From positions 15,688,501 through 15,752,500 of the forward strand of contig OY987244.1 in NCBI GenBank assembly GCA_963920765.1: a stretch of 64,000 nucleotides of DNA, written 5' to 3'. Source of the DNA: Ulota crispa (taxonomy: Eukaryota; Streptophyta; Bryopsida; Orthotrichales; Orthotrichaceae). Under the pieces are notes generated by a model. It saw only the letters and a list, made by a program, of their open reading frames with translations. It had not been told where the DNA came from and made no database searches. Shown here one piece after another: positions 1-64,000 of this stretch; positions within the stretch are counted from its first letter, which is position 1, and each line of letters starts with the position of its first letter. A program made the position numbers and the translations under genes.

Positions 1-1184
1 GTTGTTTTTTGTTTTAGTATGATGCTTAAATATCAAAATAAGGAATTAGTGTAAAAACAAGGAATATAGCCCTAAATTGTTGGGGGTTTTTTTTTTTTGT
101 TAAGAAGAGTGTCAAAAAAAAAATCATTATTGGAGGTGCAATCTTTACATACGCATTTGTTCAAAATCTATGTATAGTGGCTTTGTGGGAGTTTTGGTAG
201 AGAACACAATTTTTGGGTGTATATCTAACTTGTTGAGATATATATGAGGTGGAAGTAGTAGATTTTGGGAGTCTACATAAATATATAATTTGATAAATCT
301 AGATAATAAGCAATACTCATATAGAATATTTAATATAGGGCTTTGAAAGTGTTGAACAAAATCTAAAAACATATCATTTACTTTAAAACCTTACTAATTT
401 TGTATACAAATTTCAAATGTTATTCCTAGATTTTATCTTTAGTTTATTCACAATTTGTTTATTTTTCACCCAAAAAATCAAACCTCATTGTATTTGGCAC
501 TCAATCATGGCCAATGTCAAATCTTCTTAATAGTTGCTCACCCTATCTTGAGATTCTTTTGCATTACTTGGAGTGGAACCTTTCCTTGAATGAAATAAAG
601 TTTTAAGCATACATGTAGTTTACCCTATCATCACTTTGCCCATATTATCACTTTTTGTCTTCAAAAGTCCATATCCTTTAGGGTTTAGCTTCAAATTTAG
701 CTTTACAAGTGTTGCAAAAAATGTCTTAGAGCTTTTTTTCTCATTCATGCAACTTTTTTTCATCATTTGACCAAATTTTACTAAATGTAAAGCATATTAG
801 CTATGAAGACCTCAATTAGACATACAATGCCTTAGCAATAGCATTGTCAATTGAAAAACACAAGAAACAACTCAAATTTGTCAACTCAACTAGCACTTAT
901 GGATGACCACAAAGTCCAAGGATAGGAAGAAGAAGGCCAAAAATGAAAATGACAAGACATGATTGTGTATGACAACCAAATTCTCTAAGGAAGTGATAAT
1001 AAGGCAATTTCAGATTTGAACTTAACCTTGACCTTACCTCATTAAAATCTTGATAACTAACCCATACTTCACTCATTTAGAAATTTGGATCTTCATACAA
1101 AACCTTGACTCAATTGCCTTTTAGAGGATTCCATAAACATGACATTTGATGTATAATTCTAGCTTTTGTCATCAATTTTTGAAT
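1..1184. other. AT-rich gene-free stretch
   Basis: No coding exon, RNA gene or clear repeat boundary was recognised. The sequence is AT-rich with homopolymer runs, and the only open frames are short and show no domain or splice context. Confidence 0.5.
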
Positions 1185-1187
1185 TAA

Positions 1188-1815
1188 GAGCATCTCCACC
1201 CGCACAAGGAAACATTGTTTTTGGATGAAAAAGATGGCCTTGATGCTTGGATCCGCCAAATGGTTCTTCCGTGCACGACAAAAATTGAAATTTCTGTGTG
1301 CACAACAACTCTTATGAACGCTACTTTTTTTGGGTCTAACCAAGGAAAATCTTCTTGGCAAATTTTTGCCTAATTCTTACTTCAAAACTTGACTAGCTAC
1401 CATAACACCAAAAAACTTCAATAAAGATTTGGATGAAATTGCCAAATCCCTCCCACAATTAGGACCAAGTTCGCCAAATTTTGGATGAAAGACACTACTA
1501 TTAGTATACTATTTGAATGAACGTAAGCATGACTTTGATTCTATCCAATTCTATCCAAATTTTCCTTACCTGCTCGCATGGTGGGGTGCGTGTTGCTCTA
1601 CTAGCAAAAATACAAAAAAATAAACCCTGGGTCTAACTAATAGGTTTAGTAGGCATTGATGGAGATTCTTTCTACTTTTTCAAGGAAGAAGGCCTGTTAC
1701 TGGTTGACCATTATTTTGTTGAGTTATGTGAGTGGGGGAAGTTTTAGGTCAACACGGGAAAAAAAGTACCGGTGTTTCCCCGGGATGAGAAAACACCGGT
1801 GTGATGGAGATGCTC
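1188..1815. mobile_element. MITE, GAGCATCTCCA family, copy 1 (628 bp)
   Basis: The element starts GAGCATCTCCA and ends TGGAGATGCTC, an 11-bp perfect terminal inverted repeat. It is flanked by TAA on both sides (1185-1187 and 1816-1818). A 3-bp TWA target duplication is typical of PIF/Harbinger elements. The interior shares phrases with the copy at 24139-24867, such as a GCCAAATCCCTCC-like stretch and a GTGCG..GCTCTAC stretch followed by an A-rich run. No transposase is encoded, so it is non-autonomous. Confidence 0.75.
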
Positions 1816-2205
1816 TAAGGCTTAATGATAATAGGGTAAACTGCCTGTAATCCAGTATTGTTTGATTCAAGTAACTCTTCCCCTTCAGCTCCAAGTGTCC
1901 AACTTTCGGAAGTGAAAGTCCAATAGACGAAACAGAAAAGCTGGACTCCCACATTCATCCATCCATCCACAGAGTTTCATCCAGCCCCTGCCGTGTGAAC
2001 GCAGCCAGGAAAACACCAAAGCACACGAACATCCTCACGCGCCAACTCCTGCACAACTGAAGAGCGCCGATCGGCCAACATCGCCACAGGTCTTTCTACA
2101 AATCTGTTACCAATTCAAGAGCATGACAAGATCGTACCAAATGACGGCATAGGGTTGCAATCATCTTAGACCATTTTCACAAGTTTTCAGACATTTTTTA
2201 GAGCA

Positions 2206-5200
2206 ATGGAAGCGGTAATCGAGGCGCAACATGCATTTGAAGTAGCGTTAGAAGCTCTTGCAACAAGCACAGACATCGAAGAAATCCAAGCGGAGAGGCT
2301 GGTGCACGACGCTTGTGCGGCTGTCGATGTGCTGGCGAACGCAACAACGAAGAAGAAAGCGATGCCCGAATTCTCCACCGAAGGCTGTTTTTGGTCGCAG
2401 GCGTTGGCTCGTGCAGTGCATTCATCGTGGGAGAGTGTTGCGAGGGATTATTGTGGAGCGAAGGTTGCTCAGCGTTTGAATTCCGTCGCTCCTAACCTAT
2501 GCGCGCCGTGGTTGGACTGTTTGAAATCGCTTGGTTCATGTGCGAAGGAAGGAAGGGAAGAGTCGAGAGTGCATTTCGATGAAGAGGCGGTGTTGGAGGA
2601 TTCTAAGAATCGGTCCGGGCAGTGTTTTTTGAGCACTGCTTGGCCTGAGCTTAAGGATCAAGGAGGTTTGAGATCCTCCCGTTGGCGTGCTCGTGTTTCA
2701 GCAGCGGAGTTTTTATCGTCTCTGGCAGAGTATGACTTGCTGGAATCGAATGAATACTCGCTGGCGTTGATGGAAGAGTTGTTGCAAGCTCTCGTCTTCG
2801 GAGTGGCTCTTGTTGATTCCCAGTGGCAGGTGCTGAGACCTGCCTTTCCTCCGTTCATTTCTTTTGCGTCATGCGCTTCTTAATAAGTTTTGGAATTGTT
2901 GATAAGTAGTGATGATAGACATGTTGAGGTTTTGGAATTGTTGATAAGTAGTGATGACAGACATGTTGAGGTTTTGGAATTGTTGATAAGTAGTGATGAC
3001 AGACATGTTGAGGTTTTGGAATTGTTGATAAGTAGTGATCACAGACATGTTGAGGTTTCGGAATTTTTGATGAGTAGTGTTCACAGATATGTAAGGATAC
3101 GAAAACGTATAAGTCTTCAAACACGTTTTAGGGTGAGGGTGTGAATGGTAGGGTTTAGGGTTTAGGGTTTGGCTAGATAGGGTGGATTGTTGGAATGTCA
3201 TTTGAAGGAAACCGGTTGGAGTAATATTGGTGTTTTATGAATAGGTCACGAACTAGGACTATCTTCGTCATGCATATCCTCATCAAATTTTATCTCTGGT
3301 GGTTACCATGCATCGTTTCCTCATTTCTGATGTGCATTTTCGCCTCTTTTTTACCAGTTTTTGGAATTTATACCGAAGTGAAGACATGCTTATGTTGATT
3401 GACCTGATTATTGAAGCTGGTCACTTGCTTCAAAGTAGGACATCGAATAATTTAAGATCAAACATATTAGTAGTTTATCGTGGTTTTGATTGGCAAAACG
3501 AAGCTCAAATTAGATTTTTTTGGTTAACATACGTAGAAGTATTAATCTGACACGCCTGAAATGGAAAGGTATTATAATTGAATAGCAACTTGTGGATTGA
3601 TAGTCACAGTTCGTTCACTTTTTGAAAGCTTTATCATTTACACGCTCATATGTCATTTCGTTTTATTCCTTTTTTGTGATTAGAGAACTCTAATAGGCAA
3701 ACAGTTTTTTTACGAAGGTCTCGCTTCTATGAATTGGCTGAAATTGTCATCAATTGGCGCTAATGTTGAGTTTTGTGACTCAAAAATTCTTGTTCTTTGC
3801 AAGAAAGATTTACCTCAATCTCAAATTAGAACTCCGCCATGGATTCTTCATTTTCCTTCCATCCTGTCCCCTCTGGGCATGTAGGGGTTAAAATAGTGTT
3901 GCTAAGTTCAGGTGAGTTAGACTGTTATGCATGGTCCAGCACTGTTTTTGTGGCATTCTGTGGATCTCATTCCACTTTCTGGTGTTCAGGTCCGCCAAGC
4001 TGTTGCTGCTGCTGTGACGAGGCTTTTGACGGCATCTCGAAGTTTTCTTGCACAATCATCGTGAGTCATTTCGGAGTGATTTTTCTAAAGTTCTTTTCTT
4101 CTTGTTGTATCGGAATGTACCTGGATCCAATTTAATCAGTGAAAGAAAGCTCGATGCTGTTTATAAATTTTCTCAAGTTATTAATTTGTTTTCTGCTTTC
4201 AGCGTGTGTTTCGCTGTTAGAATAGTTATGCAGCTTTAGTGATATAAAAAGTCGGGTCTGGTTTGTCAGGTGGGCAAATCTGACCTGGGGAATGCTTGCA
4301 ATTTGTGTGGACCCCCAGCCCGAGGTGCAAGCAACTGCAACAGATTCAGTACTTCAGCACCTTCTACCTGCTTCGGCATTACATTCGAAGGTATGCGATG
4401 TACTGAGTGCATGATCGTTGGTTTGGACCCCTTTATGTCATCTCAACTGGAGACTTTTGGATTGTGTTAGTTTAGGACTTTGATGGTCTATTAAATGCCA
4501 TTTGTCAACCTTCTCTAACGAGCTTTTCTAAAGTAGTACCCCAACTTTGTCATTTAAATGCTCATTTTTTGATACTACTATCATCAAAATTTGGGATTTT
4601 GGTATGTCAATTAAATTCTACAATCAACCTTGCATGGAATCGTACAATATGCAGGTTTATCAAACATATCAACTAATTTATTTAAGTTATTCAAGAATGC
4701 TTAGATTTTTCGTGTATAGTAGGCTAGTCCTAAATGAAACACTTGCAAACACTAGTTGTCCTTGCCAATTTTTCTGAACTAGATGTTCTTTACTCGTGAA
4801 GGTTTTTAACTTGCATATCAAATCCTCTTTGTGTTGCCTTAATTGAAAAAATATCTTTTCAGAAGAAGATGATCTAAGTTCCTCAAAGGACACAAAGACT
4901 TATGGCATGTGACTGCACATCACTCTTCTTGTAACTTTAATGAATCCAGGAGCTTGCAAAATTCCGGGATGCTTGAAGCAAACAGTTGAAACACAATGCT
5001 GTTCTCGTCAGGGTTTTTGTTTTTTTCTAGAAGATTAAATTTGTGTGAATTTTCAATGTGTACAGATAGTAGTTCAAGGTTTGCTGGACAGGTTCATATC
5101 CACAGTGATCGGGGTAGCTGAATCTCTTGACGGTGCTTATGATTCCCTCAAAGAGATCAAGACGTTGCTGAGTGCTGTACATGCGGCGGTTCTGCTTGAA

Positions 5201-8200
5201 CTTGTACCACATATAACCCCCTTTGAAGTGCAAGAGCATGACGTTAGTATAGACAGAATACCCATTTTAGTTGTGGCTGCTTCTTTCTCCCTTGCAGATT
5301 GTGAAAAGAAAGGGAACAGATTATTTTCTGCAAGCCTCACGCAGCTTCTCAGGTCTCGATTCTCCCTTCATTACTGCCTTTTTGCTGTTCGACTTCTGAC
5401 CCTCCCAACAGTTACTCTTCACACGTTTTGTATATCTGTGCTGGTGGTAACATCTGGACAACTCTCCTGCAGATCACTAGGGTCTTATCTCACATCTCTG
5501 TTGGCGATGCTAAATCCAGCAATGCCTCTCTATGTATGCGACAAATTAGCTAGATACTACAAGCGGCGAGGTGTGTTGGACGATGTTACGGCCATGGAAT
5601 TGGAAACAGTGCCTATTGCAACGTCTCTGAAGGGACTTGCAATAGCATTGGAAGCATCAAAGAGCAACATGGAGAATTTTGCTGCTGATATTAACAGCGA
5701 ATCCCTGGGAAACATGCAGTTAGATGCCTTTCGACATATATCTGAGGTTTGTACCATTTGAATGCCTGAAATGTTACAGATTCTATGTGGTCTTTTAGTC
5801 GCCCTACCCTTCACTGAAGACGATATTGGGAGAATGAAGTTGCCATCGTCTAGTTCATGCATTGAATCAGGATGACATAAATAGATGACAGTGTGTTTGC
5901 ATTGTTCTGCGTAAGGTATCTAACTTTGTTATAATTTATCATGATCTCTTATTCTCTTTCTTATATTGGGCAGATGGTACGCATCCCTTCCCAGCTTACA
6001 CGAAACTACAAAGATGGAAATACGGATGCAGAGGTTGAGAACTATCTATTGTGTGGAAATTTGTACATGAAGATGGCGCTTATACTTGTCAAGAAATCGG
6101 TCTGGACAGCTCAGCAAGCATGGATAAATGAAGAAACTATGTATGATATTTTTTTAAGTTTTGCTGCACTGGCTTCAGGCATTATCGAGTCCGAGAGAAC
6201 CTGGGTTGATGAATTGGGGCTTTGCAAGATTAGTAAAGATGTCCTTGTATGCTTCTCGAAGGCTCTGCAAACTGAAAATTATCTCATTCAAGACGAAGTT
6301 GAATCACCATCAGGTGGTAGTGGCTGTAAGATGTCAAGTTTAGAAGCTCTTGCTCTACGATTATTACCCAAAATACTATCGAGACTCAAGGATATTTTGA
6401 AGGCTGGTACCAGATCCATCAACCTGGACGATGGATCAACAGTTCCCAAAATGGATGATCTGCCTGTTGCTATAATTTCTGCACACCAGCTGAGATGGTG
6501 TTTAGTTCAGGTTTGGTACTCGTGACCTGTCTTTCTCGAACCTTTTTGTGTTAATTATACAGTTATTGTTTTCGTATAGATGTCCAACTAAGTCAAAAAT
6601 TCTATTTCTCGACTTGGTATGGAGTATTATATCTTGATTCGTTTAGTACGGCAAGCTACGTTACTTCTTTGCTTGTTACGAGTAGTTTGTGTTACGCGCG
6701 GGTTTGATATATTGACTGTGTCAAGTTTTGACAAGAGGTTGTCTGCAGGTTCATTATCCGAATTTCAAGCTCCATTCTGAGATGGTCATACGCACTGCTC
6801 TTACTGCACTAGACCACTACTCCCCTTCGATCAAGGTACATGGGATCTTCGTCTTATCTTTCTGCTGCTAATTAAATCCATTTGTGTTTTCACACCTAAA
6901 CGAAGACCGACTGGCTTGACATACTTCAGAACAGAGATTCTGCTCTTGTGTCATAATTCTGTACGAGTCATTATTATTTCTGACATTGAATGACATGTTT
7001 TCTTCTGGTTAATCAGAGGGAAGGAATGAAAACTTTTATCCACTTAGCCACAAACGTTAGCGCCACGGAATTACGCGGGTTCAAGGATGCAATTTTGGAT
7101 GCAGTGACCCGGAGTTTGATAGGGTGTGAGGATTTGTGGCCACTTGCTGTGCAAATGGCGGTGGCACTGGTAACACAAATAGAAGGTGAAAATCCTCGGG
7201 GATATTGGTGAGTTTATGGGTTTGCTTGTCCCAAGGAGATTGTGCCACAAATAATTTATATGGCATTACTCTATGCATTATCCAGTAACCATGCTGTCTT
7301 TATTGTGGCAGGTACGGAGCAATAATGAAGGAAATGTTGGAAGATCTAGACAGGCATAGAAGTGACGAAGCACGAAGAATTGTGTGGCTGCAACTTATTG
7401 CACCACAATTGGAATCCATGGGAATAGTTTTAGTGGCTCACTTCAAACGACTTCTTCCCCTGCTCTATTATTGGCTTCATGCTCAAGATGAAACAACGCA
7501 ACTTCTGGTGATGTTTTTTGTACTTTTGCTATGATGTGAAGAATCTTATCAAACACCTTTTTGTGAGTGAAGGTGACGGTTTGTTCACAGTTCATGTAGA
7601 AATCACTGATTGACAGTAATGAGTTTTAGTGTATTCTTATGATGGTGTAGCATCCCTGTCTTACTGTCCTATACCGCATTCAGGACTAATTTTTTGGTGG
7701 GCCTGTTATCTGCAGGTGTTGGAAAATCTTCGCATAGTTATCAAATCGACGTGGCCGCGAATTCCTTTTCATTCCTCGAGGTACCGTGAGCTGCTTTTGG
7801 GTTAATGAATTGTGAAATTCGTCTGCTTTTTGCATTATTACGTATACAGAGTGACCTGCAACTATCACGGTGTCTGTTATTGAGCATGTTTGCGTACTGT
7901 GAAACTTATTTTCCACTCGGGTGTGAGTATCGGATTCATTAAATGATTTTTGTGGTTCAGGATGCGGGAGGAGCTTACACGGGCAAAAATGGATGGTCAA
8001 GAGCGGAAATCGAGTCCTAAAGTCTTGGCTGCAATTGACGATGTGGAAAGATTACTTCAGCTGTATGTACCCCCATGGTTTGAAGCATTGTTTGCATGGT
8101 CACTGTTTTCACATAGCAAGGACCCATAGTATTTATGCTGAGAGGACATTTATCTCTTAATCAATGGTTTGTCGGCAGGTCCGTTGCAAACAAGGCCCTT

Positions 8201-8299
8201 GCTTTGTTGCTTGAGGGCTTCATGTATCACTATATTGAACTTATCTTGAGTTACATGTTATTCAGGGTCACTTCGTCTACAAATGACCAGCGTTTCTGA
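2206..8299 (+). CDS. TTI2: TTI2-like protein (TELO2-interacting protein 2), 12 exons
   Basis: Proposed exons: 2206-2829, 3990-4060, 4270-4390, 5066-5352, 5473-5746, 5974-6510, 6749-6835, 7017-7207, 7312-7507, 7716-7780, 7961-8062, 8179-8299. All junctions are GT-AG and phase-consistent, giving 891 aa. The C-terminal third (about residues 645-830) matches the Tti2 family pattern: an L-DHYSPSIKREG segment, then VSATELRGF, then a helix with GIVLVAHFKRLLPLL and STWPRI (W809-P810-R811). The rest is alpha-helical and HEAT/ARM-like. TTI2 acts with TEL2 and TTI1 as a co-chaperone that stabilises PIKK kinases such as TOR, ATM and ATR; this role is family knowledge. The 5353-5472 intron is 120 bp, so its retention would keep the frame. 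The exon 1 to exon 2 join is the weakest: a strong donor CAG|GTGAGT at 3911/3912 hints at a missed exon. The last exon could instead begin after 8265; the stop is unchanged. The start is the first ATG of a long open exon. Confidence 0.75.
2887..3096 (+). repeat. 42-bp tandem repeat, five copies
   Basis: Five head-to-tail copies of a 42-bp unit beginning GTTTTGGAATTGTTGATAAG. The first four are nearly identical and the fifth is decayed. The unit is 14 codons long and stays open in the frame of TTI2 exon 1, but two stop codons (TAATAA at 2881-2886) separate it from that exon, so it is most likely intronic. A reverse-strand open frame across it is only a shadow. Confidence 0.9.
3149..3172 (+). 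repeat. Interstitial telomere-like repeat (TTTAGGG)
   Basis: About three consecutive copies of the plant-type telomere heptamer TTTAGGG lie in the first intron of the TTI2-like gene, just after the 42-bp tandem repeat. Short arrays of this kind also occur in plant promoters and introns (telo boxes). Confidence 0.7.
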
Positions 8300-11200
8300 A
8301 TGTCGAGCTACCTCACCTTGATCAAGTCTGCTGTTATCGAATGAAGCTTACCTTGAGCAGCTTGCTCTCACTATTCGGCTCTGGCAAGGTACCTTTCGTA
8401 ATCAATTCCAGTGCCTTCTCGAAATTACAGCGTGAAGGATTGAATTCTATTGGTACAACTTCTACTCTTATGACTGGCCTTTTGTAGTACACGTGGAAGT
8501 GCATAAGAAGTGGCAAAGCCTGTTTCTATATTCATGTAAAAACTTTTGATCTTTACATAAATTGAGTCAATTGCATGGTTCTCTGGTTGCAGGAAAACCA
8601 TCAAGTATTTTTGCAAGTGCAGTATATACGCCATCAGAAATGCTTTGATGTGGTGAAAACTATTCTGGCTCTTCATTTTTCCCTGCGGTTAAATTGCTAC
8701 TTGGTTCTATAAAGGGAAAAAATATTTTCAGATAGGGGATGGGACAACAGACCTGCAATTGATCACCGTGACTGGCTAGCCATCGAAAGTTTTCAGTTGT
8801 TGTAATTGGAAGAGCTGGCAGGCTACAAAATACAAAGGAGAGTGTATTTTACTGTCTCTACTCCAATGAAAGCAAGACGGGTTGAGGATCATCGGTCCAG
8901 AAGATGAATCTCGCATGTGGTTCTTTTTAGATTGTGAAAGTGTGGTTACAAGAATATTGACATTCTTAGATTGTTGATTACGAGAGTACTAATTAGCAAG
9001 GACTGAAGCAATGTCGATTGAAGAGAATTGGTGTTTAGTTTAACATTAGTTGGCTGATCTTCCGGCAAAAATTCTGATCAAATGTCTAAGTAGAGGATGT
9101 GAAATTGGTACATAAACAAAAAAATTGAAGGAAATTAACTGGCGTCCAAGAAGGGGAAGTTTTATTTGCTTTGGTGTTTTTTAAGCGGATATTCATTGGA
9201 AGAATCTTAGTTTTAGGGATATTAACGGCGGTCATTGGATGCATGAATTTCCTTCATTCCTAATTCATTTTGGTGGATTACTATAATGTGGTTCCCCAAC
9301 CTTAACTAGATCAATCATGAATGGTTGGATTTTTGGTTTTTTTTGTAGATGATCAAAGAAGAAAGTAAGTAAGAAATCAAAGATTTTAAATTTTTTAAAT
9401 TTTGGAATGACAGATTAAAACTACCTGCGTTGAAGTTGTGTTGGTTGAACTTGTCAAGAGGTGGTTTGTGGGTTGGTTGAACTTAATTCCTTTCAAAATT
9501 TTGGATTGAAGTTTATAGGAAATTAAAATTAGAAAATTTGTATATATTTGAATTTGGCTTGAGATTAGCCGCTTTTTGTTTTAACTTCACCCTCTCCTGC
9601 CTATAATTTTGGATTGCGGAGTTCATCCAATGACTAGATGAATGAGCTATATCTTTCATCCAAAATTATCCATGATGTCTGTTCTATACAAGTTATCTGA
9701 ACTTCTGCACCCAACACTAGTAACGCTAGTAACGCTAGCTTGCACTATTGCAAGAAATAAGTGAGTTTGTGTGACGCACTAATTATGTAGTTAATAGTAA
9801 TTTTGGATTTGTACTTGTGGATTTACAAGAATTACTATTTTATCTCAAATATTGTGATACAAGTGTTCAAAGTTTTGAGGTGGTTTTGCAAGCATGGATC
9901 TCAACTACAGAGTGCGTAAAGGATGTCACATTTTGAAAATCTATAGGCTAAACCACCAAGTTGTACCATGCACTAGAAACAATTTGGAAATGAGTTTTTT
10001 AAGTAAATGTAGGGCTTTCTTCCATCTTAATCCAAATCCCCTCATTCCTTTAAGTGAACCCTAGGGTAGAAAAGCTTTTTTTTTTTCATTAGCAAGAAAA
10101 ATAGTAAAGATCTATCCCTGTTTTATAGTTGTTCATTTTCACCCAATTTAAACCCGATAGATTGATAGAGGGACTCTAAAAGCAAAACAAGAATCCAAAT
10201 TTTCCAAATTGGTCATGTTCTGGTAAGTTTCTAAAGTCCAATGTTTTCCCAAGATTTTCCCTCCAAAGTCCACTTGAAAGGAATGAAGGGATGTGAGAAA
10301 GATGAATTGGAGTCATGAGTTTACATAAAAAAACTCACCTCCAAGCTAGGTGTTTCTAGAATAGCAACCCAAGTAGTTATGTGAAAAGCAAAAGAAAGTG
10401 GCCAAATCTCTACTTGAAGAATGAGCAACCAAAAACCTACTTGGAGAATAAGGGCCATTACAAAGGAACATTATCAATTTGATCTTTTTTTGTCAATTTA
10501 GACACCTTTAGTCAATTTGGACATGTTAAGTTTGGACATTGTTTCCTTGTAGTGGGCAAGAGGCCTGTCACATTTTCACAACATTTTCACAATAATTAAA
10601 CGCAATTCTAGCAAATGAGTGTGAGGGAGTCTTCCACTAAAAGATAATGAGTGTAGCCTCTTATTGACAAAAGAATAAAATAAAATAAAACTTAAGAACA
10701 TCGCCTTCACCTTACAAAAGCAAAAGGGTCAGTTGTCGAGGTAGCTCATATGAAGAGGACGTTCCTCAAATAAAATTGCAAAAAAAAAAGAAAGATAAGG
10801 GAAGAAGTGGTTGGGTTGGGCCCTTGTCAGAGTCACATGTTTTGAACAGGACTCTTCACGGTACATGTTTGAGTAAAGTACATGATTTTACCTGCTCCCA
10901 CAACGAGACACGTCCACTTCACAATCATTCTACTAAAATCACATCGACCTTTGAAATATCACAACTTGACCTCTGTAATATTAAATTTTTACTTTGTGAT
11001 ATTCACACATATATACAATTTGAAGAATTGTTGAAATTTTTACTTTGTGATATTCAAAAACTTGTTGAAATTTTTACTTTAAACTCTATCTAATACATGA
11101 AATCTTAATATAATTATAATGGTGAATGCGTACTGTAGAAAACATCAATAGTTAGTTCATTTAAAAAAGTTGGAAGATTTTTAAAAAATTCAAAAAAGTT

Positions 11201-12125
11201 TGAAAATTTTGAGGTGAAGCCTGGGAGTTTAGTGGATTTTTCTATGGGGTCATTAGTGTAATCCTAAAAGTATCAGTAACCCTAGTTTTATAACCTCTAT
11301 TTCACCAAAAGAATTTCACAATAGAGAGAATGGCTTTCCAATGAGCTTTCCAAAAGTTAAATAAATGAATAATAATAATTGAAAAAACAAACCCAAATTA
11401 CCACAGAAACAAGTGATGAGTTGTTGGTCCCAATTAAGTTTGCAAGAGCCAATTGGAAAGTTTGACACATATTTTTTTGAGGACCATGTGGACTTTTTAA
11501 AGCTTATGTTTAGTTATTAAAAATTGAATAAAACAAAATATGACAATGGGTGCCAAATGAGGTTGGGATTTGGGATAACTCTACTGGCCCTAATTATGTT
11601 CATGGTCTTGCTTTGGCAATTACAAAATTAAATAAACTATAGAGACTTTGTCAAACAAAATCTCAAAAAAGAAAAAAAATCCATTTGTTATAAGCAAAAG
11701 AGTCTGTAAATTGACCCTCAATAAGTGTTAAAACTTTGTATTTTTTACAAAAGTTTCTATTTTCCTACTACTTCCAATAGGAAAATTGTAAAGCATGAAA
11801 TGTTATAATTTTTGACACTCCTTTCTTCATAAATTATACTTGGAAAGGTATGAAGTCATTCAAAAAAGATAAAACTGTCATTCAATAGAATTGGTGGAAA
11901 AATATGAACATTCATCTTTTCTCAACCATATGTTTGTTTTAAATTTTTTTATGAAAGAGAGAATAAACAATCTTAATCACAATTGTATATTCTTTGACTT
12001 CTTAGTACAATTTAGGGTTTGGATTGGACTTAGCATGATCATGCATTTTAGGATTTGGAATTTACGATTTACATCTAATTTGTAAAGAGGCAAACATCCA
12101 ATTCCAACCCAAATCCATTGTTGAT
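8300..12125. other. TTI2 3' flank and AT-rich gene-free DNA
   Basis: 8300-8700 is probably the 3' UTR of the TTI2-like gene; it keeps some open frames and a splice-like GGCAAG|GTACC at 8390. From about 8900 on, the DNA is AT-rich with no supported exon. A short direct repeat built on TTTTTACTTTGTGATATTC lies near 10987-11075. The open frame at 10776-11093 has no domain features and is not supported. Confidence 0.45.
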
Positions 12126-12333
12126 AAATTGCAAGGTTTAAATGCAAATAGTCTATGTAGCACCACATGTCTCCATCATCAAAATTTTGCAAGATTTTGA
12201 TGTAGATGGCTATCCCATCACATGCCAACAAATTGCAAGGTTTAGATGTAGATAGTTTATGTAGTGCCACATGTCTCCGTTGTCAATATTTTGCAAGAGT
12301 TAGATGTAGAAAGTTGTCATATCACATGTCAAC
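12126..12333 (+). repeat. 104-bp direct tandem duplication
   Basis: Two adjacent copies, each starting AAATTGCAAGGTTTA, at 12126 and 12230. Shared phrases include GTAG.(A/G)CCACATGTCTCC and TTTTGCAAGA.TT.GATGTAGA. The copies have diverged by point changes, so the duplication is not recent. Confidence 0.8.
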
Positions 12334-12868
12334 CTCACTCTCTATGTATCCTTAGCCTCATCATGTTAAATGTAGGCAAGACTTGGAGTTTACACGATTG
12401 TTCTATTACCAATATTTCAGAAATACCTAGTAGCTAGTCCACTAGTTCTTATACATAATACGTTCATGTACAATGAAAAAGATTTGATGTTGACTTTTTG
12501 GCTTGTTAGAGCATTATTGACTTATATAAATGAGATGTTTGTAGTGAACAATATAGTAGAGGCATGTATAGTTTGTTCATGTAAGACAAAACACTTGAAA
12601 TATTAAGTCATCTTGTCTCAAAGTAATTATTTCAAAAAACAAGGCTAGCATTATTTTGTGTATGCTTCTTATTATTTTTGGGATTTTTTGGAGCTATCCC
12701 ACCCAATCCCTAAATTGTTGCTAAAGGATATTTATCAAATTCATCACGCAATCAAACCACTCTCAAGTAGCACCACTATAAATAATACAAAGTGTAGTTT
12801 TTTTTTATAAAACCTTGTGAGCTTTTTGTGCAAGAGAGGACATGTGGAATGAACACCTATATTACTAA

Positions 12869-13031
12869 GGGCATCCTTTCATGTGAGCCCAGTGGCTGTT
12901 CAAGTTAAAAATAGCCCATCACCAATAATCAGTCGGATGGGGGTTCTAGTTTTCTAAACCCCCCATCCAACCAATTATGGGTGGCCTATTTTTAACTTGA
13001 CCGGCCACTAGGCTCATATGGAAGGACGCCC
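12869..13031. mobile_element. Short hairpin MITE (163 bp) with TAA target duplication
   Basis: Nearly the whole element is an inverted repeat: GGGCATCCTTTC at the left end and GAAGGACGCCC at the right, with arms of about 70 bp around a short loop. TAA flanks both ends (12866-12868 and 13032-13034). Non-autonomous and foldable; the TAA duplication suggests PIF/Harbinger. Confidence 0.75.
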
Positions 13032-14034
13032 TAAGTGGGAGGATTTCTATGAGTGACTCCATGCCCTTTTCCAAAACTTTTTAGAACTTTTTGGTGTAAG
13101 TTGAAGCAATAAATGACACCCCAAATATAAAACGCCAAACGACCTCCACCCATGTGCTAGAAAACCAACAAAACGCCAAGCACCTTAACAAAGTATTAAA
13201 GAGTAGTATTGTGATGAAGGTAGTTACTATTTTTGGTTTCAAAAGAGGACTAAAATTGACAATGCATCAAGATAAGATTTTAGAACAATTGTGAAGTATT
13301 GATTTTTGTAAATTTGAATGTTACATTACCCATGCACATCCAACTCGTGCAAAGCGTGTGCCCGTATACCCATGTGGAATAAATTACATCATGAATTGGT
13401 CTCTCATAGAACTTGCAAAATTAATGTTTGCTACTCTTATCACTCAAAATGTTTACCACTCTTGCTAACATGGGAAGCATAAATTGTCAAAGTTATGGTA
13501 AGAGTATCTAAGGCGTAGTATGGAGTGCTTTAGGGTTGCAAAATTGCAACAAAGCACCAAACCTAAGGCAAGAAATAGCAAAAGGCACAATGATGTGCGG
13601 TTTGTAATGGAAGGTTAAGGCTGCTTTTGAATTATTACCCACAACTCACTTCTACGCAACCTTTGGTCAAGCCTCATGCAAGCTCAGCTGGAGTTTCCCT
13701 AAAAGTTGTAGATGTTGAAGTTCAAATTATATCTCATACAACTGGATATATCAACACAATCATAAATGTATTATTTCAAATTTTGATACATTATAATCAT
13801 GATTCGTATTTCAAAATGTAACTACAAACATAATATTGTTACTTTTGAAGCAAAACATATTGAAATTTCCTTGACATATGATGGTCTTATTATTGTCGTT
13901 TTTTGAGATTGGTGTTGTCATTTTTATTTGCAAGTTCGTTTTCCATGAACACTCCTAAACAAAAAATTAACTCAAATTTTCTTTCACCAACTTTGATTTC
14001 CATAACTTTACTAAAGTACACATTCAAGCAAGGC

Positions 14035-14745
14035 CACTAAAGGACCGAGGACCCTTTTGGGGGACAAATGGGATTTTGGGCATGTACCTATGGCTAAACT
14101 ACTTTGCGTGATTTTTTGAAACTTTTATTAAAGGTGAGGAATTCAAAATTCTATGCGGGAATATAATTTTTTCTTCATTTTGGCATTTATTGAAGAAGTT
14201 AAAAATGAATTTTTGAAAAATGCTGCTCCCTAGGCAGCCAAAAATTTCTTTAAAAATTTCATTTTTTTCAAATAAAAATTTGAAATAGGTTCTTTAGATT
14301 TATTTAAATGTGGGGAGCTATGAATCATTCAATTATGATAAATGAGATGAAAGTTATGAGGAGTTTTAGTTTGCGGGTAGGTGTGATTTTGCTCTAAACC
14401 ACACCTACATGCAAACTAAAACTTCTCATAACTTTCATCTCATTTATCATAATTGAATGATTTATAGCTCCCCACATTTAAATAAATCTAAAGAACCTAT
14501 TTCAGATTTTTATTTGAAAAAAATGAATTTTTTAAAGAAGCCAAAGAGTAGCATTTTCTAGAAATTCATTTTTAACTTCTCCAATAAATGCCAAAATGAA
14601 CAAAAAAAATTACATTCCCGCGTAGATCTTTGAATTCCTCACCTTCAATAAAATTTTAAAAAAATCACGCAAAATAGTTTAGCCATGAGTACATGCCCAA
14701 AATCCCATTTGTCCCCTAAAGGTACAATGGTCCTTGAAGGGTTAA
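14035..14745. mobile_element. Long palindromic element, copy 1 (about 0.7 kb)
   Basis: Two arms of about 340 bp face each other with a short centre near 14390-14405. The arms share long identical runs, for example GATGAAAGTTATGAGGAGTT (14348) against its complement near 14420, and GGGATTTTGGGCATGTACC at the outer end. The termini resemble CTAAAGGACC and GGTCCTT..AGGG. A second member lies at 47829-48414. RNA from either strand would fold into one long hairpin. Confidence 0.8.
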
Positions 14746-15495
14746 ATTAAGATGTCGCATACTGCAATTATTGTATAAGGTATTTACAATAAAAAAAAAT
14801 CACACTAAAATTTACTTTTGGTTGTGAGTACTAAAAAGTTTGAAACCCATACAGTTTGCTGGTGAGTTTGGGTTAAGCTCCTAGGCGTTCGTTTCTTGAA
14901 AATGAACTATTAGAGTGTCTTCAATGCAACTATACGTGCTCTACGTAGCAAATCAACTGTAAGGTAGGCGCACCCATAAGCATGGAAATAAGGGTTTTGG
15001 AGTAGGTAAAAAAATTGACTAACTTTGAAAAAGATATTGTATGTTAGGAAATGGAAACCAAAAATATTGGTATCAATTTCAAGGTTTCAACTGCAAGTAT
15101 TTGTTCACAAAGATTTTTCAAAGTCCAAAATCACTAAAATTATAAGAACCATGTGTAAGAAATGCTAATCACAAGGCTTGTTGATTTTTAAATAGTGAGA
15201 TGGGTACTCAAAACTTCATGCTAGTCACCCACAACCATCACTTCATCACCCATAACCATCACTTAGTTATCCACAACCATTTGTTTTTTATTAATTAGCC
15301 CTACCACTGTCAGGTGACGAGCATGGGGACGCAACGCTTATGAATGCTGCTACCTTAAACATTTTGCGCACAATGTGGTGACACAAATTTGTTACCAATG
15401 CCCAAGGAGATTTTGAGCTTCCTCAATAAAATCATACTTTTTTTATTCTCAACCAATTTTTTTGGTCCATGCATTGGAAATTGCCTATATAATTA

Positions 15496-16135
15496 GGGAA
15501 TTGAGATGTGCACACCAAGGGTTTGATATATGCACATTGGGGGAGTAGATTTATATATTTATCATCTATAAGTTAAATTTGGAAAATTTGAATTCAGATT
15601 TGGATTTAGAGACCTTGATTTACTCAAAACCTCAAAGTAAATTATAATTGAACAACGCCCAATGAGAAATCTTAGTTTTTTTGAAAATAAGGGTAAAAGT
15701 AATAATTTGCCTCCTAATTAAGCTCTTCTACTAAGCATTGTCAATGTTAATCCCCTTTGTGGTTCTAGACTAAATCAAGGTCTCTAAATCCAAATTTGAG
15801 TTCAAATTCTCCATTCAACTTGTTGATGATAAACATCTAAAATTTACTCCTCTCATGGTGTGCATATAGTCAAGCCTCTCTTATTGCATATTCCATATTT
15901 GCATAACTACTTGGAGTTCTTAAATTGCATACTCTCTATGTGCATAAAGTGTGATCCAATAATCATGAATGGAGTTATTTTTGTCAAAATGGAACCACCA
16001 AAATACAATGTCACCAATAGAAAATGTGCTTGAACCTTTTTGTATGCATACTACTAAAAAAACTCCCCACCATTCCCATGCAATAAGAGAAGTTTGACTG
16101 TATATCAAACCCCAAGTGTGCACGTATCAATTCCC
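15496..16135. mobile_element. hAT-like MITE family (GGGAATTGAT), copy A, with nested insertion
   Basis: Ends GGGAATTGAGATGTGCACAC and GTGTGCACGTATCAATTCCC. Flanking octamers TATAATTA and TATGCTTA match at 6 of 8 positions. Sister copies at 35039-35447 and 45538-45946 are each 409 bp; this one is 640 bp because a second element (15869-16100) is inserted near its right end. An 8-bp duplication is typical of hAT elements. No transposase is present. Confidence 0.75.
15869..16100. mobile_element. Nested MITE inside copy A (232 bp, TA flanks)
   Basis: Ends GTCAAGCCTCTCTTATTGCA and TGCAATAAGAGAAGTTTGAC; the inverted repeat is interrupted by one or two mismatches. TA flanks each end. Removing it with one TA restores a host length close to the 409 bp of the sister copies, which supports a nested insertion. 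A TA duplication suggests a Tc1/mariner (Stowaway-like) element. Confidence 0.7.
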
Positions 16136-16989
16136 TATGCTTATAGTATGATTGAATTTTTCCTAAAAAGCCAACTAGTTCTTACCCAGCTGGTTCAAAT
16201 TTCAAGTAATTTTATCAACATTTCATTTGGCTCTTTCTATTATTTTTTGGACCTCCCCGCTCATTATTTGTCTCAAGTCATTCTCTTTCAGGGGTAAATT
16301 ATGCATAGAAGATGCTAAATTACTGTAGTCGGGGACTCGGGGTTTAAAAAAGAAGAGAATCTTTTAGTCACTACAACTTGACCTTGACTCTGCAAGGAAC
16401 ATTCCAATTCTATCTGACGACCATTCACACGAGACACGAGAGGCGAAAATTTTGTGTTTTTAGTAAAAAAACACATGCAACCAAAATAGTTCTCTCTTCC
16501 CACGCGCGTTTCTTTGCACGTGCAGCAACTGCTCCAACTTAAACAAATAGTTCAAAGGCATCTCCAATTCTCCACCCAACCTCAAAAACGTCAATTTGAT
16601 AATCTCATATTTGAGGAGATAGAAGAAAAGTGTGCTCCACTTAGCAATGTTTGTTGTGTTCCTCAAATAATGGGTTCAATCACACTATGAACCTTGTCAT
16701 GCCAAATTGCCAAGGCCACACATAAAAAAGCAATTGGTTTGGAGCAGATGGAGAAGTAAAATATATACTTTTAAAATACTGAGAAACAATCATTGTACAC
16801 AAGATTTCTTGCATTGTTCTACTAAAGATAACCTTTTTCAAAAACAAGAATTTGGAAATGACCATTTGTAAAGACCAAAAACCGTAGGTTTAAAACAGAA
16901 CAAAGAAGAGTATAAACTTCAAAGGATTTATTTATACAGTAAAAAGTACTTGTCACCACTTGTTTTCTTACAAAACATCATTCACCTTT

Positions 16990-17420
16990 GGAGGGGCCAG
17001 GGTGAATTGACCCCTCATTGCCCCTTCCCTAGATTGCAGGCCTGGCCTTCAAACTAACTCAAAGGACCTTTAGTGGGGCTAAGGTGAATTGACCGGGTGA
17101 ATTGACCCCTCATTGCCGCTGCCGCTGCCTGGATGAATGGAGTTGCTCTATCTACTGCACATCCATGTTTTCTGAAAAGCTCCACAATTTTACAAACCAG
17201 GGTAAAGGTAAATAATTTGCTTCGTATTTTGGCATTCAATGACATCCTTTGCCGTATTTCTAACCAAAACCAGGGTCTCTGAACCCAAACATGAATTTAA
17301 AAGTTCTAAATTCAATCTCCTGGTGAGTGGTGATAGATTTCCAAACTCTCACAATTGGTGGGAGGCAATGAGGAGGTCAGTTCACCCTAACTCTTTGGTC
17401 AGTTCACCCTAAATCTTCGG
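16990..17420. repeat. Inverted-repeat element with GGTGAATTGACC termini
   Basis: The left side carries repeated GGGTGAATTGACCCCTCATT phrases (16998, 17094); the right side carries GGCAATGAGGAGGTCAGTTC and a second TCAGTTCACCCTAAA (17370-17415). The boundaries are uncertain because the terminal phrase is duplicated on both sides. Confidence 0.5.
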
Positions 17421-17452
17421 TGGGAACGGTCATAATGAAAAGGCCTTAACTA

Positions 17453-17746
17453 TACACTGAATATTGCATTTAGGTTGCCTTGACAATTAGGTTGTCTTAC
17501 CCTAGTGAGTTACCTCATGACTCATCACTTGGTCACTTGGAAGCCTATGCAACTCACTAAATATTTAGATTTCACATGGTTTATGACTTGGAAGTCATTA
17601 GTTTGTAATTTTTCAGCCTCAGGCCCTCTGAAAATGGTTTGCTGCAACAATTTTTGATGAAAAATACTGTAGCAGCGGTCAATATTTAAATAATGTGAAA
17701 TGTTGAGAAATTAGTGTGGGGCAACCTAAACGCAATATTCAGTGTA
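17453..17746. mobile_element. MITE, TACACTGAATATTGC family, copy 1 (294 bp)
   Basis: Starts TACACTGAATATTGCATTTA and ends AACGCAATATTCAGTGTA. Inner arms also pair (GGTTGCC against GGCAACC). A second copy lies at 43736-44039. It sits about 0.5 kb upstream of the TATA box proposed for the P450 gene. Confidence 0.7.
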
Positions 17747-18225
17747 GGAACGTCGTTTACTTTAAAGTGACGGAATCACGGACTGGCAAAAACGAAAAAG
17801 AGAGCTTAAATTGGAACTCAGAAACGCCGGTGTTTTGCATTCCGTGCGGCCCGCCCTTGCAGACCGTAGCTCCGTTATTGCGGCCACCGCTTTGCCGTCG
17901 TCACTGCTTTCACTTTTGCGGTAGAATATCTGGATAAAAAGCAAAAACAGTATCGTAAAGCAACTTCGATTGAATATGGACAGGGACTCGTCACTCGTCT
18001 CTTGTGCCCCGTACAGTAGCCAATGCTCCACGTGCGAAATATTGCCTCAAAAAGCGATAAAACACGGCTCTAAACATCACGTGCAGCAGCAATCACACAC
18101 CAAGCCCCTCCAGGGAATGACGGGCGCAGCCAGCGCTCGTGACTACACCTTCGGTGCCAGCTTTCACTCTGTATCTCTCGCAATACGCACTTGATCAGGC
18201 AAGCTCTGTAACCAGTCTCTGCGTT

Positions 18226-18232
18226 TATAAAA
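18226..18232 (+). promoter_or_regulatory. Candidate TATA box of the P450 gene
   Basis: TATAAAA in the sequence GCGTTTATAAAATGC, within the GC-richer stretch that begins near 17760. A start about 30 bp downstream would give a 5' leader of roughly 450 bp containing several short upstream open frames. Confidence 0.45.
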
Positions 18233-18711
18233 TGCAAGCATCGAGGTGTTTCTGCGATTGATTGTGAGCGTTAACAGCAGATCAGGTCGTAGTTACGTGT
18301 TACCTGGCTTGGCGTGGCTGGATCGATCGACTGGTTCCGTTTTGTCCACCGACTTCGCATGTTACGGTTCAATTTTCTGCAAGCTAGATCTTGCAAGGCT
18401 CGATCTGAAGGTTCATAGTTGTGTCGATACGAAGAAACCAAAGTGCGCATAAAGTGAAGACTGAAGAACCTGTCCGATTTGTGTTAACGAGCTTGGCAGA
18501 AGCATGGCGATGCTGCGACACGTACTGCTCAACCGGACGCGAGTAAGCGGGGTGCAGCGGCGACCGTGACGATGTGGCTGCAGTGGATTGCTCAGTAGTA
18601 GACAGACACAGCACGGTTGAACTGTGCGTGCGTGCTTGCTCGCCTGCCTTCATTCAATCGCCCGCCTTGGAAACAGATCATCGATCTGCAGTCTAGCTGT
18701 GAGTCTGAACG

Positions 18712-21310
18712 ATGGGCGGCGGGCAAACGCTTCCGGCGGTGTTCGAGCTCGGCACCGTCGCTGCTCTTCTTCGCTTACCCACCGGTATCGCTACGATCAT
18801 CTTCACAGCGATGGTAGCTATAGTGGTGTTGTCGAGGTTTCTGCATCAGTACTGGCGGAGGAGTTTGCCTCCAGGACCATTCGCGTGGCCGATAGTCGGC
18901 AACCTGTTCAGCCTGGGCCCGTTGCCATACAAGACACTGCGCCAGTTCTCCCTCCAGCACGACAGCGACCTCGTGTACCTCCGAATGGGCAGCACGCCGT
19001 GCATCGTGGTGAACTCGGCCGCCATGGCGAAAGAGGTCGTCACGCACCACGACCTGCAATTCGCGAACCGCCCTACCAAGCTCTTCAGCAAGACGCTACT
19101 CAACTCCAAGGACATCATTGCGAATTCCTACGGCCCCTCGTGGCGGCACCTGCGCATGATCTGCACGTCTCAGTTCTTCACGAAGAAGCGGCTGGCGTCG
19201 TACGAGGCCGGGCGGACGCAGGAGATTCACACCCTGGTTAAGGTCATCCGGGGCGAGACCGGCACCGACTCCAGGACCATCAACCTGCCGTTCCAGCTAC
19301 GCAACACGGCCACCAACACCATGTCCCGCATGGTGTTCAACAAGCGGCTGTTCGTGGAAGGGGAGGACTGTCACTTGGAAGACGCCAAGCGGTACCAGAA
19401 GATCCTCATCATGCACTTCGCATCGTATGCCGTGTTCGTGATCAGTGATTACATGCCCTCGCTTGAGTTCGTTACCACTTGGCTCGGCACGCGGGAGAAG
19501 ATGCAGCATATTGCGGCCACCATTCATCGCAAGCTGGATGAGATTATCGACCTGGCTGGGCGTGAGGAACGGCGGAAGCGGTGCACGCCTGAGCAGGACG
19601 CCAGCTGCGAGAAAGACTTCGTGGATTTGCTTCTCGCTACACCCGCTCACGATGGCCACGGTACCTTGGATCACGAAACTATTCGCGCTGTCGTGCTGGT
19701 GAGGACATCCCAAACTTTCCTGATCTCTTCCACTTTTCCATGGGAGTATGACGGTTGCATATTAAATCAACGAAAATCTGTTCTCGAGTTTGTGAACTTC
19801 AAAAGACTGGAGGTAATAAGAGAGTTCGCTGTGAATCGGCTGAATTCTGAACCTCATCTTCATTCCTTGCACTTCATCCCTTTTCTCTTTAGGGAAAATT
19901 TCATGGATACCCCTGAAGTTTGCAATATTTACATAGACACCCCTGCTTTTTCAGAAATTACACAAATACCCTTCGACCAAAATTTTCAGGCGTTTGTTTT
20001 ATTGTGCATGCCACTTCCCTAACAAATAAACTCCTAAATTTTTGGTCGAAGGGTATTTATGAAATTTCTGAAAAAGCAAGGGTATCTACGTAAATATTGC
20101 AAACTTCAGGGGTATCCATGAAATTTTCCCTTCTCTTTATTACCTCGTAACTAAAAAAACAAAAAGTAAAAAAAGGTTAGGTGGTAAGCTCTGGTGAAGT
20201 TTTCATTCTAGCAAATTCGTCACGTAAATTATTTTGCCTGTTATCCGTTTTGAGTTAGATTGTGGCTTCAGAAAAATCGAGAACGAATGAGTGGTGGGAA
20301 ATACACTTTGAGTTTTGCTAATTGCTTACCTTATAGAAACTTTCCAGCTTGACACCCGAAGATGGATTGGAGTTCAGCCAGTTCGTTAAAACTGGGAATA
20401 TAAGGGCTCTAGAGAAGCCGCATCTGCAATTAATGAAGCAACAGTGCACAATAGTGATTCCACCTATTGTTGCTGATCGTCAACTCCCAGATGCAGTTTT
20501 CACACTTCTGGATTTTAGAGAGTTGCCAATTGCCAACCCTCTTACAATACAGTTTTGCAAACATACTTTTCCCTGAACTTGCATGTGCAGTTTTTTTAAG
20601 GAATGACGGGGCAACCCCAATGGGATACAAATGCTGATTGTTTGACGAGAAAAGGGGGTTTGGTTGGAGCGCAGGATATGATGTTCGCAGGAGCGGAGAC
20701 GCAATCGACGACACTAGAATGGGCGATGGCGCACCTGATTCGGCACCCGGAGGTGATGCAACGAGCGCAAGCGGAGCTAGACAGCGTGATCGGCACCGAC
20801 CGCGTGGTGTGCGAGGCTGATTTGGAGCACTTGCCGTACCTGGAGGCGGTGATGAAGGAGGTGATGCGAGTGCAGCCCGGGGCGCCCATCGGCGTCAACC
20901 ATGAGTCACGCGAGCAGACATGCGTGGCGGGGTACAACCTCCCAGCATACACACGCTTGATCTTCAACATTCACGCCATTCATCGCGACCCTGCAGTCTA
21001 CGACCATCCGGAGGAGTTCCGCCCGGAACACTTTCTGCGTGGCGGCAGAGGGCAACAACAACAACAGGACGGATTGTTCCAGCTCATGCCGTTCGGTGTC
21101 GGGCGAAGAATTTGTCCCGGACTGCCGCTTGCAAACATCAACATGTGCCACGTCCTTGCGCATCTGCTGCACAGCTTCGACTGGCGCTTGCCTGGAGATG
21201 CGAATCCTCGGGAGCTGGATATGGCGGAGCGGTTCGACGGGATCACGGCGCCACGGGTGCATCCTCTCCTTGCTGTTGCACACCCCAGGAAACCAGCTTT
21301 CCTCTATTGA
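18712..21310 (+). CDS. Cytochrome P450, A-type (CYP71-clan-like) monooxygenase
   Basis: Two exons, 18712-19698 and 20675-21310, phase 0 junction, 540 aa, the usual plant microsomal P450 length. An N-terminal membrane anchor (about 24-41) is followed by the hinge PPGP (53-56). WRHLR (144-148) is the C-helix motif. AGAETQSTT (334-342) is the I-helix oxygen-binding motif, at the start of exon 2. EVMR (391-394) is the ExxR of the K-helix and FRPEHF (444-449) the PERF region. FGVGRRICPG (469-478) carries the haem-ligating Cys476. Such enzymes are held on the ER and oxidise small hydrophobic molecules with electrons from NADPH-P450 reductase. The substrate cannot be told from sequence. The intron before the I-helix is placed as in many A-type P450s. 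Exons are GC-rich against AT-rich flanks. The 976-bp intron holds a MITE; read-through from exon 1 would end at 20022. Confidence 0.93.
19891..20131. mobile_element. MITE in the P450 intron (about 241 bp)
   Basis: Long inverted repeat: AGGGAAAATTTCATGGATAC at the left and GTATCCATGAAATTTTCCCT at the right, with arms of over 100 bp. The flanks TTCTCTTT occur on both sides, giving a 7- or 8-bp target duplication depending on whether the last T belongs to the element. An 8-bp duplication would fit hAT. It lies wholly within the intron. Confidence 0.8.
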
Positions 21311-21593
21311 TCATACAAACTAGCCTCCATTTGTAACAGTTTATCGTATGATAAGCTTACCATGAATTCAAAGAATGTTCTGTAAAACTAAATGGAACAT
21401 CTTTTTTCAAGACCACTAAGGGTCGTTTTCTATCTAGCAACATAATGCTACTGTGGTGCCGACTTCATGCTCCCTTGTGGTGGTTAGTCCCTCCGAATTT
21501 GGTAAGGCTCTCACTCGGAAGCAATACAAGACCCGTGACATAAAATAAGGTTTGCACGTGAAGTAGAAAAAACCAATGGCCTATGAATCGTTG

Positions 21594-23853
21594 TCATTGT
21601 GCGGTGGTACTCTGGAAGAGTTTTTGGTGAATCGCATATGACACCCACGCATCTAAGCTGGCATACTCAACTTGAACCTTGTCCAAGACGGGCTTTGCCC
21701 AGTTGCTCATGGTAACCCGTTTGGGCTTCGCCATATCGTAGTCCATGACTACCTTCGCCAGAGCCTTGAGCCCTGTGAACTTCAGTTCGGGTCGGCCCAA
21801 AATGGTCGCAGCCAGAGAGGTGAGATCAACTGTTCCGTTGCATTCCAGTCCCCAATCTCGTTTCAGCTTCATGGCGTCCCCTTGAATTCCTACCCCGGGA
21901 AACTTGATTGCAGGATCCTTCAGAAAGTTTACTAAACCCCTTGGAATGATATCCAAGTACAACATCTGAACAATGAGACACTCGCTCTCCCCACAGATCT
22001 GCGCAGCCAATGCATAGAGTATTCAGTAAGCAAATGACAACGGCCGTTTCATCATGTCAATTGCGATTCAAAGCGTGTTCACTGTTCTTCCAAGGAGATA
22101 AATCAAAAGAATCATACGCTAAGGGCCACTTTAAATTGCACAGGTTGGAGCAGATGCAAAGGTCCAGATAACAAGCTTAGAATTTTGAACCAACAATATT
22201 TGCAACTAGGGATGATAACAAACTTAAAATATTTCAAAGCACTTTTGACGCATATAAGGTAACAAGTGCCCCAATCCGTCTCAATCCACCTCAAAAACGT
22301 AGCTAGAGACGTTATTCAAATACCATCAGCATGCCGCATTGGAGCCATGTCACCGGGTCATGCTCATACTCGTCATTTGGACTGATGTAAAGTCGACACT
22401 AAACAAGACGAGGTAAATCAGGTAAGCAATGATGTTCGCACCAACCAAGGTGTAGGATCTCGTATTCTCTCAAGCTTCTTGCTTCAACATGTGCAGTCTA
22501 AAGAAGCCTAATTAAATAAGCAATCAGAAAAGTTTACCTGCAAAAGCGCAACTTTATGTTCGGTGCCTTTCTTATGGCTGGGTCGCCATTCAGCATCTAA
22601 ACCAAAGACGGTTCCTTTCTGACGATTCAACCACTCTTGCGCAACAGCACCATTCTTGGTATTCGTCACAACGATTTTCTTCCCCGCTACGTGAACCTCT
22701 GTAACAACCCTGTTGCTCTCGTCCACAGGTTGTGCGGTTTCAAGTGAGGAATCCTCAGAACCCCTTAGATACTTTAAATTCACAACAACTGCCCTGTTGC
22801 AAACGTATTGCCACACCCTACTGTGCGCATCAACAGTCGTTGCTTCTGTAGTTGCTACCGAAGGCGATATTGTCTCGTCCCTTCCCTTCAGAAGCTCCTC
22901 CTCGAGTCTCTTCCGCTTCTTCTTGTAAGGCTTCATCCGTCCAGGTACTTCAACTGCAACTGAAGTCTTCACGTCCTTTTCTTCAGGGGATTCTCGCAGC
23001 TGTTTCTGTTCCGTCATTTTGGTAAGATTTTCTGTACTTTGAGCGGTAGAGCTCGATGCAAAACGCATGTTCATCGCGTCTCGAACAACCTGAAAAGTGT
23101 GAACACCACGCATTTCATCGGCCACTATCAACAACGAAGAATTACTAACACACACAAGTCAGGTTTGACACTTCGCTGTCGAAATTCAATCTCCTTCTCA
23201 TATTGCGGCCAATTTTTTTGGGGCATATGCCGAAAGATGCTTGTTTGAGTGCTCCCTCAGGCAGGTACATTAGAAGGAGTAGAAACAAACAACTATAACC
23301 CTCGAAACTGCAGAACAGAATAGCTAACGAGCCCTGGCCTCGATCGTGAATCAATTCGTCGTCATAGACCCGTCATCCTTGATCAACTTCATAAGAGTTT
23401 TGAACTAAATTTCGTGAAATACTATCCACGGAATTATCAAATTTGATTTATCACGGTTCACGAGAACCACAAAAAAGACTGAAAAAACGAGGATAATAGG
23501 TGCTGGATTCATTGCAAACCACTCCAGACACATTTTGCTAATCGACCTACAACGAATTCCACAGACAGCTCCTAAGTGTAATTGCGGTCAAAGCAACAGC
23601 ATACCTGGTCTAGAGGCTCCTCGAAAACTCGTTCATTCTCCATATCCGGCGAAGTCAAAGTCCGTCTCTTCTTCCGACGCTTCTTCCTCATCTCTTTCGA
23701 CGACTCGCTACTTTTCGCACAGTCCAAGACCTCAACGACGCTCATGTCCATCTTCTTAGAGCGGCTCTTCGTGGTCTCCCCAGCGCTCCCAACATCAGTC
23801 TCTCTCGCGGTTAAAGCTCCCGGCATCGCTCCTTCCACCCGGAAAAAGACCAT
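21594..23853 (-). CDS. DEDDy 3'-5' exonuclease (Werner/RNase D-like, plant type)
   Basis: Three exons on the minus strand: 23853-23605, 23089-22538, 21998-21594, all phase 0, 401 aa. Residues 1-240 are low-complexity and basic, with KKRRKKRR-type runs that could be a nuclear signal. The exonuclease domain spans about 240-395. FGLDAEW gives Exo I (Asp248, Glu250), GVGIQGDA gives Exo II (Asp308), and EYASLDAW gives Exo III (Tyr379, Asp383), the DEDDy set that binds two metal ions. Plant members of this family are small stand-alone proteins lacking the RecQ helicase of animal WRN. The in-vivo substrate (DNA or RNA ends) is not known from sequence. The intron between the catalytic halves falls right after VALLQ. 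The start is the first ATG of the open exon; a second in-frame ATG nine codons later is possible. Confidence 0.88.
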
Positions 23854-24049
23854 AAACTAAGAGACTTCGAAGCGAGCTCTAAAATATGCTTCGGGACCGA
23901 TCCTTCCTCACAAGGATCAGCCAAAACGAGAGCAATCAACCAAAATCCTCGCAGTGTTCCGTTGATAGTAGCGGCTAGTTCAGGGCTGGAAACCCTAAAC
24001 CCTGCCCGCCTTCGTTGCCGCGCTCTGCAATTGTCGTGGGAAAGACCCT

Positions 24050-24094
24050 GACCGGTACCGCCGGTAGTACCGGCACTACCGGTACAGCCGGTCC
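24050..24094. repeat. ACCGGT-rich imperfect palindromic repeat
   Basis: A run of ACCGG/CCGGT units, with phrases such as GACCGGTACCGCCGGTAG and CACTACCGGTACAGCCGGTC, about 200 bp upstream of the exonuclease start codon. It could be a promoter element or simple repeat expansion. Confidence 0.5.
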
Positions 24095-24138
24095 TAATTG
24101 TTGTTCAATTGGTTGGAGTTTCGGGCAAGGCCGTGTAA

Positions 24139-24867
24139 GAGCATCTCCACCCCGGCCGCCAGGCCGGGCACTTCAACCCGACAGGCTGCCGGGTAGGAGG
24201 GCATAGCGGGGTAGCGGGGAGCTCTCACAGCCAGGGTTTTTTTTGGTGAATTTTTGTTAGAATCTTACCTGAAATTGTCACCAGTTCTCAATACACTACA
24301 AAATTTCATGAAAAAAGTGGATGAATTGGCCAAGTCCCTCCTTACTCACACACCAGATTTGCCATTTTTTATGAAAGTAGCTTGTATTAGCAATATATTG
24401 GATGAACAAGCACACCTCATTCATTCTTTCCAATTATAAGCAATTTTTCCTTACCTACATGAGGTCCAGGGTGCGGGTCGCTCTACCTCAACAAATACAA
24501 AAAAAAAAAACCCTGCTCTTAGCCCTACCCTGACTAGAACCCCGAGCGCAGTTGAATCATAAGCTCATTTCTGATTTTCGGAGAATGTTGTTACAGTAAA
24601 TTACAACTTGACATGTGGCAAATGAGCATTGGATGATAGTCGATCAATATGAGCTGTGACACATGGCAAATTTTTATTGAAACCCAACCTTGACATTTTT
24701 CCTTCCCTGATTGCCATCCGGGAGGAAAATGCCGGTGCTCATCTCCCCCACCCTGCTGGCTGTCCCTTCGGCCTGGCGTTGTCGACGCCGGGTGGGGGTT
24801 GGCTCTCTCCTGCGCCCCGCCAGGCTGGAGCTTTGGACGCGGGCTGGCGGGCGCAATGGAGATGGTC
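24139..24867. mobile_element. MITE, GAGCATCTCCA family, copy 2 (729 bp)
   Basis: Starts GAGCATCTCCA and ends TGGAGATGGTC (one mismatch). TAA flanks both ends (24136-24138 and 24868-24870). The interior resembles copy 1 (1188-1815), including GATGAATTGGCCAAGTCCCT and GGTGCGGGTCGCTCTACC. The ends are unusually GC-rich. Open frames in it are not supported as genes. Confidence 0.75.
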
Positions 24868-24870
24868 TAA

Positions 24871-25233
24871 GGGCATCTCTTGTAGCATGCTTTCCAAACC
24901 CTGGAAAAATGAGGTTTCACAAGGAGAACGACGCAAACCTTCATGGCAAAGCTTGAAGTTCTCCTGCAGTCCTGAAATCTTCCGAACCTGCACCCTTTGT
25001 TACAACAAATTGCATTGGTACACCTGGCTATGGAGTGGGGTCATGCGTGAACAATGCTTGACAAGGACCGTGAAGGAGGCATGGAGAAAGCTTGAATTTG
25101 ATGGGAACAAGGCTCAATCTAAAGGCCCGGCAACTTGCACAAGGATGCATTGCATGCTATTGGAGGCTTGAAACGCGAAAGCCGTTACAGCTAGGGAGCG
25201 TGGGGTTGTATTGAGGTGCTGCATGAGATGCTC
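24871..25233. mobile_element. MITE, related to the GAGCATCTC family (363 bp)
   Basis: Starts GGGCATCTC and ends GAGATGCTC. It is flanked by TAA at 24868-24870, shared with the preceding element, and at 25234-25236. The internal arms pair weakly. The boundary is inferred from the TAA flanks and short termini. Confidence 0.5.
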
Positions 25234-25354
25234 TAAAAGCATCATCACTCGCCCTCTAAAAATGGATGGCTTGTTGCCATTTGGCTTGCAAAAGTGCCCC
25301 ACCCGTCTTGCATAATGGATGAATTTGCTGAGAGGCCAAGCCAAAAGTCTCTAG

Positions 25355-25590
25355 TGACTTGCAAAATTGGGCTTTTTGCAAGCCAAAAGGTGTGGCTTGC
25401 AAACTGGCTTGCAAATTGCATGAGACAAGCACCTTTTGCACTTTTCTAACAAACAAGGACTTGATCCATGAATGTGGACGTAGCCAATTGGGTGGAGATG
25501 GCCTCTTAAAAGGCTATGGGTGGGGCGATCCTTCTTCCATGGCTTGCAAACTAGATTGACAGGCTTGTAAATTGGCTTGCATTTTGTAGG
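25355..25590. repeat. TTGCAAGCC-rich stretch
   Basis: Repeated short words TTGCAAGCC, GGCTTGCAAA and ACTTGCAAAATTGGGC in both orientations, ending near a GGGTGGAGATGGCCTC sequence that resembles a degenerate GAGCATCTCC terminus. Probably a decayed member of the neighbouring MITE family. Confidence 0.35.
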
Positions 25591-25609
25591 ACGGGTGGCA
25601 ATGCTCTAT

Positions 25610-26018
25610 GGTAGGAGAACCTAAATGTAACACTAGTTGTTTATCAACATCTACAAACAAACCTAAAGTTACAAGTTGCTGCACGCAAACAAGACACATA
25701 ATTTAACAAAACCTGTCACGATAATGGGGTATAGGAAATACAATTTGTGTAGGTGGCGAAGAAGCTGCACATGTGACACGATCTTTTTGTTGCCGCTTTT
25801 TCATTTCAATACAAGCATTTCAATGAGGGTTCTAGTGTTTACAATAGGTAGGTCTAGGGAGTTGCCTTCAATAATTCCTAATTTATTCATACAGTCTCAA
25901 GAAATTCCAAAAACATTTTTCTTTCATCTCTGGTTATTTCCTAACAAACACATGCCATTAATTTTGAAAAACAAGATCACCACTTTTGAAATAAGTGTCG
26001 ATTTTAGGTTCTCCTACC
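25610..26018. mobile_element. MITE with GGTAGGAGAACCTAAA termini (409 bp)
   Basis: A 16-bp perfect inverted repeat: GGTAGGAGAACCTAAA at the left, TTTAGGTTCTCCTACC at the right. The first eight bases are shared with the GGTAGGAGGCTC family at 44-50 kb, so it may be a divergent member. Confidence 0.6.
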
Positions 26019-26243
26019 TTAAGAGCCAATTTCCATTGGGGGGTTGGAGGATTCCAAGCTTGGACCTCCAGCCTCCAGCTATGCAAAAGTTGACTAATAA
26101 TCCTGTACCTTCTAGACCTTGGACCAGAGCTTGCTTTCAAAAATGTACTTCGCATCAAGATTTCAAAGTTTTTTTGTTTTCTCTACTTGTGGTCAACTTG
26201 GATGTTTGGTCTAGTTCCAACCCTCTATGGAAACTGGCCCTAA

Positions 26244-26564
26244 GAGCATCTCCACCACTAACTCCAACACGCTCAAATGGATGAAAAGTGTTGCGGGCCC
26301 TCTCAAGACCCTCTCAAGACACCGTATCCTACTTGTCTAGCAAGTTTCTTGCAAGGGCCCTTCAAGCCACTATTCACCAATATTCATCCTAAGTTTAGTG
26401 AATTTTATCCTCTTCTTTCCATGATAAGTGGTGAACTGATCATTTATGGGGGGTGTTGGAGTGCAAATCCACCTTTTAAAAAGCATGGGTGGAGATAAAG
26501 GAGCTTGAGGGCCGCCCAAAATAGATGAATTTTTTTGAAAGAGCTTGGACCAAAAGAGATGCTC
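26244..26564. mobile_element. MITE, GAGCATCTCCA family, short subfamily (321 bp)
   Basis: Starts GAGCATCTCCACCACTAACT after TAA and ends AGAGATGCTC followed by AAA. Phrases such as CCCTCTCAAGACAC, CAAGGGCCCTTCAA and CCTAAGTTTAGTGAATTTTA recur in the nested pair at 52111-52735, so these three form one subfamily. Confidence 0.65.
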
Positions 26565-26771
26565 AAAGGGCCACTTCACACTATGGCCAACCAAATCAAG
26601 AGGCTGTGAATTGATGAGTCACACTCCACTCCATGAGACAGTATTTAATTATTCTAACCAACAATATATCTAAACTTTTGTGAGGTAATTTATAAGTGTA
26701 CCTAACAACTTCACCTTTTTCTTGAATTTTTGCAAGTAAGCTAGCCATGTGGGGCACTATAATTACAATAA

Positions 26772-27491
26772 GGGAAAATATAAAAATGCTCCTGAATTAT
26801 ATTGAAATATTAAGTATACCCTTCAAAGATTTGAAACATCACAAAATACCCTTGGTTTTGTGTAGAGATATCAATTATACACCTAGCTATCTTTGAGAAT
26901 ATCAGTAATACCCCTATTTTTTTGAGAAAATATAAAGCATGCTCCTCAATAATTTCAAAATATCAAATATACTCCTTTGGAAATATCAAACATATCCTTG
27001 TGTTATTTAAATAATAAAAATAAAATTATGGTTTTGTGTAAGAATATCAATTTGATTATATCTTTGGTTACTTTTGAGAAAGTCATAAATACGCATATAT
27101 CTCTTGTGCCTCGTATTGTAATTTTTTGTAAAAATTGGAATTATAACAAAAATTACTATGTAATCAATGCCATGGTTTTAGGCACAATAGACTTACATGC
27201 AAAAACCTTGTATAGAGCTTGAGAGGCTTGAAGAGCTTGCTTCCAAGATTTCTATTGCATTCAAGCTTGCATCTAGTTTTTGTAAATTCCATTGTCATCC
27301 TACTGTCTACAAAAAATTGTAATAAGTGGCACAGAAAAACTAGAGGTATGTATGATACTCTCAAAAACAACCAAGGATATAGTCTAATTGAAACTCTTAC
27401 ACAAAACCACAAATATTTTTAATATTTCAAATAACACAAGGATATATTTTGACATTTCAAAATAATTGAGGAGCGTTCTTGATTTTTCCTT
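26772..27491. mobile_element. Inverted-repeat element (about 720 bp)
   Basis: Left end AAGGGAAAATATAAAAATGC with GCTCCTGAATTATATTGAAAT; right end ATTTCAAAATAATTGAGGAGC with GATTTTTCCTT. Internal short phrases (AATATCAA..TA.ACC) repeat several times in the left half. Non-autonomous, with no clear target duplication. Confidence 0.6.
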
Positions 27492-27754
27492 GAAACAACT
27501 TTTGTAGTCCTTTTCGAGAATTTAGGAAATGATTTTAAATTGCCTTTTTCTTACACCCCTGAGTTCAGAACCTGAAGTCTGGTGAAGGAACAGGATGTAA
27601 TCATTAGAGAGGGAGATACTGTAGTAAGGCGTGATAATAGAGAGGCCCGAGCTGTACAGTAGTGAAGAATGGCCATGGCCTTCCTTGGGCTTCCTTGGGC
27701 TATGGCCATGGCCATGGCAGCGACAGGGGAGCCACCCTTTCGATCGCGCCCACC

Positions 27755-27779
27755 ACTCTCTCTCTCACGCTCTCACTCG
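27755..27779 (+). promoter_or_regulatory. CT-rich leader patch upstream of the LRR-SAPS gene
   Basis: A pyrimidine patch (CACTCTCTCTCTCACGCTCTC) about 120 bp before the proposed ATG. CT-rich patches of this kind are common near plant transcription starts and 5' UTRs; no TATA box was seen close by. Confidence 0.35.
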
Positions 27780-27900
27780 AATTCCATCAATCCCCTTCGG
27801 ACCTGCTCTACCCTAATTCTCTTCATCATGTGACGCATTGCGCATCTCCGACCGCTGCCAACGTACGTTTCATCGCCAGCGAGTGTTCTTCCTTGCTGCA

Positions 27901-30900
27901 ATGGTGAGCCTGATCTCACACTGCTCTCGTTTTATGCCGCGATATTTTGAGCTGGTCGGGGACAGTCAGGATCTCCGTGCTGTCGTTAGTGTGGATCCAT
28001 GTATTTGCTGTTGGACGAGTGCTCATCGTATGTGCGATTTAGCGAACCGTGACTTATTTTAGTTACGCAATCTTCTTGTGGAGACTATTGCCCGTGTTGA
28101 ATCAGAGTTGATGATTCGGAATGGTAAGCGAGCGAAGAGATTGGCGTTGTAGATTGCAAACGCCAGGAAGACGAGAAACGTAGGTTGCTGCAATGTTCGG
28201 AGCGAGGAGTGATTTGAGTTTGCCAAGGACTATGGAATCTTGGATGTGCGTGAGATCGGTTCATGGACACGGAATAGTCTTGAATAATGCTCTTCAGTTT
28301 TCGCAAATCTTCTTGTTGAGGTTGCCGCCCGTGTTGAATCACAGTTTGTGACTATTATCGACCACAATTATATGCGCAGAGAATGGCGTTGTAGATAATC
28401 ATTGTCAGGAAGATGAGAAATGGAGGCTTCTGCATTGTTAGAAAGCGTACAATCGGCTCTGAGATTGAGAACCAAATCATGAGTGATCTTCTTGAATTTT
28501 TTGCAGTTTTTTTTTGTGGAGGTTATTGCCCGTGTTGAACAGGGTTGGTGATTCTGTATCGTAAGTTAGGGAGAGTAACCAGAATGATGTGCGAAGTGAT
28601 TTTCCTTTTTAATGATAACAGATCAGGAGAAATAGAAGTTACTGCATAGTTCGGGAGCGTAGAATTTTGTGTTTATTTGGTTCTAATAACGAGCGATTGA
28701 GGAAGTTCAGGGTGCTAAGTCTTGGATTTATTTTATTTTATTTAGTCTTTGTTCAAGATTTGCGTTGATCCTCTGATTTTTGGCCAGTTTCTATGCTCGT
28801 CACTGACGTGTAATTAGACTAGGTGTTGGCTTGGCCCACGCAAATGGCATGCTTACGGATAGGTTAGGAACAAAACGTGAGATTTGTGTGTGTTTAGTTG
28901 TAAGGTGCTCGGTTCAGGGACAGGGAACAACATGAGTGATTTTCTTCAACTTTCGCAATTTTCTTAATTGAGATTATTTCGCATGTTGAACTAGAGTTCA
29001 TAACTCTGTATCGTAAGTTAGGGAGAGTGACCAGAGTTACGTCCGAGGAGACTGCCATCGTAGATCGACAATGCCGGGAAGACGAGAAGTGGAGTTTTAT
29101 TGCATTGTTAGAAAGCTTTCAATTTAGAAGTTCAGGCAGTTTTTTGTGCCGGAGTGATTTTAGTAAAATGAGGTTGCCAAGGATTTCGGACTCCCTGATT
29201 TGTATTTTATTTATTTGTATTTTTGTCAGATATCCTGCTTTTTAGTCAGATACATGCTCTTCACTCACTTGTAATTAAGTGAATTGCGATATTGGCACGC
29301 CCGAATGTCATGTTTGCTGGTAGATTAAGAACAAACGTGAGTTGTGTGTATCTAATTGTGAGGTGCTCGCTCTTATCCAGTATCTTGCAATACGTGAAAT
29401 GGTGCACTTGGTCAGTATGAAGTCAAAATGATCTTCTTCTCTCGAGCCTATCGTGCGATCACAGATGGAGAAAATATGATAGCGGTTGCATGCCATTCAT
29501 CGGTAGAATGAACTTTCTAGTCGAGGTTTGCATCAAACGTTGACGCATTACAATTATATTTTGCAACAAGCCACTGAGGTTAGAACCATATCTGAAACCG
29601 TATGGTCTTGGTGTCGTGCTTGCAGGAGAAAGTTGTGGAGACTAAAGAGGAGGACGAAGAAGAGTCTCTCGGTGCATCTCCACTTCCTCAAGTGGAGATG
29701 CTTTCGCCTGAAACCGCAGATAAAAGGTTTTCTTAGTTTTCTGTACCGATGCGCACTCTCTTGTCAGAGTTAAGATATGAATGAATTTCCTTAGTTCGTA
29801 ATGGATGTACTGCACGAAAATTGCTGTTGAGGTTCCTGTGTTATGGTCCAATGAGTCCTAGGCTTGAGTCTATCTTCACTAGGGATGAGGTTTTTCATTT
29901 TATAAATTCTACCTATTAGGAACGTGCATGATTAGTACCAAAGCAGCTGATGGCTCTTATCCTTTAAACACATCCATCAGCACGGAGTGGGACATGAAGA
30001 TTCCACAATGATCTGCGCATTTTTTCATTTGGAAGTTCGGATCTATATTTTTGAACAAGACTCCCTATCTATACCTGAAAACGGTTAATGTTTTATGAGT
30101 GTCGTAGGTATGCATTAACTTTGGAGGCTATGAAGAACGATGAAAATTTTCTTTGGATGCAACTCAGCAAGTGTCGTATCACTGACAAACGTACCCGCAA
30201 AGTGAGTTTGACAATGTTCCACCTTTCCTGGATGTTCTTCTGTTACTTTTGGTTGAAAGTTTCTAAGGCTATAGTTCATTTGAATTTTGAACATGCTGAT
30301 TTTCCTTATTTGTAACGGGTGCTTGGACAAAGTCTCTTTACTCGTAAAAGTTGGCTTACAAGCGATTGCAGGGGACTCTGTTGGACTTTTGCAGCTCTTC
30401 GCAGCTTTGAAGGATAATAAGTCAGTGACATCGATCGATCTTTCAGACAATGTGATTACAGACGACGGCATGAACTTTTTGACGGGAATCTTGGCTATCG
30501 GAATGGCCCCCAACTTGATTCATATAAACCTCCGGGGTAATCCCATCAGCAGCAAAGGCCGAGAACTTCTTGCTGGATTATATCATTTACGTAAGCAGCT
30601 TTTGGTACGTCGATCTAATGCAATTATCAAAACAATGATGAGTATTATTCAAACCTGCTACCATGGTATTTTAGCAATGCAGTGCAGCTTTTCTTGCCTG
30701 GTGAGGTCTTGCAAAATCTTAACGAATCGTTCTTCTTGTTTGGCTTTCGGTTATGTTGTGTCTTTACTCAGTTAGCAAGGTACCTCGTCGAGAAGCTTTT
30801 TATTATCTAAGTAATCACCAGACGACATGACTACAGGTCGAATATGACATGGAGGATGAAGAACCAAGTGATGAGGGGAGTCCGGATTTCTCTTTGAAAA

Positions 30901-33900
30901 ATGATTGGCAGGAAGGCTTTCCAAGGAGCAAATGGCTTGGAAACTGCACAGAGGCTGGTGGTCCAGAAGATCCAGAAGCCACCAACTTGTTTGCTGGTGC
31001 ACAACGGCAGCGAGCTTGCAACCCCCGTCTTTGGGAGGATCAGGTAGGAAATACGAGGCAAACAGGCAGAGCATGTATAAGGCAGCAATTCAGACTTGTT
31101 TAGGGAGAGGAAGCAAAAGATTAAAGGATTATCGTAGAATTTTGTTTTGAAAGGAAAGATCTGTTATAAGCAGTCTTACCTGTTGTCTTCAACATCTGCA
31201 GCATTAAATATACAGAATCTTCTTGCTGTTTTGTTGACGTTGGCCTCTTCCCATAGATGTAGGATGTCAGTACTTTCCATTCTCTGTAAGCTCTCCAAAT
31301 GTGCAATCGCTGCTCTATTTGATTGCAGTATCTGGCATGTTGAATCTATCAGTACTAGACGGTCGGTCTGGTTGTTCTCGTGGAGTTCCTACCAACCATC
31401 TATTTCAACTGTTATGCTCTTGAACGGGGACGATGTTATTGATTTGGTTGTGAGGCAGGCCCAGGTATTGGTACAGGTGTTGCAGCAGACTCCAACTAAA
31501 AGTATGTCCCCAGCAGAGCTTGCTACAAACCTGAAACAGCTAGGAGGAATTTTAACTCAGTTGTTGGAATTTCATCGAGCAAAACTGCCCGAGTGGACAT
31601 CTCTTGACCAACTTCCTAAGGTTTGGCTTCTATGAACTCTCTAGTACCGGTGTTGTTCTTATATCACATTGTGTCTCAAACGCTGTTCTGCATATCTAGT
31701 GTATGTTCGATTTTCATCCTCTGTTGAGGACTACAATATAGATATCCTGTGAACGTCGACGCTTGAAAGATTGAAGTCACGTGACGAATTTTTCGTTTGC
31801 CGTATGACTTCGACATGGGTCATGTTTCTGACTATTTTTTGAGGGATCTTAATGTTCCTTTGAGCAGGGTATAAAGGAAGTGGTGGAAGACATGAAGACA
31901 TTGATCTTCATTATTGATTTAAATGCAGCACCACATCATTCTCAACGTCGCACTGAGGAGGCCTCTGCAGGTTTACATCGCATAGCTGTGGTCAATGTTC
32001 TTGGTGAGCTCCTGGAGGCAGGGTGTCCTGTTATGGACGACCAGCTCCTCGCTTTAGCTGTTCCAGGCAGACTTACAGCCCTCTTCTTTAAGTACCCTTG
32101 GAACAGCATTTTGCAAGGGTCCCTCTGCAAATTCTTTCTTGTAAGTTATGGTACTCAATAAAAATTCATTGTTATGTTGTTCATTTCTAGTGCCACCATT
32201 GGATGGATTTCTCGGCAATAAGTCTTTACCGCGTGTTCATCAAACGGAGTAGTCCTCGGGGTGTCATGTACAGTACAGCTGATCCATCGATTGTTGCATT
32301 ACTCAAAATGCTGTTGAAGATTAGAACATTAGGCACCTTTTTCACTAAGCAATGTATGTTTTGAGTGGATTCCTTCGAAGCTGAGGCCAAAATCCACGCA
32401 ACAATAGAATCTGATTAACACGAATTTTCTGGCTTAGCACTGGATATTTGGTGACTAGTTTCTTAAAATAGTTACTAGACATTCTCATCCTTTAGACGTG
32501 ATTCATATTTGGCGCTCTTTTCACTATCCGGTCCACACAAAAATTCAAAATAATTCCTGTACGTGAGTAAACAAGTAGTTGTGTCATTCCAATCTGAATA
32601 ATCTTGCATTGAATCTCTTATGGATTTGAACATTCATTTCATCTTGAGTACTTCAAGATGCGGACTAGAGTTACTTGAAATACTTGATGTTGGGTTCCTT
32701 AACCGTACCTGCCTCCTAACTTCTTGTGTCACCTGATCCAGGCAGTTCTAGGTCGACCTGGAACCCCAATGTGTTCAGCTGCTCTTGCGGGAAGTACCGG
32801 GCTTCCCGCCCTATGTGCCAAAGTTGGGAGTGAATGTGCTGCTTTAAGCATGGGTAAAAGACCAGGGTAAGTGTTCTTTGTGTGTTGCTGGTTTCAGAAG
32901 TTGCAGTTCGTTTACTAAGAAGCTGGGATATTTACATGTCATTTTATGATTGCGGTTGGTGTTCAATAGCTTCCTGGACGACGCACGGTAACATGGAATG
33001 TGGATTGTTCCTCGAGTAAGCGTACTGTTGACAAAATGTTTAATATTTAAACAGCTTCACTTCTTGAATGGTTGTCTCAGGTACGGTGGGTATATTGTAA
33101 AGCTCTCTTGGACCCTGCAGGGGCTAGGAGAGAAAGACGCATCCATCAATGTAATTCCCATTACTGCTGTGTTCTTTATCTCGAGTGAGCTGTAATTTGA
33201 ATGGAATCGGACTCCCATTTACCGGTTGGAGAGTGTTTTATTCATTTTTGACATAGTGGAATCAAAGTTACTTGTGTAAGAGGGGACAAATACAGCATAT
33301 TCTCGTTTGGTAGACACTTAAGCTTGTGTTGTGGGATTCATGCAAACAGGAATTATTACAGAAAAGTGAGCAATGGATTACCTATGCTGGCGCAGATGGG
33401 CCCTTGTCCAAACTAATGGCAGAGCAAGCAGGGCATTTAGGAGGACCAAAGCCTATTCTAGCACGATCCATGGCATCATTTTTTCAAAATGACCCAAGCA
33501 GGTCATCTGCGGCTTTTGAACAGCTCCGAGGCCTCTTTCTGCCGTAAGTTCAGGAACTACATGCCTCCGCAAGCATTTACGTCACTTATGTACCAGGGGC
33601 TTGTTCTAATCGAGGGCGCCTCTCATGGTGCTTGTCGAGCATGGTGTTTTTCTGTAAACAGGCAGCAGATTATAAGTAGTTAAGAATGTCAATCACGAAA
33701 GATGGATTTCATTAGACTAGTCTTGAACCCCAAGCCCATCATACAGAGAATCGTCCTCATGATTTGTGGGTAGGTGATAAAATTAGTATAGTAGTGTACG
33801 TGGGAGTCTCTACACAACAAAATCGCAGCAATAGCTTGTTTACTTATCATAAAAATGGAGCAAACCTGGCTATTTGCTTTTATTCGTGAAAGTGATATAA

Positions 33901-34777
33901 ATGTACACTAAACCTAGCAATCTCATTCAAAGCCACTTTGGCAATCATAGACTGACTAACTTAAATACCGACGAGGACCTAGTTCTGATACAAACATCTC
34001 CAAAATCGTATAGTTTTGTGCGCAAGAATATATCATATAGTCGCTTCTTCTTTTTTTCCGGTGTCGTTAAGCTACTCTGAAGAAACTTTTGTTTATTTCA
34101 GGTACATTCCGGAGAGATGCCCTCTTGATGTTGAAGACAGACGGCCTCTTGATGCCAAAGTTTGAGTCAGGCGTATTAGAAGTTATAGGAACTACTTGAT
34201 AACACATTATTGGTATATCGATAGGTGCAAATTAATTCTTCCCGTTATGTCGTACATCGACTTTCGATGTCACAGGCGTCGCGTTCGAGGTATATCTGGG
34301 CTTCTTGGTCCGGTCGAGTCACCTAAAACAAAGACCGATAGTTTTAACAATTTAGTAGATGTAGCAACATGAGAATCTCCATTTCTGTCGCTCAGAACAT
34401 CAAATTGCAGGTGAAGTGCTGAGCAACCCGTAACCTAGCTTATAATTCATGGCAATATTTGTTTGCTGCACCTTCAAATTGTCTTGTGGACATAATGCTC
34501 TAGGAGATTCAAAATTAACAAGTTTTAGATTATAGTTTTTGTACGGTTTTCTTAGGGAAGTGTGTAGCTCAGGTAGGCTCTTCGAGCTTCAACCTCCACT
34601 GCTTGGGGAGAAACCTTTGTTTTGCAGGTAGAAGACTCCATTCAGAGGCATCAGAAAATTGCAATCTTGGACTATTATCATCAAGGTATACTTGTGACGA
34701 TTATTTTTTATTAGTTGGGCTACTCTTGATAACTTACTCCTGTTTATGTTACAGCTGCATGTTTAGAGCTGCCTTGA
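27901..34777 (+). CDS. LRR plus SAPS-like protein (putative PP6 regulatory subunit)
   Basis: Proposed exons: 27901-27903, 29626-29726, 30108-30190, 30372-30604, 30837-31043, 31459-31620, 31868-32140, 32742-32866, 33081-33150, 33350-33543, 34102-34159, 34628-34685, 34755-34777; 529 aa, every junction in phase. Residues 2-34 are acidic. About 36-140 are ribonuclease-inhibitor-type leucine-rich repeats (SVTSIDLSDNVITDDG; LIHINLRGNPISSKG). After an acidic linker, about 264-440 resembles SAPS domains: LHRIAVVNVLGELL, then LFFKYPWN (335-342), then RPGYGGYIVKL. SAPS proteins bind the SIT4/PP6 phosphatase and select its targets (family knowledge). The first coding exon is only ATG, split by a 1.7-kb intron at ATG|GTGAGC. 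Two choices are open. The donor of the 30108 exon may be 30190 (keeps the frame) or 30201 (breaks it). The weak donor AAA|GTTTGA at 34159 may be unused, ending the protein at 34165. Confidence 0.6.
28066..29038 (+). repeat. Four degenerate direct repeats in the first intron
   Basis: Four diverged copies of a phrase TTCTTG.TGAGG.T.TTGCCCG followed by GTTGAATCAGAG, at about 28066, 28304, 28498 and 28955. Downstream each is followed by related text such as CGTAAGTTAGGGAGAGT.ACC and GAAGACGAGAAA. The copies are separated by roughly 190-460 bp, so the intron seems to have grown by internal duplication. Confidence 0.65.
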
Positions 34778-35038
34778 TTGTTCTCAACTTGGAGCTGATG
34801 TTTCTTATTTTGTTGCGTTTCGTGAAGCTAACTCTGCTGCTGTTTATGTCATGTGGGCAGAGTATGTAGCGACCAGTTTTATCGGCATTTTTTCTCCTGC
34901 TTCGAGTCCAACTTACGGCCCGTTTCCAGGTTTCAGAATGACGTGTAATAGGATTATAGCGATTTCTACGAGAGGTGATACCACGAGTCCTTGCATGCGT
35001 GAATGACAGTAAAAAACAAAATGCAATAGATAAAGCAT

Positions 35039-35447
35039 GGGAATTGATATATGTACACCGGGTATATGTTGTATGTACACCAGGGGGTAAATTTTAGATA
35101 ATTTAAAATCAAGAAATTGAATTTGAAAAATTTGAATTCACATTTGGATTGGAGACCTTGATATTGTATAGAACCACAAAAGAGGATACAATCACAAAGG
35201 AGGATACAATCAAACAACGTCAATATAAGGGTTAAATTATTATTTTTACCCTTGTTGTAAAAAAATAACTAATTTTTTTTACCTTGTCTTCCACAAATAC
35301 ATTTGTGAAATACACCAAGCCGGGAAGGGAGGGGAAGAAATGTGGGGGGGCACAAAAAGGGCTAGTTTGTTGCTAATTGATCAATTTTAATCCCCCAACT
35401 CCCGGGTGTACATATAACAAACACCCAGTGTACATATATCAATCCCC
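35039..35447. mobile_element. hAT-like MITE family (GGGAATTGAT), copy B (409 bp)
   Basis: Ends GGGAATTGATATATGTACAC and GTGTACATATATCAATCCCC. Flanks TAAAGCAT (35031-35038) and TAAAGGAT (35448-35455) match at 7 of 8 positions, a credible 8-bp target duplication. The length equals that of copy C exactly. It lies shortly downstream of the LRR-SAPS gene. Confidence 0.8.
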
Positions 35448-35836
35448 TAAAGGATAACATAGTTTAACGGCTTGGTATATTGCACATTTGCGTTTGTGGG
35501 GCAAGGGTAGAAAAGCTTATCATTTTCACCTACCAATAATACCTTAGAAATTTACTATCAGAAGGTTGAATTTGGAAATTTGAATTCATATTTAGATTTC
35601 TAAACTATAGCCGCAAAAGAAAGGAAATAAAATTGCCCAACTAAATAGTAGGGGCAGATTCTTACTTTTATCCTTATATGTAAAAACATATAAGCTCTTC
35701 CACCTCACAAATGCATATGTGCAATATGGTATAACAAGGGCTGCTTTACATTACAAGCTGAGGTTGGTTTCTAGCCTTTGACATGCTCAACACTGGAATT
35801 TGATTGGTCCATATTTTGAAAATAACCTCAAGGTTT

Positions 35837-36273
35837 TTACACTAGGAGTTAAGGCTAACTTTTTAGAACCTATTTTAATACTTAAAAGAGAAGATCTAAC
35901 ATGGTCCCAACTCCAAAAATTAGGTCTCCTACAAATGTGAAGCCAATTCTTGGCCCTAGGGCCATTGTTAGATTTTATTAAAATATGATTTTTTCAATAA
36001 AAGATAATTTTTTGAGGTACTCAACACTGTAGGATGGAGTAAAAATATCAATGTTTATCCTTGATTTCTTTTTTTTCTCCATTTTTTCCTGAAATTTTCA
36101 AAACTTACTCTATTGTCCTCATTTTTTTGGCCTCAAAGCCTTTACACACAAGAGAGTTAGCCCCCACTATATTCATATTATAATGGGCACTTGGGGCCGT
36201 TCTTGAGGCCATTTGGGTTGGAATTTTGGTTAAAATGACCCCAAATTTTCATGGCATTGACTCCTAGTGTAAA
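35837..36273. mobile_element. Inverted-repeat element with TTTACACTAGGAGT ends (437 bp)
   Basis: Left end TTTACACTAGGAGTTAAGGC, right end GACTCCTAGTGTAAA. Inner arms pair weakly. No clear duplication of flanking bases. Confidence 0.55.
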
Positions 36274-38331
36274 GTGGCCATAAGTCTAATTTAACAAATG
36301 AAAGTGGTTAGGTCAACAAGATGATACTCATTCTTTTACCATCAAGTTAGCCAAGCATGTACTTGATTCCCTTGGTCCACTTGATGCTTTCATTTTCAAG
36401 GACTAGTGTCGGGCAGGGTTGTTACTTTGGGTAAAATTTGGCCAAATGACATGATAAGTGGGGTAGGTGGGCAAGCAAACTAGAATCTCCGGATTGCATA
36501 GGTGGGCATGTTCATCCAAATATCCAATGTTTCATTTTAGAGCTTCACACTTAAAAATGTAGAAAACAAGTTATTGTGTTTTATCTTTACCGCATGACAT
36601 GACTCTTGATTTGCCGGTGTGGTTGTCCATGCTAGAATCAAGGCGCAAATGTTAAGGCGTGGATGCAAGATGGCAAGAGTGCATTTGTGCCTTAAAAAAA
36701 CTTTTTATATGCACCTTAATTGTTTGCCTTTATACCTTGACCACTAACATTGGCACTCTAATTGGTTACATTTGCGCCTTGACTAAAAAAAATTAAAAAA
36801 ATTAATTAATTAATTTGACAAATTCTTAACAAGCTTTTGAAATTTGTTGAATAGAACGTAACCATTAATTTGTTGTGGTAAAGAAGACACAAGATAAGAG
36901 TAATTGTAAAAATGTTGTATTTGAATATGAAGATTGCCTTGAGGTTTGTTATATATGACCATATTAACAATGAATTTGGTTGTTCATTAGCAAAACTTGT
37001 TGTTTGTTTGTATTACTTAATTTTTCACAATTCATAATTCACTTGACATTTGCCACAAAATTGTGATTCATAACATTCAGTAGCTTGAAGAGAGGATGCC
37101 TTTCCCTCTCTTTAGGTATCATCCACAAACTTCATTTTGACAATTTTATTTTTATTTTTTATTTTTTATTTTCTGACACATTTGACCCCCTCGATGTGTG
37201 TGCATTGAACTAAGCCTCCCTTTCATAAACTCTCACAAATTCAGCCAAGTGTCTCTATAGTTAAAGAAGGGTGTGGAATATTTCATACCATTTCATCCAA
37301 GTAGATGGAATGGTGTGAAATATTACATAGCATTCTCTTGGAGGGAGGGCAGCCTTTACTAGTGCTACTAAATGTTATGTAGCCTTTCTAAAGCGTGCAA
37401 AAGAACCACTTATGACATTTTCACATGTCATGTTATGTTTCTGTGATGAATATAGAATGTGACATAAAGCTACAAAAACTAAAAGAGCAGCAGTTTTGTG
37501 AAGGTCTTTTCACGGTGGAACAAATGAGGATGAAATCAAAATTGCAAGCCAACCTTTGAACCATACTAATCAATCATGTAGGCATGTAATAAATATCTGC
37601 ATATGTAGATAATATTCATTAAATAAAGAAAAAACACAATATTAGGAGTAATCATTCAAAGAACATAAAATTCAAAAGTCCCAAAAATATATATTTATCT
37701 AATTAATAAATATTGGTTAATACAAAAATAATAATTCTCACAAAAGGCCACATATGATTGTGTATTTTTTAGGAAATAGTTGTGTGGTCATTTAGGATGA
37801 CAAGTTGAGATGTAACAAATTTTACATCCAATAAACATTAGGAATGATTGAATTTGTTTTTTTTCTTGTGCAAATCTATGAATTTGTAGGTCAAACCTAG
37901 CAAATCAAAACTTTAAAATGCACAAAACTAAAACCATTTTATTTGATATTGAAATTATAGAGCAAACTAGACTACACTTATGCACATAATCATGACTCTC
38001 ACACAATATTGGAAAGTATGCAGAGGCTAACTACTTTGTTGCATCTTTATTACCAAAGACATATTAAAAAAAAGCAAGCACACATACTACAAACAAGTAA
38101 ACAAATTACTCTACAAGGTGGAGTTTTAACCCTTAAAATTTTTAGCCATTTTGAAGGTGTTTTGGATCTCAATTCTATAAGTAGTGTTGTTTTCCCAAAC
38201 ATGGCGACAACCCAACAAACTTCACGTCACAGATGGATAAGAGACCCTCCGTCCGTCTAGTAAAGTCAAATTTAAGGTTGACTTTTAAATAAAGCACTTT
38301 CTATATCTGATTTAGACATATTAAACATGAT
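36274..38331. other. AT-rich gene-free stretch
   Basis: No supported exon or element boundary. Short runs such as AATTAATTAATTAATTTG (near 36800) and TTTATTTTTATTTTTTATTT (near 37145) are simple sequence. Confidence 0.45.
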
Positions 38332-39186
38332 ATTCATTAAATTGGGAAAAATAGTACATTTTGGGTCTTCTGAAGGTTTAAGGTGATCACTTTAAACTAA
38401 GCTCTAATGTTTTTGTGGTACACATGCCCTCACTTGAGGCTGAGAGGAGGAATTTGCAAGGGAAAAAATCTTAATGGCTTAAACTGAATCTAATACCTTC
38501 AAATTTGGTTTAAGGTGACTTTTTTGGTTTTAGGTGAAATACAACTTGGAAATTAAATTTTCCCAATTTAATGAATATCGTGGTATTAACTTTTCATTTT
38601 ATTGAAGTATCTCAATTTAATTATATATTTATTAGATTCTACATTTTGGGTCATAATAGATTTTCAAATTATCTCTGCTGTTAAATAGTGCCTTATTAGA
38701 CAAGAATGTCCCTCATACTTCACATTTGTCATGCTCGACATCAAACGTCAGATAGGCAGCACAACAAACAAACCCCAAAATCTATCCAAGAAGACAACTC
38801 CATCTGTAAGTTATGAAAGGGTGAAGCTCAAAGTACAATGAGTCATTTTTAGGCCAAAGTAATTGTAAGATCTTGTAGAAAGCCAAGTCCTTATCATCTC
38901 TACAAAGTTTGGAATGCCATATTCATTAGATTGGAAGAACCAAATTCCCAAGTTGTACTTCACCTTAAACCCAACTTTTCTCTTTACACCGTTTAAATGC
39001 CAAATTTGAAGGTATCAAATTTGGTTTGAGCCACTAAAATTTTGTCCCTTGCAAATTCTTCCTTTCAGGTGAAGACACGTGTACCAAAAAAATGCTTGCT
39101 GAAATCTAGAGCTCAGTTTAAGGTGATCACCTTAAACCTAATTTATTCCCAAAATGGGCATTTCTTCCCAAATTAATGAATATGGC
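38332..39186. mobile_element. Large inverted-repeat element (about 855 bp)
   Basis: A left arm of about 245 bp (38332-38577) and a right arm of about 260 bp (38922-39186) are inverted copies separated by about 345 bp. Matching phrases include TTTAAGGTGATCAC near both outer ends, ATTCATTAA at the boundaries, and CTTCAAATTTGG..TTTAA in the inner part. Confidence 0.7.
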
Positions 39187-40301
39187 ATTTTGGTTTCAAT
39201 CGAAGGGTTAGATTGGAAGATTCTAACAAAAATATAAAGGTTACTACAAGGAAATCAATATTTTGGAGTAGTTGAAATTAAGCTTTGATTGACTCTTTTG
39301 GACACATAACATTTTAAAAAGTTGGCATCTTATACTCATTCTCAAGGTAACCAAGTTCCACATGCACAAAAACAAGTCTTGTATTTTTAAGGTAAAAATT
39401 GAGTGAGAAAATGGTCTTGCAATAGTGACCACTTTACCCTTAAATTTCAAAAATTGTGAGTAAAAGTAGAAGATTTTCACAAATCTAAGGGCAAGATTTA
39501 ACACTACAACTCCAAGACCACCTTGATAATTTGAAAATTTCAATAAATTCAATGGTGACTCTTTTTCTAAATTTGAAAACACTACAACATAGCTAACTTG
39601 TTTCTCTTTCAAATGAGTGAAAGTTCAAGTGACTCATTACATTCCTAAGTTCATAAATGGCTGTCTTAAAAAACAATCAACCCATTTTGGGTTGCTGAAA
39701 AATTTAAGGGTTAAGCTCCAGATGATAGAAATGACTCAACAAATGAAATTCATCTAACAATGTTTATCATTTAACAATGTACCAACGATGTATCATCCAA
39801 TATTTGAGATATTCAAAATAAGTCATATAATCATAAACTTAGTTACACAAAAATGCCACTTCGATCTAAAATCTATCTAAATACGGACTATCCAAATTCC
39901 CAACTCGATCCATAAGTAATAGTTTAAAATTTGATATGATTTGCTAAACATTGTGAGGTTTTTCAATACATTGAGAGACACTACCAAAACATCAAAAGAT
40001 ACATCCAAAGAAAAAGACAAGCAAACATTTGTAAGTAATGTACTTAAAAATATTGAGAAATCTCCAATGCTCAAGGATGTACAAAGTCCGTATTTACATG
40101 AAAGATCTAAAAGTACATAAATGCATCGTTAGAGGGAAGGCATGTCATTTAGCCATCATTCCTATGGCATTAGGATATGACTGCTCACAATATAAGTGCA
40201 CCGGAAATACGGATAATTAAACAAGGATTTCGACCAAACTTTTCTCAGAGAACTATGGAGTCCCGCCAAGGATGGGCTGGACGCTGGATGGCCATTTACA
40301 T
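39187..40301. other. AT-rich gene-free stretch
   Basis: No exon or element recognised. The reverse open frame at 39244-39612 is hydrophobic only because of AT-rich composition and has no splice or domain support. Confidence 0.4.
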
Positions 40302-42229
40302 TCAAGTGTCTAGTATCACAGTATGGAGAGGTCCGTTTGGCAATGAAGTAGAGGGCACCACTTGATAGAATGCTAAGAAGAATCCAGTGACAACATAATC
40401 TTTAAAGAGGCCATAGCTAAAAGGGGCTGCAAAAGTAAAAGTAGTCATATATTCCTCCCGCCACCTGCTGCAAGAAGTACGGTTCTGAATTACCAAGGAC
40501 AACAAAGAATCCACATTTGGAAGCATATTGATTGCAACTCCAAGTGCAATTTCCACCCTTACAGACCATCTCCGATCATTGCAACTACTTCGATTGTCAT
40601 TTTCGACAATTGGGTACAGAGGTCCAATGCAGACACTATAACATGTGTTCAGCAGTATTTCTGCTTGGGTAGCCCATGAGCACATCGTCCGCCTCTTTGA
40701 GAAGGCAACAAGCAAAGCATTCACATACGAGCACAAGCCTATTCCTAGAACCAAATACAAAACCATGTACCACAAACTTGTCAGTTCCAAGATTATTGGA
40801 ACCAAGAGTAGTGAAGCCACCACGGTGCACCATAGTAGCACAACTCCCACGGTATACACGCCTGCACCCACCCACAAGGCCACAACTAGTCATGCTTCAG
40901 AAATTCTACACAATGCCGCAATGTCAGTGCACGGGTAGAACTCCTGGTAGAACTGACGTCTATATTTCACCCGGCCTGCAACACAGAAACTGTTGCTCGT
41001 AAAACCAACATATATCAATCCAAGTCAGAGAGTCAACGGTTTGTCAATTATGGAGTCAACGGTTTATCAATTATGAAGGTAAGTACTTTCAAAGTGCATG
41101 GTCCAAAACGTTAATTTGCTACTACTACGGTATTACCCACAAAAAATCTGGTGGTGACGATCCAAGGGAACATAAATGGTGCAAAAAGCTCACACTATTA
41201 TTTGCTACCAGTGATGCAAGATTCAAGCGGAGAGAGCAGGTAAGCATCCAGACCCTTACCTCCAGCAATTCCTGCCATGTTCGGTATTGGCGACCACTTA
41301 TTACTGATCTGGTACATGCAAGCGCGACCGGAGTTGTAACAAGCAGACAAAAATGAACATATGATAGATAGAACCATCGCTGCTGAGGGTTTCCAACGTC
41401 CACCGCCCTCAGTGATCTAGAAGATTACGGAAGTTTGGAGGACCAGTTGCGATCCCGTTGGAATTGTTACTGTGATGGCATACAGAGCTTCCGTCTCTGC
41501 TGATTCTGTAGTCTCCATCGCCCTGATTGGAGTCCACAAATTCAACCAAATTTCCCAGTTCAGTCATATTGCTCAATCATGGTTTCCTCTACTTTAAAGT
41601 GTTAACACGACCAAGCTATGGAGAATGAATTGGACCCTGACAATCTAAACCTCGCGTATCGATGTCATGCTCTGAAGCATACTAGTCAGTAGTCACTAGT
41701 ATTTTTCATCGACTGTGATCCATCTTGGAAATGATGGGCAAGTGCAGTACTAACTTAGCTTACCTTGCACAAGAGCATGTCCGGTAGACCCTTTCACAAA
41801 TCGTAAAAACTGGACGATTGGAAGAAACATGGCCGACCGCAGTGGACATTCCTCCGGTGGAAGTTCGAGCTTGAACGCCAGCGCCGTGAGTACGGGGTCA
41901 AGGAGCAGGAGCCCCAGGAAAACGTAAAACGGGACGTAAAGTGCCGTATATGGATAGTGAGGAAGTTCCCCGCCCTCGTAGGACCCTTTGCTTCCCAGAA
42001 TGGAGTATTCTCGAAGGACAAGGATGTTGGTCACGAAGTCGAAGAGAAACAATCCTGCAGACACCGATTTTGCTACCGAGCTCATCAGAACAAGAACAGC
42101 TTCCCAGCGGGTAGGAGGACAGCTGCTCTCAACGCTTTCCAAGTCCGTTGAATGAAAAGGCTTGTCAGGCTCCATGGCGTGTACGTGCACATATATCTCA
42201 CAGAAGTTCTCACTCTGCAGCAGCAGCAA
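40302..42229 (-). pseudogene. XK-related-like multi-pass membrane protein with an in-frame TGA
   Basis: Minus-strand exons proposed: 42229-41764, 41505-41429, 41382-41260, 40952-40302, phases consistent, about 437 residues plus one internal stop. Hydrophobic segments occupy most of the protein. Resemblance to XK-related (XKR) proteins: a first pair of membrane segments with FDFVTNI, a Pro-Glu-Glu loop, LPIVQFLRFV, then an ESAETEALYAITV helix where XKR proteins carry an E-S-x-P-Q helix, and a later CRISEA..VALWV helix like the XKR E-x-x-S-R region. XKR proteins in animals act as phospholipid scramblases or their relatives. TGA at 40892-40890 interrupts the last exon after residue 242; the frame then stays open for 195 hydrophobic residues to TGA at 40304-40302. 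This could be a recent nonsense change, an unrecognised splice, an assembly error, or a truly shorter protein. The start could also be the internal ATG at 42175. Family assignment is tentative. Confidence 0.4.
41031..41078. repeat. 24-bp direct repeat in an intron of the XKR-like gene
   Basis: GAGTCAACGGTTTGTCAATT and GAGTCAACGGTTTATCAATT lie directly next to each other, one mismatch apart. Confidence 0.75.
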
Positions 42230-42281
42230 CAGCAGGCTTGCTTGCTAAAAATGAAGGCACCAGATGCACCACTGGACCTTG

Positions 42282-42287
42282 TTTATA
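42282..42287 (-). promoter_or_regulatory. Candidate TATA box of the XKR-like gene
   Basis: On the minus strand the sequence reads GGTATAAACAAGG, about 55 bp before the proposed ATG. This leaves room for a short 5' leader. Confidence 0.5.
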
Positions 42288-42335
42288 CCTGAGATCGACG
42301 TAGCAAGATAAAGTACTCAGGGCAGGGCAGCCATC

Positions 42336-42686
42336 ATGCCACTGGTATCGACTGGCATGAGTCGTCGAATGCTGCTCTTTCTCACTATAAGTGCTTGCTT
42401 CGTTGCTTTGCTTGTTGTCGCCTGCCGACTGTCTTTACCAATACTTGTTGAACGGATCCCCGGCTCAGCTCCTTCTGTGTGCATTCCAATACCGAGTACA
42501 AGTCCTCTGGAGTCTAGAATGCTCACATACATTGCATTTGCGGTGTCTGCATATTTTATACATGGATTGCAAGTACTGTACACGGATCCCACAGTTGGTA
42601 GCCTTCCCTCGTCGAACCTAAATGAGTGTAACATCGAACAGAGAGAATTATGTAGGCGAATTTTAGTCACAGTAGCAAAATTTTGA
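42336..42686 (+). CDS. Possible small membrane protein, unrecognised
   Basis: A 116-aa open frame divergent from the XKR-like gene. A hydrophobic segment at about 13-33 follows an RRM-type basic start, and a second lies at about 68-83. The composition is less AT-rich than the surroundings. No family was recognised, no splice signals are needed, and a reverse-strand frame of similar length covers the same DNA. It may be part of the promoter region of the XKR-like gene rather than a gene. Confidence 0.2.
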   Translation: MPLVSTGMSRRMLLFLTISACFVALLVVACRLSLPILVERIPGSAPSVCIPIPSTSPLESRMLTYIAFAVSAYFIHGLQVLYTDPTVGSLPSSNLNECNIEQRELCRRILVTVAKF

Positions 42687-43735
42687 ACCCTCCGAGAGGT
42701 CTTAAGTGGACAAAATCGTCCTCTTGTTCACCTGAAAACATTCTGTAATGCAGAGAAAAAGGAGTTTCTCTCCTGAATTTTTGCAGAAGTTTTCATAGAT
42801 ACTTGGTGCATCATGGAAGACAAAAAATAAAAAATAAAAAATAAAACCTCAGGTAAGACACACATACTTTTTGATAACTCAAATTGTGAGAAGACTCAGA
42901 GTCATGGTGTTAGGTCCCATGTGGCCCTTCTTGCAATTTTCATGAGGGCACCATGTAGTCATGTATTGTTGACTTTTACAACTCTAAGAAAAAATATTTT
43001 AATGGTGGGCACCAGCCACACCAGTATAGATAAGATACCATTATAGAGGGCAGTCAGCCAGTCACGGCCACCCATCGGGCGTTCAAGGGTTAAGTTTTGA
43101 CACTCTTAACATTTATTGAGCATAGGCTAGGTACATAAGTACATTAGAAGCATGTGTGAAGTTAGTGCCTCTACCTTGTATGATTTTTTGGTTGTACATC
43201 ACAATAAGCATGATTGTATATAAAATGGTAATCTAGTCTTTGAATGAAGGACCTTAGCCACATGCACAATTCAAAGCAATAGGAAAGATAGTGTTTAGCT
43301 CATAAAATATTTAAATGTACTCACTAGTCACTAGTCTGCATTATCCAAGTACTTCATTGATCTATTCAAATAGAGTAAAATAGAATTCATAGTTCTATTG
43401 TGCCCACATTTTTGTCCAATTGGAATGCACAACAATATAATTTTCATATTACATTGAGCTTAAAGGATGAGTGAAAATAGGGGATTAGTGATTTGTTTGT
43501 TGTAATAAGTTCATATCTTGGGAATTGGAATCCTTTTTGAGACTCGTTAAGGGCCATGTGGAGGGTTCAAAATTTTGCTAATGCTCCTACCTTGTTTTGG
43601 CACCAGTTGTTTTAACACAAAATAAATTGGGTGAAAAAATGGATGGAATAGCCAAATCCCTCTAGAAGAAATAACAGAACAACAAAAAAAAGGATGAGTG
43701 TTATTAGTAACCAATATCTTTGATGGAATCAACTC
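42687..43735. other. Gene-free stretch with a decayed TTAACCC-family fragment
   Basis: A TAGGTCCCATGTGGCCCTT phrase near 42910 and GGGCGTTCAAGGGTTAA at 43078 resemble parts of the element at 44399-44760, suggesting a decayed copy. Otherwise nothing is recognised. Confidence 0.35.
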
Positions 43736-44039
43736 TACACTAAATTGCATTTCGTGATTTAGGTTGCCTTAACAATTAGGTTACCTTACCGTGAAAAGTT
43801 ACCTCATTCATCATGACTTGTAGTTTGGTTACTTGGAGAGTTTGAGGGTCATCCAACCATTTAGATATTAGAGTTTCACATGGTTTACAACTGGAACATG
43901 ACTAATTTATTTTTTTACAATTTTATTATTACCAAGTTTTTTAGAAAAATATTGCATTACTGTTATAACAATAAATATCCATATAGTGTCAAATGTCAAG
44001 AAATTAGTCTGCGGCAAACTAAACGCAATATTCAGTGTA
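43736..44039. mobile_element. MITE, TACACTGAATATTGC family, copy 2 (304 bp)
   Basis: Right end AAACGCAATATTCAGTGTA is identical to copy 1 (17453-17746). The left end TACACTAAATTGCATTTCG is altered. Both copies share the internal phrases AGGTTGCCTT.ACAATTAGGT and TTTCACATGGTTTA. Confidence 0.7.
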
Positions 44040-44244
44040 CAGAATTTTCCTTTACCGTACCTGCATCACTGCATGCATTCTAGGGTGCGTGTCGTTCCGG
44101 TCGACCAGTGAAATCCCAAAAGAAACTCCCAGATATCAGATGACGAAGCTAGACTTGGTGGTAAGTGCAAGTTAGTGTGTACTGTGGGGACAAATTTTGG
44201 CTTCCCCATCGAAAGTCCCGCACTTCTCATCTTCAACTGGATAC

Positions 44245-45328
44245 TAAGGTAGGAGGCTCATAAACCGACCATCTAAAGGCTGAAACTAAATTTTGGGAGG
44301 TGAGACTTATTGAAATGTTTTTCAGCAAATTTTCCTTCAAACGTAAGAGGAATTGGCCTCTAACCCAAGTTGTTTCATACTTTTTGATCCTATATTCATT
44401 AACCCCTAAACATCCGAGACGATAAAAATTGTCCTTTTGATGCCAAAAAAACACCTTAAGTGTGGAAAAAAACGTTTTTTTCAATTTTTTTTTGAAAGTA
44501 GTCATAGTGATGTGTCACATCACTAAATGTCAAAAATAGCTGCTTCCAATGCCTACATCTTTTTTAAAACACCAATTTGTGAAGAGATGTATAAGGTCCC
44601 ATGCTGCCCTTTTTGAGAGGGCAGCATACACTATTGACTTTTCATTCTTTTGAGGAGAATATTTTCTTTAGTGGGCACATGCCATACGCTGTTTGTTGCC
44701 CATGAGCAGTATATTTAACCCTAGGTTGGCAACGGGTTTGGGGCCCGTCCTTTAAGGGTTTATTGAGAGTTTTTCACTGAAATAAGAGGTACAAAATTTG
44801 TACCTCTTTTTCATTTTTTTTAAGAGAACCCTAGGAATCTGAGAGGAAATTTGAGTGAAGTTAAAGGAAATACAACCCAAAACTGAAAGGTTTTAGGTCA
44901 ATTTAGCTTGGAATAGAGCTGAATTTGAAAGGTTTTAGGTCAATTGGACCTAAAATTGAAAGCTTTTAGGTCAATTCAGCTCAATTTGAGTTGAATAGTC
45001 AAATTCATACTCTCAATTTAATGAAAATTCTCATTTAACAAAAATTGGTACTTCTAGTTGAGCGTTGACTTAAATCAACATGGTTATTTTAAGAGGTCCC
45101 CATTCTCTCATTTTAATAAATATAAGATTTTTTGAAGTTTTGTGGAATTAGTTATGAAATTTTAAAATTGAAGTCGCATAGGGCTCTAAAACCGTCCACC
45201 TCATCAAATGTATATTAGTTGTACATTACTAAAACCTATGAAAAGTAATATGTGCAAATAAAGTACATTTGAGCAGGTGGATGATTTTAGAGCCCCGGTG
45301 CCAGGTGGTTTATGAGTCTCCTACCTTA
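44245..45328. mobile_element. MITE, GGTAGGAGGCTC family, copy 1 (1,084 bp, with nested element)
   Basis: Starts TAAGGTAGGAGGCTCATAAA and ends TTTATGAGTCTCCTACCTTA. Smaller relatives lie at 48558-48887 and 49266-49664. The extra length is partly explained by a second element at 44399-44760. TTTTAGGTCAATT phrases repeat near 44890-44975. Confidence 0.7.
44399..44760. mobile_element. TTAACCCCTAAAC-family element nested in the GGTAGG element
   Basis: Left end TTAACCCCTAAACATCCGAG, right end GTCCTTTAAGGGTT. The left 60 bp match the right end of 52795-53166 in reverse, including a CGATAA..ATTGTCC phrase and an AAAAAAACACC run. Confidence 0.5.
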
Positions 45329-45537
45329 GTGATTGCACTAGATATTTTCTATGTTTCAATACTAACATACTATAATTAGTAATTTTGAAAAATTTGATCA
45401 TTTTTTAGTGATCAACAAGCTTTTTTACAAATTCAACTACGTAACAAAGCATTAAATGTTGGTGAACATTATCGCACACCTTTTCAGTTTTCACATATAA
45501 TGTCTTACACGTTACAACTAAAATGGGTCTTTAATTA

Positions 45538-45946
45538 GGGAATTGATATGTGCACTTCAAGGGTTGATATTTGCACACCCCCTGGGAGGTAATTTATAGA
45601 TTCCTACCATTGAAAAGTTGAATTTGAGAATTTTGAATCCAAATTTGGACTTAGAGACCATGATTTAGTCTAGAATCATAAAAAAATGTTGCAATTGAAT
45701 AACACTTGATAAAAAAGTTTAGATAGGGAAAAGTGTTACTTTTAATTTTTTTTGTAAAAAAAATATGCTTTTTCACTAAGTGTTGTTCAATTGCAACATT
45801 TTTTATGGTTCTAGATTAAATCATGGTCTCTAAGTCCAAATCTGAATTCAAAATTCTCAAATTCAACTTTTCGATAGTAGGAATCTATAATTTACCCCAC
45901 AAAGGGGTGTGCAAATATCAACCCCAGTGTGCACATATCAATTCCC
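45538..45946. mobile_element. hAT-like MITE family (GGGAATTGAT), copy C (409 bp)
   Basis: Ends GGGAATTGATATGTGCAC and GTGCACATATCAATTCCC. Identical flanking octamers TTTAATTA (45530-45537 and 45947-45954) form a perfect 8-bp target duplication. The arms cover almost the whole element around a short A/T-rich loop near 45745. Confidence 0.85.
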
Positions 45947-45954
45947 TTTAATTA

Positions 45955-47828
45955 ACCTACAAAAAAATTCCTACTTTTTCGATTTTAGATTTTGTTGCAG
46001 AGATTGTCACCTTATCAATGTCTTGTCATGTGTGAAAACATGTGCAAATGATGAAAAAAAGCTCTTTCAAATCCCTTGCAAAGCGCCTCAGTAACTTTTT
46101 GAGCAAACTTGTGAATTTGTCACAACATAAATTGAATTGCCATTTATGAATCACATTTTTTCATCAATGGCAGGGGTATAATCAAGATCTTGGCCGTTTT
46201 ATTGCCACGCACTAGAAGCAAATTAGAGGTGAGTTTTTGAGTAAACTCAACCCTTGTCTTTGTCCTTCCGAAACCCCTTCATTTCCTTCAAGTGGTTAAT
46301 TCGATACCAAGGTAGAAAATTTCTTGAATTTCGTGTAGGAAAATTTGTGAGATTTAGAGATCTACCACACTAGGCTAAGTTTAAAAGACTTGAATTCGTA
46401 CACGGACTCAAAGACCCTCAATTATTCTTCATAGATTAAATTGGGTAAAAATGAGCAACTATAAAATAGGGGCAGTTTTTTTCAACTTTTCTTGTTACTA
46501 AAAAAAAGTCACTTCTGGATTGCTTTTAGTACACTAACAGCTATTGCACTAGGTTGCTCTTTTAAGTCCTATTTGCACAATCATAGGGATTGATGAATTT
46601 TTTCATCTTTAGCATTGTTCAAAATGAATTTTGAAGATTTCATTTTTACTAGCAAAAAGAGTCAAAATCATGGTTGTCACGTTGTACAAGTTGCTTGTCT
46701 GCCACTAGTGCACAATTGAGCTTTTGCCCATCTGATGTAGTCAACTCACAGTTCATTCCAAAAAATAATTAAGGGAAGATGTGGAATTACCTTTTACATG
46801 GTGGTTACACAAATGATTGTCAACATGGAATTAAGATTCAGATTTAAAGCCATATCACGCACTGAAAATACAAAATAAAAAATCGATTCTTATTCATTTA
46901 GGCCAAGAACCTTAAAACGCGACATTGGAATGACATGCCCGCTTGTGCGGTCCAGATTGCTATTTGTCATGTCCTTAGGCCAAATCTTGCCCAAAGAATA
47001 ACCACTGTAAAAAGAGTGAATATAAATTTAAAAAATCATGAATATAAACTAAAAGCGCATGAGAATTTTAATCTAGCATCTAAATGACCTCACATGATTA
47101 TTTCCATTTTTGAGGTATCATATCAATCCTCCTCATTGGTTGCTTAGAATGGAGAAATGCATCAGGGACAAATGTAATTTTCTAATGCATTTGTCCTCAC
47201 ATTCCATTAAGACGCAAACGCATTGTAAATGCCTAGAGAAGTGGACAAAACTTCAATCATGGTACTATTGCATATAGGTCGTCACCCACGTCTTCACAAA
47301 CGGCATTGATATGTATACCGTTTCCCAAACAATGATTTGTAATTCAACAGTTGAGGTGAATTTTTACTTTCATTAGCTAAAATTTAACATTTCTCAGGTT
47401 CAACTAGTTTTGGTTTCCACAAGCATGCACAAGATATTTCTAAATTTATGCTATAACATATTACAAGTATTATTTTTTACAATTTATCTCGGTTATACCC
47501 AATAGTTTCAAATTTCAACTAAACTTCATTACAATTCAACTTGTTGAAAATTCACTAAAGTAGGAGCACCCCTCATTGTTAGTGTCCCCATCCCCAATAC
47601 CTACTTGTGTCAGTGATGTTAATGATTGACAATTAGAAAAAAAATTGGTTATGAGTGATAAAGTGATGGTTGTGGATGACAAAATGATGGATTTGGGTGA
47701 CTAGCATGACAATTTTGAGTGCCCCATGATCCCATCTCACTATTTAAGAACTCCTCAAATTAGTATTATGAACGTATGAGCACATACTAAAGACATATTC
47801 TACACATAACTATACATTTTTAGTGATT
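45955..47828. other. AT-rich gene-free stretch
   Basis: No supported exon, RNA gene or element boundary was recognised. Confidence 0.45.
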
Positions 47829-48414
47829 AACCCTAAAGGACCAAGCCTCCTTTTGAGGGACAAATGGGATTTTGGGCATGTACCTATGGCTAAACTACTT
47901 TGCGTGATTTTTTGAAAATTTTGGGGATGATGGGGAATTCAAATACCTACATGGGCATCTAATTTTATCTTCATTATAACACTTGTTGAAGAAGTTTAAA
48001 ATGAATTTCAAAAAACGGGCAAGATTGGGTAGCCCAAAAACTTTTTTAAAACTTGCATTTAAAAACAATAAAAATATGAAATAGGTTCTTTAGACTTATA
48101 TTTACATACAAAGCTTTGAATGATTCAAAGCTTTGTATGTAAATATAAGTCTAAAGAACCTATTTCATATTTTTATTGTTTTTAAATGCAAGTTTTAAAA
48201 AAGTTTTTGGGCTACCCAATCTTGCCCGTTTTTTGAAATTCATTTTAAACTTCTTCAACAAGTGTTATAATGAAGATAAAATTAGATGCCCATGTAGGTA
48301 TTTGAATTCCACACCTCTCATAAAGGTTTCAAAAAATCACAAAAAGTAGATTGGTTGTAGGTACATGCCCAAAATCCATTGGTCCCTTGAGGGGACAATT
48401 GGTCCTTTAGGGGT
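47829..48414. mobile_element. Long palindromic element, copy 2 (about 586 bp)
   Basis: Left end AACCCTAAAGGACC, right end GGTCCTTTAGGGG. The central palindrome around 48118 contains AAGCTTTGAATGATTCAAAG, and the arms are almost perfectly complementary for over 150 bp on each side. The outer 80 bp match copy 1 (14035-14745), including GGGATTTTGGGCATGTACC. Confidence 0.8.
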
Positions 48415-48557
48415 CAAGAACTTTGAAAAATGTTCAAGAACAAATACTTGCAATTGAAACTTTCACATTGATGCCAATATTTTTGATTTTTTCTTCCTAA
48501 GCAACTTATCACTATTTTTTTCAAAGTTTGTCAACCAATTTCCTACCCCTAAACCCT

Positions 48558-48887
48558 TAAGGTAGGAGGCTCATATTTGGCTCAAGCTCAAAAACAGTCC
48601 ACCTTCTCAAATGTATTTCATGTGTATGTGCTATTTTTTGTAGGTTTCAAAAATGTACAAGTAGTGTACATTTGAGAAGGTGAACTCTTATACAACCCTA
48701 CGGCCTTTTCACTTCAAATTTTTATAACTAATTCCACAAAGCTCCAAAAAATATGAAACAACTTGGATTAGATGTCAATTCTTCTTGTCTTTCGAGAGAA
48801 AATTACTAAAAAATAGTACAAGAAGTTTCACCTCCCCAAAATTCAGTTTCAGCCCTTAGATGGTCCATTCATGAGCCTCCTACCTTA
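48558..48887. mobile_element. MITE, GGTAGGAGGCTC family, copy 2 (330 bp)
   Basis: Starts TAAGGTAGGAGGCTCATATT and ends CATGAGCCTCCTACCTTA. The inner pair CACCTTCTCAAATGTA..TACATTTGAGAAGGTG forms a second hairpin around 48640. Confidence 0.75.
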
Positions 48888-49265
48888 GTTTCACGCTTAT
48901 GAGTGCTCCCGATTCTCCCCGAACATTTGTCTGTACGCGTTTTTCCGAACGTTTGACTGTAAGCGTTTTCCGAATCTTTGTCTGTACGCGCTTTCATAAT
49001 TTAATTTATGACCCAACGGTTGAGGAGATTTTGAAGCTATCCCGATAAATTCCCTCCTTTACACACGCAGTGAACCGGTCTTCTATAAATGCTCACTTAC
49101 CTCCGACTTCTTCTAGTATTTTTTTCTCTATTATTAATTTTGGACCATTTATGTGCTTCTTGACTGGAATTTTCGTTGATTTGAATCCTTTAACGCATAT
49201 GAGTGTTAGTTTGGAGCCTAAAAGATTGATTTTTGTTGCATCTTTTGATAAGATTAAACCTCATG

Positions 49266-49664
49266 TAAGGTAGGAGCCTCGAAAACCGACCATGTAAGGG
49301 CTCATCCCCTTTTTCATGGTTTTCTGTGAATGAGAGGATATTTAGTTCATTTTTCAATGTAACACAAGTCGTTTCATATATTTTGAAGTATTTTTGAATT
49401 GTTTAAGAATTTTCAAAGTACATGTGTTATAGGTCTTTATATATGACTCTAGATCTTTCAAGAACCGTTCACTTGCAAGTTGTGAAGAGATTTGGGGAAG
49501 CAAGGAGAATGATTGGTTTTTTGTAATTAAAAACATTTTTTTTTTCATGCATTCAATGACTATAACTCTATAAGAGGCCAATTTTAGAATCACCTCATGT
49601 CCATTTCACTACAGTCTAACGGGGTGTTCAAAATGCCTCGGCAGTTTTTGAGCCTCCTACCTTA
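49266..49664. mobile_element. MITE, GGTAGGAGGCTC family, copy 3 (399 bp)
   Basis: Starts TAAGGTAGGAGCCTCGAAAA and ends TTTTGAGCCTCCTACCTTA. Only the terminal 20-25 bp pair well. Confidence 0.7.
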
Positions 49665-52107
49665 GGCTGTAGCCCTTTCATTGAATGAAGGCCAAGGATC
49701 CTCTCATACTTTGTAGTTGAATTCACATTCATAATGAAATGTCACTATTAAATGATATCAAAAGAATTTGAACTCACTGGCTCGAAACAATATATCTTTT
49801 ACAGATTTTTGACATTTTGTCACAAAAATTTAAAATCTAATAGTAGAATGGAAAATATCTCCTTTGGAGAAGCTAGAGTAGCAAGCATGTGCAAGAAGGG
49901 AAGGTTATTGAACAAGTAAAGATAGGAATCTAAAGTTTTTGAACTCTTAGTGCCTCCAAAGTCCAAACACCGTCAAGACCTCTAACCATATTATAAGGAC
50001 CTAAACCCACATTTGCTCACCAAGATCAACCTAACTATATAAAAACCTATATATATTTTGTAGCTTTCTATTTCTTAGAGTGCATGGCAAGTTGAAGTGT
50101 GTTGATCTCAAATTTAGGAAGCAAAGAAACTGTGATCTAAGATGACTCTAGACATAAGATCTTCATTTTTGCAAGTATTTTTTCTTTAACCTATCTCTAC
50201 ATTAGATTGATATAATACCTTGCACAAAGATCAAGAAGCATCCAACAACTAAACTAACCGCATAGTTAAAGAACAAACAAAAATAAATTCACACAAAATT
50301 TGGATGTAATTCATCCAATGCACATGATTTCTACTATAAGTGTATGAAAGTGTTCATTGTCCACCTAGTGGGTGCTAGCAACTTTAGGGATTAAACCATC
50401 TAACCAATTGGATTTGTATATTATAAATTGATGGTCTACTAAAAGCTTCCTAATGTAGGTATGAAAAGAGTAAAACACAATATTCATTAATCTAGGAAAA
50501 ATTGCAAATTTGGATCTTTTGGATTTTATGTTTTTGAAAGAGTGTCTACTTAATATTCTTTTAAGGATATAAAACCCAAAACTCCCAAAACTCCCAAAAC
50601 TCCAATTTTTCCAAATTATTGAAAATCATGTTTTAAGGAATTTTTTTCATGTGAGGCCAATTTCAACAAAGTCCTTAGATAGAACACATATTGGATTGAG
50701 TATCATGGATTGCATGGTAGTGTAGCTTATCTGCAAAAGAGGAATTGGCAAACTTGGATAAGAAGATTCGAGGAGGAAGCATGTCAATTTAAGAGTTTGG
50801 AACTTTGGGTTGATTGGGACCTTGGTCAAATTTGATAACTGGAATTGACTTGCTATGAAGTGTCACCATTATTTTGTAATATACTATAGCAAGTATTGAA
50901 AATTGCAACTTTACTCCAAGCGGAGTGTGTGATATGTCATTGAAAAAGTGTTATTTAGAGCTTATCAACAATACATCATGCATCTAATTTGATTAAAAAA
51001 TTCACACGTAAGATTGTGCTAGAGATTTAATGTAAATACATTGTGGATTTTACCACATTTTGGATTTTGATAACAAGGCAATCCTATTGCTTCACTTATT
51101 TCCTCCCTACACACTCACATGGAAATAATCCCTGAAACTTTTTATTTGTCAAGGTAGAAATATACTTTAGCAACTCTAATGATAAATTTGCCTTGAATCT
51201 TTGGAACATGGCAAACACAAGTCTGTATTAAAGCACCTCTTACCGTTTGAATTTTTATTCAGTTTAGAATTTAGATAGGTTATTGCTGTTTTATAGTATA
51301 CCCGTTACTTTTACCCTGTAAGGTCTGCGGTTGATTTGGGGTAAGCAAGAGGTTTTCTTGTTCTAAATTTAATAGTCAATACATATGAGAAATACCTAAT
51401 TGTGATTTGTGATGAAGATTTGACCATACCATTGGAATGAGATTTGATGGGCTTGGACTTTCACAATAAATTTGGTGGCAATTGAGGGTTCCTTTGTTGC
51501 AAATTATAATAGACTTTTGAGTCCGTATATGGTGAAGTGAGCATGTAAACAACAAGCCACCTTTGCCATTGTATTTCGTGCTAAGGAATTCTTTTTTGTT
51601 CTTATAGGGCTAGGTTTTTTTTTTACCATCAAGAACCATATGGAACTCCAACCTTGCATTCTCCAAACTTGTGTTTGTAAATATAAATGTCATTCTTTTT
51701 TGCATTTAGGGCTGTATTTCTCCAATATTGAATTGTGTATTTTTAGCCTGCATGCATGCAATTTTTTCAACCCCTACACCACATGCTAGCATGGATCTTC
51801 ATGAGATTTGTCCCATTACATTCATTTTTGAATTCCCCTTACACATCCCCTTTCATCCATAACCAAATTCATTGTCAAACTTTGGCTACCAATGATTATG
51901 TGTCTAAATTGGCCAAAAAGTGATTGACCAAACCTCAAAGGGTTAAATGTCCAACTAATTCTAATTATGGCAATTTCTATTGAGCAGTTGTAGGAAATGC
52001 CAATTTTGCCCAATTGTATCTCGACAGCTATCCAAAGGAGCTAGTATGCTTGTTGAAGGGAGCTTCGTGAGCGGTAATGTGAGTGGCAATGGACAAGTTG
52101 TGATGTA
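49665..52107. other. AT-rich gene-free stretch
   Basis: Nothing gene-like is supported. A small tandem run of ACTCCCAAA (50580-50605) is simple sequence. Confidence 0.45.
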
Positions 52108-52110
52108 TAA

Positions 52111-52735
52111 GAGCATCTCCACCGGTGTCTCAAACACGCTCACAGTGGATGAAAAAATGCTAAGGGTCTTTTCAAAACCCTCTCAAGACACTTTGTCCTA
52201 CAGTTTCTAGCAAGGGCCCTTCAAAATACTATTCATCATTAGAGCATCTCCACTGGTCCACGCTCTTCCAAAGTTTTTCATCTATTTTGGCCGGCCCTCA
52301 AGTCCATTGATCTCCACCCATGCTCTTCAAAAAGGGTGGTCTTGCACTCCAATACATACCATAAATAATTAGTTGACCACTTATCAAGAAAAGTAGAGAA
52401 TAAAGTTCACTAAACTTAAGATGAATAGTGTCTTGAAGGGCTCTTGCTAAACACATGCTAGAAATGGTAGGACATAGTGTCAAGAGAGGGTTTTGAAAAG
52501 GCCCATAGCATTTTTCATCCACTTTGAGTGTGTTGGAATCACTAGTGGAGATGCTCTTATTCATTTTAAGTTTAGTGATTTTATCCTCTCTTTTTCTTGA
52601 TAAGTGGTCAAATAAATATTTATGGGGCATGGTGAAGTGCAAGGCCACCTTTTTGAAAAGGATGGGTGGAGATCAAGGACCTTGAGGGCCCTTCAAAAAT
52701 TGATGAAAAACTTTGAAAGAGCTTTTTTGGTACTG
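52111..52735. mobile_element. Outer MITE, GAGCATCTCCA family, split by an inner copy
   Basis: Starts GAGCATCTCCACCGGTGTCT after TAA (52108-52110). Its sequence follows the copy at 26244-26564 up to ATTCATCA at 52238, then resumes with TTCATTTTAAGTTTAGTGAT at 52560 after the inner element. The right end near 52735 is degenerate. Confidence 0.65.
52242..52556. mobile_element. Inner MITE nested in a member of its own family (315 bp)
   Basis: Starts GAGCATCTCCACTGG and ends CTAGTGGAGATGCTC. TTA flanks both ends (52239-52241 and 52557-52559). Its text (CTTGAAGGGCTCTTGCTA; GAGAGGGTTTTGAAAAGG) is the outer copy in reverse orientation, so it inserted in the opposite direction. Confidence 0.8.
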
Positions 52736-52794
52736 AAAGAATTGAGTGCAATAAGGTGGAGGTTTAGACCAGTGTCAACCATGTTTTGACATGT

Positions 52795-53166
52795 TTAACC
52801 CTTAAACGCCAAGGCCCATAGTTGTGGCCTGCCTTGTAGTGTACAACTACAATGCTCAGGGTGTGCGGAGCCTATAGTATTGCTTCAGAAAGTGAAAAAA
52901 GTCAATAGTGCATGCTGCCCACATGAAATTTGTAAGAAGGGCAGGAGGGGACTTATCAACCATGGTTGTGAATGTTCTCACAAATTTTAATTTTGAAAAA
53001 AATGAGGACTTTCAATCGATCCAATTTTGGCACTCTGTGGTGAAGAACCTTGCAATAACTGCTTTTGAAAAAAAATTGAATAAAAAAAGCTTTTTTTTTG
53101 CAACCCCCAGACTGTTTTTTTTGCACCAAAAGGACGATAATCATCTCTTCGACCTTTAGGGGTTAA
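52795..53166. mobile_element. TTAACCCCTAAACGCC-family element (372 bp)
   Basis: Left end TTAACCCTTAAACGCCAAGG, right end CGACCTTTAGGGGTTAA. Contains poly-A and poly-T runs near 53060-53125. Open frames in it are not supported. Confidence 0.6.
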
Positions 53167-53268
53167 TATTACTTGGAGTCTTTCAGGCTGTCTGCCATCG
53201 TTGTAATTTCTACTGGAGTCAAGGATGTCTCTATATTGCCTTTGAAGCAGTGTTTTTTTTTTGGGCAA

Positions 53269-54929
53269 TTTAACCCCTCAACGCCCCTCCCCTTTTCAGC
53301 GTGGTATCTGCGAGTTCAGAGATAGGGTTACGGTACATGGAATTGTCGTTTTGATTGAGGGTTGCTCGGCAGTTCACCGCTGATTGAGGTTTATGCTCTG
53401 TTTCTGCAGTGCCTGAGTCCAAAACCAAAGGATTTCACCGTGCTGATGTTATCCTTATAACGATCAAAAGCGGGTGAGCGTCTAAGCCAGAACTGAAATT
53501 CCGGTGGCTAATGCACTTTCGACAAACCTGCCCATCGACTGGGTGCAAAAGAAAAGGGCACAATTTGCAGGCGTGCTCATGTACGAGATAAGAATGCACT
53601 TACAAATTATCAGCTCGATTCATGCAAGAATCACAGGATGTGAGGCATCTACGTGACCACAACTCTGTGCGGGCGAGAGAAGAAAGACCGGTTTAACAGG
53701 TGCACTCCACCTGCCAATAACCGACACCTGGAACTCCCACTCGCGTATGCACGGCGTTCTCAAAAAACTTTTGAGGAACCGCACCTGCGGCAGCTGCGAG
53801 CTGTTCAATCCAAACTCATATGCCGAAATGCCGAAGTAGTGTAAGTCAAGGAAACAAATTGCTCTACAGGAGCTTGAACTGGGAAGACGATGAAATGTAC
53901 CTGCTTGATTGGGTTCAGGATTTATAACCATTCTGGCATATCGAAAAGGACAAATTCGGCAGTTTGACATGCAGCCAACACCTCGAAATGCCAGAAGCTA
54001 GTGCATGTAAAAGAATCTCTGCATATGTTGCTCAGGACATATCGCAGAGGTTTGCTTCAATTCCCAGAATGAGACAACCTCTGTGGTAACGAAAGGCAAA
54101 AGCGAGAGAGTATTATGAGGGAAAGGAAAATTTCCCGATTATGGTTGAAGGACTCTAATCCCTTCAAGTTGTAATACGTAGCTTGAATAGCAAGTGCTCT
54201 GGTAGTTTGGTCAGTGATGGCTCCTGATTTAGGGAAACGCTATAGTAGTACAAAAGGTTTATTGCAGCAACTGGAATCTCTGCAGAAAGCTCCCTATGTG
54301 GCAAAATAGCACAAGAATACATATCGTTCATTACCAAGAGCCAGCTAGGAATGGGTTCAGAAACCAACTCGCCACCTGATCTGCGACAACGGTTGCAACG
54401 TCTGCAAGCATCGACAAGCCGGGAATGGGTTTCCAAAACAAACTCGCCACCTAATCTGCGACCCTGAGTTTGACTCTATGGACATGGGCATTTTTATTAG
54501 AGCAACAATACATCAGTGCGGGCATGTAACCATCAACCTGTAAGCATGAAACCACACCACGACCTGCAAGTCACAACAAAACATAAGTGCAGCCAATCTA
54601 CACCTGCTAAGAAGCACACTGGAAACCTCCTCTCGCCTCGGATTCCTTGGGACAGCGCAAGCAACGGTTGTCCACCGGCTGGAGCCGGTTGAAAGCAGGA
54701 ATCCTGGCCCAACTGCCATGTCCGAAAATGGCCTCGAAGCTAATCATGCGCCATTGCCAGAGATCGACGTCATCACAGGTTTTGAAAATCCCAGCACTGG
54801 ATTAGTCTTCACAAAGCGGCCAACTTCATTTTTCATTTCCCTCGCCCTTGCGACAATCCCACACCGCAACAAGCGAGAGAGAAAACACAAACAACGACTT
54901 TTGCGCTGCAGGGGCGTTGAGGGGTTAAG
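53269..54929. mobile_element. GC-rich segment bracketed by TTAACCCCTCAACGCCCCT inverted repeats
   Basis: Left end TTTAACCCCTCAACGCCCCT (53269), right end AGGGGCGTTGAGGGGTTAAG. The inverted similarity extends outward through GGCAATT and poly-T/poly-A tracts (53252-53268 and 54930-54952). The 1.6-kb interior is clearly richer in G+C than the flanks. It has exon-like minus-strand pieces, such as an open frame 53970-53620 with C-x-x-C near its start (residues 4-7) and GT/AG signals at its edges, but no family was recognised. A tandem duplication sits at 54355-54465. It may be a transposon that captured gene sequence, or an old gene hemmed in by two repeats. Confidence 0.45.
54355..54465. repeat. 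About 75-bp diverged tandem duplication
   Basis: GGAATGGGTTCAGAAACCAA and GGAATGGGTTTCCAAAACAA each begin a stretch that continues ACTCGCCACCT.ATCTGCGAC, about 75 bp apart. Confidence 0.7.
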
Positions 54930-55408
54930 GCCTAATTGCCTCAAAAAAAAAACAAACAAAAAGCGGCTTCAAGCCTACAGAAAAAAAACGGTGAATTTTT
55001 TTTAATAAATGTCGAATTGTAATAATGAAAATCGTGTTGCAGCCTAAGCTTTCATAAAGTCCAAATTGAAAATTGATGTCATCATTTTAAAATAATTTGA
55101 GCATTTTAATATTTTTGAGGTGTTGCCTAATCCAATTCAATACAATACTTAAGTAATGATTATAAGGATGCTTTCAAAAAATGACCAATGAATATTTTTC
55201 ACCTACAAAAAAATCCCATGATGCTCCAAAAATCCATGAGTTGGGACCACCTTCAACTCCAACCAAAATCGGGACGGAGCCAGCAAGCTACAAACCATTT
55301 TCAAAAAATGCCACCCAAGCATCGGTGAGAAAACCAAAAAAAATCCCTGCTTTGTAGTGTTCTAACGAAGCTAATGACAACACTAGGTGTAAGAGAGAGA
55401 GAGTGTAG

Positions 55409-57579
55409 CTATGAACCAGCTCGACTTGGAAGCTTATTCAAGATACAATTGCCGTCCTTACTCCAGTACTCGCTGCCTACACACTGCCGGCAAACGAAGA
55501 GGCCGGAAGGATCAACTCGCTGCTTTGTCGCCACCAAGCTGGCGTAATTCTCGATGCCCCAGAACGACCTCGTCCAGTCGACCTCATCAACACTGGCTTC
55601 ATTGACATAAGCACCGGTTTCAGGAAACGCCGTGTGCAGCATTTCAACATAGCGTCTGCAACGAATCCGAGCAGCTGACTTCTCCATTTGCGTCGCGTTC
55701 CAGCCCCAGCTGGATCGAGTGGTCAAGTGCCAGAGCCCCTCTCGCCATGCCGGTGTGACGGCTGTTTGTCGAAGAGGATCTCCTAGGCGAACTCCGGGCC
55801 CAATCACCATATGGCCTAGCACGCCAGAGCCCTCAGATAACCCCACGGCTGCGACAATGGTCTTCGCCAGGTGACGAGGGTTCTCCAGAGCCGAGAAGGG
55901 GATGATTCGCGAGCCTAGCACGCCACGACCCCCTGTATAGTCTGTGCCTGTTTTGGGGAATATCAGGCCGTAGACGGCACTATGCCATTCCTGGAATGTG
56001 GAGTAGCTGTGAATCAAGTACACGGTCATATTCACGTTCTGGATTTGTGACAGAGCTTGTACAACGGGAGTCAGGGTCGCCCTCGCGGTCGTCTCTGTGG
56101 CTGGAACCAAAAAATTCCCAAAAAATAGACTGGAATTGAAGCTCCAGTACCCCGCCCAGTGGGCTGCATCGAGTGGAATTGTGCCTTGGGCCCAGACTGT
56201 TAGAATGTCTTCTTGTGTTACTGTCGTCCAGGCCGCTCCATTGCGAGGATTCAGCAGTAAGATGGCACCCACCAAGTTGCTGGGTGTTGGATGGAGTTTA
56301 TACGTGACGGATGTCACCACACCAAAGGTTCCCCCACCACCGCCACGAAGGGCGAAGAAGAGATCTGCCTCGTGGCATTGGTTTGTGACTCGCAGGGTGG
56401 CATCGGCCGTCACCACCTCCATCTGCAGGACGTTGTCGACGGCGAGCCCGAAGGTGGGACTGAGGGCGCCGTGGCCGCCTCCTTGCACGAACCCACCCGT
56501 GGCGCCCACCGTGAGTGACATGCCGCCCACGAGAATGTAGCCTGTGGGTTTCAACGCGTCGTAGATCTCGCCCCATGAAACGCCCCCTTCAACCGTGATG
56601 GCGGGCCCGTCGTAGTTCCCACATCCGCCCTCCGGCTCCCAGGATTCATGAATGGTTATATTCTTGAGCTTGTGCATCCAAATGAGAAATGAACCAGCTG
56701 CCGCACTTCGGCCGAGGAAGTCGTGGCCGCTGGTCTTGACCACGACGCGGAGGTTGTGGAGCGCTGCGAAGCGGATGGCGTTCTGCACGTCCTGGACAGC
56801 CTCCACTTGCACGCCCAGCACCGGCACTAATCCTTGGTAACAAATACTCGTCCTTGACGCGTTCATCGCGCACGTTTTGTTGCCACTTTCCTCCCAATTG
56901 TCTTGTTGCATACTTCCGGCATTGTCTGCTCGCATGTATGAATTGACTTGATTATTCCGTACGAACTGGCACCTTGTTGCGTTGAAATCTGGGTCGTGAC
57001 AAGGGCTCCCTGAATTTTTGCAAGAATGGGATCCGAATGCTGTAAGTTAGTCATAATTATTCTAAGACGATTTGACTGCCATGAATTTACGCTGTTTTTC
57101 CTCCTTTGATCACCTCTGCTTTGCAATCTGACAGCTTTTTTATTATTTTTCTTAAAGAAAATTTACAATCTAATCCATTCTTGTTAATTAGAGAGTTACC
57201 ATGTATGCAAGAGACGAATTTACTCTAGAATTAGGCCGCAGCTTGAACTCCATATGAGATACCAAGTCAGATCCGTGTCGATAGTTGATAACTCCTGAAT
57301 AGTGAGAAGAAGCAATTGTGGTACAATTGTGCAGGCTCAAGGATGTACAAGGCAGATGAGCTGCTGTTTTTTGGGCTTACCTGTAGGTTTGGGAGCAATT
57401 AAGCGACCACCAATAGTTACATTCAAAGCATTCCATTCCTGGTGAGTCGGCCAACAAGTAGCTTTTGAATCTGAACAGCGGCACATGCTTCCGTTGCTGC
57501 AGGTAATTAATGTGGAGGCAGTCCAGAGAGCCACCACTATATTCGTTATAGCATCTGTTGCATGGTTGTGCATCGCCAT
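55409..57579 (-). CDS. Secreted FAD-linked oxidase (PCMH/BBE type), fungal-like
   Basis: Two minus-strand exons, 57579-57381 and 57009-55409, joined in phase 1 across a 371-bp GT-AG intron; 599 aa. Residues 10-26 form a hydrophobic signal peptide. Then come CRC..TCW..EWN..IGGRLI (33-61) and a PCHD..RC segment, typical of secreted fungal FAD oxidases. KTSGHDFLGRS gives His162, the expected 8-alpha-histidyl FAD attachment site. GATGGFVQGGGHG and DLFFALRGGGGGTFGVVTS are the rest of the PCMH FAD fold. The second covalent cysteine of plant berberine-bridge enzymes is absent in the TVGATGG loop. The C-terminal BBE segment reads YVNEAS...WGIENY...DPSGLF. The enzyme probably oxidises an alcohol, sugar or secondary metabolite and makes hydrogen peroxide; the substrate is unknown. 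The ATG at 57579 is chosen because it directly precedes the signal peptide and follows a TATA-like box; in-frame ATGs lie upstream at 57654 and 57630. Confidence 0.9.
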
Positions 57580-57633
57580 CTCGTTTTGAGGTATGCTCGT
57601 GCCTGTAGCCGGAGCAGCGGGACGAGGCATAAA

Positions 57634-57643
57634 CAAAATTATA
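57634..57643 (-). promoter_or_regulatory. TATA-like box upstream of the FAD oxidase
   Basis: Minus-strand TATAATTTTG ends about 55 bp before the chosen ATG. If it is the core promoter, it excludes the farther upstream ATGs. Confidence 0.35.
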
Positions 57644-58510
57644 CCTGTGCACATTGTATTTGGTTAGACCGGGTGACAATTTCAAACGGCAATCTTTCAA
57701 GGTAAGGTGGAAAATCTGCCCTAGACTGGAAAAAGTGTACGAATGCGCAGAGACAAATCACCTCGACGAGATCTGGAGCAGCTGCTTTAATTACTTGAAA
57801 CCGAGCTTTCATTCCTAACCACTTAGACGACAGAACAGGTGCCTGGACTCTCTCTCTGGTTTAAGGTTCTTTTGGCCGCAAATGCAGTTGAGCGCTAATT
57901 TCGTAACTGTCCTAAGAATTTGATGAGGAAATACCTTCAGAATTGTGATGGCAGAAATCAGAAAAGCGTGAACATTCTCATAGGGTTTGTTGTATAATCC
58001 AGCACCAATCCAACATACAGTACAATTTGGGCTACCCAATCACAAGTTTTCCATGTGACAAGGTTTCTGAACCAGCTGAATGTTGTGAGTAGAAGTGGCC
58101 CACCTTGAATTCTCCTGCTCAATGATACAACACCTTACACGCTATACAGCGGAGTAATCTCTAGAATTGCCTTGGCCCTAAAGTTGATGTCGCTTTGCCT
58201 CTTATTCAAATTTTCACTGCCAGGGATCAGTGGAGTGGACCATATCCTGGACCTTGCCTCATTCTTGTTCTTGTCAAAAGGCAGCAGCTTCTAAGTGGAC
58301 GTTTCGGGTGCAAGTGACAGATGTAGACCTCATGCAAGTGTGATGACTTCACATTATCTTTTGGGTGTCCATTCTGAGACGTGAGACTCTTCATATATGC
58401 CAACGTGGAAGTCCTTTTCCATGGGTTAGGTACCTAACACTTGCTTATCAATTTGTTTTCTGGGTAGATTTTTGTTTAGATAAGCTTATGCTCATGTGAT
58501 GAGGTTACTA
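57644..58510. other. Intergenic stretch upstream of the FAD oxidase
   Basis: Mixed composition, less AT-rich than the later spacers. No supported exon was found; the reverse open frame 58039-57815 has no recognised features. Confidence 0.35.
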
Positions 58511-59335
58511 GGGTGATTGCAAGAAAGACTTCACGTTTTTGTCTCAAAGTGCCTTTTTTGGGTGTAGTACTGGCAGTGTTACCAGTATTGCAAGTATTAC
58601 ACAACATTTTGTGGAAATTTGAACCGTCCCTCCCATCCCAAATCTATTGGGAATGAGGCACATGGCATGTCATTTAGGAAATCCAACTATCAATAATGGC
58701 AATTCAATGAATGGATGAAAAAAATTCACATCCTCAAATGGTGTTAGTGGTCAGTGGTACTACAAAGTGCCAATTAATGGTAGGGAGTACTACGCAGGCA
58801 TGTGGAGCACAAATTACTAGAATTTCTAGGCTGCCATGTTTTCAATTTTAGTAATTACAAAAAAAATCCAAAAAATAAAACAAAAAATGGCCATTTTGCT
58901 CTATTTGAGACGCTTGAATTGATGAAATTGATTTTTTTGGGGAAGTTTGTTTTCTTTCTCCAATGCTTGACCAAAGGATGCCCACTTTGAGAGCATGTGG
59001 AAGGTAGAGAATTCACAACTTCCTAGAACCCTTCTACGCATCCATGTAAAGCTCTATGATGAACAACTTGTGGCATGAGATTTGCTTTTTTGGACCCAAA
59101 ATAGTACTAAGACCCTCCAAAATGGCCAAGGTAGACACCTATTTGGAGGGTACTTAAAAATAGTAAAATAAATTTAAAATGACCGTAAAATTTATTGAAG
59201 GTTTGTGATTATGACATGTACCTTTGTTTGAAATTTCATCTCAAAATGACTTGGTATGCAAAAGATAGGAGCCAAAAACCACGTGTAGGAGGTGAAGGGG
59301 ACAAAAAATAGTACAAGTGTTTCTTGCAATCACCC
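58511..59335. mobile_element. Inverted-repeat element with GGGTGATTGCAAGAAA ends (825 bp)
   Basis: Left end GGGTGATTGCAAGAAAGACT, right end AAGTGTTTCTTGCAATCACCC. ACTA occurs immediately outside both ends (58507-58510 and 59336-59339). Only the terminal 20 bp pair well. Confidence 0.65.
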
Positions 59336-59436
59336 ACTAGTCTCATGTCCATTATCAGTCTCAGGTTGAAAAGTTGTATTAGAATACCAGTGCAATGTCA
59401 CATTCACTAAACTCAAGTGGTGCAACAATAAAGACT

Positions 59437-59679
59437 TTAACCCCTAAACGTCTAAAAGTGCCTTTGCGGCCAGTATAATACAAGGCATTTTCTTATATTT
59501 TTCTTGTATTTGAGATGGTTCTAGATACTTTATGACATTTGAGATCAACAAAGAAGTGGAAAACAAATAATGCGATACTAGTGAGCTATTTGAGATTCCG
59601 AATTAAAACTTCTTGTCCGATAGCAAATACCAATTACATAGCAATGTATCTATTATCTCATGAGACTTTCAGGGGTTAA
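59437..59679. mobile_element. TTAACCCCTAAACG-family element (243 bp)
   Basis: Left end TTAACCCCTAAACGTCTAAA, right end GACTTTCAGGGGTTAA. Short and AT-rich inside. Confidence 0.55.
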
Positions 59680-59695
59680 ATATTGTCAAGCAACC

Positions 59696-60564
59696 TTGAC
59701 CCCTAAATGCTCCAGGCCTATGGCCTATTTGACCTTCTTGGAATTTCCATGAACCTAAACAATCCACCAACTTTTTCATAAATTTCATCAAGGTTTTTTC
59801 AATTGTAATTGTACACATTTAAACTAAACATGTTAGAAATTACATGGAAAAAGAAAACACAACAATATCACTTATAGTTTGAAAAATTGTAATGTTTGAA
59901 AATGAGGGTGTTAATCCCTAAAGGGCCCTTGGGCTCTAGAGATATGGTACCAAATACGGTTGCAACCAATATTAAAAAATTTAAATCAGCTAGAAATTAA
60001 GCGTTACAACCATACATATTGAAGGGTTGTTTGATGGTGGATGCATAATTTTTTTGGAAAGTCCTCAAAGCAGCTCAAATACGTTTGTATATATGGCCAT
60101 ACATATAGCAAAGGACTTTTGGGCTGTTTAGGGTTTAAAATGTTAAAAGTGACTTGAAGTCTTCTAATCCTCATTTCACATGTCAAATCTAAAAAGTTGG
60201 TCACCAAAAAGATATGAGGTTTAAGGTCATTACATGTCTAATTTTAATCAACTTATGGTTTTAAAATCTACTCTTATTATTTTTGAATGGACTTCTAATG
60301 TGCATTTTTCTCTAAGTTCTAGTGTATTTGAGGCTCATTTTCAAGATCTTTGAACACTAGAAAGCTCAAGATTGCAATGAACACCCTTGTACAAAATCTT
60401 GAGTAGAAAACCCATCAACTTTCACTCTCAAAATCAGATTTTTGATGTTGAAAATAGATTTCAAAGAAAACTTATATTGAAAAAAAACTAAACTAAAAAT
60501 AGTGATTTGATAAAGTTTTATTCATCTTCACCCAAATCTGGTCGCTTGGGCTTCTAGGGGTCAA
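59696..60564. mobile_element. TTAACCCCTAAACG-family element (869 bp, with a nested relative)
   Basis: Left end TTGACCCCTAAATGCTCCAG, right end GGGCTTCTAGGGGTCAA. Inside, 59911-60138 has its own ends TTAATCCCTAAAGGGCCC and GGGCTGTTTAGGGTTTAA, so it may be a nested member. Confidence 0.5.
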
Positions 60565-62015
60565 CTGACATAACGAGGTTTTGGTTTTTATCTAACATTG
60601 TTTGCAACCTCAGTATTGTTTTACAGACCATCATTGGTAACCTTCAATTAGACATGAAAGTTTCTTTTTTTTCAGCTTCCAGATCGATGTGCTTTTGCAG
60701 CTTACAACAACTGATCCAGCATGCAAGTGAGTTGCTGGAAAACTGGTGAAAACTCTGCATTGGAAATTATGTGGATTCAGAGTTTGCCACTTCTCATCAA
60801 GCAGCATGGAATTGGTAACCAATGACCAGTTTCAACCAAGTTGGATGAACTCTTTGGATGGAACAAGGCATGATTTTCACCAAATCTTATTTCTATAATA
60901 GGCTTAGTTCTATTAGTAGTTGGTTGTTTATAATAGAATAAAATTTGTGTTAATTGGGTAGTTGGGTGTTCCTCCAAGAAGATAAATGGCGGTTATGTGG
61001 CAGTTATGGTTGTCCTTGGGGATGGGGTATACACGGGGATAGGGGATGGTTGCTTGGAGAAGGAGGTGAAGCGTGTAGGTAGGCATAGTACAGGTAAGCT
61101 CATTGCAACAGAAAGGAGAAGAAGTTTAAAGAAGGTGATTATGAGGAAGGTCATGTTAATCTTTTGTAAGGACCCCCTCCCGTGATGGCCCTTCGCTGGA
61201 ACGACGGGTACAAGGGTCCACTAGTGTAAGATATTACGAAAGAACATAAAAGGACCCGAGTACAGTTGCTGCGAAATGGAAGCACTTGGGAAAGTCGAAC
61301 ATATCAACACAGGTTCTTCAATCAAGATGGTAGCTATGGTGGAAGGGTACACCGAAAGGAAATTCTACACAACCGCAGATGTTAGCTGATCAAAAATGAA
61401 AAAGGTAGTTTTGCTATCCCATTCAGAAGCTGAGTGAATTAAGAGTTTGCTTGTCTTTCATTCTGCATGTTATTGTTTTCAATAGCTCATGAGCAGATAA
61501 CATCAATAGCTTTAGCAAGGCTCATGAGGGTCTTCAAACATGTGCAGGCTTGATCTTTTCTGATGCCTTTTGAAAGGCAAATGATGGAACATTCATTGCA
61601 GGAGGAGCAAGCACTTGGACTGGGAGAACTTGGACTGTTTCTAGGACTCTGAAAACAGGGGCTTTTTTTCACTTAGTTGCTGATTTTGAAGACTCTTCAC
61701 CATATTAGGTAAATTGGGAAAAACGGAGGGACTGTTTTGTATTTCACCTCAATCTTACGTGTAGGCATAGCTCAAAAGTTGTTAATTTTGAAGCTCTTGG
61801 AGGTAATCACTAAGACATCACTATTGTATAAAAAAATACACGCTTGTTTTTTTGTGATATGCTAATATATACATAATGGTAAAAATAATGAAAGTCCCAT
61901 AATGTACTGTTTTTCCCAATTTACCTAATATGGTGTTTAGAGCCTACTTTTAGCATTAGTTTGTACTATGCATGGTTTCACAAAAAAGGAAATTGTGTGC
62001 TATATAGTATTGTTT
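60565..62015. other. Unresolved stretch, possibly decayed retroelement
   Basis: The section 60640-61400 is less AT-rich than its neighbours and has short open frames but no recognised domain, long terminal repeat or primer-binding site. I cannot assign it. Confidence 0.3.
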
Positions 62016-62764
62016 TGGGGAAATTGCAAAATGAGTAACAAAAATAAAAGAAATTACAATTTGGGTAACAAATCCAATAATCTCAACATGTTTTGCAACT
62101 TGCTGTAAGTGCTGTTGAAGCTAGCATCAATATTGTTGCCCGCTGTTTGTTGCAACCCCTTTTCTCTCAATGTTGACCAATCCCAGCACTAAGTAGCAAA
62201 TGTTTGCCTAACAATCATACATCGCACATTGTCAAGGAATAATTGCTTGCCCTTTGCTTGCAGGTACCGCTTTAGAACTTTAGTGTGCGCCAGAAAAGAC
62301 ATTTAAATGTCTCCCATGTGTGTGAATGTTGACACCCCAAGCTTCCCACACGCCGAACAATGTGTTTGATCCTCAACATTGTCCTTGCCACGGCTCCAAA
62401 TTCTTATTTTTTTGTGCAGTCACTTGGCATGTTGAACCACTACACAAATTGTACTTGCAAGCAAAGGGCAAGTAATTGTTCCTTGATAATGTACAATGTA
62501 TGATTGTTTGGCAAACATTTGCTGCTTGGTGCTAGCAAGGGTCCTTGCAAGGGTCACAACTGGTTGGCACTGAGAGAAAGGGAATTGCAAGAAACATTGA
62601 GCAACAACATTGATGCTAGCTTCAACAACACTTACAGCAAAATTATTGGATTTGTTACCCAAATTGTAATTATTTTCAAACCATTACCCAAATTGTAATT
62701 ATTTTCAAACCGTTACCTAGATTGTAATTTCTTTCGTTTGTGTTACTCATTTTGTAATTTCCCC
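62016..62764. mobile_element. Large inverted-repeat MITE with GGGGAAATTGCAAAATGAGT ends (749 bp)
   Basis: Arms of over 250 bp: left GGGGAAATTGCAAAATGAGT, right ACTCATTTTGTAATTTCCCC. The inner pairs include GCAAGCAAAGGGCAAG against its complement near 62245, and TTGTTACCCAAATTGTAATT, which is repeated three times at the right end (62650-62740). Confidence 0.8.
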
Positions 62765-64000
62765 AACTTTATCCCAATGAACTACAAAATATAAACCCCT
62801 TCATATGTGTTTACAGCAGTGTTTACAAATTTTAGAGTTTTTTTCTTACATGTTTTTTATAGCTACAACAAATGTGAATACCACGTTAGATTTGACTTTT
62901 TAGCACAATTAGCAAGATTTTATGCTCTCGAGTTAGTTATGTGAATCACAATTGGGACCACTGATCTACAGTGGTTTGCACATAAGGAGGCTCAGGTGAT
63001 TGGCCCTTGGCCATTTTAACTAGCCTGGGTGGGGTCAAAAATGGTTGGGACAAGGTTAATAGTGTAAGTTTTCAAATTTGTGAGAAGCTAATAATGCTTG
63101 TAGCACGGGGCTAACATGGTGAAAATGGGGCGGTAAAAATGGGAGCTTATGCGGCAAAAATTGGCCCAATCCTACAAACTTCCCTACTGCTAGAGAGGCT
63201 TCAAAAAGGGGCTAAACCCACCCCCTCCAAAAGCTCTTGTTAACAGCTCCACTCCTCCCAACATGTGAGTAATATCTTGAGAAAACCATGATGGTTTAAT
63301 TTCTAACCATAAACGTAAGCTTATAAACTTTTTGACTATGAGAACACAAGCACACTCTCAATCACTCTCAAATGCAGTTTATTTGGAACATCATTTCCTG
63401 CAAATTCCTGATGAGAAAGAATTATTGATTTTATTGGAGGCCCTTTTCATTATTTGTTCAAATGACCTCACTTTGACCTCAATGGCCTAAGAATGTGTTT
63501 ATGTTTCCACTTGTTAAAAGGACGTAGAAGAGGATGGAGATGATAATGATGAGAAGGTAATTAAGAGGTCGTGGCCTTGTAGGGTGTGCACATTAGTATA
63601 CATGTTGGCAAACAAAAGAGAAACACATGTGTTCGACACATATAAGACTTGCATTGGCATGCAATTCTTCTTTCTTGTTATGTAAGACTTGCATTGGCAT
63701 GCCATTCTTCATTCTTGTTAAGTAAGTAGGCTTGTGTTGACGTGTTGAATTTGTTGTTGTTGTGGATGTGCAATTAGAATTGTGTATGTTGTTGTAGTGG
63801 TAAAAGTGTGTTTGACTATTAAGTGCTTTGGGACATCCTTGCTATGTTTGTTGCTCTTGGGTGCATACTTGACAATGTATTGCTCTTTAGCTAGTGGTTG
63901 TTAACCCCTAAACCACAAAAGTTTGTTTAACAATTTATAGTTGTGTGTAAGAGATGCCTTTAGTGTGCTCAAATTTTCATAATACTAGCTTGAGTAAATA
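62765..64000. other. Gene-free stretch to the window end
   Basis: No exon was recognised. TTAACCCCTAAACCAC at 63902 resembles the left end of the TTAACCCCTAAACG family; any partner lies outside the window. Confidence 0.4.
63643..63722. repeat. 40-bp direct tandem repeat, two copies
   Basis: TAAGACTTGCATTGGCATGC begins each copy, at 63643 and 63683, followed by ATTCTTC.TTCTTGTTA. The copies differ at only a few positions. Confidence 0.85.

Follow-up and report, generated by a model that had tools for sequence, protein, structure and literature searches.

The question raised by this locus is whether a gene for an FAD oxidase like the secreted ones of fungi, found in a 64,000-nucleotide stretch of the moss Ulota crispa (the window, G000:C3:15688501-15752500), is a true resident of the moss chromosome and, if it is, from which group of organisms it came. 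On the minus strand an uninterrupted frame of 545 aa (55409-57046) has a short exon 5' of it, and together they make up a two-exon gene of 597 aa inside window positions 55409-57579 (exons 57573-57381 and 57009-55409). Exon 1 (57381-57573) carries the start codon, a putative signal peptide and a CRC..CWP..EWNALN..GGRLI block, and exon 2 (55409-57009) the rest of the FAD domain, the substrate domain, the BBE C-terminus and the stop codon. The start was taken as the ATG at 57573, with further in-frame ATGs at 57579 and 57630. The intervening intron (57010-57380, minus strand) was placed by homology and is 371 bp long, in phase 1 and of the GT-AG type (GTAAGC...TTCAG), the 3' end of exon 1 reading CCTACAG/GTAAGC at 57381. 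There are two in-frame acceptors, ending at 57040 or 57010. The first was dropped as the weaker alternative because it would leave a 10-residue insertion relative to the fungal proteins MtVAO615 and MtVAO713, whereas the second yields KPT/GSPCHDPDFNATRC, in line with the fungal block and free of that insertion, and is intact in a second genomic copy of the gene on contig C1 (see below), in which the donor is conserved as well. The junction 57380/57010 is therefore preferred, and the proposal in the initial annotation of a phase-1 intron that restores a conserved Pro-Cys-His block holds good. In the C1 copy a 4-base gap puts the upstream acceptor directly 3' of a CTAAC branch-like site, the downstream acceptor being unchanged. 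A segment inside the intron (57200-57294) has splice-like ends and is identical at 89 of 95 positions between the copies, which is about as conserved as the exons. It could be a frame-changing alternative exon; as a regular middle exon (57294-57200) it was rejected, as its inclusion throws exon 2 out of frame.

The window protein is a VAO/PCMH FAD oxidase with a BBE C-terminus, both Pfam domains scoring above their curated cut-offs (FAD_binding_4, E 1.2e-21, 77.3 bits against a cut-off of 26.4; BBE, E 1.9e-9, 37.8 bits against 20.6). Eight NCBIfam models matched at E <= 0.01, every one far under its own cut-off (best 89 of 850 bits). The two motifs to which attention had been drawn at the outset are both present, the N-terminal block reading MCRCSDSKATCWPTHQEWNALNVTIGGRLIAPKPT and the flavin motif KTSGHDFLGRS. 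In the PDB the top matches were MtVAO615 (PDB 6f72; 243 bits, 5.1e-71) and MtVAO713 (PDB 6f74, from Myceliophthora (Thermothelomyces) thermophila; 204 bits, 3.9e-59), obtained with an earlier 607-aa model as query and near full length (residues 17-594 and 30-590 of that model, with the N-terminal cysteine block included); the residue alignment was redone with the 597-aa model. The PDB listing gives 6f74 the title 'Alcohol oxidase', and its His159/Ser231 numbering fits MtVAO713. When the 545-aa frame was used, the next matches were EncM chains (73-75 bits), followed by plant BBE-like chains at 70.6 bits or less.

Four residues align with positions whose roles are described in the accessible part of PMC6017366 (all codons on the minus strand). 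His160 (56723-56725) is matched to the histidine that links the FAD, His157 in MtVAO615 and His159 in MtVAO713; Ser229 (56516-56518) lies at the site of the second FAD-linking cysteine, which is Cys222 in MtVAO615 and Ser231 in MtVAO713; His244 (56471-56473) and Glu535 (55598-55600) are aligned with active-site pocket residues (His237 and Glu519 of MtVAO615, His246 and Glu543 of MtVAO713). According to the same source the FAD of MtVAO615 is bicovalent (His157, Cys222) and that of MtVAO713 monocovalent (His159, with Ser231), both are O2-reactive oxidases with a predicted secretion signal, and no substrate is known for MtVAO615 and only a poor one for MtVAO713. The moss protein has in common with MtVAO713 the His-linked FAD position, the serine in place of the second cysteine, the CRC..CWP block and the pocket His and Glu, but identity to this fungal, predicted-secreted enzyme is 28.6%. 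MtVAO615, the best-scoring solved relative, resembles the moss protein in its N-terminal block and carries a CH motif at the corresponding position, but differs in its bicovalent FAD (His157 plus Cys222), its 32.8% identity and its lack of a substrate so far. The loss of the second covalent cysteine reported earlier is thus seen at Ser229 and, because these four residues occupy positions matching those of the MtVAO enzymes, a monocovalent enzyme like MtVAO713 is to be expected. Of the 13-residue stretches scanned in the window protein, residues 12-24 are the most hydrophobic, and the protein also has 14 cysteines and nine N-glycosylation sequons. These features suggest secretion, and make the signal peptide of the initial annotation plausible; Cys111 and Cys121 may form a disulfide.

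The proteins with which the gene would most easily be confused are the BBE-like enzymes of mosses and other plants, for example the cellobiose oxidase PpBBE1 (PDB 6eo4). These have the same FAD_binding_4 and BBE architecture but form a separate clade, and in the fragments seen they keep a second-cysteine motif (NCPTVG/NCLTVG). The host's own BBE fragments (L006, L007 and L008) likewise retain the second cysteine where the window protein has Ser229, and L008, a fragment of a host BBE-like gene, shares 75.3% identity with Physcomitrium PpBBE1 across 384 residues (657 bits), which by itself makes a moss host very probable. L006 and L007 are two closely similar moss BBE-like genes that lie some 7.8 kb from each other (G000:C4, 20.479 and 20.487 Mb), one with a frame broken by an intron or a lesion. 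For the phylogeny 19 rows were used, namely the two moss copies, two fungal clade members, five long and five short bacterial proteins, three moss BBE sequences, XylO (which we take PDB 5k8e to be) and PDB chain 9p1o, presumably bacterial. The bacterial rows are 10 loci hand-picked among the matches listed of 104 plasmid records plus a further 219. The moss pair, MtVAO615, MtVAO713 and the long bacterial proteins formed one clade (100/100). Forcing the moss pair together with the plant BBE proteins, represented by three moss sequences only, was rejected (AU p = 1.6e-4), so the tree does not place the gene within the plant BBE-like proteins. This, with 243 and 204 bits to the fungal enzymes against at most 70.6 to plant chains, supports the initial assignment of the protein to the fungal MtVAO615/MtVAO713 type and not the plant BBE type.

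A fungal-like protein in a moss assembly could come from a contaminating fungus or a chimeric contig, and a first moss assembly is reported to have had an estimated 22% fungal genes (PMC11228847, accessible in part). The setting of the gene argues strongly against this. The assembly is 274.8 Mb in 157 contigs, and 11 of the 20 contigs checked span 6.3-41.4 Mb and jointly hold about 271 Mb; the gene lies 15.7 Mb into a contig of 34 Mb. A genome search with exon 2 gave eight matches, two of them full-length: the window gene itself and C1:22943677-22945287 on a 41-Mb contig. The two copies have 536 of 590 aligned residues identical (91%), have the same intron and are both intact in frame. Their surroundings also correspond, a collinear duplicated block at window positions 52724-63563 matching C1:22943468-22950493 in eight pieces of 76-95% identity broken by insertions; the comparison covered window positions 50001-64000 against 18 kb of C1, and the ends of the block may lie outside. 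Two further matches between the loci are a repeat off the collinear line. Upstream of the window copy, and absent at the C1 copy, is an element of about 825 bp (58512-59336) that ends in inverted repeats and is flanked by a CTAG target-site duplication. Its family was scored at 40 places from 1675 candidates (this one included, the other 39 at 83-90% identity), on 10 of the 11 large contigs. In addition, a matching gene has been reported in Physcomitrium patens (PMC6001459, accessible in part). Given the position deep inside the 34-Mb contig and the 91% copy with the same intron in a collinear block on the 41-Mb contig, contamination or chimeric assembly is very unlikely and can hardly be given any weight. 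The gene truly resides on a plant chromosome, has an intron and is duplicated, which fits the initial remark that it looks domesticated.

The differences between the copies show purifying selection on the gene pair: 64.4 nonsynonymous differences over 1350 sites against 46.6 synonymous over 420 (pN 0.048 versus pS 0.111, Fisher p = 8.2e-6). The ratio of 0.43 is moderate, and constraint on one copy alone could suffice to produce it. Whole-genome duplication was rejected as the source of the C1 copy. A P450 exon in the window (20600-21307) has just a 114-base match of 71% on C2, and a frame at 2170-2880 has no second match; because neither has a second copy of this kind, segmental duplication fits better. 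The P450 gene as a whole (18709-21307, plus strand) and a 3'-5' exonuclease domain (21597-22022, minus strand) were the clearest of 10 neighbouring frames scanned.

A gene of this kind is already described in P. patens. The accessible part of PMC6001459 describes two BBE-family genes in that moss, with PpBBE2 a pseudogene, and a gene PpBBE3 (Pp3c2_12420V3.1) of two exons and one intron encoding 586 aa; its Figure 1 legend names the model Pp3c2_12420V3.1 PpBBE2 too. For PpBBE3 the paper gives an identity of less than 20% with EcBBE and of 29.3% with the ecdysteroid-22-oxidase from the fungus Metarhizium rileyi, and describes its expression as confined to late sporophyte development. The window gene resembles it in having two exons and one intron, in length (597 against 586 aa) and in having a fungal nearest relative, and likened by this description it is very probably the PpBBE3 orthologue. 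The gene sets differ in that P. patens has PpBBE3 beside PpBBE1 and the PpBBE2 pseudogene, whereas here there are two intact copies. As a matching gene is present in Physcomitrium, any transfer would probably not be confined to the genome studied here. In a literature search, from which subscription papers were mostly outside the scope, PpBBE3 or Pp3c2_12420 was named only in PMC6001459, and no paper with a horizontal-transfer test of this oxidase family was found among the results listed; the accessible parts of PMC12448838 and PMC8035211 hold nothing about this family in mosses. Studies cited in the accessible part of PMC11228847 list 273 transfer candidates in P. patens, among which the family of the window gene may figure.

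An explanation without transfer would be an old eukaryotic or streptophyte gene that mosses and fungi retained and other lineages lost, and the moss branch does nest in no sampled group. We regard this as unlikely. The P. patens study separates PpBBE3 from the EcBBE-type enzymes and finds the nearer relative in a fungus (PMC6001459, as far as accessible), and many losses would be needed if other green lineages are without the gene.

If the gene was transferred, the donor may have been a fungus or a bacterium, and the trees differ on this point. With 19 rows the sister of the moss pair was the bacterial group (89/86), and a moss plus fungi alternative was not rejected (AU p = 0.198); with 14 rows the sister was the fungal group, weakly (71/53), and a moss plus bacteria alternative was not rejected (AU p = 0.396). 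A clade of the moss pair with MtVAO615 alone was rejected (p = 0.026). A realigned 19-row run gave an identical tree and is not independent of the first. The relatives on the bacterial side are long FAD oxidoreductases from plasmids of Caballeronia, Polymorphobacter, Paraburkholderia and Pararhizobium, which fall within the 100/100 clade and of which three of five have a WP..W..L..VG block. In tblastn against a plasmid collection, genes of the first three genera matched in two pieces at 38-41% identity, among the matches listed. A donor akin to these long proteins of Burkholderiaceae, Rhizobiaceae or Sphingomonadales would agree with these matches, with the best 19-row tree and with four fixed columns in which moss equals bacteria (Ala168, Thr297, Leu445 and Trp548). 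However, the five bacterial proteins are without the CRC motif and the Cys111/Cys121 loop, and have GHS and GGF in place of GHD and GGH in every case. Cys31, Cys111, Cys121, Asp161 (the residue after the FAD-linking His) and His244 are common to the moss and both fungal proteins and occur in none of the five, and with the 14-row tree this leaves a bacterial donor, in our judgement, quite unlikely.

The same five residues speak for a fungal donor, as do the top bit scores, which are fungal, and nine fixed columns in which moss equals fungi against the four above (fungi equal bacteria in a further four; in a 9-row alignment the counts are eight moss with fungi and four moss with bacteria), although the outgroup states are mixed and not every column shared by moss and fungi is derived. 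Against it stand the 19-row tree, the rejected MtVAO615-alone clade, the sampling of two fungal proteins in the clade and an identity of just 29-33%, which would mean that the donor group is unsampled or the transfer old. On balance we lean slightly towards a fungal gene that entered an ancestor of the mosses by horizontal transfer, with subsequent intron gain or retention and duplication. Of the original claim of fungal transfer, the fungal-type protein and the native chromosomal gene have stood; the fungal donor was not established, since the sister group flips between bacteria and fungi, and fungus-to-moss transfer is plausible but unproven. Searches of other collections added no relatives. 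A scan of a genome-contig collection gave 10 pattern matches with the protein and 262 with an alignment (A1) built on the less likely 607-aa model, none confirmed, and a viral-contig scan with A1 gave 132, none confirmed; tblastn against a phage collection gave no match. Because the plasmid tblastn did recover bacterial relatives, the genome-contig scans are no evidence of absence.

The results above demonstrate the exon structure (by homology), the family to which the protein belongs, its conserved residues, the duplication and the constraint on the pair; beyond these, we infer secretion, activity, the kind of substrate and a transfer that brought the gene from a fungus or a bacterium to a moss ancestor. 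The gene product is probably a monocovalent-FAD alcohol oxidase of the MtVAO615/MtVAO713 type that is exported from the cell, and the gene, fixed in the moss genome, is very probably the orthologue of PpBBE3. The signal peptide would direct the protein into the secretory path, where it would fold with disulfides and N-glycans, and its FAD would be tethered through His160 alone, the second anchor being Ser229. The substrate would be bulky and hydrophobic, most likely a secondary alcohol; bound in the pocket that contains His244 and Glu535, it may pass a hydride to the FAD, which O2 would reoxidize, the products being a ketone and H2O2. Segmental duplication would then have placed the second copy on another chromosome, with at least one copy under purifying selection. 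The report that PpBBE3 was not found in P. patens culture supernatant (PMC6001459, accessible in part) counts against this explanation. More tentatively, and with considerable doubt, the gene might be a fungal secondary-alcohol oxidase related to ecdysteroid-22-oxidase, gained by a moss ancestor, retained for reactions in the apoplast of the late sporophyte (where it could act, for example, on a metabolite of the moss or on a steroid from insects) and recently duplicated under continued selection.

As it stands, the window gene is a further, recently duplicated and clearly chromosomal member of a moss family already noticed. If the moss clade nests in fungi, it would offer an example, open to testing, of a secreted oxidase that mosses took up from microbes and have retained since at least the split from Physcomitrium. 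It would then stand beside other bryophyte genes that derive from fungi, among them the Marchantia terpene synthases, according to the accessible part of PMC12890914. PpBBE3 is a ready knockout target in the laboratory moss. Two other features of the window were seen in passing. Positions 40305-42244 are gene-like, with inverted copies of 76-83% identity elsewhere on their contig, about 135-147 kb off, and positions 62014-62772 are a repeat of about 0.75 kb with internal inverted halves and many copies of 74-84% identity genome-wide.
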